Assembly: GCF_004362805.1 (NCBI RefSeq)
Contig: NZ_SNYF01000005.1
Coordinates: forward strand, 1,016,797-1,080,796
Origin: Algoriphagus boseongensis
GTDB taxonomy: Bacteria > Bacteroidota > Bacteroidia > Cytophagales > Cyclobacteriaceae
Direction of reading: 5' to 3'
Length of the DNA stretch: 64,000 bases
Under the pieces are notes generated by a model. That model was not told where the DNA came from. It saw nothing but the letters and a program-made list of their open reading frames with translations, and searched no databases. Position numbers and translations under genes: made by a program. This document shows positions 1 to 64,000 of this stretch, in pieces. Position 1 is the first letter of the stretch; each line of letters begins with the position of its first letter.

Positions 1-35
1 ATTAACCCTAAACGGATATTTTTTTGGTATTTTTC

Positions 36-66
36 TTGCAATTAAACTTCTCACCTACAACATTTG
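36..66 (+). promoter_or_regulatory. Candidate promoter of the arginine operon leader
   Basis: TTG at 36-38 is followed after 20 bases by AACATTTG at 59-66, close to the Bacteroidota TAnnTTTG box, with the first base of the box wrong. Transcription would start near base 73, just before the short reading frame at 80. Judged by eye only. Confidence 0.3.
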
Positions 67-79
67 CACCCTCAAAAGC

Positions 80-199
80 ATGACATACACTCTAGACATA
101 GCGACTAAAACTCCTTCAGCTTTCAGCCTTGTGTTGAGAACTGTTGCTATGCCTAATTTTTCACCTCTTAGGAGGAACAGGTTTACTTTTAGGGTTTGA
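80..199 (+). CDS. Possible arginine-rich leader peptide (39 codons)
   Basis: A short reading frame of 39 codons starts soon after the candidate promoter and ends 115 bases before the first gene of the arginine operon. Five arginines fall in its second half, four of them AGG codons in the last nine residues (peptide end SPLRRNRFTFRV). A second in-frame ATG at 149 would give a 16-residue peptide with four arginines. This is the layout of an amino-acid leader peptide in attenuation control: ribosomes stalling at arginine codons would change downstream RNA folding. The AGGAGG at 170-175 is part of the coding sequence. No classical U-tract terminator follows, so the mechanism is inferred. It could also be a chance frame. 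Confidence 0.35.
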   Translation: MTYTLDIATKTPSAFSLVLRTVAMPNFSPLRRNRFTFRV

Positions 200-295
200 C
201 CCTATAATGCATTTTGTTTTCCTACGTGGAAAACTCCCCTAGCCTAATTCCCAAAGTAAATTATTAAACCCAAAACCAAGTCCTTTCGGATTTGG
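191..295 (+). promoter_or_regulatory. Leader hairpins before the arginine operon
   Basis: Three inverted repeats follow the arginine codons: AGGGT/ACCCT at 191-203, which overlaps the leader stop codon; GTTTTCC/GGAAAAC at 216-234; and CCAAGTCC/GGATTTGG at 276-295, which ends 18 bases before the first structural gene. None has a T-run, so they are not simple terminators. They could be alternative folds that control translation or Rho-dependent termination. This is inference. Confidence 0.3.
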
Positions 296-313
296 CCAAT
301 TCATGCCAACTCA

Positions 314-997
314 ATGGAAGAAATCTCTTTCAAAATCATTGTAGCTGATCCCTCTCACAAGATCTATTCTACTCAGATCACTGAGGAAATGGAAAACTCT
401 GCCAAAGCCAGAGGTACGGGTATAGCCAAAAGAAGTCCTGCCTACATCGAAACTAAAATGGAGGAAGGAAAAGCGGTTATCGCTTTGACTTCGGATGGAA
501 CTTGGGCTGGCTTCTGTTATATTGAAGCCTGGGGACATGGAAAATATGTTGCCAACTCTGGTTTGATCGTATCCCCCGAATTCAGAAAATATGGCTTGGC
601 ACGAAAAATCAAGGCAGAAATCTTCAAACTGAGTCGCAAAAAATACCCAGATTCCAAAATCTTCGGATTGACTACAGGAGCTGCAGTGATGAAGATAAAC
701 TCCGAATTGGGTTATATTCCTGTGTCATATGCAGATTTGACCGATGATCAGGAGTTTTGGAAAGGTTGCCAGAGCTGCATCAACTATGAGATTTTGATGG
801 CAAAAAACCGTCAAAACTGTCTGTGCACGGCAATGCTTTATGATCCAAATGCCAAAAAGAAAGAAATTGAAGAAATGGCACTTCGGGAGAATTTCAAAAA
901 AGAAATCAAGTTATTCGACCGTTGGGTTCGTCTTAAAAAATATGTAATGCTCAAATTGGCCAAGTCAAAAGACTCAGCAAAGAGCTTTTTCCTCTAA
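314..997 (+). CDS. GNAT-family acyltransferase, probable N-acylglutamate synthase
   Basis: First gene of the arginine operon, 33 bases before argG. The 227-residue protein has a GNAT core: a beta strand with AGFCYIEAWG near residues 65-74, then VSPEFRKYGLARKI near 86-99 where the acetyl-CoA pyrophosphate loop lies. The run has argB, argC, argD, argE and argF' but no classical argA or argJ, so this is the natural candidate for glutamate N-acylation, possibly with succinyl-CoA. From memory, mutant-fitness work in Echinicola and Bacteroides assigned this role to operon-linked GNAT proteins of this kind. The C-terminal part is odd: it has a cysteine group (CQSC near 153-156, CLC near 169-171) and then a basic helical tail, not usual in ArgA. 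The cysteines could bind metal or sense redox state. Confidence 0.7.
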   Translation: MEEISFKIIVADPSHKIYSTQITEEMENSAKARGTGIAKRSPAYIETKMEEGKAVIALTSDGTWAGFCYIEAWGHGKYVANSGLIVSPEFRKYGLARKIKAEIFKLSRKKYPDSKIFGLTTGAAVMKINSELGYIPVSYADLTDDQEFWKGCQSCINYEILMAKNRQNCLCTAMLYDPNAKKKEIEEMALRENFKKEIKLFDRWVRLKKYVMLKLAKSKDSAKSFFL

Positions 998-1029
998 TCT
1001 ATTTCCCTAGGGAAAAAACCTATTAAAAA

Positions 1030-2220
1030 ATGAAAAAAGTAGTTTTGGCCTATAGTGGAGGCTTAGATACCACCTTTTGCGCACTTCACCTTTCCAAAGA
1101 TTTGGGCTATGAGGTCCATGCTGTATTGGTAAATACTGGAGGATTTTCCAAAGATGAATTAGAGTCTATCGAGTCTCGCGCCAAAAGTCTGGGAATTGCT
1201 TCATTTAAAATTCTTGAAGTAGTTGACACTTATTATCAAGAAGTTATCAAATACCTAGTTTTTGGGAATGTATTGAAAAATGCAACCTACCCTCTTTCGG
1301 TATCTGCTGAGCGTATTCTTCAGGCCAAATCTTTGGCTGAATATGCAAAGTCAATTGGTGCCAAAGCAGTTGCTCATGGTTCCACAGGAGCTGGAAATGA
1401 TCAGGTTAGATTCGATATGATTTTCCAAACTATCGTTCCAGATATCGAAATCATCACTCCAATTCGAGATTTGAAGCTTTCCCGTCAGGAAGAAATCGAA
1501 TATTTAAAGAAGCATGGAGTTTCAATGAATTTCGAAAAGGCGGCTTATTCTATCAACAAAGGAATTTGGGGAACTTCGGTAGGCGGAAAAGAAACATTGA
1601 CTTCTTCTGAGTTTCTACCAGAGGAAGCTTGGCCTACTCAAGTCACTGAAACTACCCCTAAAGAGATCAAATTGACTTTTGTTCAGGGCGAGTTAAAAGG
1701 AGTGGATGGAGTCGCTTTTGAAAACCCAGTGGATGCTATTCAAAAAGTTCAATCATTGGCTGCTCCATACGGAATTGGACGTGATATCCACGTCGGAGAT
1801 ACCATTATCGGGATTAAAGGTCGGGTAGGTTTTGAAGCTGCTGGGCCTATAATAATCATCAAAGGACATCAGCTTTTGGAAAAACATACCTTGACCAAAT
1901 GGCAAATGTTCTGGAAAAACCAGCTTTCCGAGTTTTACGGAAATCACCTTCATGAGGGCCATTACCTAGATCCTGTAATGAGAAATTTGGAAGCTTTCCT
2001 TTCCAGTACTCAGGAATTTGTAACAGGTGATGTTCGGGTATTGCTTCAGCCGTATCGTTTTACCCTTTTGGGAATTCACTCTGAGCATGATTTGATGTCA
2101 TCTAAGTTTGGCAGCTATGGTGAAATGAACAAAGGCTACACTGGTGAAGATGTAAAAGGATTTACTCGAATTCTGGGAAATCAAACTTCAATTTTCCATA
2201 AAGTAAATAGCCATGACTAA
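1030..2220 (+). CDS. argG: Argininosuccinate synthase
   Basis: ATP-dependent joining of citrulline and aspartate to argininosuccinate, the penultimate step of arginine synthesis. The 396-residue length is normal. The N-terminus carries the N-type ATP pyrophosphatase loop AYSGGLDT (residues 8-15), and STGAGNDQVRFD (near 118-129) is the family's citrulline and aspartate binding segment. The stop codon overlaps the argC start by eight bases (2213-2220), so the two are likely translationally coupled. In proteobacteria argG usually follows the acyl steps; here it comes second, before argC. Confidence 0.96.
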   Translation: MKKVVLAYSGGLDTTFCALHLSKDLGYEVHAVLVNTGGFSKDELESIESRAKSLGIASFKILEVVDTYYQEVIKYLVFGNVLKNATYPLSVSAERILQAKSLAEYAKSIGAKAVAHGSTGAGNDQVRFDMIFQTIVPDIEIITPIRDLKLSRQEEIEYLKKHGVSMNFEKAAYSINKGIWGTSVGGKETLTSSEFLPEEAWPTQVTETTPKEIKLTFVQGELKGVDGVAFENPVDAIQKVQSLAAPYGIGRDIHVGDTIIGIKGRVGFEAAGPIIIIKGHQLLEKHTLTKWQMFWKNQLSEFYGNHLHEGHYLDPVMRNLEAFLSSTQEFVTGDVRVLLQPYRFTLLGIHSEHDLMSSKFGSYGEMNKGYTGEDVKGFTRILGNQTSIFHKVNSHD

Positions 2221-3181
2221 GATCAAAACCGCTGTCATCGGTGCTGCAGGATACACTGGAGGAGAACTCCTCCGGATTTTGGTCCACCACCCTGCCTGCG
2301 AGTTGGTTTGTGTCCATTCCAATAGCCAAAAAGGAAAAAAAGTAGCCGAGGTTCATCCCGATTTGATTGGAGACTGCGACTTGGTTTTCACAGATGAAGT
2401 TCCAACAGAGGGTTTAGATGCAGTTTTCTTGGGCTTACCCCATGGAGAAACAAAAGCATTTTTGGATGCTCATCAATTTTCTCCGGAAACAGTGATCATT
2501 GATTTATCAACTGACTTCAGAGATGAATCACATGGCTTTGTTTATGGTCTCCCTGAAGTAAATTCAGCTAAAATCAAATCCGCCAAGCGAATCGCAAATC
2601 CAGGCTGCTTTGCAACTGGAATCCAATTAGCCTTAGCTCCTGCTATCGCAAATGGATGGGTAAATGATTCTATTCATATTTCAGGAATTACGGGTTCTAC
2701 CGGTGCTGGAAAAAAATTGGCTGAAACTTCACATTTCAGCTACCGAACGGGAAATATGTCTGTTTACAAGCTTTTTACCCATCAGCACCTCAAAGAAATC
2801 CGCCAGACCTTTAGGCAGATCAAGCCAGAATTCATTGAAGAATTGCTCTTTGTCCCCTATCGGGGAAATTTCTCCAGAGGAATATGGGTAACAGCCTATT
2901 TTCCTTTCGAAGGAACTGAAGAGGAAGCGGTAAAAGCCTATAAAGAGTTTTATAAAAATGCGGCCTTTACGCATGTTTCAGCGCAGGATATCGATCTAAA
3001 ACAGGCTGTAAACACCAATAAATGCATACTTCATATTCAAAAAGAGGCTGGGCAATTGGTGATTTATTCTGCTATAGATAACCTGCTGAAAGGGGCATCT
3101 GGACAAGCAGTTCAAAACTTCAATCTTGCCTTTGGTCTAGATGAAAAGTTGGGTTTAAACCTCAAATCAATAGCTTTTTAA
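2213..3181 (+). CDS. argC: N-acyl-gamma-glutamyl-phosphate reductase
   Basis: NADPH-dependent reduction of N-acetyl- or N-succinyl-glutamyl phosphate to the semialdehyde. The 322-residue protein begins with the Rossmann loop GAAGYTGGELLR (residues 10-21) and has the active-site motif NPGCFATG with Cys132 as nucleophile. HxQxxHxxE-like residues appear as THQHLKEI near residues 188-195. It overlaps argG by eight bases. A 101-base gap with small repeats separates it from argD, the widest gap in the operon. The acyl group cannot be read from this sequence; the neighbouring carbamoyltransferase points to succinyl. Confidence 0.95.
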   Translation: MTKIKTAVIGAAGYTGGELLRILVHHPACELVCVHSNSQKGKKVAEVHPDLIGDCDLVFTDEVPTEGLDAVFLGLPHGETKAFLDAHQFSPETVIIDLSTDFRDESHGFVYGLPEVNSAKIKSAKRIANPGCFATGIQLALAPAIANGWVNDSIHISGITGSTGAGKKLAETSHFSYRTGNMSVYKLFTHQHLKEIRQTFRQIKPEFIEELLFVPYRGNFSRGIWVTAYFPFEGTEEEAVKAYKEFYKNAAFTHVSAQDIDLKQAVNTNKCILHIQKEAGQLVIYSAIDNLLKGASGQAVQNFNLAFGLDEKLGLNLKSIAF

Positions 3182-3282
3182 AAACAAGTTTACGAAGCTA
3201 GAGGAAAGAAAGAACTGGTTTAAAGCCAAGGGCTTGAGCAAAAAACACCTCGTAATTCGTAAATCGTAAATCAGAATTTCAA
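3182..3282. repeat. Heptamer repeats and inverted repeat between argC and argD
   Basis: Three tandem heptamers, CGTAATT, CGTAAAT and CGTAAAT, lie at 3251-3271. TTTACGAA near 3188-3195 is the reverse complement of TTCGTAAA at 3256-3263, so a long-range stem about 60 bases apart could form between argC and argD. No reading frame is apparent. It may act as an mRNA processing or stability element inside the operon, or be fortuitous. Confidence 0.35.
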
Positions 3283-4416
3283 ATGAATTTATTCGACGTA
3301 TACCCCTTAATTCCAGTGACTTTGGTGAAAGCTGAAGGATGTAAACTTTGGGATGATCAGGGACAGGAATATTTAGACTTGTATGGTGGTCATGCCGTGA
3401 TTTCCATAGGTCATACTCACCCACATTACGTAAAGCGAATCAAAGATCAATTGGATCAGATTGCGTTTTATTCCAATTCCATTCATATCCCTATTCAGGA
3501 ACAATTGGCTCAAAAGCTTGGAGAACTTTCTTGTCTTCATGAATACAAGCTCTTTTTGGTCAATTCTGGTGCAGAAGCAAATGAAAACGCCCTGAAAATG
3601 GCATCCTTTGCCACTGGAAAACCTGGTTTTATTGCTTTTTCCGGATCATTTCATGGGAGAACTTCCGGTGCTGTAGCATTGACTGACAATCCAAAAATTG
3701 TGGCGCCATGCAATGAACGTACAGATTTTCATATTCTACCTTGGGGAGATTTAGAATCTGTCGAGGAAGCTTTGAAATCAAATGCCATTGCTGGAATTAT
3801 CATTGAAGGAATTCAAGGAGTTGGCGGAATCCAGGTTCCGGAGGTTTCTTTTTTACAGGGTCTTTCTTCTCTTGCTAAAAAATATGAAGCCAAATTAATC
3901 CTTGACGAAGTTCAATCCGGATACGGAAGAACTGGGCGATTCTTTGCTCACCAGTGGGCTGACGGAGTAATGCCAGATTTGATTACCATGGCCAAAGGTA
4001 TGGGCAATGGTTTTCCTATCGGAGGTCTTTTGATTTCACCAGAATTCAAAGCTAGCTATGGCTTATTGGGAACCACTTTCGGGGGTAATCATTTAGCTTG
4101 TGCAGCTGGATTGGCTGTTTTGGAGGTTTTGGAAAAGGAAAAACTTCAATCTAAGGCCTTGGATCTAGGGAATAAGGTGATGGAGGAACTTAGAAAAATT
4201 CCTGGTGTCACCGAAGTCCGAGGAATTGGACTAATGATCGGATTAGATCTGGATCGAGATGCTGGTCCAGTCAGAAATGAATTGGTGAAAAAGTACCACA
4301 TCTTCACCGGATCAGCCGCAGGAAAGCAAACCATTCGTCTCCTTCCTCCTTTGTCTGTAGAATGGAATGAGTTAAATTCGTTTATAGTCGCATTAAAAGA
4401 GATTCTCTCCAATTGA
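3283..4416 (+). CDS. argD: Acylornithine aminotransferase
   Basis: PLP-dependent class III aminotransferase that converts the N-acylglutamate semialdehyde to N-acylornithine with glutamate as amino donor. The length of 377 residues is typical. Visible motifs are the phosphate-binding NSGAEANENALK (near 98-109), LDEVQSGYGRTG (near 207-218) with the cofactor aspartate, and AKGMGNGFPIGG with the Schiff-base lysine at position 238. An inverted repeat GATTCTC/GAGAATC (4401-4421) covers the stop codon. The neighbours favour N-succinyl- or N-acetylornithine as product. Confidence 0.94.
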   Translation: MNLFDVYPLIPVTLVKAEGCKLWDDQGQEYLDLYGGHAVISIGHTHPHYVKRIKDQLDQIAFYSNSIHIPIQEQLAQKLGELSCLHEYKLFLVNSGAEANENALKMASFATGKPGFIAFSGSFHGRTSGAVALTDNPKIVAPCNERTDFHILPWGDLESVEEALKSNAIAGIIIEGIQGVGGIQVPEVSFLQGLSSLAKKYEAKLILDEVQSGYGRTGRFFAHQWADGVMPDLITMAKGMGNGFPIGGLLISPEFKASYGLLGTTFGGNHLACAAGLAVLEVLEKEKLQSKALDLGNKVMEELRKIPGVTEVRGIGLMIGLDLDRDAGPVRNELVKKYHIFTGSAAGKQTIRLLPPLSVEWNELNSFIVALKEILSN

Positions 4417-4434
4417 GAATCGAAAAATCCAGAG

Positions 4435-5379
4435 ATGATGCATTTCACAAAATTTGAATCTTTTGATTTAGGGCAAGAACTTATTGAACTAGCCCTTGCT
4501 TACAAAGCCAATCCAAGAATTGACCTCGCAAAAGGACAGGGAAAAAGGGTGGGTTGTATTTTTCTAAATCCCTCACTAAGGACTCGTGTTTCTACACAAA
4601 TAGCCGCCCAAAACCTCGGCATGGAACCAATTGTCCTGAATATGGACAAAGAAGGCTGGGCGCTTGAAATGAATGAAGGTGCCATCATGAACAAAGGAAC
4701 CGTCGAGCATATCAAAGATGCTGCTGGTGTTTTAGGAACCTATTTCGATATTTTGGCTATCAGAGCGTTTCCTTCTTTGACTAACAAGGAGGAAGATGTT
4801 ACCGATTTTATTTTTAGTCAATTTATCAAATACAGCGGTGTACCAGTGATTTCTCTTGAATCTGCTACTAGACATCCTTTACAAAGTCTGGCTGACCAGA
4901 TAACCATTCAGGAAAATTTGGCTGGAAAAAAGAAGCCGAAAGTTGTCCTGACTTGGGGTCCACATATCAAAGCTATACCTCATGCAGTAGCGAATAGCTT
5001 TGCAGAATGGACTTTGGGAATGGGTCATGACCTGACCATCACCCACCCTTCTGGGTATGAATTGGATGAGGAATTCACCAAAGGAGCAACCCTAGAATAC
5101 GATCAAAGTAAGGCCTTAGAAGGTGCTGATTTTGTGTATGTTAAAAACTGGTCAGGATTCAATGATTATGGAAAAATCATTTCCACGGACTCAAGTTGGA
5201 TGCTTACAGAAAAGCATCTAAAACATGCTCCGGAAGCCAAAGTCATGCACTGCCTACCTGTGAGAAGAAATCTGGAATTGTCCGATGAAATTCTGGACAG
5301 CTCAAGATCTTTGGTACAAAAACAAGCTGAAAATAGAATCTATGCAGCACAAGCCGTGATCAGTAAAATCCTCGGCTAA
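4435..5379 (+). CDS. argF': N-succinylornithine (or N-acetylornithine) carbamoyltransferase
   Basis: Transfers a carbamoyl group to N-acylornithine and gives N-acylcitrulline, replacing the ornithine carbamoyltransferase of the standard pathway. The 314-residue protein has the carbamoyl-phosphate loop NPSLRTRVSTQ (45-55), ATRHPLQSLAD and HCLPVRRN. The substrate-choosing residue is Val90, in GTVEH, when aligned from memory with Bacteroides fragilis SOTCase (Pro90) and Xanthomonas AOTCase (Glu92). Published mutagenesis showed that Pro, Ser or Val at that position favours N-succinylornithine. So the family is clear, and succinyl specificity is a sound inference. A start at the second Met, 4438, is equally possible. 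Confidence 0.9.
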   Translation: MMHFTKFESFDLGQELIELALAYKANPRIDLAKGQGKRVGCIFLNPSLRTRVSTQIAAQNLGMEPIVLNMDKEGWALEMNEGAIMNKGTVEHIKDAAGVLGTYFDILAIRAFPSLTNKEEDVTDFIFSQFIKYSGVPVISLESATRHPLQSLADQITIQENLAGKKKPKVVLTWGPHIKAIPHAVANSFAEWTLGMGHDLTITHPSGYELDEEFTKGATLEYDQSKALEGADFVYVKNWSGFNDYGKIISTDSSWMLTEKHLKHAPEAKVMHCLPVRRNLELSDEILDSSRSLVQKQAENRIYAAQAVISKILG

Positions 5380-5403
5380 AATCTTTTTAAACCCTCCCAA
5401 CCT

Positions 5404-6204
5404 ATGAAAATCTCTATCATAAAAATTGGCGGCAACGTCATCGACTTCCCGGAGAAGTTGGATGCATTTTTGGCCTTATTTGCCAAGTTCCCCGGACATA
5501 AAATATTGGTTCATGGGGGTGGAATCTTGGCATCAAGATTTGGAGAAAGCATGGGAGTAATGCCAGAAATGGTGGATGGGAGAAGAATCACCGATAAGGA
5601 CACCTTGGACATTGTGACCATGGTTTATGCGGGTTTAATCAATAAAAATATTGTAGCTAAGCTTCAAGCCCTCAAAGTAGATGCAATCGGGATGACTGGT
5701 GCCGACGGAAATTTGATCAGATCGATCAAAAGACCTGTAAAAAGCATCGATTATGGATTTGTTGGAGATATTCAGGAAGTAAACACCAAGCTTTTGGATA
5801 CTTTATTGGCGGCCGGTTTGCAACCCGTAATCAATGCAATTACGCATGATAAAAAGGGTCAATTGCTCAATACCAACGCCGATTCCATTGCATCCTCCCT
5901 AGCAACGAGTTTGGCGAAAGACCACCATGTGAATTTGTATTTCTGCTTCAACAAAAGCGGGGTATTGATTGACGAAAAAAACGAGAGTTCCATCATTCCT
6001 TTGATCAATGAAGACATCTATGCAGAATTGAAAAAGGAAAGTGTGATTCATTCCGGGATGATTCCTAAACTGGACAATGCCTTTGCTGCACTCGAAAAGG
6101 GCGTACAACATGTTTGGATTGGAAAAGCCGAAAACCTGCTTTTAGCAGCTAAAGGAAAACTTTCAGGCACTACCATAGAACGTCATCGTTACGATTTGTA
6201 CTAA
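5404..6204 (+). CDS. argB: N-acylglutamate kinase
   Basis: Phosphorylates the gamma-carboxyl of N-acetyl- or N-succinylglutamate with ATP. The 266-residue amino-acid kinase fold protein has KIGGNVID (residues 7-14) and the substrate loop VHGGGILAS (near 37-45). IGMTGADGN (near 95-103) and INALTHD-like nucleotide-side segments also match the family. The stop codon TAA shares one base with the argE ATG (6204), so the two genes are coupled. Whether arginine inhibits it cannot be read with confidence; the N-terminal helix typical of arginine-sensitive kinases is absent. Confidence 0.93.
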   Translation: MKISIIKIGGNVIDFPEKLDAFLALFAKFPGHKILVHGGGILASRFGESMGVMPEMVDGRRITDKDTLDIVTMVYAGLINKNIVAKLQALKVDAIGMTGADGNLIRSIKRPVKSIDYGFVGDIQEVNTKLLDTLLAAGLQPVINAITHDKKGQLLNTNADSIASSLATSLAKDHHVNLYFCFNKSGVLIDEKNESSIIPLINEDIYAELKKESVIHSGMIPKLDNAFAALEKGVQHVWIGKAENLLLAAKGKLSGTTIERHRYDLY

Positions 6205-7274
6205 TGGCAGATCTGGAAATCCTATACCTTGAGGCTGTAGAACTACTCAAGAAACTGATCCAAACCCCCTCTTTTTCAAAGGAAGAGGTAAAAACAGGGG
6301 ATTTAATTGAGTCATTTTTGAAGTCAAAAGGTGTAGAAGTAAATCGCTCTGGAAATAACATTTGGGCTTTTACCTCAGAGTACAATCCAATCCTACCGAC
6401 CATTTGGCTTAATTCCCATCACGATACCGTCAAACCCAATTCAGGTTATACCAAGGATCCATTTAATGCAATTCAGGAGGATGGAAAGCTTTACGGTTTG
6501 GGAAGTAATGATGCTGGAGGGCCTTTAGTAAGCTTGATTGCGACTTTTTGCCATTTTATTGGAAAGCAATTACCCTTTAATCTTCTCCTGATAGCCTCAA
6601 CTGAAGAAGAAATTTCTGGTCAAAACGGGATTTCTTCAATCATTCCCACTTTGCCAGGAGCCGAACTTGCCATTGTAGGTGAACCTACCCTTATGAACTT
6701 AGCGGTAGCAGAAAAAGGACTTTTGGTAATCGACGCTAAGGTCAAAGGTAAAGCAGGTCATGCCGCAAGAGAAGAGGGACTCAATGCCATTTATCTAGCC
6801 TTAGAGGACTTGGAGAAAGTCCGAAATTTTCAATTCCGAAAAACCTCTGCATTTCTGGGTAGAACGAAGGTCACTTGCACAGTTATCAAAGCAGGTCAGC
6901 AGCATAATGTAGTTCCTGATTTATGCGAATTCACTTTAGATGTGAGAGTGACCGATGCTTATACCTTAGAAGAGGCCTTGGATGAATTAGAATCTAACCT
7001 AAATGCGGAATTGGTTCCAAGATCTTTGAGATTACAATCCTCACATTTACCTGAGAATCATTTGATGTATCAGGTTGCTGATGCGTTAAATCTTGAAAAA
7101 TACGGAAGCCCTACCCTATCCGATCAGGCCTTGATTCCTTGGCCTTCGGTAAAAATTGGCCCTGGAGATTCAGCACGTTCTCATACAGCTGATGAGTTTA
7201 TTTATCTTTCAGAAATTAAAAAAGGAATCCAAGGCTATATCTCAATACTTGAAAAATACGCTGAGCTCAGCTAA
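6204..7274 (+). CDS. argE: M20 metallopeptidase, N-acylcitrulline or N-acylornithine deacylase
   Basis: Zinc-dependent deacylase of the M20 family, 356 residues. The first metal-binding segment is NSHHDTVKP (near 70-78), the second LYGLGSNDAGGP (near 94-105), and the catalytic glutamates are in STEEEISG (near 133-140). In this operon it would remove the succinyl or acetyl group from acylcitrulline, giving citrulline for argG. Sequence alone resembles DapE and other M20 members; the assignment rests on position between argB and argH. It overlaps argB by one base and is followed 11 bases later by argH. Confidence 0.88.
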   Translation: MADLEILYLEAVELLKKLIQTPSFSKEEVKTGDLIESFLKSKGVEVNRSGNNIWAFTSEYNPILPTIWLNSHHDTVKPNSGYTKDPFNAIQEDGKLYGLGSNDAGGPLVSLIATFCHFIGKQLPFNLLLIASTEEEISGQNGISSIIPTLPGAELAIVGEPTLMNLAVAEKGLLVIDAKVKGKAGHAAREEGLNAIYLALEDLEKVRNFQFRKTSAFLGRTKVTCTVIKAGQQHNVVPDLCEFTLDVRVTDAYTLEEALDELESNLNAELVPRSLRLQSSHLPENHLMYQVADALNLEKYGSPTLSDQALIPWPSVKIGPGDSARSHTADEFIYLSEIKKGIQGYISILEKYAELS

Positions 7275-7285
7275 AAATAACGACC

Positions 7286-8620
7286 ATGAAACTTTGGCAA
7301 AAAGCCACCGGCAGCAAAAAAGAAGTAGAACAATTCACCATCGGCAGGGATCCTGAATTTGATAGTATTCTGGCTCCTTTTGATGTTTTGGGATCAATGG
7401 CTCATGCGCATATGCTCGCCAAAATTGGCTTATTGACTGAAGAGGATAATGCGATACTTCAAAAAGGTCTGAAGGAAATCTATTTTGAAATTGAGCAAGG
7501 AAAATTCAGTATAGCGCCTGGAGTCGAAGATGTGCATTCCCAAGTAGAGTTTTTGCTTACCGAACGATACGGTGAGGTAGGGAAAAAGCTACACAGCGGA
7601 AGAAGTAGAAATGACCAGGTTTTGGTGGACTTAAAGTTGTATTACCGAGCTGCAATCCAAGAATTGGTGGGAGAAGTTTCCGAATTATTTGATCTCCTTT
7701 TGACCCTTTCTGAAAAGCACAAAAACGACCTGATGCCTGGGTATACCCATACTCAATTGGCCATGCCCTCTTCTTTTGGACTTTGGTTTGGTTCGTTTGC
7801 AGAGAGCTTGACTGAAGATATGGGGCTCTTGAAAGCCGCTTTTGATTTAAGCAATAAAAACCCTTTAGGTTCTGCGGCAGGCTACGGCTCCAGCTTTCCT
7901 TTGGATAGAACCATGACCACTGAATTACTCGGATTTGCAGACCTTCACCATAACGTGATCAATGCCCAAAACAGCCGAGGAAAAACAGAAAGAACCTTAA
8001 GTTTCGCTTTAGCCGGACTAGCTGGGACTTTAAACAAGTTGGCTACAGATGTTTGCCTTTTCATGAACCAGCATTTTGCTTTCATTTCTTTTCCAGATGA
8101 TTTGACTACGGGAAGCAGTATTATGCCTCATAAGAAAAATCCTGATGTATTCGAGTTGATCCGGGCAAAAACCAATCAAGTTCAGGCCGTTCCTACGGCA
8201 GTGGGTTATCTTTTAACCAATATGAGCACAGGTTATCATCGAGATATGCAATTGCTAAAAGAGGAGATTTTCCCCGCCATCGAGACCATGAAATCCTGCC
8301 TGAGCATGAGCACCTTTATGCTCAAGTCTATCCGAGTAAGGCCAAATATTTTGCAAGACTCTTTTTATAAACACCTTTTCTCTGTAGAAGTAGTCAATGA
8401 ACTGGTGCTTCAGGGAGTCCCATTTAGAGATGCCTATAAAAAAGTAGGATTGGATATCGAAGCAGATCAATTTTCTCCCGATCAAACTTCATTGAATCAC
8501 ACCCATGAAGGAAGCATTGGAAACCTTTGTACCAAAGAGATTCAAGAAAAAATGAACAAAAGCCAAAAAGAATTTGACTTTGAAAGAGTTCTACAAGCGA
8601 TTCAAGGCTTAATCAAGTGA
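7286..8620 (+). CDS. argH: Argininosuccinate lyase
   Basis: Splits argininosuccinate into arginine and fumarate, the last step of the operon's pathway. The 444-residue protein belongs to the fumarase/aspartase superfamily: HSGRSRNDQV (near 102-111) is the first conserved region, PGYTHTQLAMPSS (near 151-163) the second, and the signature GSSIMPHKKNPD (276-287) carries the flexible catalytic serine loop. It is the last gene of the run and is followed by a clear terminator. Confidence 0.96.
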   Translation: MKLWQKATGSKKEVEQFTIGRDPEFDSILAPFDVLGSMAHAHMLAKIGLLTEEDNAILQKGLKEIYFEIEQGKFSIAPGVEDVHSQVEFLLTERYGEVGKKLHSGRSRNDQVLVDLKLYYRAAIQELVGEVSELFDLLLTLSEKHKNDLMPGYTHTQLAMPSSFGLWFGSFAESLTEDMGLLKAAFDLSNKNPLGSAAGYGSSFPLDRTMTTELLGFADLHHNVINAQNSRGKTERTLSFALAGLAGTLNKLATDVCLFMNQHFAFISFPDDLTTGSSIMPHKKNPDVFELIRAKTNQVQAVPTAVGYLLTNMSTGYHRDMQLLKEEIFPAIETMKSCLSMSTFMLKSIRVRPNILQDSFYKHLFSVEVVNELVLQGVPFRDAYKKVGLDIEADQFSPDQTSLNHTHEGSIGNLCTKEIQEKMNKSQKEFDFERVLQAIQGLIK

Positions 8621-8657
8621 TTCGATTCCTCTTTTACTTGATTTAAAAATAAAATTT

Positions 8658-8695
8658 AAAGCTCGACATTTTGATTTTCAAGATTCGAGCTTTTT
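8658..8695 (+). terminator. Rho-independent terminator after argH
   Basis: AAAGCTCGA (8658-8666) pairs with TCGAGCTTT (8685-8693), and the 3' side runs into TTTTTCTTT. It closes the arginine operon. Confidence 0.8.
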
Positions 8696-8700
8696 CTTTG
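8669..8700 (+). promoter_or_regulatory. Candidate promoter of the SAM riboswitch transcript
   Basis: TTTTG at 8669-8673, 19 bases, then TTTCTTTG at 8693-8700, one mismatch from TAnnTTTG. It would start transcription near 8706, about 17 bases before the riboswitch. The promoter shares bases with the argH terminator. Confidence 0.35.
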
Positions 8701-8722
8701 CTCTATCCTTTCACTTTTTAGT

Positions 8723-8842
8723 GCAAGGATTTATAAAGAAGAGGCGAGAGACAGGCTCTATGACCCTCTGGCAACCTGGAAAGTCCAAGGTGCCAATTCC
8801 TGCCGAATAAGATGGTCTTATTCGGAACTATAAATTCCTTGC
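8723..8842 (+). promoter_or_regulatory. SAM-I (S-box) riboswitch
   Basis: The closing P1 stem is GCAAGGATTTAT (8723-8734) with ATAAATTCCTTGC (8830-8842). Inside are the family's conserved stretches in order: AGAGGCGAGAGAC with the kink-turn, CTCTATGACCCTCTGGCAACC, AAGGTGCCAATTCCTGCC, and an AT-rich P4 stem (AATAAGA/TCTTATT). It should bind S-adenosylmethionine and shut off metY-metX. No terminator with a T-run follows, so control is probably on translation or on Rho rather than on intrinsic termination. Confidence 0.92.
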
Positions 8843-8845
8843 AAG

Positions 8846-8938
8846 ATGAACAAGCGATTTATCCCATTTCAGTTTCCTGCTGCTAAATCAAAATCCGGAT
8901 TCCATTCGGTAAGATTCACGCTTTTCCCTAGTTCTTAA
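8846..8938 (+). CDS. Possible 30-codon leader ORF directly after the SAM riboswitch
   Basis: A frame of 30 codons begins with ATG only four bases after the last base of riboswitch stem P1 and ends 75 bases before metY, in the same frame but separated by a stop. The peptide begins MNKRFIPFQFP and ends VRFTLFPSS; it has no Met codon after the start and no recognised domain. Ligand-stabilised P1 would sit against the start codon, so the riboswitch could control translation of this frame and, through it, ribosome coverage of the leader. There is no direct evidence that it is translated. Confidence 0.35.
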   Translation: MNKRFIPFQFPAAKSKSGFHSVRFTLFPSS

Positions 8939-8944
8939 AATTGA

Positions 8945-10315
<1,371 letters not shown>

Positions 10316-10323
10316 CCCAGTAA

Positions 10324-11373
10324 ATGAATCTAATCAGCGAATTTGCAGACCTGACTATGACAATTGAGACTTTCCATTCTGACCAACCATTACTCTTGGA
10401 ATCTGGAGAGGTTTTGGAGCAATTTGACCTAGCCTATACTACCTATGGTCAGTTGAACCGGGAAAAATCAAATGTCATTTGGGTAATCCATGCCTTAACT
10501 GGCGATTCCAAGGCTGCCGAATGGTGGAGCGGTTTAATTGGAGAAGATAAATTTTACGATCCATCCCAATATTTTATCATTTGTGCCAATCTACTGGGAA
10601 GTAATTATGGCTCAACCAATCCCCTAAGTTTGAATCCAAAAACAGGAGAAAATTACTTCTACGATTTCCCCCAGATTACTCCAAGGGATCTAGCTGCAAG
10701 TTTGGAAAGACTTAGGACACATCTTCAGTTGGATCAAATCCATACCTTGATCGGAGGATCTTTGGGAGGGCAAGTTGTTTTGGAATGGGCAGTGACTCTA
10801 GGTCAAAAATTGGATAATGCTGTCGTTTTAGCCTCTACAGCCAAAACTTCTCCCTGGGTCATAGGCCTAAATGAAACCCAAAGAATGGCAATAGAGTCAG
10901 ATTGTACTTGGGGACTGAAGCAAGAGGATGCCGGGAAAAAAGGATTGGAAACTGCCAGGGCAATCGCCATGATAAGCTATCGACATCCGGACGACCTAGC
11001 CAAAAAGCAAAAAGAAACTGAAGAAAAACTGGATGGTTTTAGAGCTTCCTCCTACTTAAGGTATCAAGGTCAAAAACTTGCCAACCGGTTTAATGCGCTT
11101 TCTTATTGGACGCTTTCTAAAGCTATGGACAGTCATGATTTAGGGAGGAATCGAGATGGAATCGACCACGCCTTAAGTCAAATTCAGGCCAAGGTTTTGG
11201 CCATTGGAGTCAACTCAGATTTGCTTTTTCTTCCTGAAGAATCTCAATTAATCAGTAAAAAAGTAAAACGAGGAACGTACAAAGAAATCACTTCGACTGC
11301 CGGACACGATGCTTTTCTGATTGAATTTGAGCAGCTGACCTTTCATCTGAGATCATTTTACTTGGAGGGATAA
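10324..11373 (+). CDS. metX: Homoserine O-acetyltransferase
   Basis: Alpha/beta hydrolase-fold acyltransferase of 349 residues that activates homoserine for direct sulfhydrylation by MetY. The nucleophile elbow is GGSLGGQ with Ser146. NLLGSNYGSTNP (near 93-104) is the oxyanion and substrate segment, and GHDAFLIE near the C-terminus has the catalytic histidine; the catalytic Asp should be in GVNSDLLF. The acyl donor (acetyl or succinyl) was not resolved from sequence; acetyl is expected next to metY. Same riboswitch transcript. Confidence 0.93.
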   Translation: MNLISEFADLTMTIETFHSDQPLLLESGEVLEQFDLAYTTYGQLNREKSNVIWVIHALTGDSKAAEWWSGLIGEDKFYDPSQYFIICANLLGSNYGSTNPLSLNPKTGENYFYDFPQITPRDLAASLERLRTHLQLDQIHTLIGGSLGGQVVLEWAVTLGQKLDNAVVLASTAKTSPWVIGLNETQRMAIESDCTWGLKQEDAGKKGLETARAIAMISYRHPDDLAKKQKETEEKLDGFRASSYLRYQGQKLANRFNALSYWTLSKAMDSHDLGRNRDGIDHALSQIQAKVLAIGVNSDLLFLPEESQLISKKVKRGTYKEITSTAGHDAFLIEFEQLTFHLRSFYLEG

Positions 11374-11409
11374 AAAAATAAAGGAGGGATTTTCCTCCTT
11401 TATTTTTTT
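11372..11409. terminator. Bidirectional terminator between metX and DUF2147 gene
   Basis: AAATAAAGGAGG pairs with CCTCCTTTATTT around a GATTTT loop; A-run on the left and T-run on the right make it work for both converging genes. It covers the metX stop and the 3' end of the minus-strand gene. Confidence 0.85.
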
Positions 11410-11843
11410 GCTCTTGTCCACTCCACTGTCCTTCCTACAAAAGAAAAACCGAGGTAACCTTTTACTTCCAAAATCTCAGGTGATTTCAATTTGATTTCGC
11501 AGGAATAGGTTTTACCAGACTTGGGGTCATAGATTTCCCCATCTTTCCAAATTCCTGAAGAGTATTTTAATCCTTTCAGAATTGGAAGTCCCATCAAGGG
11601 TCTGGTTCTGTATTTGGGATCTGAATTTTCCTTATCGACAGCAGGTTTGCCCTCAGGATTAGGATCCTTCAGCCAGACGATTTTTCCCAAGTATTCTGAA
11701 CCAGTTTTAATGATTTCAACTTGTGCGGTTTTTTCTGTGTTATACCACACACCTAGTATTGCTCCTTCTGACTGAGCCATGAGCTGAGTGCTTTGGAAAA
11801 GCATGACTAGCAAAAACAAGGAAGCGAATTGACAGAATTTCAT
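11400..11843 (-). CDS. DUF2147 secreted protein
   Basis: 147 residues, starting with a signal peptide (MKFCQFASLFLLVMLFQS, cleavage probable after LMAQ near residue 24). The mature part begins with ILGVWYNTEKTAQVEI and includes GKIVWLKDPN and YDPKSGKTYSCEIKL, the lipocalin-like pattern of DUF2147, a small periplasmic family of unknown function. It stands alone on the minus strand, diverging from the pdeM gene with 56 bases between starts. Function is unknown. Confidence 0.8.
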   Translation of the reverse strand: MKFCQFASLFLLVMLFQSTQLMAQSEGAILGVWYNTEKTAQVEIIKTGSEYLGKIVWLKDPNPEGKPAVDKENSDPKYRTRPLMGLPILKGLKYSSGIWKDGEIYDPKSGKTYSCEIKLKSPEILEVKGYLGFSFVGRTVEWTRAKK

Positions 11844-11854
11844 GAAAATTAAGA

Positions 11855-11883
11855 TTTGATATCCTTAAATACGGATAGATTTG
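11855..11883 (+). promoter_or_regulatory. Promoter of the pdeM gene
   Basis: TTTG at 11855-11858, 17 bases, and a perfect TAGATTTG box at 11876-11883, placing the start near 11889, about 11 bases before the gene. The spacer holds an inverted repeat TATCC/GGATA (11860-11877), which could be an operator. Confidence 0.5.
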
Positions 11884-11899
11884 AAATTGTTTAGAAGTC

Positions 11900-12589
11900 A
11901 TGGAAATAAAAGAAGCGGGAAAAATAAGGGTTGGTTGTACTCATAATGAGTTTTTTCTGGAAATGCTCTGGGAAAAAGCATTGTGGATCAAGGAATTAAA
12001 AACTTTGTTGATTGCTGATCTTCATTTTGGTAAAGCAGCACATTTTCGAAAATCCGGCATTCCAATTCCTGAACCTGTACATGATTGGGATTTAAAACGA
12101 CTGGAAACGCTTCATTCCACCTATAGACCAGTTCACACCTATTTTTTGGGAGATTTGTTCCATAGCGATTGGAATGAACAATGGGAAATCCTTAACTCTT
12201 TCTTGGAAAAATTCATAGGAACCCAATTTCATCTGATTAAAGGAAATCATGATATTTTGGCTCCTTCAGCTTATAGACAATCTATTCTTCAGATTCATGA
12301 AAAACCTTTGAAGCTTGGAAAAATGATCCTCTCTCACGAGCCTATGGAAAAGGTAGAAGACGAGTTTCTTAATATCTGCGGACACATTCATCCGGGAGTT
12401 TTTCTAAAAGGCAAGGCAAGGCAGGGAGTAAGATTACCTTGCTTTCATTTGGCAGAGTCAGTTTTGACCCTTCCAAGTTTTGGGAATTTTACCGGTTCGG
12501 TATCCTTACAGCCTAAAGCCACTGATAAAATCTGGGTAATTTCAGGTGAAAAAGTGATTCCTCTCCTTTCTGGCACATCGATTGGTTAA
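11900..12589 (+). CDS. pdeM: PdeM-type metallophosphoesterase
   Basis: Calcineurin-like phosphoesterase of 229 residues. The metal ligands are visible in order: ADLHFGKAAHFR (near 39-50), GDLFHSDWN (near 87-95), KGNHD (near 114-118), SHEP (near 140-143) and CGHIHPG (near 152-158). The HFGKAxHFRKxGIPIP signature is that of the ligase-associated DNA damage response endonuclease or phosphodiesterase PdeM. In other bacteria PdeM sits with LigD-like ligase, exonuclease and Lhr helicase; none of these is here, so it is an isolated copy or its partners are elsewhere. A general nucleotide phosphoesterase role remains possible. Confidence 0.82.
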   Translation: MEIKEAGKIRVGCTHNEFFLEMLWEKALWIKELKTLLIADLHFGKAAHFRKSGIPIPEPVHDWDLKRLETLHSTYRPVHTYFLGDLFHSDWNEQWEILNSFLEKFIGTQFHLIKGNHDILAPSAYRQSILQIHEKPLKLGKMILSHEPMEKVEDEFLNICGHIHPGVFLKGKARQGVRLPCFHLAESVLTLPSFGNFTGSVSLQPKATDKIWVISGEKVIPLLSGTSIG

Positions 12590-12613
12590 ATCCCCTTGGC
12601 TTTTCTATTTTTG
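12582..12613 (+). promoter_or_regulatory. Promoter of ftsX
   Basis: TTG at 12582-12584, 21 bases, and a perfect TATTTTTG box at 12606-12613. The -33 element lies in the end of pdeM. The transcript would start near 12619, 12 bases before ftsX. Confidence 0.5.
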
Positions 12614-12630
12614 AGCAGAATTATCCCACT

Positions 12631-13521
12631 ATGGCTAACCCAAACCGAAAGAAAAAGACTCTAGGACATTTCAAATTCGGAAGCGTACTCTTCAGCACAA
12701 CCCTGTCCCTTTTTATAGTTGGATTGTTTGGAGTGATCTTAATTCAAGCTAGGTCACTTACCAAAATGATTCGGGAGAATATTGAAATCCAGGTTTTTCT
12801 GGATAAGAATCTAGAAGAAACTCAGATAACCGAAATTGGAAATTCCATTAAATCAAGACCATTCGTTTTAACCAAGTCTGATTCAATTGGGATACGATTT
12901 ATTTCCGATGAGGAAGCTGCTGCAGCTTTTATAGAAAGCACCGGGGAAGATTTCACTAAGTTTCTTGAAGACAATCCCCTCAGAGACAGTTATGTAATCG
13001 CTGTGGCAGAAGAGTTTCAAACTTCTGAGCAACTGGAGGCCATTGCCAAAGAATTGGAGACCATTTCCGGCGTTTTTGAGGTGTCTTATATGACTGATTT
13101 GGTTGATTCGATCAACAAGAATCTTTTGAAAGTCAGTATTGTCATGGGTGGATTTATTTTAATCCTGATCATCACCGTAGTAATGCTGATCAACAATACC
13201 ATTCGCCTGGCTTTATTTTCACAAAGATTCCTGATCCGATCCATGCAATTGGTAGGTGCAACTAGAGGATTTATCCGAAAGCCTTTTCTTGTCCGAGCAT
13301 TGATTTTCGGGATGATAGCTGGCGGTGTGGCTTCTGCCATTCTTTTTGGTTTAGTAGAATACACCAAGTCCAATATCGAAGGATTTGCCATGCTTCAAAA
13401 TTTCGAAATGCTGCTTATCCTATTTGGTGCCTTGATTATTATTGGAGGTATTCTTTCGGTATTTAGCACTCTACGTGCTGTCAATAAATATTTAAACATG
13501 TCTTTGGACGAACTTTATTAA
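12631..13521 (+). CDS. ftsX: Cell division protein FtsX
   Basis: Membrane part of the FtsEX complex that regulates cell-wall hydrolases at the division site. At 296 residues it has the family layout: basic cytoplasmic N-terminus (NPNRKKKTLGHFKFG), a first membrane segment near 24-44, a periplasmic domain starting IEIQVFLDKN, then three membrane segments (near 170-190, 222-240 and 258-280) in the FtsX/ABC permease domain. No ftsE lies next to it, which is usual in Bacteroidota. A DUF3098 gene follows three bases later, then truB and ribF, a conserved neighbourhood in this group. Confidence 0.92.
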   Translation: MANPNRKKKTLGHFKFGSVLFSTTLSLFIVGLFGVILIQARSLTKMIRENIEIQVFLDKNLEETQITEIGNSIKSRPFVLTKSDSIGIRFISDEEAAAAFIESTGEDFTKFLEDNPLRDSYVIAVAEEFQTSEQLEAIAKELETISGVFEVSYMTDLVDSINKNLLKVSIVMGGFILILIITVVMLINNTIRLALFSQRFLIRSMQLVGATRGFIRKPFLVRALIFGMIAGGVASAILFGLVEYTKSNIEGFAMLQNFEMLLILFGALIIIGGILSVFSTLRAVNKYLNMSLDELY

Positions 13522-13524
13522 GCT

Positions 13525-13734
13525 ATGAGCAATAACCTTCTCCCCTTTTCTCCAAAAAATTATAAGCTTATGCTTATTGGATTAGCCTTGATTATTCTGG
13601 GTTTTATCCTGATTGGCTTGGATGATCAGCCACATGGAAATGGGATTTTGGGCTTAACAATTGGTCCAATTGTAACCCTTGCAGGTTTCATTTTTGAATT
13701 TTATGCCATCTTTGCGAAGGCAGAAAAAAACTGA
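13525..13734 (+). CDS. DUF3098 small membrane protein
   Basis: 69 residues with two membrane segments (LMLIGLALIILGFILIGL near 14-31; LTIGPIVTLAGFIFEFYAI near 43-62). The start motif LPFSPKNYKLMLIG is that of DUF3098, found almost only in Bacteroidota next to ftsX. The three-base gap indicates co-expression with ftsX and suggests an accessory role in division or envelope, but no function is established. Confidence 0.85.
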   Translation: MSNNLLPFSPKNYKLMLIGLALIILGFILIGLDDQPHGNGILGLTIGPIVTLAGFIFEFYAIFAKAEKN

Positions 13735-13773
13735 TTTCCCTCCCCTTTCCTACTGAAAGGTTAACCCAACTCC

Positions 13774-14457
13774 ATGCAACCCAATACCTACGGAGAAGTA
13801 TTTCTAATCAATAAGCCTTTAGAATGGACTTCCTTTGATGTAGTCAAGAAGGTCCGAAATGCCCTTCGAATAAAAAAAGTCGGTCACGCCGGCACACTAG
13901 ATCCCCTTGCTTCTGGATTATTGATTGTTTGTGCAGGCAAAATGACCAAGCAAATCGAGACCTTTATGGGGCAGGAAAAGGAATACACCGGAACTTTTGT
14001 GATTGGCGGAACTACTGAATCCTTTGATTTAGAAAAACCTATTATCAATAGTCAAGACGCTTCACATATTACGCTGGATCAAGTCATCTCAGCAGCAGCA
14101 AAGCTAACTGGGGATATTCTTCAGGTTCCTCCCATGCATTCTGCAATAAAAGTAGATGGAAAAAGAGTCTACGAAGCCGCAAGAGCCGGAAAAGAGGTAA
14201 AAATGGAAGCCCGACCTGTTCGGGTCAGAGAATTTGAAATCACTCGATTTGAAAACAATGAGGTAGATTTTAGGATTTCCTGCTCCAAGGGAACCTATAT
14301 CCGAAGTTTAGCCAGAGATCTTGGAGAAATATTGGAGGTCGGAGCTTATTTGAAAGCCCTTTGCAGAACACGAATCGGAGAATTCAAACTTTCTGAAGCC
14401 AAAGAATTGTTGCCTTTAGTAGAGGAAATAAAAGCTAGGCCCAATGAAAATTTATGA
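13774..14457 (+). CDS. truB: tRNA pseudouridine(55) synthase
   Basis: Makes pseudouridine at position 55 in the T-loop of tRNAs. The 227-residue protein has the catalytic motif GHAGTLDPLASG with Asp43, then KEYTGTFVIGGTTESFD and the KGTYIRSLARDLG segment near 172-184. It has the short form without a full C-terminal PUA domain. The stop overlaps the ribF start by 14 bases, so translation of the two is coupled. Confidence 0.95.
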   Translation: MQPNTYGEVFLINKPLEWTSFDVVKKVRNALRIKKVGHAGTLDPLASGLLIVCAGKMTKQIETFMGQEKEYTGTFVIGGTTESFDLEKPIINSQDASHITLDQVISAAAKLTGDILQVPPMHSAIKVDGKRVYEAARAGKEVKMEARPVRVREFEITRFENNEVDFRISCSKGTYIRSLARDLGEILEVGAYLKALCRTRIGEFKLSEAKELLPLVEEIKARPNENL

Positions 14458-15367
14458 AGGACTAGAAGGTTTTAAGCCTATTTCAAATGCCGTTGTCACC
14501 TCGGGCACATTCGATGGCGTGCATTTAGGCCACCAGAAGATCATTCAGCGAATCAGAGATTTAGCAAGAGAGATTCAAGGAGAGACCGTTCTTATTACTT
14601 TTTGGCCACATCCAAGACTGGTCCTTTATCCCAATGAGCACAACCTCCGACTTCTATCCACTTTTGAAGAAAAAGCGAATTTGCTCCGCCAATTGGGAAT
14701 AGATCATTTGGTTACCATTCCTTTTACTCCGGAGTTTTCTCAGCTTTCTTCTGAGGAGTTTATCAGAAAAGTCCTTATCGAGAAAATTCAGACCAAAGTC
14801 CTGGTTATAGGATATGATCACCGATTTGGTAAAAACAGGGAAGGAAGCTTCGAGTACCTTCAAGCCAATAGTGAGGAATTCGGGTTTAAACTGGAGGAAA
14901 TCTCCAGACAAGATGTAGATGCAATCGGAGTATCCAGTACTAAAATTCGGAAAGCCCTTGAATCCGGAGATATAAAAACCGCCACCTCCTACTTGGGACG
15001 ACCATACGAATTGAATGGTTTGGTAGTGAAAGGACAGCAGATTGGCAGGTCGATTGGATTTCCTACGGCCAATATCCATATTCCCAATAGCTATAAACTT
15101 ATCCCCCATGACGGCGTTTATGCAGTGGAGGCCAAAGTGGATGGGGTTCTTTACAAGGCCATGCTGAATATCGGAAACCGGCCAACGGTGGATGGCACAA
15201 GGAAGACCGTCGAGGCCCACTTATTTGACTTTCAGGGAGACCTTTACAATAAACTAATTACGATCTATTTCAAGGAGTTTATTCGTGAGGAAAAGAAATT
15301 TGGAAGCTTGGAAGAATTGAAAAATCAATTGACCCAAGATCAAAAAACAGCGAAATCAATACTATAA
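14444..15367 (+). CDS. ribF: Bifunctional riboflavin kinase/FAD synthetase
   Basis: Converts riboflavin to FMN and then FAD. In its 307 residues the N-terminal nucleotidyltransferase domain has TSGTFDGVHLGHQKII (near 19-34) and GYDHRFGKNREG (near 123-134), with VSSTKIRKAL near 163-172. The C-terminal flavokinase domain has GQQIGRSIGFPTANIH (near 196-211) and MLNIGNRPTVDG (near 240-251). It overlaps truB by 14 bases. Riboflavin synthase is about 28 kb away on the other strand. Confidence 0.95.
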   Translation: MKIYEGLEGFKPISNAVVTSGTFDGVHLGHQKIIQRIRDLAREIQGETVLITFWPHPRLVLYPNEHNLRLLSTFEEKANLLRQLGIDHLVTIPFTPEFSQLSSEEFIRKVLIEKIQTKVLVIGYDHRFGKNREGSFEYLQANSEEFGFKLEEISRQDVDAIGVSSTKIRKALESGDIKTATSYLGRPYELNGLVVKGQQIGRSIGFPTANIHIPNSYKLIPHDGVYAVEAKVDGVLYKAMLNIGNRPTVDGTRKTVEAHLFDFQGDLYNKLITIYFKEFIREEKKFGSLEELKNQLTQDQKTAKSIL

Positions 15368-15379
15368 ACCCAATTTGAC

Positions 15380-16075
15380 ATGATTAATAAAACTGTTTCC
15401 GGAGCAAAAGAGGCAGTGGCAGATATTCCAAACAATGCTTTCCTGATGATGGGAGGCTTTGGCCTAAGCGGAATTCCTGAAAACTGCATTTCAGCTCTTT
15501 TAGAAAAAGACATCAAGGGATTGACCATCGTTTCCAATAATGCCGGAGTGGATGATTTTGGAATCGGTTTGCTTCTAAAAAAGCGGATGGTCAAAAAAAT
15601 GATTTCCAGCTACGTAGGAGAAAATGCTGAATTTGAGCGCCAGTTATTAAGTGGAGAGCTCGAAGTAGAACTAATCCCTCAGGGAACTTTAGCAGAAAGA
15701 GTGAGAGCCGGAGGAGCTGGAATTCCTGCATTTTTTACGCCAGCAGGCGTGGGAACAGAAGTAGCCGAAGGCAAAGAAATTCGTGAATTTGATGGGAAAC
15801 TTTACCTGATGGAACGATGGCTCAAAGCTGATTTTGCCATTGTCAAAGCTTGGAAAGGCGATACAGCTGGAAACTTGATTTTTAAAGGGACTGCAAGAAA
15901 CTTCAACCCGATCATGGCAGCTGCCGGAAAAATCACCATTGCAGAAGTTGAGGAATTGGTACCTGCCGGGGCCTTGGATCCTAATGAAATCCATACCCCT
16001 GGGATTTATGTTCAGAGGATTTTCCAAGGGGAAAATTACGAGAAGAGAATCGAGCAAAGAACCATCTCCAAGTAA
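15380..16075 (+). CDS. scoA: 3-oxoacid CoA-transferase subunit A
   Basis: Alpha subunit of a succinyl-CoA:3-ketoacid CoA transferase, 231 residues. The N-terminal [13 protein letters not shown] (near 25-37) is the CoA-transferase family I signature, followed by [16 protein letters not shown] and [24 protein letters not shown] (the latter near residues 94-117). It pairs with scoB 26 bases downstream; the two together make ketone bodies or 3-oxoacids into CoA esters, feeding acetyl-CoA. The gap from ribF is only 12 bases, so it may share that transcript. Confidence 0.93.
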
Positions 16076-16101
16076 TCCATTCATTCCAAAAGCAAGCCCA
16101 A

Positions 16102-16761
16102 ATGTTAAACAAAGAGCAAATAGCCCAGCGAATAGCGAAAGAAGTCCAAAATGGACAATACATAAATCTAGGCATCGGAATCCCTACCCTAGTAGCGAAT
16201 TACATCCCGAAAAATCTCGACGTAGTTCTTCAGTCAGAAAATGGATTATTGGGAATTGGTCCTTTTCCTAAGGAAAGCGAAGTGGATCCCGACCTTATCA
16301 ATGCAGGAAAGCAGACCATTACAATGGTTCCAGGATCAGTTTTATTTAATTCTGCCGAATCCTTTGCCATGATTCGAGGAGGACATGTGCATTTGACTAT
16401 CCTTGGAGCGATGGAAGTTTCTGAAAATGGAGATATCGCCAACTGGAAAATTCCCGGAAAAATGGTCAAAGGAATGGGAGGCGCAATGGATTTGGTAGCT
16501 TCTGCAGAAAATATCATTGTCGCCATGCAGCATTGCTCAAAAGACGGGCAATCCAAGCTTTTACCTGAGTGTACCCTACCCATCACAGGAATTCGATGCG
16601 TGAAAAAAATCGTAAGTGACTTAGCAGTTTTGGAAATTTCTCCTGAGGGTGGATTTATTCTTAAGGAAAGAGCTCCGGGAGTAAGTGTTGAGGAAATCCA
16701 AACCAAAACTGCCGGAAAATTGATTATCGACGGACCAGTTCCAGAAATGAGTTTCAATTAA
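16102..16761 (+). CDS. scoB: 3-oxoacid CoA-transferase subunit B
   Basis: Beta subunit, 219 residues, partner of scoA. The catalytic glutamate is Glu46 in QSENGLLGIGP, where the enzyme-CoA thioester forms. INLGIGIPTLVANY (21-34) and GGHVHLTILGAMEVSENGD (near 93-111) are family segments. Length and motifs are normal. Acetoacetate is the likely substrate, but butyrate or other 3-oxoacids are possible. Confidence 0.93.
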   Translation: MLNKEQIAQRIAKEVQNGQYINLGIGIPTLVANYIPKNLDVVLQSENGLLGIGPFPKESEVDPDLINAGKQTITMVPGSVLFNSAESFAMIRGGHVHLTILGAMEVSENGDIANWKIPGKMVKGMGGAMDLVASAENIIVAMQHCSKDGQSKLLPECTLPITGIRCVKKIVSDLAVLEISPEGGFILKERAPGVSVEEIQTKTAGKLIIDGPVPEMSFN

Positions 16762-16817
16762 TTTTACCCCAAGGAACCACAAGAAGAAAAAGTGGGTTTG
16801 TACCAAAAATCAAAAGA

Positions 16818-17159
16818 ATGAAAAAATCAGAAATAAAGTTTCAGGTCGAATTAGACGAGAATAATCTTCCAAAAGCAATTAAATGGGATGCTTCAGATAA
16901 AGAAGGGGATGGATTTGAATCGACCCGAAGTATCAGTCTCAACGTTTGGGACAACTTGAATCATTCAACTTTACGAATTGATCTTTGGACTGAGGACATG
17001 TCAGTTGCCGAGATGAAGCGATTTTATATAGACATTATTGGCGGAATGGCCCAAACACTTTTGACAAGTACAGGTGATGAATATATGTCCGAAGAGATGA
17101 AAGACCTCTGCGATCGGATGGTCAAGCATGTCAATGAAGAGAACCAAAGAAACTCTTAA
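16818..17159 (+). CDS. gldC: Gliding motility protein GldC
   Basis: 113-residue soluble protein that matches GldC: KKSEIKFQVELDENNLP at the start, IKWDASD, then LNVWDNLNHSTLRIDLWTED and MKRFYIDIIGGMAQTL. In Flavobacterium johnsoniae GldC is needed for efficient gliding, probably as an accessory factor, while gldB lies elsewhere here. The gene is 56 bases behind scoB and ends in a strong terminator. Its presence supports a gliding-type Bacteroidota but does not prove motility. Confidence 0.88.
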   Translation: MKKSEIKFQVELDENNLPKAIKWDASDKEGDGFESTRSISLNVWDNLNHSTLRIDLWTEDMSVAEMKRFYIDIIGGMAQTLLTSTGDEYMSEEMKDLCDRMVKHVNEENQRNS

Positions 17160-17176
17160 TACTTAAAAATTTTAGG

Positions 17177-17206
17177 AAAGGCTTAGAAAATTCTAAGCCT
17201 TTTTTG
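17177..17206 (+). terminator. Terminator after gldC
   Basis: AAAGGCTTAGAA pairs perfectly with TTCTAAGCCTTT, followed by a T-run. Confidence 0.88.
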
Positions 17207-17478
17207 TTTTGGAAAATTTAATTTTTGAAAAAGTTAATTTTTGGAATTTTTAATAAACGCTTATTTAGTTTGAACAATTTCCAATAGACCCTCCTAAATT
17301 TTTGATTTTTTAGGAAAAACATCCTCGGTTTCCATCAAATGGCTAAAAGTGTCCTTGAAAATCAATTTTATTTTTTCTTGGTATAAGAACTAGAAATGCG
17401 CTTTTTACTATAAATTTCGAGCAATTGGAATGCTAAAAAGCTTATTCAATCACCTTATAAAAAATCATAAAATAGCCT
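17207..17478 (+). other. AT-rich leader region before the TonB-dependent receptor
   Basis: No gene is visible in about 270 bases. A possible promoter is TTG at 17241-17243, 21 bases, then TTAGTTTG (17265-17272, one mismatch), giving a 200-base leader. A weak inverted repeat CCTAAA/TTTAGG lies at 17293-17314. A long untranslated leader suggests post-transcriptional control of the receptor, but no known element was recognised. Confidence 0.4.
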
Positions 17479-20442
17479 ATGAGAAATTTTACTAGCAAAA
17501 TCTGGTGCTCAGTATTAACACTGGCCTTCTTGGTTTCTTTTGGAACCTCCTCAGTGTTTGCTCAAACCACCATTTCAGGTACGGTAACCGACAAGGAAAC
17601 TAAAGAAACTTTGGTCGGTGTAAATATCGTAGTGAAAGGAAAAGTAATTGGAACAATTACAGACCTTTCAGGAAAATTCACATTGAATGTGAATCAGGAG
17701 CCTCCATTTACCTTAATATTTTCAATGGTTGGCTATACCTCAACAGAGGTAGAAGTAACCGGTGGAGCCTCAAACATTTCAGTTGAATTGGAAGAATCCT
17801 CCATCATGGGTCAGGAAGTGGTAATTTCTGCTTCTCGCGTTGAAGAGAACATCATGAAATCACCAGTATCCATTGAAAAGATGGATATCATCGCTATCCG
17901 AGAAACTCCTTCAGCGACCTTCTACGATGCATTAAACAACCTGAAGGGTGTTGACATGATGACTCAAAGTTTGACCTTCAGAAGTGTAAATACCAGAGGT
18001 TTTGGATCAAACGGTAACGTAAGAATGGTTCAACTAATCGATGGTATGGACAACCAAGCTCCAGGCTTAAACTTCTCTGTCGGAAATATTGTAGGTATTT
18101 CTGAATTAGATCTAGAAAGCGTCGAATTGATTCCAGGTGCAGCGTCTGCCTTGTATGGTCCAAACGCCTTGACCGGATTACTATTAATGAATAGTAAGAG
18201 TCCTTTCCAATATCAAGGTTTAAGCGCATATGCTAAAACTGGTTTGATGAATGAGGAAGGAAGAGTAGATAACAATGGAGATAAATTGGGTGCTACTGGC
18301 TTTTATGATGTAGGAATCAGATATGCCAAGTCTATTGGAAACAAGTTCGCTTATAAAATCAATTTGAGTTACTTGAAGGCTCAGGATTGGCAAGCCAATG
18401 ATTTTAGAGACCAAAGCTTATTGAATGGAAATGGTCTAAATGATGGTTCCCATGCAAATAATATTGGATACAACGGTGTAAACTCTTATGGAGATGAGAC
18501 CAACGTGAATATGTATAACAGTTTGTTTGCAAATGGTCAGCCTGGAACTGGAGCTGGTGGAACTTCTCCTTTCTTAGGATTCATAGCTACTAATCAAATT
18601 CAGACTCCATTAGGTAGATTTACCTTACCTCAATTGACTGGACAAACTCCTCAGCAGTTGTTTAACCAAATGATTCCTGGCTCAACTGTGACTAACATTT
18701 CTAGAATTGGTTATTTGGAGAGAGATTTGGCAGATTACAATACCAAAAGCTTTAAAGGAAACCTTGCTTTACACTATAGATTTAATGATAAAATAGAGGG
18801 TATTCTTCAAGGAAACTATGGTACAGGTACAAGTGTGTACACTGGCGCTGATAGATATGCTCTAAAAGACTTCTATTTGTATCAAATCAAGGCTGAATTA
18901 AGAGGTGATAATTTCTTCTTAAGAGCTTATACTACCCAAGAGCGCTCTGGCGATGCTTTTGCGATAGGAACTACAGCTGCATTAGTTAATGAGGCTTGGA
19001 AACCTTCTACAACCTGGTATCCTCAATACTTCACCACATTTGGTGGTGGCTCCTATCAGATCTATGCTACAGCTTATTTAACTGCTATTTCTCAAGGAGC
19101 TACTCCTGCACAAGCTCAGGCAGCTGCAACTGCAGCGGTAAATTCAAATGTTGGAAACCTTCATGGAGCAGCAAGAGGTGTAGCTGATTCTTCTACTGGA
19201 AGTCCAGTAGGATTAGGAAGAGCAGATGTACAACCAGGATCAGAGGCATTTAATAATATCGTGTCTCAAGTAAAAGAAAATCCAATTCCAAGAGGTGGAA
19301 GGTTTGTTGACAAATCTAATATGTACCACTATGAGGGTATGTATAATTTTAAAAATGAAATCAAGTTTGCTGAAGTCTTAATTGGCGGTAATTACCGAGT
19401 CTATGACCTAAATTCTGAAGGCACATTGTTTGCATTGGACGAAAATGGCGAAGAGCAAAAAATAACCGAATTTGGTGGATATGTTCAGGCGGCTAAAAGT
19501 TTGATCAATGATAAATTGAAACTGACAGGCTCTTTGAGATATGATAAAAACGTAAATTTCAAAGGTCAGTGGTCACCTAGAGTATCAGGTGTATACTCTG
19601 CAGGAAACCACAACTTTAGAGCTTCTTACCAAACTGGTTTCCGTATTCCAACAACTCAGGATCAATACATTGACTTAGCTACTCCTCAAGCTAGACTAAT
19701 TGGAGGTTTGCCTTTCTTTAGAGACAAATATGATTTAGTAGGTAAGTCATATACTCTAGAATCTGTCTTGGCAGGTAGTCCAAAATTGTATGAATTCACT
19801 GAATTCAAGCCAGAAAGAGCTGTAGTTTATGAATTTGGTTACAAGACCTTGATAGGTCAAAGAATGTTGGTAGATGCATCTTTGTACAATACCACGTATG
19901 AAAACTTCATCGCTGGACAGGTAATTGTAAAACCTACTGGCCCAGCAACTAGAGAAGTTTATTCTTTGCCTACCAATTTGGATGAAAAAATTAAGGCTTT
20001 TGGATGGGCCTTAGGACTTGATTATAAACTGGCTAAATCATTCAACTTAGGTGGTAATATCGCTTATAACAAGTTGAACGATAATGCAGGACTATCTAAT
20101 GAGCAGATTGCTTTCAATACTCCTGAATTCAGATACAATGTTTCTTTTGGATATCGTGACAGCAAGAAAAAGCTTGGCTTCAATGTAGTTTGGAGATATC
20201 AGGATAGCTACTTGTGGCAGTCTTCTTTCGTAGGTCCAGCTGTTAGAGTTACTGAGCAAAGCGTAATGCCATCTTTCAGCACTCTTGACGCTCAATTGAA
20301 TTACAAATTGAAGAGCATCAAGTCAATTGTGAAAATTGGCGGTACAAACATTCTCAATCAGTCCTACCAGTCTAACTGGGGTAACCCAACTATTGGAGCG
20401 ATGTACTACATCAGCATCACCTTTGATGAGTTCTTGAATTAA
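17479..20442 (+). CDS. TonB-dependent receptor with N-terminal carboxypeptidase-regulatory-like domain
   Basis: Outer-membrane transporter of 987 residues. Order: signal peptide (about 1-29, ending SVFAQ), a beta-sandwich domain TISGTVTDKETKETLVGVN... (about 31-115) that adjoins the plug in Bacteroidota receptors, a plug domain (about 120-240) with DALNNLKGVDMM and SALYGPNALTGLL, then a 22-strand barrel. It lacks SusC-type length features and no SusD gene follows, so it is a lone receptor, not a glycan PUL pair. A long loop near residues 500-575 is alanine-rich. Substrate unknown; siderophore, vitamin, peptide or oligosaccharide are all possible. Confidence 0.85.
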   Translation: MRNFTSKIWCSVLTLAFLVSFGTSSVFAQTTISGTVTDKETKETLVGVNIVVKGKVIGTITDLSGKFTLNVNQEPPFTLIFSMVGYTSTEVEVTGGASNISVELEESSIMGQEVVISASRVEENIMKSPVSIEKMDIIAIRETPSATFYDALNNLKGVDMMTQSLTFRSVNTRGFGSNGNVRMVQLIDGMDNQAPGLNFSVGNIVGISELDLESVELIPGAASALYGPNALTGLLLMNSKSPFQYQGLSAYAKTGLMNEEGRVDNNGDKLGATGFYDVGIRYAKSIGNKFAYKINLSYLKAQDWQANDFRDQSLLNGNGLNDGSHANNIGYNGVNSYGDETNVNMYNSLFANGQPGTGAGGTSPFLGFIATNQIQTPLGRFTLPQLTGQTPQQLFNQMIPGSTVTNISRIGYLERDLADYNTKSFKGNLALHYRFNDKIEGILQGNYGTGTSVYTGADRYALKDFYLYQIKAELRGDNFFLRAYTTQERSGDAFAIGTTAALVNEAWKPSTTWYPQYFTTFGGGSYQIYATAYLTAISQGATPAQAQAAATAAVNSNVGNLHGAARGVADSSTGSPVGLGRADVQPGSEAFNNIVSQVKENPIPRGGRFVDKSNMYHYEGMYNFKNEIKFAEVLIGGNYRVYDLNSEGTLFALDENGEEQKITEFGGYVQAAKSLINDKLKLTGSLRYDKNVNFKGQWSPRVSGVYSAGNHNFRASYQTGFRIPTTQDQYIDLATPQARLIGGLPFFRDKYDLVGKSYTLESVLAGSPKLYEFTEFKPERAVVYEFGYKTLIGQRMLVDASLYNTTYENFIAGQVIVKPTGPATREVYSLPTNLDEKIKAFGWALGLDYKLAKSFNLGGNIAYNKLNDNAGLSNEQIAFNTPEFRYNVSFGYRDSKKKLGFNVVWRYQDSYLWQSSFVGPAVRVTEQSVMPSFSTLDAQLNYKLKSIKSIVKIGGTNILNQSYQSNWGNPTIGAMYYISITFDEFLN

Positions 20443-20463
20443 GATTACAACTAACCACCAACC

Positions 20464-20494
20464 AAAAGCCATCCCAATTATGGGATGGCTTTTT
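20464..20494 (+). terminator. Terminator after the TonB-dependent receptor
   Basis: AAAAGCCATCCCA pairs with TGGGATGGCTTTT around ATTA, then TTTTCTTTTTT. Confidence 0.9.
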
Positions 20495-20700
20495 CTTTTT
20501 TAGGAGTTTAAATACTATTCAAAAAAGACCTAAAGTGATTAAGCTTAAAAGAGTTCTCACTTCTTTCTTTTGGGATTGGTAGGGTGTTTTTAAAAGAATT
20601 TCAAGAGATTAAGTAAAGGTTTAATTCAAATGCCTTGGATAGGCAAACCTTAAATATGAAGAGTAAGAAATTCAATTTTATTACTGATAAGTCTCAAACC
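20495..20700. other. Gene-free spacer between two terminators
   Basis: About 200 AT-rich bases between the receptor terminator and the transporter terminator. I see no reading frame longer than about 20 codons, no tRNA-like fold and no strong repeat. Confidence 0.6.
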
Positions 20701-20737
20701 AAAAAAGGCTAACTCCATAGTGGAATTAGCCTTTTTT
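20701..20737. terminator. Bidirectional terminator near the POT transporter end
   Basis: AAAAAAGGCTAA pairs with TTAGCCTTTTTT with an inner CC/GG; A- and T-runs on both sides. It most likely ends the minus-strand transporter gene. Confidence 0.85.
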
Positions 20738-20755
20738 CAGTTGGTCTTAAGGTGT

Positions 20756-22318
20756 TCAATTCACCTCACCCATCATTTTCTTGAGAGTAGATTTAAGCAA
20801 GAATAGAACTATTGCAGAACCAACTACGGTATACACAATCATCATGTACTGATCCGGCATAGCTGCAATTCCCTCCTCTGTTCCCCCACTCGCTTCACCA
20901 GCAATCAATCCTGCAAAAAGATTACCCAAAGCAACAGAAAGGAACCAGATTCCCATCATTTGCCCTCCGTATCCATTTGGAGCTAATTTGGTAACCAAAG
21001 AAAGGCCTACAGGAGACAAACTCAACTCACCGAAGGTATGTAGCAAATAAGTAATGATAAGCCAGCTAGGAGCCGCTAATTCGCCTGATGCTGCAATCTT
21101 GGTAGCGAAATACATCACGAAAAAGCCTAAGCCCAAAAGCAACAAGCCAAAAGTGAATTTTAATGGAGAACTTGGTTCAAGATTCATTCTTCCTAGCCAT
21201 ACCCAAAGAGCTGCAAAAAACGGAGCAAAAATGATAATGAAAAGAGAATTGATAGACTGGAAATAACCGGTTGGGATATCCCAACCAAAGATAGTTCGAT
21301 CGGTAAACCGTTCTGCAAACAGATTCAAGGTAGAACCCGCCTGCTCAAAACCTGACCAAAACATAGCGGAGAAAATAAACAGAATGGCAATCACACCAAC
21401 CTTATTCTTATCTGCCTTTTGTAATCCTCCAAAGGCTATTACATATCCCAAATAACCAAAAGCAACGACTGCAATAACAGTTCCTGACGCTCCGGCGATT
21501 GAGGAAGCATCAATTGGAATAATTCCTGTAAAAAGGATACCAATCACCACGGCAAGTACGATTCCAATAGAAGAAGTTATCGTCTTCAATTTCTTTTGAG
21601 AGGTAATTTCTTTTTCAGTTTCTACCACAGGCTGATCTCCGAAACCTTCCAAGGATTTGCCAGTCAACTTATACTGAATTAGGCCAAAGACCATTCCTAA
21701 TCCCGCAAGTCCAAATCCCAAATGCATATCATATTCTGCAACTGTGGAACAAGCAATTGGAGCGATGAATCCTCCCAGGTTAATTCCCATATAAAAAATC
21801 GAAAATCCAGCATCTCGCTTTGAACTTCCCGCAGGATACAACTGACCAACAATGGAACTGATATTTGGCTTTAATAAGCCCGTTCCCAATACGATCAATA
21901 TCAAACCTAAAAAGAATGAATTGGTGTCTAAAGCACTCAAAGATTCCTTTGGTCCGGAAGAACCTATTATCCAATTTTCAATGCCTGGTAGAGCCATCAT
22001 AAAATGACCTAGGGCAATAATAATCCCCCCATACCAAACAGATTTCTTCAATCCAAAAAGTCGATCAGCCAACCAGCCACCAGGCAAAGCCAGCAGATAA
22101 ACGCCCATAGTGTATAGGCCATAAATTGCTCCGGCTGTTTTATCATCAAATCCCAAACCTCCATCGACAATGGCTTTGGTCATAAAAAGGATTAAAAGAG
22201 CCCGCATGCCATAATAGCTAAATCGTTCCCACATTTCTGTGAAAAACAAAGTCATTAGCCCTTTAGGATGACCAAATGCAGTCCCTCCTTTAAATTCTGA
22301 ATTGCTTAAATTTTCCAA
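20756..22318 (-). CDS. POT/PTR family proton-dependent oligopeptide transporter
   Basis: Inner-membrane symporter of 520 residues for di- and tripeptides driven by protons. The N-terminal signature FFTEMWERFSYYGMRALLIL (near 27-46) contains the ExxERFxYYG proton motif. The second PTR2 signature is in FSIFYMGINLGGFIAP near residues 168-183. Around 12-14 membrane segments are visible, with the usual mid-protein helix insertion. Length is typical. It stands alone on the minus strand between two terminators and a divergent pckA. Confidence 0.92.
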   Translation of the reverse strand: MENLSNSEFKGGTAFGHPKGLMTLFFTEMWERFSYYGMRALLILFMTKAIVDGGLGFDDKTAGAIYGLYTMGVYLLALPGGWLADRLFGLKKSVWYGGIIIALGHFMMALPGIENWIIGSSGPKESLSALDTNSFFLGLILIVLGTGLLKPNISSIVGQLYPAGSSKRDAGFSIFYMGINLGGFIAPIACSTVAEYDMHLGFGLAGLGMVFGLIQYKLTGKSLEGFGDQPVVETEKEITSQKKLKTITSSIGIVLAVVIGILFTGIIPIDASSIAGASGTVIAVVAFGYLGYVIAFGGLQKADKNKVGVIAILFIFSAMFWSGFEQAGSTLNLFAERFTDRTIFGWDIPTGYFQSINSLFIIIFAPFFAALWVWLGRMNLEPSSPLKFTFGLLLLGLGFFVMYFATKIAASGELAAPSWLIITYLLHTFGELSLSPVGLSLVTKLAPNGYGGQMMGIWFLSVALGNLFAGLIAGEASGGTEEGIAAMPDQYMMIVYTVVGSAIVLFLLKSTLKKMMGEVN

Positions 22319-22349
22319 GGATTATACTTTTTTGGTGATATTAATTTTA

Positions 22350-22382
22350 CAATGATAAATCTTTTTGGCTCTTGTTTCAAAA
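22350..22382 (-). promoter_or_regulatory. Candidate promoter of the POT transporter
   Basis: On the minus strand TTTTG (22382-22378), 20 bases, TATCATTG (22357-22350), one mismatch from TAnnTTTG. Start would lie near 22344, 26 bases before the gene. Confidence 0.4.
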
Positions 22383-22538
22383 GAATTCCCTTAAGGAAAG
22401 CAATTGCTTTGTTTAGATTGAATTCGAGAAAATTCCACAATCCAATTCTCCAGAAAAAATAAGATGATTAAAATCAGAAGATTATATGGAATTCGCTTCG
22501 AAATCGATTGAAAAGCTAAATTTTGATGTTTTTTTAGC

Positions 22539-22567
22539 TTGACTTTGAGTTTCATTACTTAATTTTG
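22539..22567 (+). promoter_or_regulatory. Promoter of pckA
   Basis: TTG at 22539-22541, 18 bases, then a perfect TAATTTTG box at 22560-22567. The transcript would start near 22573, 30 bases before pckA. Confidence 0.5.
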
Positions 22568-22602
22568 TCCAGACAATTTTCAGTAAATAAACCCAAATCA
22601 TT

Positions 22603-24207
22603 ATGCAGAACCTCGTTCTGGAACCCCAAATCCTTTCTAATTCCTTTTCAAAAATTCAGACTTCAGGCAAAATTTTTCATAACCTGAGCCCTGCTGAATT
22701 GGTCGAACATGCATTAGCTAGAAAAGAAGGTAGCCTGACTTCCACAGGCGCATTCATGGCTGATACAGGTAGTTTCACGGGACGGTCTCCAAAAGACCGT
22801 TACATTGTTAGTAATGAGTTAACAGAGAATTCAGTTTGGTGGGGAGACATCAACATCCCTATTTCTGAGGAGTATTTTGAAAGGATTCTTCAGAAAATGG
22901 TAAAGTATCTTGAGGATAAAGACCTGTATACTCGGGATTCTTTTGCTGGAGCGGATACAGATTACCGGATGAACCTTCGTGTGATCAATACCTGGGCTTG
23001 GCACAACCTATTTTGCAACAACATGTTCCTCAGGCCAAATCAGGAAGAATTGAAAGAATTTGAACCTGATTTTACCATTATCTGCGCCCCAGGTTTTGAG
23101 GCTGATCCACAAGAAGATGGAGTCAAAAATCCAAATTTTGCGATCATCAACCTTTCAAAAAGGATGATTCTGATTGGAGGAACTGGGTATGCAGGAGAAA
23201 TGAAGAAGGGAATTTTCTCAGTTTTGAATTTTATCCTCCCCTATCAGAAAAATGTGCTTTCCATGCATTGCTCCGCTAATCTTGGGGAAGATGGTGATAC
23301 AGCAATATTCTTTGGGCTTTCTGGGACTGGAAAAACCACTTTATCTGCTGATCCAAAAAGATATCTAATAGGTGATGATGAGCATGGTTGGACAGAAAAT
23401 TCAGTTTTTAATTTTGAAGGAGGTTGCTATGCAAAAGTGATTGACTTGAGCAGAGAAAAAGAACCTGAGATTTTTGACGCCATCAAATTCGGAGCAATTG
23501 TCGAAAATACAAGGTTCAAGAAAGGAACGCGGGAAATTGATTTTACTGATAAATCCGTAACTGAAAACACCCGTACCGCCTACCCAATTCATCATATCTC
23601 AAACGCTGTCGAGCCTTCCATAGCAGGTGTTCCAAAAAACATTTTCTTTCTGACCGCAGATGCTTTTGGAGTGATTCCACCTATTTCAAAACTGAATAAA
23701 AGTCAGGCTATGTATCATTTCATTTCTGGCTATACCGCCAAAGTCGCAGGAACTGAGATGGGAATCACGGAACCCAAGCTCACCTTCTCGGCATGCTTTG
23801 GCGCGGCATTTTTGCCACTTCATCCAACTGCCTACGCCAAGCTATTTGGGGAGAAAATGGAGAAAAATGAGGTAAATGTCTGGTTGATCAATACAGGATG
23901 GACTGGTGGTCCGTACGGAATTGGTTCCAGAATGAAATTAGCCTATACCAGGGCCATGATTTCAGCTGCATTAGAAGGCAAATTGGACTTTGCTCCTTTT
24001 GCAAAAGACCCAATATTCGGATTCGAAGTCCCCAAAATTTGCCCTAATGTTCCATCTGAAGTTTTGAGCCCAAGAAAAACATGGAACGATCCAGAAGGCT
24101 ATGATAAGCAAGCCAAAGAATTGGCATTGGCCTTTGTCAAAAACTTTGAAAAGTTTAGAGAATACGCCTCAGAAGATATCCTTTCAGGAGCGCCAAAAGT
24201 CAGTTAA
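22603..24207 (+). CDS. pckA: ATP-dependent phosphoenolpyruvate carboxykinase
   Basis: Turns oxaloacetate and ATP into PEP, CO2 and ADP: the first step of gluconeogenesis, and reversible in fermenting relatives. Of 534 residues, typical for the ATP class. GRSPKDRY (near 61-68) is the oxaloacetate-side segment, the P-loop GLSGTGKTT is near 240-248, GDDEHGW near 256-262 is the kinase-2 metal site, and RTAYPIHHI near 326-334 follows. It has its own promoter and terminator. Confidence 0.97.
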   Translation: MQNLVLEPQILSNSFSKIQTSGKIFHNLSPAELVEHALARKEGSLTSTGAFMADTGSFTGRSPKDRYIVSNELTENSVWWGDINIPISEEYFERILQKMVKYLEDKDLYTRDSFAGADTDYRMNLRVINTWAWHNLFCNNMFLRPNQEELKEFEPDFTIICAPGFEADPQEDGVKNPNFAIINLSKRMILIGGTGYAGEMKKGIFSVLNFILPYQKNVLSMHCSANLGEDGDTAIFFGLSGTGKTTLSADPKRYLIGDDEHGWTENSVFNFEGGCYAKVIDLSREKEPEIFDAIKFGAIVENTRFKKGTREIDFTDKSVTENTRTAYPIHHISNAVEPSIAGVPKNIFFLTADAFGVIPPISKLNKSQAMYHFISGYTAKVAGTEMGITEPKLTFSACFGAAFLPLHPTAYAKLFGEKMEKNEVNVWLINTGWTGGPYGIGSRMKLAYTRAMISAALEGKLDFAPFAKDPIFGFEVPKICPNVPSEVLSPRKTWNDPEGYDKQAKELALAFVKNFEKFREYASEDILSGAPKVS

Positions 24208-24209
24208 TC

Positions 24210-24238
24210 AAAAAAAGGAGTGATAATCACTCCTTTTT
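24210..24238 (+). terminator. Terminator after pckA
   Basis: AAAGGAGTGA/TCACTCCTTT with loop TAA, followed by TTCTTTT; the A-run on the left also allows the other direction. Confidence 0.88.
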
Positions 24239-24272
24239 CTTTTAAAAAGCCAAAAAAAACAAGTTCAAACCC

Positions 24273-24280
24273 TATTTTTG
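24273..24280 (+). promoter_or_regulatory. Candidate -7 box for the cyclophilin gene
   Basis: Perfect TATTTTTG box 50 bases before the ATG. No good TTG -33 element at the right distance was found. Confidence 0.35.
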
Positions 24281-24329
24281 TGCCTCTTGAATTTTTACCT
24301 AGAAATTGGCCAAAAACAAATAACTCTTG

Positions 24330-24767
24330 ATGAAAACAGCTGAAATTATTACCGAAAAAGGCACTATGAAAGTGGAGTTTTATGAAAAAGATGCTCCCAA
24401 CACCGTTCAAAATTTTATTGACCTGTCAAAAAAGGGGTTCTATGACGGTTTAACTTTTCATCGAGTGATTCCAAATTTCGTGATTCAGGGTGGTTGCCCA
24501 ATCGGAAACGGAGCCGGTGGACCAGGTTATAAAATCAAATGCGAATTGGATGGGGATAATCAATACCATGACCGTGGTGTCCTTTCCATGGCTCATGCCG
24601 GAAGAAATACAGGTGGTTCACAGTTTTTCATTTGTCATAGCAGAACAAACACCGCACACCTAGACAGAAATCACACTTGCTTTGGAAAGGTAGTGGAAGG
24701 CTTGGAAGTCATTGATGCCATCCGTGCAGGAGATAAAATTGAGAAAATTGTAATCCTCGAAGATTAA
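24330..24767 (+). CDS. Cyclophilin-type peptidyl-prolyl isomerase
   Basis: 145 residues from the ATG at 24330; a TTG one codon earlier is less likely. Cytoplasmic, no signal peptide. It catalyses cis-trans change of prolyl bonds. [15 protein letters not shown] (near 45-59) has the catalytic Arg and the Phe-Gln pair; [15 protein letters not shown] (near 89-103) is the second signature and [12 protein letters not shown] (near 111-122) the third. The Trp that binds cyclosporin in eukaryotic forms is His in HLDRNH, as usual for small bacterial members. Confidence 0.93.
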
Positions 24768-24781
24768 TTAACCCAAATATC

Positions 24782-24811
24782 AGGTCTGCCTTAAAACATG
24801 GCAGACCTTTT
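24782..24811. terminator. Terminator between cyclophilin and ceramidase-like gene
   Basis: AGGTCTGCC pairs with GGCAGACCT and TTTTTT follows. It ends the plus-strand gene just before the 3' end of the minus-strand gene. Confidence 0.85.
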
Positions 24812-26374
24812 TTATTTCTCTTTCAGCTCTTTCAAAATTTCTAAAATGGCTTTGTGGATAGTTGGCGCTGTCTCAGGTCCCAAAGAGTTTATTTCTCCGT
24901 AAGGTCTTTGCGATCTTCCATAGGTATAGGGCGGATCCACATCCCATTGACTTTTAGGTATGATATAACCTACCATATCATTGGACATTCCGGCAAAAAA
25001 CTTAAAACTCCCTGGAGTTTGGCTTTGAATTGATGGGACTTCCAATGGTTCCATGGAAAAATCAGCACCTTCTGGATTTTCAATTCCTCCATGAAGAATT
25101 TCAGGGTACAACTCCCCAGGCACATGTACAAAGGTAGCAGGCCCCAAAGTCCAGGCGGAAACTTCTGAACGAATAGTTTTCCATGCAATAAAACCCCGAT
25201 CAAAAATCCCCAAGTAAGCAGCTAAATGAAACAAACCGTTGTCCATTTTTAAGTCAATAGTCTTTGCTCTGATCGATAAATCCAATTCGGAAAATTGAGT
25301 TAAGCTGGAATCCTGAAGAAGTTCGAGCGTAATTTTTGCCAATGCCTTTCCCTGTGCCATCATTTTCTCCGGACTTTGCTTTTGGAAGTTTTCTCCAGAA
25401 AAAGGGTCTGTAACAGTCATTTCGGGATGAGTAGTCATCAATCCTCCAATTGCCCCATTCATAAAAATCGCTACTCCGCCTAAACCATCAAGCTTTGTCG
25501 AATCGGAAGTATCAAGGCCATTTTCCACAAATTCCCTCCAAGGACTTGCAAAATCAGAACTGATCTGAATATTCTCCGCCCAGAGAGTTTCCGGATGATT
25601 TCCCCAATTCATGATGGTTCCAAGAGTTTCATCAGATTCCCTATCAATTACCTGCATCAGACGGAGGCTAGGGTCATAAACATGGGGCATTCGCGTATCG
25701 CCCACCAAGGGCTTTAAACTTTCACTTTCCTCGGCAAATCTAATTTTAGCAGGTTTTTTAGCTAAAATAGCTTGAGCAACTGCCTCCTTGACTCCTTCCT
25801 GAACTTGAGTCAGGTATTCTGGATATACTCCTCTAACATATTCTGAAGGACCCCAAATTCCCATTAAATCCGGAGAAGAATGAACATGTGTACTCTGAAT
25901 GATTACATAATCCAATTCAGGGAAAGATTCCTTAATCAACTTCCTTGTGGCTATTACTTCATCATTCCCAAAGCCAATCATATCAATTACAGCCACAGCC
26001 ATGATGACGTCACCTGATTCCAAAACCATCGCTCTGGCCCAAAGCGGATCTAAAATCCCTTGTGCAGGTCGGGAATTATGAAAACCTGCAAGCCAAATCG
26101 CATCAAATTTTCCGTTATCGTTTGAATCCTCGTAGGTATCCCCATCCTCTGGATTGTATCTCGAATCTCCATTGGCATCCGTCCAGGTTTCAAAAAAGCT
26201 GGGAGTAATATTCACTTTTGAAAATCCAGCTTTCAAAATCTGCTTTGGACTCTTTAAAGAAATATCAATCCCATAACCAGAGTGCCTGTCTCTAAATCTA
26301 TAAATACCCAAACCGATACCGATTAAAACCAAGAGGGAAACTAAGATGGATAAAGCTAGAAGGGCCTTTTTCAT
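24812..26374 (-). CDS. Membrane-anchored neutral ceramidase-like hydrolase with Ca-binding insert
   Basis: 520 residues. An uncleaved N-terminal membrane segment (about 5-27) should hold it in the inner membrane facing the periplasm. The rest resembles the N-terminal domain of neutral/alkaline non-lysosomal ceramidase: AGFSKVNITPS near 49-59, ARAMVLESGD, and the zinc motif STHVHSSPDLMGIWG. Two features are odd. An Asp/Asn-rich insert after residue 65 (DANGDSRYNPEDGD, DSNDNGKFD) looks like paired EF-hand-type calcium loops. The nucleophile region GDVSP of true ceramidases is replaced by MNGAIGGLMTT, so an N-acyl-sphingosine hydrolase role is doubtful. Substrate unknown. Confidence 0.75.
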   Translation of the reverse strand: MKKALLALSILVSLLVLIGIGLGIYRFRDRHSGYGIDISLKSPKQILKAGFSKVNITPSFFETWTDANGDSRYNPEDGDTYEDSNDNGKFDAIWLAGFHNSRPAQGILDPLWARAMVLESGDVIMAVAVIDMIGFGNDEVIATRKLIKESFPELDYVIIQSTHVHSSPDLMGIWGPSEYVRGVYPEYLTQVQEGVKEAVAQAILAKKPAKIRFAEESESLKPLVGDTRMPHVYDPSLRLMQVIDRESDETLGTIMNWGNHPETLWAENIQISSDFASPWREFVENGLDTSDSTKLDGLGGVAIFMNGAIGGLMTTHPEMTVTDPFSGENFQKQSPEKMMAQGKALAKITLELLQDSSLTQFSELDLSIRAKTIDLKMDNGLFHLAAYLGIFDRGFIAWKTIRSEVSAWTLGPATFVHVPGELYPEILHGGIENPEGADFSMEPLEVPSIQSQTPGSFKFFAGMSNDMVGYIIPKSQWDVDPPYTYGRSQRPYGEINSLGPETAPTIHKAILEILKELKEK

Positions 26375-26478
26375 GTAGGATTAAGATTGATGTCCATAAA
26401 CTACTAAAAATGAATCAATTCATATATCCCCTTTTCTGGAATGAAAATTGAACAGTTGGTTTCCCCAATTGCATCCTT

Positions 26479-27078
26479 ATGAAAAAAAACTATCTACTTA
26501 CAATTTTCATTCTTGGATTTTCCTTTTCCACTTTTGCTCAGCAGTATGGAACTGCACTTGGTCTTAGACTAGGCAATTCGGATTTGAATAGAACCTTGGG
26601 GCTTTCAGTCCAACAAAGGGTAGCACCAAAAATCACTTTGGAAGGAATTATCCAAACAGATTTTTCTAGAAATTCCACTACCTCAATTTTGGTGGAAAGA
26701 CATCATTCACTTTTGTCCAAAAGATTCAATTTTTATTACGGCGGAGGTATGGCTTTTGGATCTGAAGAAAGCTTCCAGAAACGTCCAGAAACCAAGGAAA
26801 TCATCCATACTTATGGAAATCAAACCTTGGGAATTGATCTGATAGGCGGAGTGGAATTAGCTCTTGCTGGAGCAGTGATTTCTTTAGATTACAAACCAAA
26901 TATCAACTTGACGGGTCGGGAGGAATTTTATCGTGGGCAGATTGGGATTTCTGCCAGAACTATTTTGGTAAAAAGTAAAGACCAAAAAAAGAAGCAAAGA
27001 CAACGTCAGAAAGCTAAAAATGCCAGAAAACAGTCCTCTTCTAAAACGACATTTTCAGATTGGTTCAAAAAGGATTAA
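26479..27078 (+). CDS. Predicted outer-membrane beta-barrel protein with basic tail
   Basis: 199 residues, no named family recognised. Signal peptide about 1-20 (ending STFAQ). Residues 21-160 alternate polar and hydrophobic stretches with repeated glycine and aromatic ends (YYGGGMAFG, LGIDLIGGVELAL), as in small outer-membrane barrels. The last 40 residues are very basic (KSKDQKKKQRQRQKAKNARK) and end in SDWFKKD, unlike a barrel. That tail would be periplasmic and could contact peptidoglycan or be disordered. The stop overlaps the end of trmH on the other strand by four bases. Confidence 0.65.
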   Translation: MKKNYLLTIFILGFSFSTFAQQYGTALGLRLGNSDLNRTLGLSVQQRVAPKITLEGIIQTDFSRNSTTSILVERHHSLLSKRFNFYYGGGMAFGSEESFQKRPETKEIIHTYGNQTLGIDLIGGVELALAGAVISLDYKPNINLTGREEFYRGQIGISARTILVKSKDQKKKQRQRQKAKNARKQSSSKTTFSDWFKKD

Positions 27079-27782
27079 GTCGGGTTATTTTGCTGCCAAT
27101 ACAACTTTTCATGGATATCCGATCTCTTGACAATTTCCCGATACCACTTCATCCTTAACTTATTTTTTTCTTCATCACTTAGGTAAAAATCGGGGTTTTT
27201 GAATTCTTTAGCCTTTTTTATTAAGTCATAAAGGAATATCGAAGCGGAAACCGAAATATTGAAACTTTCGGTAAAACCCAACATAGGTATATGGACCAAG
27301 CCATCAACCTTTTCCTTTACCTCCTCAGAAATCCCTTCGTGCTCATTTCCAAAAACTAAGGCTAATTTTTCATGGGCTTTTAATTCATGAATTGAAATAG
27401 AAGAAGCATCCGGGCTGGTTCCGTAGATCTTGTATCCTTTTTCTCTCAAGGAACTAAAGCAAAGCTCTACTGATGAGGAATCTTTTGAATAATACTTATG
27501 CAAATCCACCCACTGAGAAGCGCCACGTGTGACATAAGGGTTGATCTTATAAGTATTCGTCTTTTCGATCACATGCATGTCTTGGATTCCAAAGCAATCA
27601 CAAGTTCGGATCACGGCACTAGCATTGTGGGGCTTATAGATATCCTCCAAAACCACCGTAAAAAATCGGGTTCTATTTTCCAGCACCTTTTCCATTACCG
27701 ATTTTTTATGCTCGGTTATGTATTGGCCCAAGTAATCTAGGAGCCCTTGGTCAAATTCTATTTCTGGTTCTTTTTTACTCAT
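27075..27782 (-). CDS. trmH: tRNA (guanosine-2'-O-)-methyltransferase, TrmH family
   Basis: SPOUT-fold methyltransferase of 235 residues. The three motifs are visible: NASAVIRTCDCFGI (near 53-66, motif 1 with Asn and Arg), LVFGNEHEGIS (near 138-148, motif 2) and PMLGFTESFNISVSASI (near 161-177, motif 3), which contribute to AdoMet binding in the trefoil knot. TrmH acts on G18 of the D-loop in many tRNAs; the exact target cannot be read from sequence. The gene lies 21 bases behind parC with a terminator in between. Confidence 0.88.
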   Translation of the reverse strand: MSKKEPEIEFDQGLLDYLGQYITEHKKSVMEKVLENRTRFFTVVLEDIYKPHNASAVIRTCDCFGIQDMHVIEKTNTYKINPYVTRGASQWVDLHKYYSKDSSSVELCFSSLREKGYKIYGTSPDASSISIHELKAHEKLALVFGNEHEGISEEVKEKVDGLVHIPMLGFTESFNISVSASIFLYDLIKKAKEFKNPDFYLSDEEKNKLRMKWYREIVKRSDIHEKLYWQQNNPT

Positions 27783-27792
27783 TTTAAAAGAA

Positions 27793-27820
27793 AATTGGGG
27801 CTTTTAGAAAAGCCCCAATT
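27793..27820 (-). terminator. Terminator between parC and trmH
   Basis: AATTGGGGCTTTT pairs with AAAAGCCCCAATT (13 base pairs, two-base loop), followed on the minus strand by TTTTCTTTT just before the trmH ATG. It overlaps the parC stop. Some read-through may feed trmH. Confidence 0.8.
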
Positions 27821-30434
27821 GTTCGTCATCTTCCTTCTTTGGAGTAAGGTCAATAGTGCTGCCAATTTCCAATTCATCTTCAGTTTCCTCCTCAGAATCG
27901 TCGACAGTATCTTCTTCTTCATTTTTAGATGAAATTGAAGACTTCTCCGATTCTATAAGTTGAATTTCTTTGACAGGATTTGAACTTAGCTTATTCCCAA
28001 TTGCCTTCCAGCCTTTCACATCGATCAGCATTTCCAAATCATACTCCATCACCTCTTCTTCTTTACCTTTAAGCAAAGTGATGACGACTTGAGCAGCAGG
28101 ATCCGTGGTAGCAACCTTGAGGTAAGATTGCTTATGATCGGTTATGAAATTAAAGCGCTTATTAAGCGTGGTGGTCTCGATTAAGAATCTTTTGACAAAA
28201 TAGGATTTACTTCCACCGTCAAAATATATGGCTGAGATTACTTTTTGAGCATCAAACTTCTCAATGAGCAAAACATCCGATGGTTCGTATCGATTGGTCA
28301 ACTCAAAGCCTGTCAATTCGTAATCCCCATTTTTATAGCAAATCAGGATTTTATCATCACCGAGGAAATTACCAATTAACTTACCTCTTTGATCGGTATT
28401 CAATCTGCCCACAGAAGGATCATAATAAACATTCAATCCTCCCAGAGTAGATACCCCTTCCATCTTGAATTGAATTTTTCGAACAGGATATTTGGTCAAA
28501 ATATTTCCTCCTGCATTCCTTCCCTTGATTTCAATTTCACTGAAGTCAAAGTCAAAAACCTTGATTCTGGCTTTTGCTCCTTGGGTAAGGTAAACAGTAA
28601 CAGTTTCGGCTTCTCCGTTTGGATTTGCAGTTAGGTAAAGAACTTTTGATCCTTTGGTTCCTTTAGTCAAGTCGTATTCTTTGTCCCTGGTAATCCCTCC
28701 TACCTGGAAACGCTTGACCATGGTTCTACCCGAAGTGCCATCCAGATAAATCAGGTTATAAGTCATCCTTTCGTCGTTCTTTCTGAAGACCCCTACAAAG
28801 AGAATATCCTTACCCATAAAGAGTTTTTCCTGAATTTTGGAGACTACCATTTTTCCGTCTTTGCGGATGGCAATGATATCATCCAAATCAGAGCAATCGC
28901 AGATGAATTCGTCCTTCTTCAAACCAAAACCCACAAAACCATCTGCTCTATTCACATAAAGCTTGGCATTGTTGGCTGCAACAACTGCAGCCTGTATCGT
29001 ATCAAATGCACGGATTTCGGTCTTTCTTTCTCTTCCCTTTCCGTATTTATCCAAAAGGTTTTGATAATACTTGATGGCATATTCGGTCAGGTGCTTGAGG
29101 TTGTAATTGACTTCCTTGAGTTCTTCCTGAAGTCTTTTCATCAACTCATCCGCCTTGAATGTATCGTATTTAGAAATCCTCTTGATCTTGATTTCAGTAA
29201 GTCGAATCAAATCTTCCTGAGTGATTTCCCGATAAAAATCAGGTTTGTAAGGATCCAAACCACGATCAATAGCTTCTAAAACCGCTTCCCAAGTGGTACA
29301 TTCTTCAATGTCCCGGTAGATCCGGTTTTCTATGAAGATTTTTTCCAAGGAAGAGAAAAGAAGCTTTTCCATCAATTCCCCTTTTCTAATCTCTAATTCC
29401 CGCTTTAGAAGGGCCTTGGTTTGCTTGGTGTTGTATTCTAGAATTTGGTTGACCGTCAAGAAGACAGGCTTTTCTTCAATGATCACACAGGCATTGGGAG
29501 ATATGGAAACCTCGCAATCTGTAAATGCATAAAGCGCATCTATGGTGACATCCGGCGAAACCCCAGGAGCCAATTGAATCTGAATTTCAACATCCTTGGC
29601 GGTATTATCTACCACCTTCTTGATTTTGATTTTTCCTTTGTCGTTGGCTTTAAGAATAGAATCAATCAAGGAATCAGTGGTTGTCCCGTAAGGGATTTCC
29701 TTGATCAGCAAGGTTTTGCTATCCTCTTCTTCTATTCTTGCGCGAACTTTGATTTTTCCGCCTCTGTGTCCTTCCTGATAGTCAGAAAAATCAGCCAATC
29801 CACCAGTAAGGAAGTCCGGTAAAACATTCGTTTTGTTTCCTTTTAGGATTTCAATTGACCCTTCGATCAATTCAATGAAGTTGTGGGGAAGGATTTTGGT
29901 AGAAAGTCCAACTGCGATCCCTTCTACCCCTTGAGCGAGAAGAAGTGGAAATTTAACCGGCAAGGTGATGGGTTCTCTTTTTCTCCCATCATAGGAAAGT
30001 TGCCATTCAGTAGTCTGCGCGTTGAAAACTACCTCAAGGGCAAACTTGGAAAGTCTTGCTTCAATGTATCTAGCGGCGGCTGCACCATCACCGGTTCGGA
30101 CATCTCCCCAGTTCCCTTGAGTCTCAATTAATAAGTCTTTTTGACCCAGATTCACGATTGCGTCTCCAATCGAAGCATCCCCGTGTGGGTGGTACTGCAT
30201 GGACTGGCCGATGATGTTGGCAACCTTGTTAAATCTACCGTCATCCATTTCCTTCATCGCATGAAGGATTCGGCGCTGTACAGGTTTCAAACCATCTTCT
30301 ATGGCAGGCACAGCCCGCTCCAAAATCACATAGGAAGCATAGTCCAAGAACCAATCTTTGTACATCCCGGTGACAGGGACGGAATCATGCAAACTTTCGT
30401 CTGCACCATCGACTAGGTTATTTTCGTCACTCAT
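27804..30434 (-). CDS. parC: DNA topoisomerase IV subunit A
   Basis: Breakage-rejoining subunit that unlinks daughter chromosomes. 876 residues: winged-helix and tower domain with the catalytic Tyr123 in AAARYIEARLS, then coiled-coil and a C-terminal region of beta-pinwheel type. ParC rather than GyrA: its gene sits behind parE and there is no GyrA box (QRRGGKG) in the C-terminus. In the quinolone region HPHGDASIGD the place of E. coli GyrA Ser83 is Ala87. The last 60 residues are highly acidic (EEDTVDDSEEETEDELE). Operon with parE, 78 bases upstream. Confidence 0.92.
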   Translation of the reverse strand: MSDENNLVDGADESLHDSVPVTGMYKDWFLDYASYVILERAVPAIEDGLKPVQRRILHAMKEMDDGRFNKVANIIGQSMQYHPHGDASIGDAIVNLGQKDLLIETQGNWGDVRTGDGAAAARYIEARLSKFALEVVFNAQTTEWQLSYDGRKREPITLPVKFPLLLAQGVEGIAVGLSTKILPHNFIELIEGSIEILKGNKTNVLPDFLTGGLADFSDYQEGHRGGKIKVRARIEEEDSKTLLIKEIPYGTTTDSLIDSILKANDKGKIKIKKVVDNTAKDVEIQIQLAPGVSPDVTIDALYAFTDCEVSISPNACVIIEEKPVFLTVNQILEYNTKQTKALLKRELEIRKGELMEKLLFSSLEKIFIENRIYRDIEECTTWEAVLEAIDRGLDPYKPDFYREITQEDLIRLTEIKIKRISKYDTFKADELMKRLQEELKEVNYNLKHLTEYAIKYYQNLLDKYGKGRERKTEIRAFDTIQAAVVAANNAKLYVNRADGFVGFGLKKDEFICDCSDLDDIIAIRKDGKMVVSKIQEKLFMGKDILFVGVFRKNDERMTYNLIYLDGTSGRTMVKRFQVGGITRDKEYDLTKGTKGSKVLYLTANPNGEAETVTVYLTQGAKARIKVFDFDFSEIEIKGRNAGGNILTKYPVRKIQFKMEGVSTLGGLNVYYDPSVGRLNTDQRGKLIGNFLGDDKILICYKNGDYELTGFELTNRYEPSDVLLIEKFDAQKVISAIYFDGGSKSYFVKRFLIETTTLNKRFNFITDHKQSYLKVATTDPAAQVVITLLKGKEEEVMEYDLEMLIDVKGWKAIGNKLSSNPVKEIQLIESEKSSISSKNEEEDTVDDSEEETEDELEIGSTIDLTPKKEDDEQLGLF

Positions 30435-30512
30435 TTAGAATTCATTTTTGATGTGGGAATAAGGAAATCCTTCCTCCATGATCAAGAATTGATAAGAAAA
30501 TATTTAGTGTAA

Positions 30513-32411
30513 TCAGGCTGCTTCACTTTCCTCTTCCTCTTCAGCCTTTTTAGGGTCATCCAATGCCAAATCTTTCTCAATTCGAAGATTATCGATGATA
30601 AAATTCTGGCGATCTGGAGTATTTTTCCCCATGTAAAACCCAAGTAAATCCGAAATTTTGGTCTCCTTGTTGAGGATAATTGGATCTAATCGGATTTCCT
30701 CACCGATAAAGGTTCCAAACTCTTCCGGAGAAATTTCTCCCAATCCTTTGAATCGGGTAATCTCAGGCTTCCCGCCCAGTTTATGAATGGCTCGCTGTCT
30801 CTCTTCGTCTGAATAGCAATAAATCGTTTCCTTTTTATTCCTTACTCGGAAAAGAGGTGTATCCAGAATGAATAAATGGCCATTCTTTACCAGATCAGGG
30901 AAAAACTGTAGGAAATACGTCATGATTAACAGACGGATATGCATTCCGTCTACGTCAGCATCCGTAGCGATTACGATTTTTCTATAGCGAAGATTTTCTA
31001 TTCCATCTTCGATATTCAAAGCATGCTGAAGCAGATTAAACTCCTCATTTTCATACACAACCTTTTTGGTCATGCCGTAGCAGTTCAAAGGTTTTCCCCG
31101 AAGAGAAAAAACTGCTTGAGTTTGAACATCCCTTGATTTTGTGATTGATCCAGAGGCAGAATCTCCCTCGGTGATGAAGAGCATGGTATTGTTTTTCACA
31201 TCCTCATCCCCTTTCGAATCATCATAATGTACCCGACAATCTCTTAGCTTTTTATTATGAAGATTCGCCTTTTTAGCCCGCTCATTGGCGAGCTTTTTAA
31301 TGCCTGAGATTTCCTTCCGCTCCCGCTCAGATTGAAGAATTCGCTTGAGCAATGCATCAGCTGTAGCTGGATTTTTATGGAGATAATTATCCAACTCCGT
31401 TTTGATGAAGTCGTTGACAAAAGTCCTTAAGGTCGGGCCATCTGGGCCAACACTCTGGGAACCTAGTTTGGTTTTGGTTTGAGATTCAAAAACTGGTTCC
31501 TGAACCCGAACTGCAATCGCAGCTACCACAGATTGTCGGATATCTGAGGAATCGTAATCTTTCTTATAAAACTCCCTTACCGTCTTGACAATCGCCTCTC
31601 GGAAGGCTGCCAAGTGGGTACCGCCTTGGGTGGTATATTGACCATTGACAAAGGAATAATACTCTTCACCATAACTTCCTGAGTGGGTTATGGCCACTTC
31701 GATATCATTTCCTTTGAGATGAATGATCGGGTAGCGGATACTTTCTTCATCAATTTTATTGGAAAGCAAGTCATAAAGACCTTTATCAGAGAAAAACTTC
31801 TTCCCATTAAAATTGATAGTAAGCCCAGCATTTAGATAGGCATAGTTCCAAATCTGATTTTCTAGATACTCAGGAATGAAATGGTAATTCTTAAAAATAC
31901 CGGAATCCGGAGTGAAAATGACTTTGGTTCCATTTCGTTCAGAGGTCTTTTCAATCGCAGATTCTGAGATCAAAACCCCTTTTTCAAATTCGGCAACTTT
32001 GGTTTCTCCATCCCTAAAAGCCTGAACTTTGAAGTAATCAGAAAGCGCGTTTACAGCCTTGGTACCTACACCATTTAATCCAACTGATTTCTGAAATGCT
32101 CCTGAGTCATATTTACCTCCAGTATTGATTTTAGACACGCAGTCAATCACCTTTCCGAGTGGAATACCACGACCATAATCACGAACTTCTACTTTGTGCT
32201 CAGATATTTTGACTTCTATGGTCCTTCCAAACCCCATCATGTGTTCATCGATGGAATTATCCAAAATCTCCTTTACCAAAACATAGATCCCATCATCTTG
32301 GGCACTTCCATCTCCCAATTTTCCGATATACATCCCAGGACGGAGCCTGATATGCTCTCTCCAATCCAGAGATTTGATACTATCTTCTGTATACTTAACT
32401 GGTTCTGCCAT
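30513..32411 (-). CDS. parE: DNA topoisomerase IV subunit B
   Basis: ATPase subunit, 632 residues. The GHKL ATPase starts at [12 protein letters not shown], has EILDNSIDE (near 47-55, Mg and catalytic Glu), DYGRGIPLG and [14 protein letters not shown] (ATP lid). The TOPRIM part has [10 protein letters not shown] (near 404-413) with the acidic metal residues and later DADVDGMHI. The C-terminal FKGLGEI segment is typical. It starts six bases after a small membrane protein gene on the same strand, so all three may share a promoter. Confidence 0.93.
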
Positions 32412-32417
32412 AGTTTT

Positions 32418-32909
32418 TTAACTGCGCTGTACCGATTTGAATTTTCCAATAAACAAAAGAAACAAGCCAACAACCCATACCAGCAAAAGCACTGGCATCA
32501 GGTAAAACCAAAAGTTAAATTCACTTGCTGCAATTACCTCTTGGTTATTGATTGAGTGTATGTAAAAGACCAAAAGGCCAAGGCTTAAATTTAAAATTCC
32601 TCCGAAAGAATAAAACCAGGTAAGAAAATAATCCCGATAACTATCTCCTACCGGAAAAATCCTGTGAAGCTTTTTATTGGATTTAGTTTCAAGGGATTTT
32701 GGAGGAAAAAGAACCACAAAGTTCAGAATAATAAATCCTCCTATCATGCCATAAAAAAAGGCATCTCGACTCCATGTCCTTGCTAAATCCCCATTTGAAT
32801 CGAATCCGACTCCTACTTGATCAGGGAGTGCTGAATAGAAATAAAGTAGGAAGAAGATAAATGCCAGAATACTCAAATAGTAGAAGGCCTTGCCAAATCT
32901 GTAGTACAT
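32418..32909 (-). CDS. Four-helix membrane protein, DUF1648-like
   Basis: 163 residues with four membrane segments (near 9-27, 52-66, 96-112 and 132-154). Between the first two lies LPDQVGVGFDSNGDLARTWSRDAFFY, which resembles the DUF1648 pattern of LP followed by a G-rich turn and W. Function not known. It is the first gene of the minus-strand run membrane protein - parE - parC, with six bases to parE, so parE expression may depend on its promoter. A weak promoter-like TATATTAG lies upstream. Confidence 0.6.
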   Translation of the reverse strand: MYYRFGKAFYYLSILAFIFFLLYFYSALPDQVGVGFDSNGDLARTWSRDAFFYGMIGGFIILNFVVLFPPKSLETKSNKKLHRIFPVGDSYRDYFLTWFYSFGGILNLSLGLLVFYIHSINNQEVIAASEFNFWFYLMPVLLLVWVVGLFLLFIGKFKSVQRS

Positions 32910-33135
32910 GAATTAATTGGATTGAACGTGCTAATATAACCTATTTGAGCAAACCAAAAGGGTAAATCCCGAGTTCTAAATGCGGCAATTTCTGACAATT
33001 CGGAGGTTTTTTTTCACAAAGCTGTGAGTCTCAACAACCTTTCTTTGAACAAAAGGAATCGAAAAGAATTCCTCGACTTAAGTTTAGAATGCCAAGTAAT
33101 TTCAGCCGATCTTTGGCCTTTCAAAAAAGTAATTC

Positions 33136-33522
33136 ATGAAGCGATCAATATTCTATTTAAGTATCCTTTTCAGTTTGATTTTGAGTTCTTGCAGTGCCCC
33201 GTTGGATGCAGGCAAAATAAACCTTGAAAATTGGAAGGCAGACCGTTACGGGTGCAAGGGACTTAGAATACAGGATTTGGAAGAATTGGAAGCCATAAAA
33301 AACACATTTTTAGGAGCTGATAACCAAGCGATAATCAAGACTTTTGGAAGGCCAGATCGTGTGGATTTGATGGACAAAAGCCAAAGTTTTTTCTTTTACT
33401 TTCTTGAGCCTAGCAAGGAATGTGAAGGGGTAGAAATAGAAAAAGAACCCTTACGAGTTCTTTTTCGGCTAAATGCTATCAGTAAAGTTTCTGAGGTAAC
33501 AATTACAAACCTGAACCCATAA
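33136..33522 (+). CDS. Small lipoprotein of unknown function
   Basis: 128 residues with a lipoprotein signal: ILFSLILSSC, lipid anchor at Cys19. The mature part has a short segment TFGRPDRVDLMDKSQSFFFYF followed by a strand LRVLFRLNAISKVSEVTI, like the SmpA/OmlA (BamE-type) fold of small envelope lipoproteins, but without firm family match. Its last 20 bases overlap the 3' end of the ROK kinase gene on the opposite strand. A possible promoter is TTTAG at 33083-33087, 20 bases, GATCTTTG. Confidence 0.65.
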   Translation: MKRSIFYLSILFSLILSSCSAPLDAGKINLENWKADRYGCKGLRIQDLEELEAIKNTFLGADNQAIIKTFGRPDRVDLMDKSQSFFFYFLEPSKECEGVEIEKEPLRVLFRLNAISKVSEVTITNLNP

Positions 33523-34435
33523 AGCAAAGCGCAGCTGCACCAAGAGTTCCGGCATTATTTTCAAGTGTCGCTTTCCTCAATTTAAGATCCTTCACGTAGT
33601 AAGGAGTCAAATATTTTCTGGTGTTGTATTCAATGGTCGGCATCATAAATTCCAATCCTGCTGAAATTCCTCCTCCAAAGTAGACATCCGTCACGTCCAA
33701 AATTCTTATGGATGAAACAATCGCTTCACTTAGGATCTCTGCTACTTCTTTGAAAACCATCAAAGAAACCTCATTACCTGCTTTTGCAGTATCTACAAGC
33801 AAGTGAGTTCCCAATTCTTTTCCTACAAGTACTCCGGCTTTTTCAGGATAAGCTGTGACTAGATTATCCATGATTTTTAGGATTCCATTTCTACCTACCA
33901 AGGTTTCTAGACCTGCATTTCCTCTGGAAAGCATATGTCCCATCTCCAGCGCATTACCTCTAGATCCTTTGAACACTTGTCCATCTAGAACCAAAGCGCT
34001 TCCGATTCCGGTACCCATGGTGATGAAAAGGAAGTTTTCAGCTACTTCTCCCTGACCAAAATAGAATTCTCCAATGGCCGCCGCCGCTGCATCGTTTTCA
34101 AGGAAAAACTCGTGGTTGGGGTACTTTTCCAGCAAACTGGACTTGAGTGGGAAATTATTTAAATCCTGAATGGCTGGAATCTCCAAAGGTGTCATTCTGT
34201 CCTTGGTAATCATCCCGGGAAGTCCAATTCCGACTTTTTCCACATTGGGATATTTTGCCAGGTATTTTCCGATGATATCTACGAAACAGGGTCCAAAACC
34301 AGCAGGATTTTCTCTATGGGTGGTGGTATCTTCTTTTTGGAAGTCAAGCATATTGCCTTCCTTATCCACTAAGCCGATCTTAAGATGAGTTCCCCCCACA
34401 TCCACTCCCAAAAACTGAGTATCCGTTGACTTCAT
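33503..34435 (-). CDS. ROK-family sugar kinase, probable glucokinase
   Basis: 310 residues. The N-terminal phosphate loop is LGVDVGGTHLKIGLVD (near 9-24). ENDAAAAAIGEFYFG (near 113-127) has the catalytic Asp, and FITMGTGIGSALVLDG (near 136-151) is the next nucleotide segment. Later, DVYFGGGISAG is the adenosine contact. The zinc motif CxCGxxGCxE usual in many ROK proteins is replaced by MGHMLSRGNAGLE, so it may not need zinc. Glucose is the likely substrate, but N-acetylglucosamine or mannose are possible. It converges with a lipoprotein gene, overlapping by 20 bases. Confidence 0.85.
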   Translation of the reverse strand: MKSTDTQFLGVDVGGTHLKIGLVDKEGNMLDFQKEDTTTHRENPAGFGPCFVDIIGKYLAKYPNVEKVGIGLPGMITKDRMTPLEIPAIQDLNNFPLKSSLLEKYPNHEFFLENDAAAAAIGEFYFGQGEVAENFLFITMGTGIGSALVLDGQVFKGSRGNALEMGHMLSRGNAGLETLVGRNGILKIMDNLVTAYPEKAGVLVGKELGTHLLVDTAKAGNEVSLMVFKEVAEILSEAIVSSIRILDVTDVYFGGGISAGLEFMMPTIEYNTRKYLTPYYVKDLKLRKATLENNAGTLGAAALCFMGSGL

Positions 34436-34478
34436 TGTTATTTATAGGTTTGATTGTCAAAAAAGCAAAACTATTGGT

Positions 34479-34979
34479 TCACTTCCTATATTCTTTGCCG
34501 ATCTCGTAAAAAATTTTGTGAACAGCAGGACAGACCAGGGTATTTTTTAGAGATAATTCCAAAATACCCAGCATATTCTTTCGATCGGTATGGGGATATT
34601 CCCTGCAAGCTTTCGGTCGGTCTTCGTATACCAAGCACTTATTATCCGCTCCAAGAAAAGGGCAAGGGGCAGTTTTCAACACATAATCCCCGTCTTCATC
34701 CCGATATAAATATTCCTCCATGAATTGGCTGCTTTTCATTCGAAAAACCTTCGCCAATCGATCAATATCAGTCTGTATAAAAATCGGGCTGGTGGTTTTA
34801 CAGCAATTTGCACAATCCAAACAGTCAATCTGCTGAAAAGCTTCTTCATGAAGCTGATGAAAAGTAGCGTCCAGATTCTTAGGCTTACTTTTTTTCAGCC
34901 TTTCCTTAAGCTTTTTATGGGCAGGAAATTCAGACTTGCTTTCCTTTCCAAATTTCTCCAAATCTACCGTTGAATTCAC
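34479..34979 (-). CDS. YkgJ-family cysteine-cluster protein
   Basis: 166 residues. CLDCANCCKTTSPIF (near 54-68) and CPFLGADNKCLVYEDRP...CREYP (near 101-127) give six to seven cysteines, the pattern of the YkgJ/UPF0153 family, which probably binds an iron-sulfur cluster or zinc and is sometimes tied to protein or lipid modification. No signal peptide. It is 43 bases behind the ROK gene start on the same strand and diverges from the ArsC-like gene. Confidence 0.82.
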   Translation of the reverse strand: MNSTVDLEKFGKESKSEFPAHKKLKERLKKSKPKNLDATFHQLHEEAFQQIDCLDCANCCKTTSPIFIQTDIDRLAKVFRMKSSQFMEEYLYRDEDGDYVLKTAPCPFLGADNKCLVYEDRPKACREYPHTDRKNMLGILELSLKNTLVCPAVHKIFYEIGKEYRK

Positions 34980-35042
34980 AAGCTATTGAATTTCAAATTA
35001 TTAGAATTATAAGTATCTTAAAGGGAGATAAACCCAGTTGTT

Positions 35043-35402
35043 ATGAAAATTCACCCCTCAGAGCTTTATTTCTATCACAGCTCGCTTCAGCCCATCGATA
35101 AGCAAACCAAGGCTTATGCGAAATCCATCACTCAATTTGTCAATGAAATTGATTTGATGAAAGAAAATATTACTGCCACGCAATGGGATCAAATTCTCAT
35201 AATGCTAAATCTCAGGCCAAAAGATCTCTTAAATAGAGCTCATCCTGACTATCAAAACCTGATCGCAGGAAAAGAATGGGATGAAGAAAGCTGGCTCAAT
35301 ATTCTAGTTCGATATCCTCACCTGATTAAATCACCAATTGCGATTTTCAAAAACAAAGCTATCCTCTGCAAAACTCCGACGGATATTTTGAAGCTTGATT
35401 AA
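35043..35402 (+). CDS. ArsC/Spx-like thioredoxin-fold protein lacking the active-site cysteine
   Basis: 119 residues with the shape of ArsC-family proteins: first strand ELYFYHSSLQPIDKQTKAYAKSI, the ITATQWDQILIMLNLRPKDLLNRAHPDY helix region, then SWLNILVRYPHLIKSPIAI ending with a final short strand. The active-site Cys, which follows the first strand in arsenate reductases and Spx, is absent: the place is taken by SSLQP. So it is not an arsenate reductase; a regulatory or binding role is likely. The stop overlaps the cvfB-like stop by four bases on the other strand. Confidence 0.72.
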   Translation: MKIHPSELYFYHSSLQPIDKQTKAYAKSITQFVNEIDLMKENITATQWDQILIMLNLRPKDLLNRAHPDYQNLIAGKEWDEESWLNILVRYPHLIKSPIAIFKNKAILCKTPTDILKLD

Positions 35403-36232
35403 TCCCGATTTAAGGAGATTCCGTTTTCCTGTATCAAGATTTCCCTTGCTTTGTACAATTGTCCAATGCACTGTTTAAAGTGCTTTTTGCTCATGCCAAG
35501 AATAGCCTTGATTTCTTCAGGGTCAGATTTATCATGAAGGGGTAAAAACCCTTTTTCATCCAAAATTTGAAGGATTTTTTCTGCGCCTTCTTCGTATTTG
35601 ACTCGTCCAGTGGGAAGCAATTGCAAATCTAACTTACCGTCATCCCTTCTTTTTTTGACGAATAGTTTTTTCCTTTCTCCTATCTCCAGAGGCTGGAAAA
35701 CTTCATTGGCGTACAATAAACCCTCATAACGATCTTCCAAAAGCACTTTATACCCCAGGTCAGTTTTGTCAAAGATCAATCCTTCACATTCATTTCCCGA
35801 TTCATAATCTTTAGGCGCCGGGTAGATAAATTCTCTATACTTACTTACTCCGATAAGCCGATTAGAACGGTAATCCACGCAGACACGAATCAGATATTTT
35901 TGCCCCGCAATCATGGGTTTTCCCATTTCTGCATTGGGAACAAAAAGGTCTTTGGGAAGTCCCCAGTCCATAAAAGCCCCGAATTTGGTAACCTCTTTAG
36001 CTTCCAAAACCGCAAATTCATCTAAGATTGCCAGAGGTTTTTGGGTAACAGCAACAGGTCTATCCTCGCTGTCTGTATAGATAAATACTTCTATTTCATC
36101 CCCCTCTTTCTCTTCACCGAGAAGATAACCTTTGGGTAAAAGCACTTCTCCCCCATCCGATAATGCCAAGTAGGCACCAAAATCTGTAAATCGATTGATC
36201 GGGAGTTTGCTGATTAGGCCGAGTTCTTTCAT
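35399..36232 (-). CDS. CvfB-family S1-domain RNA-binding protein
   Basis: 277 residues. Three S1-like units in series: FGAYLALSDGGEVLLPKGY (near 18-36), KFGAFMDWGLPKDLFVP (near 82-98) and YKVLLEDRYEGLLYANEVF (near 157-175), followed by a winged-helix end with SDPEEIKAILGMSKKHFKQCIGQLYK. This is the layout of CvfB (YitL) of Gram-positive bacteria, where it is an RNA-binding virulence regulator. The ATG lies only four bases after a perfect TACCTTTG box, so the mRNA may be leaderless. Confidence 0.85.
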   Translation of the reverse strand: MKELGLISKLPINRFTDFGAYLALSDGGEVLLPKGYLLGEEKEGDEIEVFIYTDSEDRPVAVTQKPLAILDEFAVLEAKEVTKFGAFMDWGLPKDLFVPNAEMGKPMIAGQKYLIRVCVDYRSNRLIGVSKYREFIYPAPKDYESGNECEGLIFDKTDLGYKVLLEDRYEGLLYANEVFQPLEIGERKKLFVKKRRDDGKLDLQLLPTGRVKYEEGAEKILQILDEKGFLPLHDKSDPEEIKAILGMSKKHFKQCIGQLYKAREILIQENGISLNRD

Positions 36233-36236
36233 AGTC

Positions 36237-36244
36237 CAAAGGTA
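36237..36244 (-). promoter_or_regulatory. -7 box abutting the CvfB-like start
   Basis: On the minus strand a perfect TACCTTTG ends four bases before the ATG at 36232, which would place the transcript start at or near the A of the start codon. No well-spaced -33 element was found. Confidence 0.35.
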
Positions 36245-36310
36245 TAAAGATTAATCCGATCGGAAGTTTCAAAATAACGACAAACAAAGTCAGGAAAGCT
36301 GAAGTTGAAA

Positions 36311-36341
36311 TTGGAATTAGAAAGGCTTAGACTTAGTTTTG
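36311..36341 (+). promoter_or_regulatory. Promoter of the hydroxyacyl-CoA dehydrogenase gene
   Basis: TTG at 36311-36313, 20 bases, and a perfect TAGTTTTG box at 36334-36341. Start near 36347, 66 bases before the gene. Confidence 0.5.
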
Positions 36342-36412
36342 GCCTATACAAATGGCAGTTTAAGCCAAATTAAACCCAAATAGTAACGTTTTTAACTCGT
36401 AATCATTCACTT

Positions 36413-37303
36413 ATGAAATCAATCTCAGTTATAGGATCAGGTACCATGGGAAATGGAATCGCCCACGTTTTTGCACAACATGGATTTCAGGTTTCCCTAG
36501 TAGACATCCAAGCAACCCAACTTGAAAAGGCTTTGTCCACCATTTCAAAAAATATGGATCGCCAAGTAGCAAAAGGAAGTTTAACTGAAGAGGATAAGTC
36601 AGCAGCTCTTGCGGGGATTTCCACCTTTACCGATATGCAAGAAGGTGTGAAAAATGCAGAATTGGTGGTAGAAGCTGCTACAGAAAATCTTGATTTAAAG
36701 CTTGAGATTTTCAAAAAACTGGATCAATTCGCCCCTGCATCGGCAATTTTGGCCACCAATACCTCCTCTATCTCGATTACAAAAATCGCCGCGGTTACCC
36801 AAAAACCAGCTCAGGTTATTGGAATGCATTTCATGAACCCAGTGCCCGTAATGAAATTGGTTGAAGTCATAAGAGGATATGCCACATCCAATGAAGTGAC
36901 GGAACAAATCATGGAGCTTTCCAGAAATCTTTCCAAAGAGCCTGTTGAAGTGAATGACTATCCAGGATTTGTTGCAAACAGAATTCTCATGCCAATGATC
37001 AATGAGGCGATTTATAGCTTATTTGAAGGAGTGGCGGGAGTTGCAGAAATCGATACGGTGATGAAATTGGGAATGGCACACCCTATGGGACCATTGCAAT
37101 TGGCAGATTTCATTGGTTTGGACGTTTGCCTTTCTATTTTAAAAGTCTTGCACGATGGATTCGGAAATCCAAAATATGCACCTTGCCCTCTATTGGTGAA
37201 TATGGTGACAGCTGGATACAAAGGCGTTAAAACTGGAGAAGGATTTTATCAGTACACTCCGGGAAGCAAAGAATTAGTGGTCGCTCCAAGATTTGCAAAA
37301 TAA
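36413..37303 (+). CDS. 3-hydroxybutyryl-CoA dehydrogenase
   Basis: 296 residues. NAD-binding fold GSGTMGNGIAHVFAQHG (near 7-23), with GMHFMNPVPVMKLVEVIRG (near 138-156) holding the catalytic His, and the C-terminal helical domain beginning at DYPGFVANRILMPMINEA. It oxidises (S)-3-hydroxyacyl-CoA, or runs in reverse. It could serve fatty-acid degradation or butanoate-type metabolism; the scoA-scoB pair is in the same window but not adjacent. The deoxynucleoside kinase gene follows after 15 bases and probably shares the transcript. Confidence 0.92.
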   Translation: MKSISVIGSGTMGNGIAHVFAQHGFQVSLVDIQATQLEKALSTISKNMDRQVAKGSLTEEDKSAALAGISTFTDMQEGVKNAELVVEAATENLDLKLEIFKKLDQFAPASAILATNTSSISITKIAAVTQKPAQVIGMHFMNPVPVMKLVEVIRGYATSNEVTEQIMELSRNLSKEPVEVNDYPGFVANRILMPMINEAIYSLFEGVAGVAEIDTVMKLGMAHPMGPLQLADFIGLDVCLSILKVLHDGFGNPKYAPCPLLVNMVTAGYKGVKTGEGFYQYTPGSKELVVAPRFAK

Positions 37304-37318
37304 GCTTAAGAAGAAATT

Positions 37319-37936
37319 ATGCATTTAGCTGTTTCAGGAAATATTGGTAGCGGAAAAACTACGCTTACAGAAAAACTAGCCAAACACTATGGCTGGAAGG
37401 CTGAATTTGAAGCTGTAGACAACAATCCTTATTTACCTGATTTCTATGAGGATATGAAGAGATGGGCATTTCATCTTCAGGTGTATTTTTTGAATTCCAG
37501 ATACAACCAAATCCGGACTATTCAGGACAGCAATGAGAATACTATCCAAGATAGAACCATCTACGAAGACGCATACATTTTCGCAGCAAACCTCTACAAA
37601 AGCAAACTCCTAACCGAGCGGGATTATTGGAATTATAGAAGTTTGTTTGACTCTATGATTCAGCATGTCAAAGCGCCAGATTTGCTGATTTATCTAAAAG
37701 CAGATATTCCGAAGCTGGTCGGTCAAATCGAAAAGCGCGGAAGAACCTATGAGACTGCCATGCGGATAGATTACCTGAAAAATCTTAATCAGCACTATGA
37801 AGATTGGATTTCAGGATATAAAGAAGGAAAACTTCTTATCATTGACGTGAATGACTTGGACTTTGTGGAAAGACAAGAAGATTTCGCCTTCGTGGTAGGA
37901 AAAATTGAACGGGAAATGTTTGGGCTATTTGCCTGA
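37319..37936 (+). CDS. Deoxynucleoside kinase
   Basis: 205 residues. P-loop SGNIGSGKTT (near 6-15), FEAVDNNPYLPDFYED with the acidic residues that bind the sugar, and QDRTIYEDAYIFA (near 80-92) which is the DRS-type motif with the catalytic region. LIYLKADIPKLVGQIEKRGR is the lid region. It phosphorylates deoxyadenosine or deoxyguanosine (dAK/dGK subfamily) for nucleotide salvage; the exact base preference was not determined. Followed by a terminator. Confidence 0.9.
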   Translation: MHLAVSGNIGSGKTTLTEKLAKHYGWKAEFEAVDNNPYLPDFYEDMKRWAFHLQVYFLNSRYNQIRTIQDSNENTIQDRTIYEDAYIFAANLYKSKLLTERDYWNYRSLFDSMIQHVKAPDLLIYLKADIPKLVGQIEKRGRTYETAMRIDYLKNLNQHYEDWISGYKEGKLLIIDVNDLDFVERQEDFAFVVGKIEREMFGLFA

Positions 37937-37948
37937 TCATAAAAAATC

Positions 37949-37984
37949 AAAAAGGTCGAGATTTTAAGATTTCGGCCTTTTTTT
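37949..37984. terminator. Terminator after the deoxynucleoside kinase
   Basis: AAAAAGGTCGA pairs with TCGGCCTTTTT (one G-T pair) and a T-run; the A-run serves the minus-strand gene that ends at 37983. Confidence 0.78.
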
Positions 37985-38627
37985 ATACCAACTTCCTCTG
38001 CAACCAATTAAACAAAATTTGTCTCTGCTCCTCTTTTGGATTGACTAAAAGTTGATCCAATCTCTTCAATGAACCTCCAGTCATTAAGGTTTCAAATGGG
38101 GAAAGCCTGATCAATTTGTAACCATGAATACGGGTCTGTAAGTCAATTTGGGCATCGTTATAGGCTAGAAGCTTCCATCCTGTTGCTCCATTTCCAGTAA
38201 AATCCCCCGATTCGGACGCCTCTCCAAATACATGTTTGGCAACAGGGGGACCGTTCCAAATCCGGGTTTGAAACCCTGCTTTTAGAGCCTCTTTTTCATA
38301 AGAGCGACAAAGCCTTTTGTAAGCTTCCGAAAAAGAAAAGTTAAACTCCGAATACATTTCAGATCGAAATGAAGTAAGTCGGTAGCGATTAAAGTGAAGC
38401 TCCTCATCCCAAAGGATAAAGTACCGTCCAATCTTAAAATCGAATTTTAACTTTTCAAGAAGTGGCAAAGATCCATTTCCTCCCAAATCCTCGAGAATTT
38501 CCTTAAGCCAGCTTTTCCCTTTAGCATCGAGGTATTTGGGTACAATCTCCAATTGAGGCTGCCATTCGTACTCAATCCCACTTTCCTTTAGGATCAAGTC
38601 TAGCTGGCGGGTCATCAAATGCTCCAT
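37983..38627 (-). CDS. Conserved protein of unknown function
   Basis: 214 residues, not recognised. No signal peptide or membrane segment. It contains a segment FKIGRYFILWDEELHFNRYRLTSF, a Glu/Arg-rich helix, and YKRLCRSYEKEALKAGFQTRIWNGPPVAKHVFGEA, which suggest a soluble enzyme-like fold with conserved acidic and aromatic residues. It follows the DUF2452 gene after three bases, so the two are co-transcribed. Its end touches the terminator of the convergent kinase gene. Confidence 0.6.
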   Translation of the reverse strand: MEHLMTRQLDLILKESGIEYEWQPQLEIVPKYLDAKGKSWLKEILEDLGGNGSLPLLEKLKFDFKIGRYFILWDEELHFNRYRLTSFRSEMYSEFNFSFSEAYKRLCRSYEKEALKAGFQTRIWNGPPVAKHVFGEASESGDFTGNGATGWKLLAYNDAQIDLQTRIHGYKLIRLSPFETLMTGGSLKRLDQLLVNPKEEQRQILFNWLQRKLV

Positions 38628-38630
38628 GGC

Positions 38631-39089
38631 TTAGGTATTTTCCCTTAGGATTTCCCAGGTATGATCCGCCAATAATTTAATTTCTGCGACAAAAAACGCC
38701 CAATCTTTTTTTCTACCCCATTCCTCCGGAGCGATCATGCTCAAAAAATCAGATCCATCTTGCTTTTGGTATAAATAATAGATGTGATTGATCAGGGGTT
38801 CAAAAGCCACAGAGGCCTGATAGATTCTTTCTGAAACCTCTACCCTTGATTGAATTTTCTTTGCTTGCTCAGCAAGTAATTGCATTTGCTCATAAATCTG
38901 AGACAATTGCATATCCGTCTGGCTATGCATAGCAGCCACGGCACGACCGGTAATTTTACCTTTATCTTCAGGCTTAATTATCGCACTTCCGGAATGGTGG
39001 GCATAGGGAAGCGTACCCGGATTTTCGGTAGTTTTTTCCTTCATCAGCTCTAAGTCGAGCTTGTCCACATCTATCTTTTTGCCTGTCAT
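38631..39089 (-). CDS. DUF2452 family protein
   Basis: 152 residues, soluble. The N-terminal third holds the family motif TENPGTLPYAHHSGSAIIKP (near 20-39), then a predicted coiled-coil (MQLSQIYEQMQLLAEQAKKIQSRVEV) and a C-terminal region with DFLSMIAPEEWGRK. DUF2452 has members in Bacteroidota and animals; its function is unknown. The ATG overlaps the end of an upstream 51-codon gene by four bases (ATGA), so it is translationally coupled to that gene. Confidence 0.82.
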   Translation of the reverse strand: MTGKKIDVDKLDLELMKEKTTENPGTLPYAHHSGSAIIKPEDKGKITGRAVAAMHSQTDMQLSQIYEQMQLLAEQAKKIQSRVEVSERIYQASVAFEPLINHIYYLYQKQDGSDFLSMIAPEEWGRKKDWAFFVAEIKLLADHTWEILRENT

Positions 39090-39241
39090 TTGCTTGATTC
39101 TACTTCTGTGGAGATTCTTTCTTTGAGATTTCCTTTAGATCCAGGAAAGGTTGTTCGGCTGGAAATATCGTACCCGATGTACAATACAATCAGCATAAAG
39201 ATGACAAAGAGAATCAAGAATAGTTTTTTGTTCTTCTGCAT
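39086..39241 (-). CDS. 51-residue single-span membrane protein
   Basis: First gene of the DUF2452 operon, easily missed because it is short. Its stop overlaps the DUF2452 start in an ATGA. The protein begins MQKNKKLFLILFVIFMLIVL: a basic start then a membrane segment (about 7-23), and a hydrophilic rest (GYDISSRTTFPGSKGNLKER) of about 28 residues. Coupling to DUF2452 makes this a likely membrane partner or anchor of that protein. No family match is claimed. Confidence 0.65.
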   Translation of the reverse strand: MQKNKKLFLILFVIFMLIVLYIGYDISSRTTFPGSKGNLKERISTEVESSK

Positions 39242-39398
39242 GGTACTCGCCTTATGGCTACAAAATTAACACTTGAGATTTTTTTATGTTCATTTAATTC
39301 TCAAGAATAGAAATCATGCTTTTTCAAAATTGTTTTTAAATTTAGCGAAGACGAGAAGAAACAGAATTTTTATCACCTACACACATTTTAACCCGACT

Positions 39399-39734
39399 AT
39401 GTATCAACTCATCAGCGAGCAGTCCATTTATCAGTATTTTGGGGACGATGATCCAGAAATGATCCGGGAAATGATCCAAATCATTCTAGAAACCAATATC
39501 AAAGACCTGAAAGAGTTGAACACCTTCTATGATTCGGGAGATTTTGTTTCTATCAAAAAGAGATGCCATAAAGCCAAACCAAGTATGAGCTATATCGGCG
39601 CGCTCAAAACAAGAAAAACCCTGGAAGAAATCGAGGAAAACCTCGAATCCTCCAAAGGATTGAATCAATCCCTTCAAGATCAATTAGGGATCATCGAAAC
39701 GGAGCTGAATAAATTTCTCTCCGCAATCAAGTAA
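39399..39734 (+). CDS. Hpt (histidine phosphotransfer) domain protein
   Basis: 111 residues from the ATG at 39399; an in-frame start at 39273 adds 42 residues unlike the family. It is a free-standing Hpt helix bundle: YFGDDDPEMIREMIQII at the start, then CHKAKPSMSYIGA, where His57 is the phosphorylatable residue in the HxxKxxxxxxG pattern, and a last helix LQDQLGIIETELNKFL. It would relay phosphate between a histidine kinase and a response regulator; neither is nearby. Confidence 0.78.
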   Translation: MYQLISEQSIYQYFGDDDPEMIREMIQIILETNIKDLKELNTFYDSGDFVSIKKRCHKAKPSMSYIGALKTRKTLEEIEENLESSKGLNQSLQDQLGIIETELNKFLSAIK

Positions 39735-39758
39735 AAACCAAAACTCAAATTGAAACCA

Positions 39759-42119
39759 ATGCAGCGGAAATTATTCCTTCTGCCGATTATGCTTTGCTAT
39801 TTGGCACCAGCGCAGGCGCAAACTCCTTTATCTGTTGACTACATCATGAGGGATCCCAAATGGATGGGGACTTTTCCTTCCTCTCCCATTTGGAGTGAGG
39901 ATAGTAAAACTGTCTTTTTTAATTATAACCTTGAAAATGATCCATCCGATTCCTTGTATAAAATTGTTTTAGCTAATCCTGAATTGATTTCAAAAGTCCA
40001 TTGGGCAGAGCAAAAAACCTTGAGAAAAGAGCAGGAAGCTTATAATGCTGATCTATCCCTGAAAATCTATCGAGTAAAAAACGAAGTCTTTTTGGAAGAT
40101 AAAAAGAAAGGCAGTATTTCTCTTTTTGAATGGCATGAGCCTGTGAGCAACCTCCAATTCCTTTCTGATGAGAATTTGATATCTTTCAATTCAGGAGGAA
40201 ATATTTTTGTTTTTGACCGTACATCAAAGAGAATCTCAAAAGTTACTTCAATCAATTCGGGAACAAAACCAGCCAATGGTTCAGGAGTTTCTACAGAATC
40301 CAATCCAGGATTTTTGGAAGCTGAAAATCTAGCCTTACTCCAAGTAGTCAGAGAAAGAAAAGATGCTCAAACTCAAACCAGAGCCTATAGAGATGCAATC
40401 AGGGAAAGAGCTACCGATTTTGTGTACTACACAGGAGGAAAAAACCTTTCCAATCTCCAATTAAGTCCTGATGGCAGTTTTGCAACTTTTTCAATCTTCA
40501 CCCCTGCAACCAATAAAAACACAAAAGTACCTGACTACACAGCGGCATCCGGCTATACAGAAGATCTTAATGCAAGGCCAAAAGTGGGAACCAATCCCGC
40601 CAAAGTCGAAATTGGAATCTATGACTTAACTCGAGATACGGTCTATTTTGTCAATGTAAGTTCCTTGCCAGGAATTAAGGATTTGCCTGATTATGTGAAG
40701 GATTACCCAGAGAAAACCTGGGAAGAAAAAGAAAGAAGTGTCCTACTTTCTGGACCCTACTTTTCACCTGATGGAAAAAAGGCTGTCGTTCAGGGTCGTT
40801 CCAATGACAATAAAGATCGGTGGATTGCGGAAGTGGATTTGACAACTGGAAATTTAAAAAACCTCGATAGACAACGGGACGAAGCTTGGATTGGTGGCCC
40901 TGGAGTGAGTGGATTTGGAGGAACATTTGGCTGGTTACCGGATAATAAGCACATCTATTTCCAATCTGAGGAAAGCGGGTATTCTCATTTATACTTATTA
41001 GATGTGACTACTGAAGAGAAAAAAGCCCTTACTTCTGGTACCTATGAGGTCTTTTCTCCTTTCCTATCTAAGGATAAAAAGCACTGGTACCTGACTACTT
41101 CAGAGGTTGATCCTGGGGAAAGACATTTTTACAAAATGCCTGTCTTGGGAGGAAAAATGGAAAAATTGACTTCCATGACCGGAAACAATGAAGTAACACT
41201 TTCTCCGGATGAAAAGTATTTAGCAATCATCTATTCCTACAGCAACAAACCTGCTGAACTCTATATCCAAGAAAACAAAGTAGGCGCACAAGCCAAGCAA
41301 TTAACCTCAGGTCAGAGCGAGGAATTCAAGGCTTATGCCTGGAAGGATCCTCAAATTGTCCGATTCCCTGCACAAGATGGCGCTCAAGTTCCGGCAAGAC
41401 TTTATCTACCAGAAGCTTCTAAGAAAAATGGAGCCGCGGTGATTTTTGTTCATGGCGCAGGCTATCTCCAGAATGTCCACAAGTGGTGGAGCAGCTATTT
41501 CCGGGAATATATGTTCCATAATTTATTGACTGACCTGGGATATACGGTTTTGGATATAGACTATAGAGCTTCGGCTGGCTACGGAAGGGATTGGAGAACA
41601 GGAATCTATAGACATATGGGAGGAAAAGACCTTTCCGATCAGGTTGATGGCGCTAAATATCTCGTTTCCCAGCATGGAGTTGATGCTGATCGAATTGGTA
41701 TTTATGGGGGAAGTTATGGCGGCTTTATCACCCTAATGGCTCTTTTCAACCATGGAGACGTTTTCAAATCAGGTGCAGCCTTGCGCTCAGTTACCGATTG
41801 GGCGCATTACAATCATGGATATACTTCAAATATTCTAAATACCCCTGAGGAAGACCCGATTGCCTACAGACGTTCCTCCCCAATTTATTTTGCTGAAGGT
41901 TTGAAAGGAAATCTCCTCATAGCCCATGGAATGCTAGACGTCAATGTACATTTTCAGGATGTCGTTCGATTAGCCCAGCGATTGATTGAATTGAAAAAAG
42001 ACAATTGGGAAATGGCAGTTTATCCAGTTGAAGATCATGGGTTTGTGGAGCCAAGTTCCTGGGCAGACGAATACAAGCGTATCTTGAAGCTTTTCAACAC
42101 CACCCTACTTGAAGAATAA
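39759..42119 (+). CDS. Secreted S9-family prolyl-oligopeptidase-like peptidase
   Basis: 786 residues from the ATG at 39759 (a TTG three codons earlier is less likely). Signal peptide MQRKLFLLPIMLCYLAPAQAQ. The first 500 residues form a beta-propeller with WD-like repeats (SPDGSFATFS, SPDGKKAVVQG, SPDEKYLAII). The C-terminal alpha/beta hydrolase has GIYGGSYGGF with the nucleophile Ser, HGMLDVNVHF with the catalytic Asp, and VEDHGF with the His. It resembles dipeptidyl peptidase IV and acylaminoacyl peptidases and should act in the periplasm. A gamma-glutamyltransferase gene follows after two bases. Confidence 0.88.
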   Translation: MQRKLFLLPIMLCYLAPAQAQTPLSVDYIMRDPKWMGTFPSSPIWSEDSKTVFFNYNLENDPSDSLYKIVLANPELISKVHWAEQKTLRKEQEAYNADLSLKIYRVKNEVFLEDKKKGSISLFEWHEPVSNLQFLSDENLISFNSGGNIFVFDRTSKRISKVTSINSGTKPANGSGVSTESNPGFLEAENLALLQVVRERKDAQTQTRAYRDAIRERATDFVYYTGGKNLSNLQLSPDGSFATFSIFTPATNKNTKVPDYTAASGYTEDLNARPKVGTNPAKVEIGIYDLTRDTVYFVNVSSLPGIKDLPDYVKDYPEKTWEEKERSVLLSGPYFSPDGKKAVVQGRSNDNKDRWIAEVDLTTGNLKNLDRQRDEAWIGGPGVSGFGGTFGWLPDNKHIYFQSEESGYSHLYLLDVTTEEKKALTSGTYEVFSPFLSKDKKHWYLTTSEVDPGERHFYKMPVLGGKMEKLTSMTGNNEVTLSPDEKYLAIIYSYSNKPAELYIQENKVGAQAKQLTSGQSEEFKAYAWKDPQIVRFPAQDGAQVPARLYLPEASKKNGAAVIFVHGAGYLQNVHKWWSSYFREYMFHNLLTDLGYTVLDIDYRASAGYGRDWRTGIYRHMGGKDLSDQVDGAKYLVSQHGVDADRIGIYGGSYGGFITLMALFNHGDVFKSGAALRSVTDWAHYNHGYTSNILNTPEEDPIAYRRSSPIYFAEGLKGNLLIAHGMLDVNVHFQDVVRLAQRLIELKKDNWEMAVYPVEDHGFVEPSSWADEYKRILKLFNTTLLEE

Positions 42120-42121
42120 AA

Positions 42122-43825
42122 ATGAAAAAACTTAGCACGACATATTTACTAATCTCTTTAGGTTTTCTTCTTTTCTCATGTGAGAAAAAAGAAGCGCCTA
42201 GAGTAATTCAAAGAGGGCTGATTGCAGAAAAAGCCATGGTGGTTTCTGCACGTGAAGAAGCCTCAAAAATCGGATTGGAAATCATCCAAAAAGGAGGAAA
42301 TGCCTTTGATGCCATGATGGCTACCGAGATGGCTTTAGCGGTTTCCTATCCATTTGCAGGGAATTTGGGAGGAGGAGGATTTATGGTCTATCGCTTGGCA
42401 GATGGCAGCACTGGCTCCTTGGATTATAGGGAAAAAGCTCCTCTTGCCGCTTCAAAAGATATGTATTTGGATGAAAACGGAGAGTTTTTAAACCAATTAA
42501 GCACCAAGGGTGCCTTAGCTTCAGGAGTACCAGGCACAGTTGCAGGAGTATTTGAAGCTCAGGCAAAATTTGGAAAACTTTCTCCAGCAGAAATCCTTCA
42601 ACCCGTAATTGATTTGGCTAAAAACGGATTTGTTGTTACTCCAAATCAAGCCACTAGGCTTGAAAGAGTAAGGCAGGTGGTCGTCGAAGTCAACGGTGAG
42701 GAAACTTTCTTCAATCAAGAAATAAAATCTGGAGATACTCTAAAAATCCCTGTTTTGGCAGCTACACTTGAACGAATCGCCAAAAATGGAAGAGATGAAT
42801 TTTACAAAGGCGAAACAGCCAAAATTCTGGCTAAGCATATGCTGGCCAAAGGTGGAATCATAACTGAAGAGGACCTTGCTAATTATCAGGCAGTTTGGAG
42901 AGATCCGATCGTTTTTCCTTACCGAGGTTTTAAAATTATCTCCATGGCTCCTCCTAGTTCTGGGGGAATCACTTTGGCACAAATTCTTAAGATGATTGAA
43001 CCATTTGATTTGAAGTCATTTGGCCACCATTCTCCAGAATATATCCAGGTTTTGGTCGAGGCGGAAAGAAGAGCTTATGCAGATAGGAATTATTTTTTGG
43101 GCGATCCTGATTTTGTAAATATTCCTGTTGATCAATTACTTGACTCAGAATATCTAAAGTCAAGGATGGAGAATTTCTCCATAGAAAAAGCCACCAAATC
43201 CGAAGATATTGCTGAGGGGAAAATCCAGTTTTCAGAAAGTATGGAAACTACCCATTATTCTATTGTTGACGCAGAAGGTAATGCTATCTCCGTGACCACT
43301 ACCCTGAATGGAGGTTATGGCTCCAAATTGTTTATTGATGAATTAGGCTTTTTCATGAACAATGAAATGGATGATTTCAGCGCCAAACCAGGAACTCCAA
43401 ACATGTTTGGACTGATCGGTGCGGAGGCAAACAGCATAGCACCGGGCAAAAGAATGCTCAGTTCCATGACTCCAACTATCGTTGAAAAAGACGGTAAGCT
43501 CTGGATGGTGGTAGGCACTCCGGGAGGATCTACAATTATCACTTCTGTTTTGCAGACGATATTGAATGTGGCAGAATTTGACATGGGAATGCAGGAAGCT
43601 GTGAATGCGCCCAGATTCCACCATCAATGGCTTCCTGACTTGGTTAATTTCGAGCCGGATTCTTTTGATTCCACCATTATTTCAACCCTAAAATCAAGGG
43701 GATACCTAATCAATGAAGGAAACAGTCCGGTTATTGGAAAGGTGGATGCAATTTTGGTGTTGCCGGATGGAAAATTAGAAGGTGGCGCTGACCGAAGAGG
43801 TGACGATAAGGCGGTTGGGTTTTAA
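42122..43825 (+). CDS. ggt: Gamma-glutamyltransferase lipoprotein
   Basis: 567 residues. The N-terminus has a lipobox (FLLFSC, lipid anchor at Cys20), so the enzyme is anchored in the membrane, facing the periplasm. It cleaves glutathione and other gamma-glutamyl compounds. The precursor self-cleaves before the Thr of TTHYSIVDAEGN near residue 375, giving large and small subunits; the new N-terminal Thr is the nucleophile. GNAFDAMMATEMALAVSYPF and AGNLGGGGFMVYR are the family's first region. The stop is followed by a terminator. Two bases separate it from the S9 peptidase gene, so a shared role in peptide scavenging is plausible. Confidence 0.94.
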   Translation: MKKLSTTYLLISLGFLLFSCEKKEAPRVIQRGLIAEKAMVVSAREEASKIGLEIIQKGGNAFDAMMATEMALAVSYPFAGNLGGGGFMVYRLADGSTGSLDYREKAPLAASKDMYLDENGEFLNQLSTKGALASGVPGTVAGVFEAQAKFGKLSPAEILQPVIDLAKNGFVVTPNQATRLERVRQVVVEVNGEETFFNQEIKSGDTLKIPVLAATLERIAKNGRDEFYKGETAKILAKHMLAKGGIITEEDLANYQAVWRDPIVFPYRGFKIISMAPPSSGGITLAQILKMIEPFDLKSFGHHSPEYIQVLVEAERRAYADRNYFLGDPDFVNIPVDQLLDSEYLKSRMENFSIEKATKSEDIAEGKIQFSESMETTHYSIVDAEGNAISVTTTLNGGYGSKLFIDELGFFMNNEMDDFSAKPGTPNMFGLIGAEANSIAPGKRMLSSMTPTIVEKDGKLWMVVGTPGGSTIITSVLQTILNVAEFDMGMQEAVNAPRFHHQWLPDLVNFEPDSFDSTIISTLKSRGYLINEGNSPVIGKVDAILVLPDGKLEGGADRRGDDKAVGF

Positions 43826-43851
43826 AATCCCATAGAAAGTCTTATCTAAAA

Positions 43852-43886
43852 AATAAAAGGGCTATTCTTACGAGTAGCCCTTTATT
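43852..43886. terminator. Bidirectional terminator between ggt and ribE
   Basis: AAAGGGCTA pairs with TAGCCCTTT. A-rich flank on the left, TTATTATT on the right; it serves both convergent genes and overlaps the ribE stop. Confidence 0.75.
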
Positions 43887-44458
43887 ATTCTTGCGATATA
43901 TTTTCCAATGATATCAAATTCCAAATTGACCAAATCCCCTACTTCCAACTGGTGAAAATTAGTATGCTCATAGGTATAAGGTATGATGGCCACGGAGAAC
44001 TTCCCCGGACCGCTATTAAAACAGGTTAGACTGGTTCCATTGATAGTAATCGAGCCTTTTTCCACTGTTACATTTCCGGTATTCGGATCAAATTCAAAAT
44101 CAAAAATCCAGGAACCATCTTGGTCTGAGATCTTTTTTACGACTCCGGTTTGATCCACATGTCCCTGCACAATATGTCCATCAAATCGTCCATTAGCAGG
44201 CATGCATCTTTCCAGATTTACTTTCTTGCCCTCTTTCCAAGTGGAAAGATTCGTCTTTTGGATAGTTTCCTGAATTGCCGTTACCCTGTAGAATTCTGGA
44301 GATGTCTGGACAACAGTAAGACAAACTCCATCATGAGCCAAGGATTGATCGATTTTAAGCTCGTGGGCTATAGTTGAAGAAAGATCAAAATGAAAATTAG
44401 ATCCCTCTTGGGTGATTTTTTGGATAGTTCCAAAGGATTCGATGATACCGGTGAACAT
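43868..44458 (-). CDS. ribE: Riboflavin synthase, alpha chain
   Basis: 196 residues from MFTGIIESFG, the usual family start; the in-frame ATG seven codons earlier is unlikely. It dismutates two lumazine molecules into riboflavin. Two lumazine-binding repeats: residues 1-96 (MFTGIIESFG..., ANGRFDGHIVQGHVDQTG at the junction) and 97 to the end, with VEKGSITINGTSLT in the second repeat. I see no FMN riboswitch upstream. Confidence 0.93.
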   Translation of the reverse strand: MFTGIIESFGTIQKITQEGSNFHFDLSSTIAHELKIDQSLAHDGVCLTVVQTSPEFYRVTAIQETIQKTNLSTWKEGKKVNLERCMPANGRFDGHIVQGHVDQTGVVKKISDQDGSWIFDFEFDPNTGNVTVEKGSITINGTSLTCFNSGPGKFSVAIIPYTYEHTNFHQLEVGDLVNLEFDIIGKYIARIIKGYS

Positions 44459-44570
44459 CTGTTGATTTTTAAAATTCAATGTTTCAAGGAATAAGCAAAA
44501 ATTGCCTTTTTCGGTTTCAAAGTAAGCGAAATATTACTTTATCTTCGAAAGTCAAACCCATCAACCAAGC

Positions 44571-45227
44571 ATGCTTAAACTCGAAGACACCTATCTCCAC
44601 AAAGGAAAAAGGCGCGCATTAGTTCAGGAAATCAAGGCAAAAGGAATTAAAAGCGAACGGGTTTTGGATGCCATTAATACCTTACCCAGACATTTCTTTT
44701 TCGATACAGCATTGATTTCTCATGCCTATGAGGACAAAGCATTCCCTATCGGTGAAGGCCAGACGATATCCCAACCCTATACCGTAGCCTTCCAAACAGA
44801 ACTTTTAGAGATCAAACCAGGAAATAAAGTTTTGGAAATTGGAACAGGTTCTGGATACCAAGCTTCCATTCTTCATCTTTTAGGAGCTGAGGTATTTACA
44901 ATTGAGTATCAGAAAAAGCTTTTCGAAAAGACCCAGCGTTTCTTGGCAAGACTTGGGATTCAAATGCATCTGTTCTATGGAGACGGAACAGGAGGCTTGC
45001 CACAATATGCCCCTTTTGACAAAATCATTGTAACTGCAGGTGCGCCTGTTGTCCCAGAAGCGCTGATCCAACAATTAAAGATTGGAGGGATCTTGGTCAT
45101 TCCTGTTGGTGATCGAAAGAGGCAGACCATGGTAAAAATCACCAAAAAATCTTCAAAAGAAGTTATAAGAGAAGAATTTGAAGGATTTGCTTTTGTACCC
45201 CTTTTGGGAAAAGATGGTTGGAGATGA
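44571..45227 (+). CDS. pcm: Protein-L-isoaspartate O-methyltransferase
   Basis: 218 residues. Repairs isoaspartyl damage by AdoMet-dependent methylation. EDKAFPIGEGQTISQPYTVA (near 51-70) is the substrate region, VLEIGTGSGYQ (near 88-98) is the AdoMet motif I, and VTAGAPVVPEALIQQLKIGG the post-II and III motifs. Length and motifs are normal. It stands alone, 112 bases after the divergent ribE start. Confidence 0.92.
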   Translation: MLKLEDTYLHKGKRRALVQEIKAKGIKSERVLDAINTLPRHFFFDTALISHAYEDKAFPIGEGQTISQPYTVAFQTELLEIKPGNKVLEIGTGSGYQASILHLLGAEVFTIEYQKKLFEKTQRFLARLGIQMHLFYGDGTGGLPQYAPFDKIIVTAGAPVVPEALIQQLKIGGILVIPVGDRKRQTMVKITKKSSKEVIREEFEGFAFVPLLGKDGWR

Positions 45228-45321
45228 GAGAAAGCTGAAAGTTAAAGTCCAGTTTTAACACATGAATTAGAATAATATTCTGATCATCCAATTATCGACT
45301 ACCAAAACAAAATATTATTCT

Positions 45322-45329
45322 TATTTTTG
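45322..45329 (+). promoter_or_regulatory. -7 box of the thioesterase gene
   Basis: Perfect TATTTTTG box 15 bases before the ATG at 45345; no clear -33 element. It supports the start at 45345 over the TTG at 45327, which lies inside the box. Confidence 0.45.
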
Positions 45330-45344
45330 TTGAAATTCTTTTTT

Positions 45345-45872
45345 ATGGCTAAGAAAAAATTTGCGAGAGAATCAGTTACCATCATGACCGAGATGGTACT
45401 TCCCAACGATACCAATACCTTGAATAACTTAATGGGGGGACGTTTGATGCATTGGATGGATATTGTAGCGGCAATTTCAGCTCAAAAACATAGCAATCGG
45501 ATTGTGGTAACTGCATCTGCAGATAGCATCTCCTTCAAGCAGCCCATCAACTTAGGTAATGTCGTCACTTTAAAAGCGCAGGTCACTCGTTCGTTTAATT
45601 CTTCTATGGAGGTTTATATCGAAGTGACGGCTGAAGATATTCCTGCAAGCAAAAAACTGACAACGCATCGTGCTTTTTTCACTTTCGTGGCGGTAGATCA
45701 AAACGGGAGACCTATCGAAATTCCTGAGTTGATTCCAGAAACTGCTGAAGAGAAAGAGCTTTATGAAGGCGCCTTAAGAAGACGTCAATTGCGCTTGGTT
45801 TTGGCAAAACGAATGAAACCTGAAGATGCTCAAGAACTCAAATCGATTTTTAATTTGGACCAACCGAGTTGA
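45345..45872 (+). CDS. Acyl-CoA thioesterase, hotdog fold
   Basis: 175 residues from the ATG at 45345. Hotdog-fold thioesterase of the YciA/BACH type: ESVTIMTEMVLPNDTNTLNNLMGGRLMHWMDIVAAISA (near 9-45) with the conserved N/D and the GG pair, then VVTASADSISFKQPINLGNVV, and an acidic C-terminus. It hydrolyses fatty acyl-CoA or short acyl-CoA to free CoA. A strong terminator follows, so it is monocistronic. Confidence 0.88.
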   Translation: MAKKKFARESVTIMTEMVLPNDTNTLNNLMGGRLMHWMDIVAAISAQKHSNRIVVTASADSISFKQPINLGNVVTLKAQVTRSFNSSMEVYIEVTAEDIPASKKLTTHRAFFTFVAVDQNGRPIEIPELIPETAEEKELYEGALRRRQLRLVLAKRMKPEDAQELKSIFNLDQPS

Positions 45873-45879
45873 AACTAAG

Positions 45880-45908
45880 AAGGAAAGCAAAAAAGCTTTC
45901 CTTTTTGC
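45880..45908 (+). terminator. Terminator after the thioesterase
   Basis: AAGGAAAGC/GCTTTCCTT around an A-rich loop, then TTTGCTTTTT. Confidence 0.8.
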
Positions 45909-45963
45909 TTTTTAAATCAAATTCAAACTTTGCCTTCCGGCATTTTTTAGGCAATTTCCCAGC

Positions 45964-46548
45964 ATGAACACAGAGAATCTTGAACAACTTAGCCAGTTCC
46001 TCCAAGAAGAAATTTATTTGATTCCGGAAGACAGGGAAAAAGTTTTACAGGAAATAAAGGCCACTCCCAAGGCCAAACCCATTCAAAATCAAATTCAGGC
46101 AGTTGAGAATTCTACGGAAGTGAGTTCAAGCATGGTAGAGGAATCATTTTCTCAAATTGAACCCGATCCGATTCCTGTAAAAGGAAACTTTTCTAAAGGA
46201 ATTCTCTTGGTACATGAGGAATCAGAACTTAATTCTGACTTGATGGATATGCTAGTCAAAATGATCAATGCTTGTGGGCATTCCATGTCAGAAATTGGGT
46301 TGGTCTCTTCAGAATCCTTGGAAAACAGAACAATGGATGAGTTTTTGGCTTTGAATGCTCACATTGTGCTGAAGTTTGGAAGAATCAAACATCTTATCAA
46401 CGCCCTTCCGGCTCATCCCTATGAAGTTTTTTCTGAAGATGAAACCGAATACCTGTTTGCGGATTCTTTATCCATGATAGCTGAGGACAAGAAACTCAAA
46501 AGGGATCTTTGGCAAGCCCTTCAAAAATTATTCAAATTAACTACCTAA
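45964..46548 (+). CDS. Unknown protein resembling the DNA polymerase III psi subunit
   Basis: 194 residues, acidic. Residues 1-75 are low-complexity linker-like, after a short helix MNTENLEQLSQFLQEE. From residue 78 there is an alpha/beta domain: KGILLVHEESEL, MLVKMINACGHSMSEIGLVS, NAHIVLKFGRIKHLI, ADSLSMIAEDKKLKRDLWQAL. The final segment with a charged pair then LW is strikingly like the E. coli HolD end (LRANPTARAALW), and the order of strands fits. The link is by pattern only; a generic NTP-independent alpha/beta role is possible. It starts the four-gene run that ends in CorA. Confidence 0.5.
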   Translation: MNTENLEQLSQFLQEEIYLIPEDREKVLQEIKATPKAKPIQNQIQAVENSTEVSSSMVEESFSQIEPDPIPVKGNFSKGILLVHEESELNSDLMDMLVKMINACGHSMSEIGLVSSESLENRTMDEFLALNAHIVLKFGRIKHLINALPAHPYEVFSEDETEYLFADSLSMIAEDKKLKRDLWQALQKLFKLTT

Positions 46549-46554
46549 GAGCAA

Positions 46555-46866
46555 ATGAACGCCGAACAAATCAAGTGGGCTAAACGATTTAAGTGGATCA
46601 GTCTGATCGAGGGAATGTCCTTCCTAATCTTGCTTTTTATTGCAATGCCTTTAAAATACATCATGGATATGCCACTTGCCGTGACTTATGTGGGCTGGGC
46701 TCATGGGTTGCTGTTTATTCTTTATATCTACACCGTTTTTCCTACTGCCAGTAAATTGAAATGGGAATTTGGAAGAACATTTTTCGCCTTGCTAGCATCC
46801 ATCTTGCCATTTGGTCCTTTTATTTTCGATAGAAATCTGAGGAAAAACCAACATGTAAAATTGTAA
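46555..46866 (+). CDS. DUF3817 membrane protein
   Basis: 103 residues. Three membrane segments (near 14-33, 43-61 and 75-95). The motif FKWISLIEGMSFLILLFIAMPLKY with the EGxS pattern and GWAHGLLFILYIY identify DUF3817 (YdzA-like). Function unknown. It follows the psi-like gene after six bases and precedes the kinase-like gene by three bases. Confidence 0.85.
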   Translation: MNAEQIKWAKRFKWISLIEGMSFLILLFIAMPLKYIMDMPLAVTYVGWAHGLLFILYIYTVFPTASKLKWEFGRTFFALLASILPFGPFIFDRNLRKNQHVKL

Positions 46867-46869
46867 ATC

Positions 46870-47886
46870 ATGGCCTTGATCAGTAAGAAAAAGCTCATCT
46901 ACCCTATTTCTGCGGGACTGAGAAAATACCTGATCAAATATGGACGGGAAGTGGATATTCCCATTCATTACCATGAACTTTTGCGGTACTCCAATTCTAT
47001 TGCCCTATACGATTCTAAAGATCAAGATACGCTTTGGGAGACTGTTTTCTATGACCAAAGTGATCGGGAAGAAATTCACCTGAATGTCAAAAAAATCTAC
47101 GCCTTGCTCAAAGCTGGTGGAGATATGTCTGTGATGAATCACTTGTACATTGACCGGATTGACCTGTGTATTTATGGAAATACTCAGCCATTTCGAGTGA
47201 GAATCGTGAATCGTATCAACGATAACTTCGATTATTTCTATATCAAAAATGCGGATGCCTCGAGGGTTTATGGATTAGAATTGGAGGATTTACTTTCTCC
47301 AAATCGAATAAGCTACTTGGTTCACAAGAATACCCTAATTGAGGAACATATTGCTGGAATTCCAGGCGATAAGTTCATGAGGCAATTTGAGGCCGATCCT
47401 AACCTCAATCCCATTCGTTTGGCTAAAGAGTTTGTAAAATTCAATGAGCGCTGCTTTGTACGGCTTTTGGGAGATATGCATTCGTCCAATTTTGTGGTGG
47501 ACGTTACCCCAGATTTCGAAGAAACCCATTATCGTATTCGTGCTATAGATTTTGACCAGCAATCCTATGAAGGGAAAAAGTCGATCTACCTTCCGCAATA
47601 TTTCAAAGAAAATAATGGCCTGATCAAGCTGGGAATGGAATATATCACTCCAGAATCCATGCGTCAATACCAACGTGAGGAAAGAGCCCTGATCGCAACC
47701 CGCCTTAAATCCTCTCATAAAGAGATCGAAGATATTCTTCACACCATGGAAAAGGACAGGATAGCTCCAGCCGAAAATGTGAACTCCTTGAAGCAGGAAT
47801 TAGCCAAGCATTACAAAAATCAAAAGTTTTTGGATTGCAAAAACATGGGTGAAATTCTAAGAACTAGTTTGGAGCAAGTTCTGTAA
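46870..47886 (+). CDS. Kinase-like protein of unknown function
   Basis: 338 residues, no signal or membrane segments. The middle part has the anatomy of the aminoglycoside phosphotransferase/choline kinase fold: FYIKNADASRVYGLELEDLL (near 124-143), where Lys126 and Glu139 could be the N-lobe pair, LIEEHIAGIPGD as hinge (near 157-168), LLGDMHSSNFVV (near 199-210), which is like the HGDxxxxN catalytic loop, and AIDFDQQ (near 225-231), which is like the DFG/DFD magnesium site. The C-terminal 90 residues are helical and rich in charge. It is therefore a likely small-molecule or protein kinase; no family name is known to me. Confidence 0.6.
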   Translation: MALISKKKLIYPISAGLRKYLIKYGREVDIPIHYHELLRYSNSIALYDSKDQDTLWETVFYDQSDREEIHLNVKKIYALLKAGGDMSVMNHLYIDRIDLCIYGNTQPFRVRIVNRINDNFDYFYIKNADASRVYGLELEDLLSPNRISYLVHKNTLIEEHIAGIPGDKFMRQFEADPNLNPIRLAKEFVKFNERCFVRLLGDMHSSNFVVDVTPDFEETHYRIRAIDFDQQSYEGKKSIYLPQYFKENNGLIKLGMEYITPESMRQYQREERALIATRLKSSHKEIEDILHTMEKDRIAPAENVNSLKQELAKHYKNQKFLDCKNMGEILRTSLEQVL

Positions 47887-47928
47887 ATCCAACCAAAACC
47901 CTTATTTTAGAAAATAAGCCAAAGCACT

Positions 47929-48807
47929 ATGGGAATGAACGTCCGAAAATTCCAAACTTTTGAATGGGTCGATTATGAGAATCCAAAAAAATCAGAATTG
48001 GCTGAATTAATCAAACCATTTGGAATCGACTACCATGTTTTGGAGGATACTTTGCAGGTGGGCCACCTGCCCAAAATCGAAAAGCTAAACAACCTTAATT
48101 TTATAATCTTACGAGCTTATTCGGTAAGCCCTGAAAAGCAGTCTTCCACTATCTCCGATCTTACCAATAAAATTGGCTTTTTCTACAACGATTCCACTTT
48201 GATTACCATTCACCAAAAAGGGTTTAAATTTTTGGAAAACATAGGTGATGACATTGAAGATCCAGAGTCCTTGATGATCAAGATTGTGGAAAGAATGTTG
48301 GAGACGTATGAAAAACCTACAGAGTGGCTATCTGACTTGATGGATAAATTTGAAAAAGACGTATTTCTCCACAAGCTCCAGAAGTTTTCTGTTCATGACC
48401 TATATTATGGGAAAGCCAAAGCTAGGGTATGTAAAAAACTTCTTCTCTTAACCCAAACCGTTTTGAATCAGGTTCAGGTACATCCGGATAATGTTACCAA
48501 GCTTCAAGATGAAAAGGAAACTCTTTACAATCTGATTCACCAACTGGATGAATTTTTGGAAGATGCCAATTCCCTTCTCAATATTTACATATCTACCACT
48601 TCCCAAAAAACTAATGAAGTGATGAAGTTGCTGACCATTTTCTCAGCATTCTTCTTACCGCTAACTTTTATTGTAGGAGTTTATGGAATGAATTTCCAGC
48701 ATATGCCTGAACTCAGTAACCCATATGGATATTACTATACCATTTTGACCATGATTTTGATCTCGGTCTTAATTTTTGTTTGGTTTAAAAGGAAAAGGAT
48801 TATTTAA
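47929..48807 (+). CDS. CorA-family Mg2+ transporter
   Basis: 292 residues. Cytoplasmic funnel domain about 1-220 with long helices, then two C-terminal membrane helices with the defining YGMN motif (VGVYGMNFQHMPEL near 252-265) between them. Mg2+, Co2+ or Ni2+ is the cargo; in the shorter CorA branch the cargo may differ. It follows the kinase-like gene after 42 bases; with those upstream genes it could form one operon. Its last eight bases overlap the end of a convergent minus-strand gene. Confidence 0.9.
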   Translation: MGMNVRKFQTFEWVDYENPKKSELAELIKPFGIDYHVLEDTLQVGHLPKIEKLNNLNFIILRAYSVSPEKQSSTISDLTNKIGFFYNDSTLITIHQKGFKFLENIGDDIEDPESLMIKIVERMLETYEKPTEWLSDLMDKFEKDVFLHKLQKFSVHDLYYGKAKARVCKKLLLLTQTVLNQVQVHPDNVTKLQDEKETLYNLIHQLDEFLEDANSLLNIYISTTSQKTNEVMKLLTIFSAFFLPLTFIVGVYGMNFQHMPELSNPYGYYYTILTMILISVLIFVWFKRKRII

Positions 48808-49255
48808 AATCCAGCAGTTTGCCTTCTTTTTTGATTTGGTTGTCTTTTGCTGCTCCAATTGCAATTCCCAAAGACAGTCCAATAGGAATCCCGATTCCAA
48901 TGAATGCAAAATTCTTTAGGATTGCTGAAAATGCTACGCCAAAAGGAATCCCAAACGCTGCCATTCCTATTCCCATCCATAGTGTTTGGAAATGCTGTGG
49001 AGAATACAAACCCGCTTGGGTGTTTAGATCTTTTAGAAAAGCAGAAAAAGTTGAATTTACTTGTTTTGATAATGCCTTGTCCTCGGCAGATATACTTCTC
49101 AATTCCTCGAATTTACCATTCCATTTTGCTACCAAATCCTCGCGTACATCATGCTGATTTGCAGCTGAAATTAGCTGATTAAGCTTTTCGACTTCCTTTA
49201 AAGTCTTTTGTCCAAGTTTAGAAAGAAAGGATTCGGGGAATTGAGAAATTTTCAT
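48800..49255 (-). CDS. Small glycine-rich membrane protein
   Basis: 151 residues, no family recognised. Residues 1-85 are soluble and helical (KTLKEVEKLNQLISA, KFEELRSISAEDKALSK), then two glycine-rich membrane segments follow (WMGIGMAAFGIPFGVAFSAIL and FIGIGIPIGLSLGIAIGAA) with repeated GxxxG spacing, as in glycine-zipper proteins. A C-terminal basic tail ends the protein. It is three bases from the rmlA end on the same strand (49259), so it is likely transcribed after rmlA. Confidence 0.65.
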   Translation of the reverse strand: MKISQFPESFLSKLGQKTLKEVEKLNQLISAANQHDVREDLVAKWNGKFEELRSISAEDKALSKQVNSTFSAFLKDLNTQAGLYSPQHFQTLWMGIGMAAFGIPFGVAFSAILKNFAFIGIGIPIGLSLGIAIGAAKDNQIKKEGKLLDFK

Positions 49256-49258
49256 CTT

Positions 49259-50119
49259 CTATTTGATCAATCTTTTCAAATAGATTCCATATCCACTTTT
49301 CCCAAGCTTTTCAGCAGCTTTCAGAAGTTGTTCTTTTTCGATAAAGCCATTTCTGTAAGCAATCTCCTCAATACAACCGATCTTCAATCCTTGTCTTTCT
49401 TCAATTACCTCCACAAACTGAGCCGCTTGAAGTAGAGATTGATGCGTTCCTGTATCCAACCAAGCAGTACCTCGATTCAAAATAGCCACTTGAAGCTTGC
49501 CCATTTTAAGGTATTCGTTATTTACATCAGTGATTTCGAGCTCTCCTCTTGGGCTTGGCTTGATATTTTTAGCTATTTCAACAACCTGATTGTCATAGAA
49601 ATAAAGACCGGGAACCGCGAAATTTGACTTAGGGTTAACAGGCTTTTCTTCGATTGAAATTGCTTTTTGGTTTTCGTCAAATTCAACCACTCCGTAGCGC
49701 TCAGGGTCATTCACGTGATAGGCGAAGACCACTCCTCCTTCTGGATTGGTATTCTCCTTAAGCGTTTTATGTAATCCCGATCCGTAAAAAATATTATCCC
49801 CAAGGATCAAAGCAACTTTATCATTCCCGATGAATTTCTCACCTATAATAAAAGCTTGAGCCAAGCCATCTGGGCTTGGCTGAACTGCATATTCAAAAGA
49901 ACAACCCAATTGAGATCCATCTCCCAAAAGCTTTTGAAATGATGCAGAATCCTCTGGAGTAGTGATTATCAAAACTTCTTTGATTCCCGCCATCATCAAA
50001 ACTGACAAGGGGTAATAAATCATGGGCTTATCATAGACCGGCATCAATTGCTTACTAACTGAAATGGTCAAAGGATAAAGTCGTGTTCCGGATCCTCCGG
50101 CTAAAATGATTCCTTTCAT
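49259..50119 (-). CDS. rmlA: Glucose-1-phosphate thymidylyltransferase
   Basis: 286 residues from [16 protein letters not shown]; the extended frame start at 50149 lies within the promoter box and is not used. It makes dTDP-glucose, the first step to dTDP-rhamnose and other deoxysugars. The NTP motif [11 protein letters not shown] (near 8-18), the [11 protein letters not shown] region and [13 protein letters not shown] (near 104-116) are typical. RmlB, C and D are not adjacent, so the rest of the pathway is elsewhere. Confidence 0.93.
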
Positions 50120-50148
50120 AAATGTGAAAAACAGAATAAATACTGGCA

Positions 50149-50156
50149 CAAAGCTA
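50149..50156 (-). promoter_or_regulatory. -7 box of rmlA
   Basis: Perfect TAGCTTTG on the minus strand (50156 to 50149), about 30 bases before the ATG at 50119. Supports the shorter start. Confidence 0.45.
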
Positions 50157-50229
50157 TAATCCTAAGCAGATTAAAAAAAACCAATCATAAATAAAGGCCC
50201 TGAGATGAAAATGAAATCGATTTAGGCAC

Positions 50230-50279
50230 TTTGGAAAGACCTTTTGGTAGTATTTTTCGGATGAAATTTGATTTCATCC
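50230..50279 (+). promoter_or_regulatory. Promoter and 5' hairpin of the GH32 gene
   Basis: TTTG at 50230-50233, 17 bases, TATTTTTC at 50251-50258 (one mismatch). Next to it is a perfect 9-base inverted repeat GGATGAAAT-TTG-ATTTCATCC (50259-50279) at the transcript start, ending 14 bases before the ATG at 50294. It could be a 5' stem that stabilises the mRNA or an operator for a sugar regulator. Confidence 0.45.
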
Positions 50280-50293
50280 AAATAGCACTGATT

Positions 50294-51778
50294 ATGAAGT
50301 ATTTCTACACCATCCTATTTTTTTCACTAACTCTCCTCTTATTCTCTTGTAAAAAATCAGAAGTACCGGTTTTCCAAGAAAGTGAACTAGAAACCTATCG
50401 GCCTGAATATCATTTTACTCCTAAGAAAGGGTGGATAAACGACCCGAATGGAATGATATTCATTGATGGAGAATATCATCTGTTTTTTCAGTATTATCCA
50501 GATAGCACTGTTTGGGGACCGATGCATTGGGGGCATGCAGTTTCAACAGATTTGGTTAATTGGGAAGAAAAACCCATTGGTTTATATCCTGATTCCTTGG
50601 GTTATATTTTTTCCGGAAGTGCGGTTTATGATGGAGAAAATACTTCAGGACTTGGTAGTTCAGAGAATCCACCTTTGATAGCCATCTTTACTTACCATGA
50701 CATGGAAGGAGAAAAATCCGGGAAAACAGATTATCAAAGTCAGGGTATTGCTTTTTCTCTGGATAAGGGAAAAACCTGGACGAAATATGCCGGAAACCCT
50801 GTTCTTCCTAATCAAGGAATCAAAGACTTTAGAGATCCGAAAGTCAGGCAAATAATTCATCCTGATGGTCAAAAGTCATGGATAATGACTTTGGCTGTAA
50901 TGGATAGAATCCAATTTTTTGAATCTCCTGATCTCAAGAATTGGAAATTACTTAGTGAATTTGGACAGGATGTGGGTGCTCATGGAGGAGTTTGGGAATG
51001 CCCGGATCTTTTGGAGATGACTGCTCCTGATGGAACAAAAAAATGGGTTTTATTGGTAAGTATAAATCCAGGAGGGCCTCAAAAGGGGTCTGCTACGCAA
51101 TACTTTATTGGAAACTTTGCAGAAGGAAAATTCACTCCTGATGATACCATGATCCGATGGCTTGATTATGGACCAGACAACTACGCAGGAGTAACTTGGT
51201 CCAATCTACCTTCTTCTCAAAACAGAACGCTTTTCATAGGCTGGATGAGTAATTGGCTTTATGCCCAAGTCGTTCCTACAAAATCATGGAGATCGGCCAT
51301 GACTTTACCTCGAGAATTGTCTTTAATTGATATTAATGGAACCCTCCTTTTACAATCCAAGCCTGCCAAGGAACTGGAAAACCTAAGAAAAGAGGAATAT
51401 TCCATTTCGAATGAGGAATACCCTCTTCCGTCTCAAGCATTTGAATTAATCGCTGAAGTGGAGGATGAATTTACCCTAGAATTCTCTAATGAACTCGGGG
51501 AAAAATTAATCCTTTCCAAGGAATTTGGATTGGTTTCTATCGACAGAACCCGTGCCGGGAAGTCAACTTTCCATGAAGACTTTGCCGCTGTACATTCTTC
51601 TCCTATGAGTTGGGAAGCAAGGACTATCCGAGTATTTATAGACGCTTCCTCAATCGAATTATTTGTAAATGAGAGCGAAATCACCATGACCTCACTCCTA
51701 TTTCCTGGTTCCCCATGGAAGACGGTAAGTCTTAGTAAGGGACTTGAAGATGTCCGAGTATTTTCTCTAAAAAAATAG
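50294..51778 (+). CDS. GH32 fructan-hydrolysing lipoprotein (levanase/invertase type)
   Basis: 494 residues from the ATG at 50294. Lipoprotein with LLLFSC, lipid anchor Cys19, so it faces the periplasm or the cell surface. The GH32 five-bladed propeller has the nucleophile Asp50 in WINDPNG, the transition-state stabiliser Asp181 in FRDPK and the acid/base Glu235 in WECPDLL; a beta-sandwich follows near residue 360 to the end. It cleaves fructose from levan, inulin or sucrose. It has no SusC/SusD pair, fructokinase or sugar importer next to it, so it is a stand-alone gene; the hairpin before it may respond to a regulator. Confidence 0.92.
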   Translation: MKYFYTILFFSLTLLLFSCKKSEVPVFQESELETYRPEYHFTPKKGWINDPNGMIFIDGEYHLFFQYYPDSTVWGPMHWGHAVSTDLVNWEEKPIGLYPDSLGYIFSGSAVYDGENTSGLGSSENPPLIAIFTYHDMEGEKSGKTDYQSQGIAFSLDKGKTWTKYAGNPVLPNQGIKDFRDPKVRQIIHPDGQKSWIMTLAVMDRIQFFESPDLKNWKLLSEFGQDVGAHGGVWECPDLLEMTAPDGTKKWVLLVSINPGGPQKGSATQYFIGNFAEGKFTPDDTMIRWLDYGPDNYAGVTWSNLPSSQNRTLFIGWMSNWLYAQVVPTKSWRSAMTLPRELSLIDINGTLLLQSKPAKELENLRKEEYSISNEEYPLPSQAFELIAEVEDEFTLEFSNELGEKLILSKEFGLVSIDRTRAGKSTFHEDFAAVHSSPMSWEARTIRVFIDASSIELFVNESEITMTSLLFPGSPWKTVSLSKGLEDVRVFSLKK

Positions 51779-51814
51779 TCTACGAATACTTCTAAATATC
51801 AAAATCAATTCATT

Positions 51815-51822
51815 TACCTTTG
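51815..51822 (+). promoter_or_regulatory. -7 box before the secreted unknown protein
   Basis: Perfect TACCTTTG box 23 bases before the ATG at 51845. No clear -33 element. Confidence 0.4.
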
Positions 51823-51844
51823 AGTTGGTTTTGTGTTTAAAAAA

Positions 51845-52189
51845 ATGAAAAAACAGGGAATTGCCTTCCTTTTATTCTTCTGCTGGATAGTTGGCATAAC
51901 TGCTGTTTTTTCCTTTCCTCCCAAGCTCAACCAAGCTTCTCAAAAAGCCCCTATAACCACAAGTGTTAGTGAAATTCAATCCCAGAATATTCACTTCAGG
52001 GCATCCCAAGACAGGCCTCAAATTCCTCCCTTTGAAATTGATTGGAGGCTAAGTGCCAAATTGAATTCCACCTGGATTCCGGAATTTAAAGCTGTCCGAT
52101 CCATCTATTTACCACCTTCCTTTTTTCAAAAATCCAAAGCACTTTTTGATGTGAAAGAAACCTTTATCCGGTTTTTTCACAGCTGGTAG
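51845..52189 (+). CDS. Small secreted or membrane-anchored protein of unknown function
   Basis: 114 residues from the ATG at 51845, or 118 from a GTG at 51833. N-terminal hydrophobic segment (GIAFLLFFCWIVGITAVFSF) could be a signal or anchor. The rest has no known motif: FRASQDRPQIPPFEIDWRLSAKL and a C-terminal IRFFHSW. Lone gene after the GH32 gene with its own -7 box. I would keep it as hypothetical. Confidence 0.5.
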   Translation: MKKQGIAFLLFFCWIVGITAVFSFPPKLNQASQKAPITTSVSEIQSQNIHFRASQDRPQIPPFEIDWRLSAKLNSTWIPEFKAVRSIYLPPSFFQKSKALFDVKETFIRFFHSW

Positions 52190-52251
52190 AAAGGTCTTTT
52201 TAAGCCCAATAGGGCACTATTTTATTTCCTTTCACCAAAATCTTCTTAAAC

Positions 52252-52740
52252 ATGTTCGACATTGAACCTGTGACAATTGTTTTGTCACTTCTATTATTCG
52301 GTGCCTTCACCGCACCATTCGTTTACCATTCTTCCAAGAAAAAGAAAAAAACTAAGGCTCTGGAATCCAAACTCAATGAGCTGGCGAAGGCTCAAGGAGC
52401 AAACCTTTCTCTGACTGAAATCTGGAGAAATTATTACGTTTTCGGACTTGATCCTGCTAAAAACTGCTTGATCTATTTTCAAGATACTCCCGAATTCTCT
52501 CCTATTGTTCTGGATTTGAATGATTTCAAAAAAGTAGGAGTAATCCGAAAAAACCTAGAGTCCAAAAACGAATCCAGTGGACGCCAGATCTTGGATTATT
52601 TGGCTTTGGAATTCACGAAAAAGTCAGGCGGGAATTCAATCCAGCTTGAGTTTTATAATGGAGACTTATTTTCTGACCTTATGGGTGAGACTCTTCTCGC
52701 CGACAAGTGGTTAGAAATTTTACAAAAACAACTTAAATGA
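52252..52740 (+). CDS. Single-span membrane protein with a cytoplasmic domain, unknown function
   Basis: 162 residues. One membrane segment (about 6-24), then a lysine stretch SSKKKKKTKALE, which should stay in the cytoplasm. The domain NYYVFGLDPAKNCLIYF, VLDLNDFKKVGVI, LALEFTKKSGGNSIQLEFYN and the ending LADKWLEILQKQLK alternate like a pleckstrin-homology or similar beta-sheet domain. No family name recognised. It is 44 bases before the NSS transporter and may be co-transcribed. Confidence 0.6.
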   Translation: MFDIEPVTIVLSLLLFGAFTAPFVYHSSKKKKKTKALESKLNELAKAQGANLSLTEIWRNYYVFGLDPAKNCLIYFQDTPEFSPIVLDLNDFKKVGVIRKNLESKNESSGRQILDYLALEFTKKSGGNSIQLEFYNGDLFSDLMGETLLADKWLEILQKQLK

Positions 52741-52783
52741 TAAATCGGGGGTGGTTCAAACCCATCCCCATTTTTAAAATTTT

Positions 52784-54439
52784 ATGCCAAATAAAAATGA
52801 ATCTTGGGGATCCAGAACTGGTTTGATTTTAGCCATGGCTGGAAATGCAGTTGGATTGGGAAATTTCTTACGCTTTCCAGTTCAGGCGGTACAAAACGGT
52901 GGAGGGGCCTTTATGATCCCCTATCTGGTTTGTTTTATTTTAATGGGCATTCCTCTCCTCTTTACTGAGTGGAGTATAGGGAGATTCGGAGGAAAACTGG
53001 GCAATCACAGTACACCTTATATCCTGGATTCCATGAACTCTAAACCCATCTGGAAATACATTGGAGTTTTTGGAATATTCACCAACATAGCTGTGGTGGC
53101 TTATTATACCTACATCGAGTCTTGGACCTTGATTTATGTGTTGCATAGCATAGTTGGCACATTTTCCGGAATGGATAAGGAAGCCGTGAGCACCTTTTTC
53201 AATCACTATGTCAGTCTTCAGGGCTCTGATTTTGGCATCCCTCTTTTTCCTTTATTCAGTTATGTATTCGTCCTAGGGATAAATGTTTACATCCTATCGA
53301 CTGGCCTTGGGGGAATTGAAAAAGTTGCTAAAATAGGAATGCCCCTATTGATTCTCTTTGGTGTTATTCTAGCTATTAGAGGATGGACTATGGGATCTGA
53401 TTTTGCGTCAGCTGAATTTCCCGAGGCAAATGCATGGGATGGAATCAATTTTCTCTGGACTCCACAATATTCCTCTTTAGCTGATCCAAAAGTATGGTTG
53501 GCAGCTGCAGGGCAGATTTTCTTTACACTTTCTGTGGGGATGGGATCCATTCAGTGCTACGCATCATACTTAAAGGAAAACGAAGATATAGCCCTAAATT
53601 CAGTCACTGCAGGATTTACCAATGAGTTTGTTGAGGTATTGCTGGGAAGCGCTATTGTAATTCCTATTGCAGCGGGATTCCTTGGAATGGACTGGGTATT
53701 GGAAAATGCCGGTTTTGGTATGGCTTTCCAGACAATGCCTTATTTATTCCAGCAATGGGGGCCAATTTTCGCTGTTATTGCTGGGGTTTGTTGGTTTGGC
53801 TTACTCTTTTTTGCAGGTATTACCTCCTCCTTGGCCATGGGAACACCTTGGATGGGTTTCATGAATGATGAGTTTGGTTGGGGAAAAGTGAAAGGAGCCA
53901 TTTCTTTTGGATTGGTGGCTTTACTGATGGGAATACCAACCGTTTTATTTTATTCCTATGGCTATTTCGATGAATACGACTATTGGGGAGGAACGGTAAG
54001 TTTGGTCATTTTCGCTTTGCTTGAAACTATTCTGTTTTCCTGGGTATTTGGAATGAATAAAGGATGGCAAGAAATCAACAGAGGAGCTGACATCAAAATA
54101 CCATTGATTTTCAAATGGATAATGACCTATGTGACCCCTGTTCTTTTATTGCTGGTTTTCATTGGGGCTTTGATTACTCCAGAAAATAATGATTGGGCTG
54201 GAGCCATCTCAAATCTGCTGCAAGGAAATGCTTGGACTCTGGATTCGGGATCATTAATCTCAAAGCTTACCTTTCAGGACATTTATTTAGAAATGGAAGC
54301 AAATCCTTTGGATACCGAATTCTATAAAAAGAAAATCTTCTACTCTGGCTTGGCCCGAACCCAATTACTTCTCCTTTTTGGATTGATTTGTCTTTTGGTT
54401 TGGTATTCTAGTTTAACTCGTAAACGCCTACAATCATGA
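52784..54439 (+). CDS. NSS-family sodium-dependent amino-acid transporter
   Basis: 551 residues with the LeuT-type fold. The N-terminal NESWGSRTGLILAMAGNAVGLGNFLRFP holds the sodium-binding and substrate-unwound residues of helix 1, and NGGGAFMIPYL (near 46-56) is helix 2. About 12 membrane segments are visible. The cargo is likely a hydrophobic amino acid such as methionine, alanine or leucine. The last four bases overlap a 36-codon gene that encodes a small companion membrane protein. Confidence 0.92.
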   Translation: MPNKNESWGSRTGLILAMAGNAVGLGNFLRFPVQAVQNGGGAFMIPYLVCFILMGIPLLFTEWSIGRFGGKLGNHSTPYILDSMNSKPIWKYIGVFGIFTNIAVVAYYTYIESWTLIYVLHSIVGTFSGMDKEAVSTFFNHYVSLQGSDFGIPLFPLFSYVFVLGINVYILSTGLGGIEKVAKIGMPLLILFGVILAIRGWTMGSDFASAEFPEANAWDGINFLWTPQYSSLADPKVWLAAAGQIFFTLSVGMGSIQCYASYLKENEDIALNSVTAGFTNEFVEVLLGSAIVIPIAAGFLGMDWVLENAGFGMAFQTMPYLFQQWGPIFAVIAGVCWFGLLFFAGITSSLAMGTPWMGFMNDEFGWGKVKGAISFGLVALLMGIPTVLFYSYGYFDEYDYWGGTVSLVIFALLETILFSWVFGMNKGWQEINRGADIKIPLIFKWIMTYVTPVLLLLVFIGALITPENNDWAGAISNLLQGNAWTLDSGSLISKLTFQDIYLEMEANPLDTEFYKKKIFYSGLARTQLLLLFGLICLLVWYSSLTRKRLQS

Positions 54440-54546
54440 ATACTTCCGCACTAATTATAGCTATCCTCACTCAGGGATCCATTCTAGCAATCACTGCCTA
54501 TTGCTTTTATTTGATTTTGAAAAAGCCATCTTCTGACCAAAACTAG
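54436..54546 (+). CDS. Small companion membrane protein of the NSS transporter
   Basis: 36 residues, missed by length filters. Its ATG overlaps the transporter stop in ATGA, so it is translationally coupled. It starts MNTSALIIAILTQGSILAIT, with one membrane segment (about 5-27), and ends in KKPSSDQN. This matches the pattern of the small methionine/alanine-import subunits (MetS, MaAIMP_sms) that accompany NSS transporters such as MetP in other bacteria, which are required for transport. Assigned from context and topology. Confidence 0.7.
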   Translation: MNTSALIIAILTQGSILAITAYCFYLILKKPSSDQN

Positions 54547-54566
54547 GCTGGAAAAGAGTTTGGAGT

Positions 54567-54601
54567 AAAGCCTGCTGTGAAAATAGCAGGCTTTTCTTTT
54601 T
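54567..54601 (+). terminator. Terminator after the NSS transporter operon
   Basis: AAAGCCTGCT pairs with AGCAGGCTTTT and TTTTCTTTTT follows. Confidence 0.85.
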
Positions 54602-54638
54602 GCCCTGAAATGGAATAAACCAGACAATTTTGGTAATA

Positions 54639-54646
54639 TAGGTTTG
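54639..54646 (+). promoter_or_regulatory. -7 box before the yjdI-like gene
   Basis: Perfect TAGGTTTG box 17 bases before the ATG at 54664. No clear -33 element. Likely promoter of the yjdI-kefF-kefC run. Confidence 0.45.
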
Positions 54647-54663
54647 ATCAAAACCTATAAACT

Positions 54664-54885
54664 ATGTCATCGAATTCCAAAACCTACACAAACGGAGAAG
54701 TATCCGTAACCTGGGAGCCAGAAAAATGCATTCATTCCGGTAATTGTGCCCGGGGACTTTTTAAAGTTTTCAACCCCAAACGAAAACCCTGGATAGATAT
54801 GGATCAGGCTACGAGTGAAGAAATCGTAAACCAGGTCAAGAAATGTCCCAGTGGTGCACTAGGATATTTTTACAACGAGAAATAA
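54664..54885 (+). CDS. YjdI-type divergent single-cluster ferredoxin
   Basis: 73 residues. CIHSGNC (Cys22, Cys28) and RxxxxKxxKCPSGALGY with Cys61 are the pattern of the divergent 4Fe-4S mono-cluster domain (Fer4_19, YjdI). It may bind an iron-sulfur cluster with three cysteines. It lies 13 bases before a KefF/KefG-like gene and so may supply electrons or redox sensing to the potassium efflux system; this is inference. Confidence 0.88.
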   Translation: MSSNSKTYTNGEVSVTWEPEKCIHSGNCARGLFKVFNPKRKPWIDMDQATSEEIVNQVKKCPSGALGYFYNEK

Positions 54886-54898
54886 AAAGTTTTACTCC

Positions 54899-55465
54899 AT
54901 GCGGAAAATCCTAATTCTTTTTGCTCATCCTAAATACGAGCATTCGGATGTCAATCAGGCTTTGCTTGAGAAAGTCAGACCTCTGGAAAATGTTTTAATC
55001 AGGGATTTGTACGAGTTATACCCAGATTTTAACATCAATGTCCAAGAGGAGCAAGAGCTATTATTTGAGTATGAGGTAGTGGTATGGCATCATCCCATTT
55101 ACTGGTATTCCTGCCCTCCTATTCTAAAACAATGGATTGATCTGGTTCTGGAATTTGGATGGGCCTATGGACCTGGAGGGATTTATCTGAAAAACAAATA
55201 TGTGCTCAATGCGGTGACATCAGGGGGCTCACAGGAAGTCTATGCACATGAAGGAAGAAATAGATTTACCATGGAGGAATTTCTTCGACCCTTCGAACAA
55301 ACAGCATATCTATGTAACATGAGATATCTGCCCCATTTTCAGGTAGGTGGAACACACCGGATCACTAAAGATCAGCTTTCTCAAAAAACAGAGGAGTACA
55401 AAAACCTTATCCTTAGGCTCAGGGATGAAGAAACGATTACCATTCCTTACACTCAAAAGCAATAA
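54899..55465 (+). CDS. NAD(P)H quinone oxidoreductase, KefF/KefG-like
   Basis: 188 residues, flavodoxin-like fold. KILILFAHPKYEHSDVN (near 3-19) is the FMN-binding region, VVVWHHPIYWYSCPPILKQWID (near 60-81) the second, and GGSQEVY with the adjacent loop the third. In E. coli KefF is the ancillary subunit that activates KefC. Here the antiporter gene follows after three bases, which makes the same role likely. The quinone-reductase activity of the family is expected but unproven. Confidence 0.9.
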   Translation: MRKILILFAHPKYEHSDVNQALLEKVRPLENVLIRDLYELYPDFNINVQEEQELLFEYEVVVWHHPIYWYSCPPILKQWIDLVLEFGWAYGPGGIYLKNKYVLNAVTSGGSQEVYAHEGRNRFTMEEFLRPFEQTAYLCNMRYLPHFQVGGTHRITKDQLSQKTEEYKNLILRLRDEETITIPYTQKQ

Positions 55466-55468
55466 TCT

Positions 55469-57337
55469 ATGGAAGGATTTTTATTTGATGCGATCATTTA
55501 CATAATCGCTGCAATCATCTGTGTACCAATTGCTAAAAGATTGGGAATGGGATCGGTCCTGGGTTATTTGATTGCCGGGATTTTGATCGGTCCCTATGCT
55601 TTTGGATTTATCCAAGACGGGCAATCAGGACAGGATATCATGCATACCACTGAGTTTGGAGTGGTCATGATGCTTTTTCTAATTGGGCTTGAATTAGAAC
55701 CTAAAAACCTCTGGAAGATGAGGGATTTAATCTTAAATGTCGGACTTACCCAAGTCTTAGTTACCACCTTCCTAATCGTTGGAGTAGCGATTTTATTTGG
55801 AATTTCCTGGCAGATGAGCCTTGCAATGGGAATGGCAATGGCTCTTTCTTCAACAGCAATTGTCCTTCAATCCTTAAAAGAAAAGAATCAACTCGAAAGT
55901 CAATCAGGCAAAATGTCTTTCGGAGTTCTTTTGATGCAGGATATCGCAGTGATTCCAATTTTGGCTATCCTTCCACTTTTAGCTACAGCACAGCTGGTAG
56001 AAAGCGGGGATTCTCACGGTGGAATTTTGGAAAATCAACCTGGATGGGTTCAGACTTTGATGATTTTTGGAGCCATTGGCGTGGTAGTTCTTTTGGGAAG
56101 GTTTGGTTTTGGACCTTTGCTCAACTGGGTTTCCAAAACCAAGCTTCGGGAATTATTCACTGCCTCAGCCTTATTGATTGTGGTCGGAATTGCCTTTTTA
56201 ATGGGTTTAGTAGGGCTAAGTCCAGCTTTGGGTACTTTCTTGGCAGGAGTCATTTTAGCAAATTCCCCCTATAAGCATGCCCTTGAATCCGATTTGGATC
56301 CTTTTAAAGGCTTACTCTTGGGCTTGTTCTTTATGGCAGTTGGAGCCACTATCAATTTTAACCTAATCATCGAGAATCCATTTCTGATTTTTGCAGGAAC
56401 TCTTGGCGTGATGTTGCTAAAGGTGATCGTGCTTTTTTCGATAGGAAAATTCAAAAAACTCAATCTTCAGGAAAACCTCAGCTTTTCATTTGGTTTGGCT
56501 CAAGTCAGTGAATTTTCATTTGTCATTTATGCATTTGCCCTTCAATTGGGGATTCTCACCGCATCATCCTCAGATAGCTTAATGGCCATTACAGCCCTGA
56601 GCATGACCTTTACCCCTATTCTAATGCTTGTTTTGGATAAAGCTGTTCTATCCAGAATGGATAAAAAGGATTCCAAGACCAAACGTGAGGCAGATTCATT
56701 TGAGGAAAAAAACAATGTGATCTTGGTAGGCTTCTCTCATTTTGGCTCTACCCTTGGCCGCTTTCTAAGGGCAAATGGAATAGAAGCGACAGTTCTAGAT
56801 TACAATCCAGACCAAGTTGACCTCTTAAGAAAAATGGGTTTCAAGGTTTTCTATGGAGATGCAACACGAGTAGACATGCTTCATTCTGCGGGTGCTGAGG
56901 AAGCCAAAATTCTAATTTCTGCTATCAATTCAGAAGAAACCAACAAAAAGCTAATCGAGGTTTGTAAGGAAAACTATCCTCATTTGGAATTGATGATTCG
57001 GGCTAAAAATCGCTTCGATGCTTATGAATATCTTGAAATGGGCGAAGAAAATATCTACCGGGAGCATCTGGATACCTCCATCAGAATGGGAGAAGATGCT
57101 TTGAAAAAACTAGGATTTAGAGCCTACACCACGCATCGGCTTGCTGCCCAATTCCGAAAATATGATGAGGATGCTTTGCGAATACTGGCCCAATACAAAA
57201 GCAATAAGGAAGAATACATCTCCAAAGTCAAGAAGCAAATCGAACAACAGGAAAGCTTCCTTTCCAGCGAATTGAATAAAAAATTCTCCTTGAACGATCA
57301 TGCATGGGATAGCGAAGCCATGAAAGAACAAAAATAA
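55469..57337 (+). CDS. KefB/KefC-type monovalent cation:proton antiporter
   Basis: 622 residues of the CPA2 family. About 13 membrane segments (1-385) include LGYLIAGILIGPYAFGF near 29-45. Next comes the cytoplasmic RCK/TrkA-N domain with NNVILVGFSHFGSTLGRF (near 412-429) and FYGDATRVDMLHSAGAE (near 463-479), which bind a nucleotide or glutathione adduct in relatives. The C-terminal part is a charged coiled-coil tail (VKKQIEQQESF). It likely exports K+ upon electrophile stress with KefF-like and YjdI proteins as partners. The motif set does not separate KefB from KefC. Confidence 0.9.
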   Translation: MEGFLFDAIIYIIAAIICVPIAKRLGMGSVLGYLIAGILIGPYAFGFIQDGQSGQDIMHTTEFGVVMMLFLIGLELEPKNLWKMRDLILNVGLTQVLVTTFLIVGVAILFGISWQMSLAMGMAMALSSTAIVLQSLKEKNQLESQSGKMSFGVLLMQDIAVIPILAILPLLATAQLVESGDSHGGILENQPGWVQTLMIFGAIGVVVLLGRFGFGPLLNWVSKTKLRELFTASALLIVVGIAFLMGLVGLSPALGTFLAGVILANSPYKHALESDLDPFKGLLLGLFFMAVGATINFNLIIENPFLIFAGTLGVMLLKVIVLFSIGKFKKLNLQENLSFSFGLAQVSEFSFVIYAFALQLGILTASSSDSLMAITALSMTFTPILMLVLDKAVLSRMDKKDSKTKREADSFEEKNNVILVGFSHFGSTLGRFLRANGIEATVLDYNPDQVDLLRKMGFKVFYGDATRVDMLHSAGAEEAKILISAINSEETNKKLIEVCKENYPHLELMIRAKNRFDAYEYLEMGEENIYREHLDTSIRMGEDALKKLGFRAYTTHRLAAQFRKYDEDALRILAQYKSNKEEYISKVKKQIEQQESFLSSELNKKFSLNDHAWDSEAMKEQK

Positions 57338-57348
57338 TTTTGAATTTC

Positions 57349-57381
57349 TTTGGATTATTAAACAGTGTTTAATTATTTTTG
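57349..57381 (+). promoter_or_regulatory. tetR promoter
   Basis: TTTG at 57349-57352, 21 bases, and perfect TATTTTTG at 57374-57381; start near 57388, 13 bases before the gene. The operator fills the spacer, so the regulator would block its own promoter. Confidence 0.65.
57357..57373. promoter_or_regulatory. TetR operator copy 1 (perfect 17-base palindrome)
   Basis: ATTAAACAGTGTTTAAT: perfect 8-base arms and a central G, located between the -33 and -7 boxes. The same arms recur at 58035-58051 with a central C, in reverse orientation. It is the natural binding site of the TetR protein next to it. Confidence 0.8.
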
Positions 57382-57400
57382 ACCGTTCAATAAAATTGAA

Positions 57401-58018
57401 ATGGGAATCGCTGATAGAAAAGAGAGAGATAAAGAAGAGTTGAGGGAAAAAATCCTTCATGCTGCCAAAGACCTTTTTTTAATCAAAGGCTTCGAAAAAA
57501 CCTCTATTCGAAATATTGCTGACCAAATCGAGTACAGCCCAGGAATCATTTACCATTATTTCCGGGATAAAAACGAAATTTTCCATGCCCTTCATCAAGA
57601 AGGTTTTCGGCAGTTAATGGCCAAAATGAGCGTATTGGCTTCAGTTCGCAATCCAATTGAGCGCCTCAAAGCCATGGGAAGTATTTATGTAAGCTTCGCC
57701 TTGGAAAACCCTGATATGTATGATCTTATGTTTATCAAGGAAGCCCCAATTGATCATGTAATCGACTTAGAACATGACGATTGGAAAGAAGGTGGTGGCA
57801 CATTCAATTTTCTAAGAGGAACAGTTCAGGAAAGCATAAACCTAGGATATTTCAAAGGTCATGACCCGGAAGCCCTTTCATACATGATCTGGTCTGTAGT
57901 TCATGGTATGGTTTCCCTAAGTATTAGGAAAAGATGTGATGTGGTTTTGGCTTCCAGAAAAGACAGCATTGTAAGTGATGCTTTGGATGAATTTTATAAA
58001 ATCATAGATCGTCTCTAA
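57401..58018 (+). CDS. TetR-family transcriptional regulator of the efflux operon
   Basis: 205 residues. The helix-turn-helix is EKTSIRNIADQIEYSPGIIYHYFRDKNEIFHAL (near 31-63), then a ligand-binding domain of eight to nine helices with VSFALENPDMYDLMFI and SYMIWSVVHGMVSL. It probably represses its own gene and the downstream tolC-adaptor-RND genes through the two palindromes, and is relieved by an efflux substrate. The ligand is unknown. tolC starts 42 bases after the tetR stop on the same strand. Confidence 0.88.
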   Translation: MGIADRKERDKEELREKILHAAKDLFLIKGFEKTSIRNIADQIEYSPGIIYHYFRDKNEIFHALHQEGFRQLMAKMSVLASVRNPIERLKAMGSIYVSFALENPDMYDLMFIKEAPIDHVIDLEHDDWKEGGGTFNFLRGTVQESINLGYFKGHDPEALSYMIWSVVHGMVSLSIRKRCDVVLASRKDSIVSDALDEFYKIIDRL

Positions 58019-58034
58019 AAAAATTTACCTATCT

Positions 58035-58051
58035 ATTAAACACTGTTTAAT
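58035..58051. promoter_or_regulatory. TetR operator copy 2 before tolC
   Basis: ATTAAACACTGTTTAAT, the exact reverse complement of copy 1, ending nine bases before the tolC start at 58061. No good promoter box is seen at this site, so it may act as a roadblock for read-through from tetR, or overlap a poor promoter. Confidence 0.75.
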
Positions 58052-58060
58052 TTAAAAACG

Positions 58061-59422
58061 ATGTATAAAGCTAGAACAGATTACCTAAAAAAAATCCTTT
58101 ACCTTCTGGTGATTTTTTCCCCTTTGAATTCTTGGGGACAAGGTATTTTAAATCAATATCTCCAAGAAGGCCTAGAACAAAACTTGGTTTTAAGGGAAAA
58201 AAACATTGAGCTGGAAAAAAGTCTTTTGGCCTTAAAGGATGCCAAGAGTTATTTCCTTCCAACCGTGGATTTTGGAGCAAATTACACCTTGGCGAGTGGA
58301 GGCAGAACGATCAGCATTCCTATTGGCGATCTTTTAAATCCAGTTTATTCGACCTTAAATCAACTAACCGGAAGTAATTCATTCCCACAACTGGAAAATG
58401 TTAATGAGCAATTCCTTCCGGATAACTTTTATGACGCGAGAGTCAGAGCTTCCCTCCCATTGATCAATACAGATTTGATTTATCAAAAGGAAATCAGGGA
58501 AAAACAAGTGATCCTCTCCGAGTACGAGTTGGATATTTATGAAGCCAATTTGATTCAAGACATCAAGATGGCTTACTATACTTTTTGTACTGCCCACACT
58601 GCAATTGAGGTAATCGAAAATGCGAAAGTCCTGGTAGAGCAAAATCTCAGGGATAATCGAATCCTTCTCGAAAATGGAAAAGGTCTTCCCTCCTCTGTAC
58701 TCAGAGCGGAAAGTGAAGTGGAAAATATCAATGCGCTTTTGATTGAAGCCAAAGCTAAAAGGCAGAATGCAGCGAATTATGTGAATTTTCTCTTGAATCG
58801 CCCCATTCAAACCGAAGTGGTTTTTGAGCCTCAGACCCTTGATATGAAGGAATTTGCTGAGCTGATGGGTGAAAATAATATCTCAGGGAGGTCAGAACTT
58901 CTTCAGGTCCAAACGGCAGAATCAATCCAGGAAACTATCCTGAAATCCAATAAAAATTACTGGGTACCCAAGTTAAACACCTTTGCAGACATGGGTTCTC
59001 AGAGTTTTGATTGGGCCTTTGACAAGCAATCCAGGTACCTACTTTTTGGCTTGAATATGACTGTTCCACTTTATCAAGGAAATAGAAATAGAAACCAAAT
59101 TCATCGAGGAGAACTCAACTTAAAGTCAGTTCAAAATCAAAAAGAACTCCTCAATGAGAAACTTTCTCTAGATCTCCAATTAGCCAAAAACGAGGTTTTA
59201 ACCCAGCAGGCTGCCTTACAATCAGCCGAAAAGAAGCTGGAATCCTCTGTTTCCTATTTCCGATTGGTAGATCGGGGATTTAAAGAAGGGGCAAATTCCT
59301 TAATCGAATTCCTGGATGCGAGAAATCAATATACCCAAGCCTCGCTTCAAAAAACTATCAGTTCCTACAACCTACTCAAATCTCTGGCGGCTCTTGAGCG
59401 CCAACTGACCACTTCAAATTGA
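58061..59422 (+). CDS. TolC-family outer-membrane efflux protein
   Basis: 453 residues. The signal peptide ends near residue 28 (SWGQG). Two repeats of the OEP domain with long helices: NQYLQEGLEQNLVLREKNIELEKSL at the start and ESSVSYFRLVDRGFKEGANSLIEFLDARNQ near the end, the latter the family hallmark. It is the outer-membrane channel for the adaptor and RND pump that follow. The stop is six bases before the adaptor start. Confidence 0.92.
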   Translation: MYKARTDYLKKILYLLVIFSPLNSWGQGILNQYLQEGLEQNLVLREKNIELEKSLLALKDAKSYFLPTVDFGANYTLASGGRTISIPIGDLLNPVYSTLNQLTGSNSFPQLENVNEQFLPDNFYDARVRASLPLINTDLIYQKEIREKQVILSEYELDIYEANLIQDIKMAYYTFCTAHTAIEVIENAKVLVEQNLRDNRILLENGKGLPSSVLRAESEVENINALLIEAKAKRQNAANYVNFLLNRPIQTEVVFEPQTLDMKEFAELMGENNISGRSELLQVQTAESIQETILKSNKNYWVPKLNTFADMGSQSFDWAFDKQSRYLLFGLNMTVPLYQGNRNRNQIHRGELNLKSVQNQKELLNEKLSLDLQLAKNEVLTQQAALQSAEKKLESSVSYFRLVDRGFKEGANSLIEFLDARNQYTQASLQKTISSYNLLKSLAALERQLTTSN

Positions 59423-59427
59423 AAGCC

Positions 59428-60474
59428 ATGAAAAAGCATTCTTATTTACTCCTAGCATTTGTTCCGGTCATTCTTTTTTCATGTGGAAAAAAGGAAACCA
59501 GCGAAGATACCCTTGTGAAAGGCGAGAGTATTCCTGTCCAAATCCTCTCCATTCAGCCGGGTAGTTTTTCTACAGAAATATCGGCGAGTGGGACCTTTTC
59601 CACCAAAAATGAAACCGTGTTGGCTTTCAAAGTCGGAGGAATCATTTCCAAAATGAACGTCCAGGAAGGTGATCAGGTCAGAAAAGGACAAGTACTAGCC
59701 ACCTTGGATAGAACTGAAGTGGAAGCGGGCTTTAATCAAGCCAAACTTGCTTTTGAAAAAGCTCATCGAGATTTTACAAGAGTGGGAAACCTTTATCGGG
59801 ACAGCGTGGCTACTCTTGAGCAATACCAAAACAGTAAAACTGCCCTAGATATATCAGGACAGCAATTAAAAGCTGCTGAATTCAACCTTTCCTATGCGGA
59901 AATCAGGGCTACCCAAAATGGTTTTGTGCTTAGAAAATTTGCCAACCCAGGCCAATTGGTTAATTCAGGAGCTCCGGTATTACAAATCAACGGGGCTGGG
60001 CAAGGCAATTGGGTCTTGCAAGTTTCTGTCAACGATTTCAATTGGAGCCTTATTTCCACCGGTGATTCAGCCTCCATTCAACTTGATAACCTGGGCAAGG
60101 AAATTTCCGGAAAAGTCATCCGCAAAAGTCCAGCAAGCGATCCTGTCACAGGAGCCTACTGGATTGAAATTAGCCCAGATAATTCAAGTGAGCTAAATCT
60201 TGCCTCAGGGATGTTTGCAAAGGCTAAGATTTTTCCCAAAAACCCACAGACCGGCTGGAATATTCCTTACGAGGCGCTTCTAGATGCGCAAGGAAATGAA
60301 GGATATGTATTTGTAACCGCCGATGGAAAAACAGCCAAAAAGGTCAAGATCAAATTAGGTAAGCTGTCTACACAAACAGTGGAAGTTTTGGAAGGGCTGG
60401 AAGGATATTCCCAATTGATCAGCTCTGGAAGCGCTTATTTATCGGATGGTTCCACTATTACCATTAAGAACTGA
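59428..60474 (+). CDS. RND efflux periplasmic adaptor lipoprotein
   Basis: 348 residues from the ATG at 59428 (a TTG at 59419 would add three residues and overlap the tolC stop). Lipoprotein: FVPVILFSC, lipid anchor Cys19. Adaptor parts: barrel-sandwich start VLAFKVGGIISKMNVQEGDQVRKGQVLATLD (near 57-87), a coiled-coil hairpin (near 88-145), and beta-barrel with NPQTGWNIPYEALLDAQ. Links TolC to the RND pump. One base overlaps the pump start (TGATG). Confidence 0.92.
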   Translation: MKKHSYLLLAFVPVILFSCGKKETSEDTLVKGESIPVQILSIQPGSFSTEISASGTFSTKNETVLAFKVGGIISKMNVQEGDQVRKGQVLATLDRTEVEAGFNQAKLAFEKAHRDFTRVGNLYRDSVATLEQYQNSKTALDISGQQLKAAEFNLSYAEIRATQNGFVLRKFANPGQLVNSGAPVLQINGAGQGNWVLQVSVNDFNWSLISTGDSASIQLDNLGKEISGKVIRKSPASDPVTGAYWIEISPDNSSELNLASGMFAKAKIFPKNPQTGWNIPYEALLDAQGNEGYVFVTADGKTAKKVKIKLGKLSTQTVEVLEGLEGYSQLISSGSAYLSDGSTITIKN

Positions 60475-63400
60475 TGAAAATCTCAGAATTCGCGGTTAAA
60501 AATTACCAGTTTACTCTGGTGATCTTCCTGATGGTAATTGCATTGGGAGCGACGACCTTTTTCAACATGCCCAGAAGTGAGGATCCAGTCATTGAATCGC
60601 CCCAATATCCCATTGTGGTAATTTATCCTGGCGCAAGTCCAGAAGATATGGAGGAATTGATTGTAGATCCTATGGAAAAAGTGATCTATGGCTTGGAAAA
60701 CATCAAGAAAATCAAAACCGAAATTAAAGACGGAGTTGCGGTTCTTTTTGTGGAGTACAATTACGAAGAAGATGTCAATGAAAAATACCAGGAACTTGTC
60801 CGAGAGGTAAATATCCTCAGACCATCCCTACCTCAGGACATTTTTTCGATAGAAGTCAGAAAGGTCAGGCCATCAGATGTAAATATTCTCCAAATCGCAT
60901 TAATCAGCGAAAATGCCTCCCGGGAACAGTTGAATAAGGCAGGTGAAAGACTCCAGGAAGAACTGGAGAAAATAACCGAACTGAAAAAAATTGACATTCA
61001 CGGACTACCAGATAAAACCGTCAAAGTAGAGCTTCAGCTTGACAAAATCGCTGAAATGAATATTCCACTAAACGCTATCCTTGGAAGTATTCAAAGCGAA
61101 TTGACCAATATTCCTGGAGGACAGATAGATGCCGGAACCAAAACTTTCAATGTAAAAACTAGCGGCAATTACAAAAGCGCTGAAGAAATTGCACAGACGG
61201 TCATTTATTCCTACCAAGGTCGGACTATCCAACTTCAGGATGTTGCCAAAGTCAGCAATGATTTTGAAGATGAAAAACACATCACCAGATTAAATGGGTA
61301 TAGATCCATTTTCGTCACTGCAGCGCTAAAAGAAGGAAACAACATCACCAAGGTTCAGGAAAAATACCTTCCAATCATTGAAAAGATAAAAGCCGAATTG
61401 CCTCAAAATATTGATTTGGTGTTGGCTTTTGATCAAGCTGAGTATGTAAACAGAAGATTGGGAGGACTTGGCGTCGATTTTCTGATTGCCATCGCCTTGG
61501 TATTTATTACCCTCCTTCCTTTGGGAAATCGGGCATCCATCATTGTGATGATTTCCATCCCTCTTTCCCTAGCCATTGGTTTGGTTCTACTGAATGCTTT
61601 AGGTTTTGGTTTAAATCAGCTGAGTATAGTCGGATTAGTGGTGGCACTGGGGCTGTTGGTAGATGACAGTATCGTGGTGGTTGAAAATATCGAAAGATGG
61701 ATCCGGGAAGGAGTCAGTAAAAAAGAAGCCGCATTAAAAGCTACAAAACAGATTTCCTTGTCCGTGGTGGGTTGTACGGTTACTTTGATTATCGCCTTTT
61801 TGCCCTTAGTTTTTCTTCCAGAGGCATCCGGTGACTTTATCAGAAGTCTTCCTATGGCGGTCATTTTAAGTGTTTTGGCCTCCATGTTGGTTTCCTTGAC
61901 TATCATTCCATTTTTGTCTTCCTGGATTTTAAAAGACAAAGGACCTGATCATAGCAATAAGGTTTATGATTGGTTTCAGAAGCTAATCCAAGCCAGTTAT
62001 GCTCCACTTTTGGAAAGAGCTTTGAGAAAGCCTTTAGTCACTTTGGGCATTGCAGGATTAATATTTGTAGCCTCTTTGAGCCTATTTCCAATAATTGGTT
62101 TCAGCCTTTTCCCTTCTTCAGAAAAGCCTCAATTCTTAATTAATATCACTACCCCACTTCAATCGAGTATCCGGAACACCGATCAAATTACCCGAGAAGT
62201 AGAAAATGAGCTTATCCAAATTCCGGAACTGGTAAACTTTGCATCCAATGTCGGAAAGGGTAATCCCAGGATTTATTACAATGAAATCCCCGAAAATGAG
62301 CGTACGGACTATGCCCAGATATTTGTTCAATTGAACCCAGAAACAGCTCCTCCAAGGAAATTGGAAATAATCGAAGAATTGAAAAGTAGATTTTCAACCT
62401 ATTCTGGAGCGAGGATTGAAGTTAAAAACTTTGAACAAGGTCCACCGATGACAGCTCCCGTTGAGGTCAGACTGTATGGAGAAAACTTGGATACTTTGAG
62501 GTCATTGGCCTTCAAAGTCGAAAAATTGCTCCAAGAAACACCGGGCACGATCTATATCAACAACCCGGTAACCAACTTGAAAACAGACATTCGGGTAACA
62601 ATCCAAAAGGAAAAAGCCAGACAGTTGGGAATCAATATTTCTGAAATTGACCGCACAGTTCGATTGTCATTGGCAGGTTTGAATCTGGGCCAATTTACAG
62701 ATGAGGAAGGTTTTGAAAGATCTATTCTGGTAACCTCCCCAAAAGAGGATCAGGCTTCATTGGAAAATCTAAATGGAGTTTATATCTACAATCAAGCTGG
62801 ATCGTCCGTTCCTTTAAATCAAGTTGCAGACTTTAAGTTGGAGAGCAGCACCTTGACGATTGACCATTACAATAAAGTCAGAGCAGTTTCGGTCTCTTCT
62901 TTCGTGGATCAAAACTTTCTCAACGACCGGGTAATCAAGGATGTAATCCAAAAAATGGATCAAATCCAATTTCCCGAAGGCTATTCCTATAAAATGGGTG
63001 GGGAATACGAAACTCGTGAAGAATCCTTTGCCGGATTTAATAGCGTGATCATTGTTACGGTCTTCCTCTTCATCGCAGTTTTAATTTTGCTATTCAGAAC
63101 CTTCAAAAGCACCATCATTGTTCTTTCCGTTATTCCCCTAGGAATGGTAGGAGCTTTAATCGGACTTTGGATCACTGGGAACTCTTTATCCTTTGTAGCG
63201 ATTGTAGGTCTTATTGCGTTAGCAGGAATTGAGGTAAAGACCTCCATTTTGCTGGTTGATTTTACCAATCAATTAAGAAAAGAAGGAAAACCTTTGGACT
63301 TAGCAATCCGTGAAGCAGGAGAGATTCGTTTTTTACCGATAGTGCTGACTACCATCACTGCCATCGGAGGATTAATCCCAATTGCTTTGAGTACCAATCC

Positions 63401-63509
63401 GCTGATTTCTCCTCTGGCTATTGTTTTAATCGGAGGATTGGTCAGCTCAACTTTGCTTTCAAGAATTGTCACTCCGGTGATGTATAAACTAGTACCGCCT
63501 AAAATTTGA
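60474..63509 (+). CDS. RND multidrug efflux transporter (AcrB/MexB-like HAE family)
   Basis: 1011 residues, about 12 membrane segments with two large periplasmic loops. FFNMPRSEDPVIESPQYPIV opens the first loop; LGLLVDDSIVVVENIERW (near residues 394-411) is the proton relay in helix 4 with the conserved Asp pair. The IEVKTSILLVDFTN segment follows the helix 10-11 pattern. Likely cargoes are drugs, dyes or host-like toxins. The Asp pair rules out the metal-type group's usual signature, but the cargo cannot be read. Part of the TetR-controlled run. Confidence 0.93.
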   Translation: MKISEFAVKNYQFTLVIFLMVIALGATTFFNMPRSEDPVIESPQYPIVVIYPGASPEDMEELIVDPMEKVIYGLENIKKIKTEIKDGVAVLFVEYNYEEDVNEKYQELVREVNILRPSLPQDIFSIEVRKVRPSDVNILQIALISENASREQLNKAGERLQEELEKITELKKIDIHGLPDKTVKVELQLDKIAEMNIPLNAILGSIQSELTNIPGGQIDAGTKTFNVKTSGNYKSAEEIAQTVIYSYQGRTIQLQDVAKVSNDFEDEKHITRLNGYRSIFVTAALKEGNNITKVQEKYLPIIEKIKAELPQNIDLVLAFDQAEYVNRRLGGLGVDFLIAIALVFITLLPLGNRASIIVMISIPLSLAIGLVLLNALGFGLNQLSIVGLVVALGLLVDDSIVVVENIERWIREGVSKKEAALKATKQISLSVVGCTVTLIIAFLPLVFLPEASGDFIRSLPMAVILSVLASMLVSLTIIPFLSSWILKDKGPDHSNKVYDWFQKLIQASYAPLLERALRKPLVTLGIAGLIFVASLSLFPIIGFSLFPSSEKPQFLINITTPLQSSIRNTDQITREVENELIQIPELVNFASNVGKGNPRIYYNEIPENERTDYAQIFVQLNPETAPPRKLEIIEELKSRFSTYSGARIEVKNFEQGPPMTAPVEVRLYGENLDTLRSLAFKVEKLLQETPGTIYINNPVTNLKTDIRVTIQKEKARQLGINISEIDRTVRLSLAGLNLGQFTDEEGFERSILVTSPKEDQASLENLNGVYIYNQAGSSVPLNQVADFKLESSTLTIDHYNKVRAVSVSSFVDQNFLNDRVIKDVIQKMDQIQFPEGYSYKMGGEYETREESFAGFNSVIIVTVFLFIAVLILLFRTFKSTIIVLSVIPLGMVGALIGLWITGNSLSFVAIVGLIALAGIEVKTSILLVDFTNQLRKEGKPLDLAIREAGEIRFLPIVLTTITAIGGLIPIALSTNPLISPLAIVLIGGLVSSTLLSRIVTPVMYKLVPPKI

Positions 63510-63513
63510 AAAC

Positions 63514-63762
63514 ATGAACCAACATTTCTCTCAACTCAAGAAGGCTGTAGAAGTATTCCATTCTTATGGAATATCCCTAGTAGGCCCACGCAAAAATGAT
63601 CACTTTATCAAGCAATTAAATATGGATCCTGTATTCGTGAAGGGATTGATATTTGAGCTGGAATACAACCTCCAAGTAGTCTTACAAGATGAACTGTTAG
63701 GAAACGCTTGTACTCCAAAAGAGGTGATCAAGCTTCTCCTGAATATTCCACAGGACAATTAA
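63514..63762 (+). CDS. Acyl-carrier-like protein without the phosphopantetheine serine
   Basis: 82 residues, close behind the RND gene (four bases). The last 45 residues resemble an acyl carrier protein: MDPVFVKGLIFELEYNLQV (near 37-55), which aligns with the DSLDTVELVMALEEEF helix II of ACP, then an acidic turn and EVIKLLLNI like the C-terminal helix. The serine that carries the prosthetic group is Pro39, so it cannot carry an acyl chain. It might bind to a partner or be a small regulatory unit of the efflux system. Judged by eye, moderate certainty. Confidence 0.5.
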   Translation: MNQHFSQLKKAVEVFHSYGISLVGPRKNDHFIKQLNMDPVFVKGLIFELEYNLQVVLQDELLGNACTPKEVIKLLLNIPQDN

Positions 63763-63787
63763 AAACAGGCTTAGGCCTGTTTTTTTT
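63761..63787 (+). terminator. Terminator ending the efflux operon
   Basis: AACAGGC pairs with GCCTGTT around a short loop and runs into eight T bases. Confidence 0.85.
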
Positions 63788-63863
63788 GCTCTTTAGTGAA
63801 AAAAATAGAAGCTGAAAAAATAATTGGGCTCTTCACTCGTCATAATTGGGAAATAATTACCCA

Positions 63864-64000
63864 ATGAAACTTCGATTACTGAGCACCCTTTTTTTACTGC
63901 CACTACTCTCCTATTCCCAAAACTGGAAAGAGTCAGATTATCAAAAATTCAATGCTTCTTCTTTCTTAAGTCTTCCAGCTTTAACCCAAGCTTTAGATTT
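63864..64000 (+). CDS. Secreted protein, 5' part only
   Basis: The first 45 codons lie inside the window; the gene goes on past the edge. The N-terminus is a signal peptide (MKLRLLSTLFLLPLLSYSQ, probable cut after SYSQ), followed by NWKESDYQKFNASSFLSLP. The mature start is not known to me from any family. It has no strong promoter box; an AT-rich stretch of about 75 bases separates it from the efflux-operon terminator. Confidence 0.7.
   Translation, partial: MKLRLLSTLFLLPLLSYSQNWKESDYQKFNASSFLSLPALTQALD

Follow-up and report, generated by a model that had tools for sequence, protein, structure and literature searches.

Does the TetR-family protein encoded between two copies of one palindrome use both of them as operators, and so control its own gene together with the efflux operon that follows? 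The locus lies in a 64-kb window (the whole stretch of DNA that was analysed) and reads, in order, kefF-like, kefC-like, site 1, tetR, site 2, tolC, RND adaptor, RND pump and a gene for an 82-aa protein (Table 1). The regulator gene adjoins the outer-membrane, adaptor and pump genes, all co-directional, as expected of a local RND regulator. The same gene order is found in most loci of Algoriphagus, the genus of the nearest named relatives, and in Chitinophaga. The 82-aa gene is possibly the last of the operon. KefFC was considered as part of the unit and rejected, since some two-site Algoriphagus loci (L074, L075) lack kefFC beside tetR.

Table 1. Features of the tetR-efflux locus, in window coordinates.
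Feature	Position	Strand	Basis or comment
-33 box TTTG of tetR promoter P1	57349..57352	+	Sequence; column profile
Operator 1, ATTAAACAGTGTTTAAT, within P1 spacer	57357..57373	.	Upstream match in 107/110 relatives
-7 box TATTTTTG of P1	57374..57381	+	Consensus TAnnTTTG; at least 5/6 match in 79/107 relatives
tetR	57401..58018	+	205 aa; TetR_N and TetR_C_33 (Pfam); recognition helix 47-53 with Gly48
TTTA, a conserved TTT[GA] box 9 bp before operator 2 core	58024..58027	+	Proposed weak P2 -7 box (putative role)
Operator 2, ATTAAACACTGTTTAAT, between tetR and tolC	58035..58051	.	Match in 84/110 relatives
tolC-like outer membrane efflux protein	58061..59422	+	453 aa; Pfam OEP
RND periplasmic adaptor	59419..60474	+	351 aa; Pfam HlyD_D23/HlyD_3; TIGR01730 above cut-off
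RND inner-membrane pump (AcrB/AcrD/AcrF family)	60474..63509	+	1011 aa; Pfam ACR_tran 4.5e-201
82-aa protein	63514..63762	+	No Pfam match; follows pump in relatives

The regulator combines an N-terminal helix-turn-helix (PF00440, 1.6e-14, residues 18-64, above cut-off) with a C-terminal ligand and dimerisation domain (PF13305, 5.4e-12). Its AlphaFold2 model (pLDDT 87.7) is all-helical, matches TetR-family structures and defines the DNA-reading helix given in Table 1. Its best hit among the NCBIfam models, RefZ (NF037937), scores 42.6 bits against a cut-off of 180, and the AcrR model (NF007949) 32.3 bits against 271. The adaptor and pump proteins match general models (TIGR01730 and ACR_tran).

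The earlier note had placed two palindromes with identical 8-base arms on either side of tetR, the first inside the spacer of a TTTG-N21-TATTTTTG promoter and the second ending nine bases ahead of the tolC ATG, all of which the sequence bears out. The centre base alone differs between the two (G or C), and in relatives it varies freely among C, G, A and T. Calling the sites inverted copies, as was also done, is literally true but uninformative, because only the central base can give an odd-length palindrome an orientation. Against a background of 60 first-order Markov simulations of the window, the eight odd palindromes with 8-base arms observed there compare with a mean of 1.9 per 64 kb. A single palindrome of this kind is unremarkable; the matched pair is remarkable because none of the 60 simulations yielded two palindromes sharing arms. 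The search of the genome for further copies that the note had proposed was run, and found no other exact copy in its 4.18 Mb; allowing two mismatches adds two matches, as many as a reversed-pattern control gives. Elsewhere in the window, at 24217-24233, intergenic GGAGTGATAATCACTCC is followed by T-rich sequence and resembles an intrinsic terminator.

The promoter whose spacer holds site 1 is of the canonical Bacteroidota type. The -33 box of Bacteroidota sigma-A promoters is TTTG or TTG and lies about 19-21 bp from the -7 box. In Flavobacterium psychrophilum the -7 consensus is TAnnTTTG, with its last base at -5 (PMC9723704). P1 conforms to this pattern, and its 21-base spacer (57353-57373) has 17 bases occupied by the palindrome, so that a palindromic operator lies in the regulator's own promoter region, as expected of a TetR. 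TTG and TAnnTTTG boxes flank site 1 in Algoriphagus and likewise in Chitinophaga; on strict criteria, a -33 TTG and a -7 box matching at least 5/6 are both present in 56 of the 107 relatives with an upstream site. Immediately after the -7 box, at 57382-57391, ACCGTTCAAT contains a GTTCA-like half-site conserved in many relatives, one column of which is A in 31/31 aligned rows. It may serve as an additional half-site or as a signal in the initial transcript.

Conservation of the sites was assessed in the flanks of TetR relatives drawn from the genus, family, phylum and class, 110 of which were usable, a site being called when at least nine of ten scored positions matched. In these Bacteroidota loci a site flanks tetR on both sides in 81, upstream only in 26, downstream only in three and on neither side in none; many of the relatives are closely related, so the counts are not independent and most weight falls on the distant relatives (Chitinophaga and other families and classes). 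The match rate in length-matched random stretches of those loci is 1.3% and 2.1%, and 2/133 reversed flanks match. When 76 genomes of the genus were scanned with the degenerate motif TTRAACASTGTTYAA, 36 of the 38 sites found were at this tetR. Of the other two, one marks a decayed pump locus in G010, and one is next to a gene for DAHP synthase (L091, in G042) and is probably a chance match. A wider regulon was therefore rejected, given these two lone sites and the genome's want of further exact copies.

In G010 (L090, operator at 5231) tetR, tolC and the adaptor gene are gone and the pump gene is mostly gone, with the operator left behind; in G004 (L092/L077; 3262-5830 of L092) tetR is frameshifted, tolC and the adaptor gene are gone and the pump gene is broken, and again the operator remains. 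Regulator and pump thus appear to have decayed together, independently in two Algoriphagus genomes, since both losses coincide in G010 and in L092.

Sites of this kind also accompany other relatives of tetR. One genome (G021) carries, besides its efflux-linked tetR, a paralogue 52% identical (L093, G021:C12:388500-400000, at 4400-5911) with the same operator on both sides and a short-chain dehydrogenase gene after it; the two regulators could cross-talk. Three further loci (L096, L099, L102) have a site in the upstream position only, imperfect in L099, and other genes downstream. The gene close downstream in L096 encodes a metallo-beta-lactamase fold; the function regulated there would be a different one. 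Judging by gene neighbourhoods, the putative twin-site switch is not tied to a pump.

The palindromes are linked to this particular protein by a covariation between residue 48, in the DNA-reading helix, and operator base ±5: Gly or Ala goes with TRAAC and Thr with TTAAC. Base 5 is A or G in 210/212 half-sites of relatives with Gly48 and T in 32/32 of those with Thr48. Among Ala48 proteins the base is mixed (19 G, 17 A, 4 T), which means that residue 48 does not act as the sole determinant; one Ser48 protein has C in 3/4 half-sites and another has A and G. A tree that leaves out columns 47-49 has the T48/TTAAC pair arising three times, residue and base always together. A single T48 clade is rejected (p-AU 0.0055), a value to be read with the long branches of the deep tree and the mere three pairs in mind; a sign test on three independent pairs cannot reach 0.05. 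The change appears to have occurred on two or three separate lineages. In loci fetched after the rule had been seen, it held in 17/17 scorable upstream sites, TTAAC in 7/7 with T48 and TRAAC in 10/10 with G48 or A48 (residue 48 of L150 being read by eye). The exception among these loci is a downstream match with T48 (L140), which reads TGAAC and sits at an unusual position.

In alignment Gly48 corresponds to Gly45 of DarR, a residue that in the DarR-DNA structure contacts the methyl group of a thymine (PMC10636190). Together, the covariation and this alignment tie the palindromes to this TetR and not to another factor. A search of the literature for TetR P39 as a specificity residue produced nothing useful. 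A bolder proposal, on which we are evenly divided, is that of a phylum-wide TetR clade with a simple code, in which residue 48 (G/A, T or S) would set base 5 (A/G, T or C) and the twin sites would have been kept while specificity drifted on separate lineages. If so, a swap of this residue and a matching base swap at both operators flanking tetR would re-address the switch.

Comparative sequence evidence, in the form of phylum-wide footprinting, co-loss of tetR and pump, the site pair around a paralogue and residue-base covariation, thus strongly supports the earlier suggestion that the palindromes are TetR operators controlling tetR and the efflux operon. We put at roughly 0.88 the probability that both are operators of the TetR encoded between them, which would autoregulate tetR and block transcription of the pump genes until a ligand released both. 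The sequence of the sites, their conservation and placement, and their covariation with the recognition helix are seen directly, and from them we infer TetR binding, repression as its sign, an internal promoter and a ligand. In outline, a TetR dimer at site 1 would cover the spacer of the tetR promoter and block RNA polymerase, so that tetR would limit its own expression, and a dimer at site 2 would block transcription into tolC-mfp-RND. A pump substrate or related ligand would free both sites, turning on regulator and pump together.

The means of repression at site 2 is a further question, for although copy 1 of the proposed control model lies within a standard -33/-7 spacer, copy 2 is not so placed. 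As a control for the -7 box at site 1, such a box was sought after site 2, and only two copies of that site are followed by one; site 2 so rarely precedes a -7 box that the site 1 geometry is not repeated there. What recurs instead is TTT[GA] at exactly 9 bp upstream of site 2, in 64 of the 84 relatives with that site. If TTT[GA] is a -7 box ending at -5, site 2 would span about +4 to +20, and covering this stretch of a weaker internal promoter is the most likely form of the block. In the window the presumed -7 box of P2 (AAAATTTA) is weak, and the aligned column profile of relatives shows no consistent -33 box 19-21 bp ahead of it; registration of site 2 on the wrong repeat in rows L014 and L016 weakens that profile slightly. 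We infer that site 2 either overlies the start of a weaker tolC promoter within the operon or is a roadblock; with copy 1 in the -33/-7 spacer and copy 2 downstream of TTT[GA], the two sites probably repress by different means. An AACAnYG-like motif, just ahead of the tolC start or at it, is also conserved with constant spacing downstream of site 2 (window 58052-58063, and in relatives).

In the roadblock reading, which we consider somewhat unlikely, site 2 would have no promoter of its own; transcription from the tetR promoter would run on into the pump genes, and TetR at site 2 would obstruct elongating polymerase, adding to repression at site 1. In keeping with it, only 42 bp separate tetR from tolC, the P2 box is weak with no consistent -33 ahead of it, and a clade in which tetR abuts tolC (L018-L028, MAGs with small assemblies) keeps site 1 and lacks site 2. 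It fits poorly with the strict 9-bp spacing of TTT[GA] to site 2 across the phylum, and with the hairpin and T-run seen by eye between tetR and site 2 in L031, L034, L060 and L079, beyond which a promoter would be needed.

Two other readings keep TetR at both sites and are very improbable. Activation of the pump would be in line with a minority of TetR-family proteins, but a protein bound at either site would be expected to shut out polymerase, site 1 lying between the -33 and -7 boxes and site 2 downstream of the proposed one. Bridging of the sites by a DNA loop of some 677 bp, through TetR tetramers or a partner protein, is suggested by near-identical sites 674-679 bp apart in most Cyclobacteriaceae-type relatives; this constant distance, however, follows from the constant length of tetR, other relatives have 688, 699, 703, 752 or 775 bp with no common helical phase, and TetR dimers do not usually loop DNA. 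Least probable of all is recognition of the palindromes by some other regulator, or a role for them in RNA as hairpins or terminators. A perfect palindrome is able to fold into a hairpin, but half-sites vary independently (A stands opposite C in 20/55 upstream sites) and change without compensation, at site 2 included, which argues for selection on two protein contacts, as of a dimer, and not on base pairing. In addition, the presence of sites goes with that of tetR, and the operator base follows residue 48 of this very protein.

Repression by this TetR from both palindromes remains the preferred reading, and it supplies a concrete putative operator, TRAACANTGTTYA, for a widespread Bacteroidota efflux regulator, in which one protein residue predicts one operator base. 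Few local regulators have been mapped in this phylum, and efflux operons controlled in this way could be recognised straight from sequence.

Among known systems, the closest PDB sequences (8suk, 8sva) are those of DarR, also of the TetR family, whose helix-turn-helix aligns with the present one; it differs in its operator, ATACT(N)4AGTAT, in sensing c-di-AMP and in its unrelated target genes. The operator of Thermus thermophilus FadR, another TetR-family protein, is TTRNACYNRGTNYAA (PMC5597230), an odd palindrome of 15 bp that resembles TTRAACANTGTTYAA in having a short centre between A-C ... G-T half-sites, although FadR regulates fatty-acid genes and the bases flanking the centre are Y/R there and A/T here. 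AcrR, MtrR and CmeR, from Proteobacteria and Campylobacter, are likewise TetR-family repressors beside a pump operon that bind an inverted repeat, but the present protein scores far below the AcrR and MtrR model cut-offs. The nearest described precedent found is BmeR5 of Bacteroides fragilis, which is reported to bind the regulator-pump intergenic region IT1 and to repress bmeABC5, its deletion raising pump expression (PMC4790292). Like the TetR described here it is a local regulator of this type beside an RND operon in the same phylum; compared by description, that review gives it one intergenic region, with no operator sequence and no second site before the regulator. The present locus seems, then, to hold a standard autoregulated TetR-efflux switch, textbook in mechanism and undescribed in this lineage and family.
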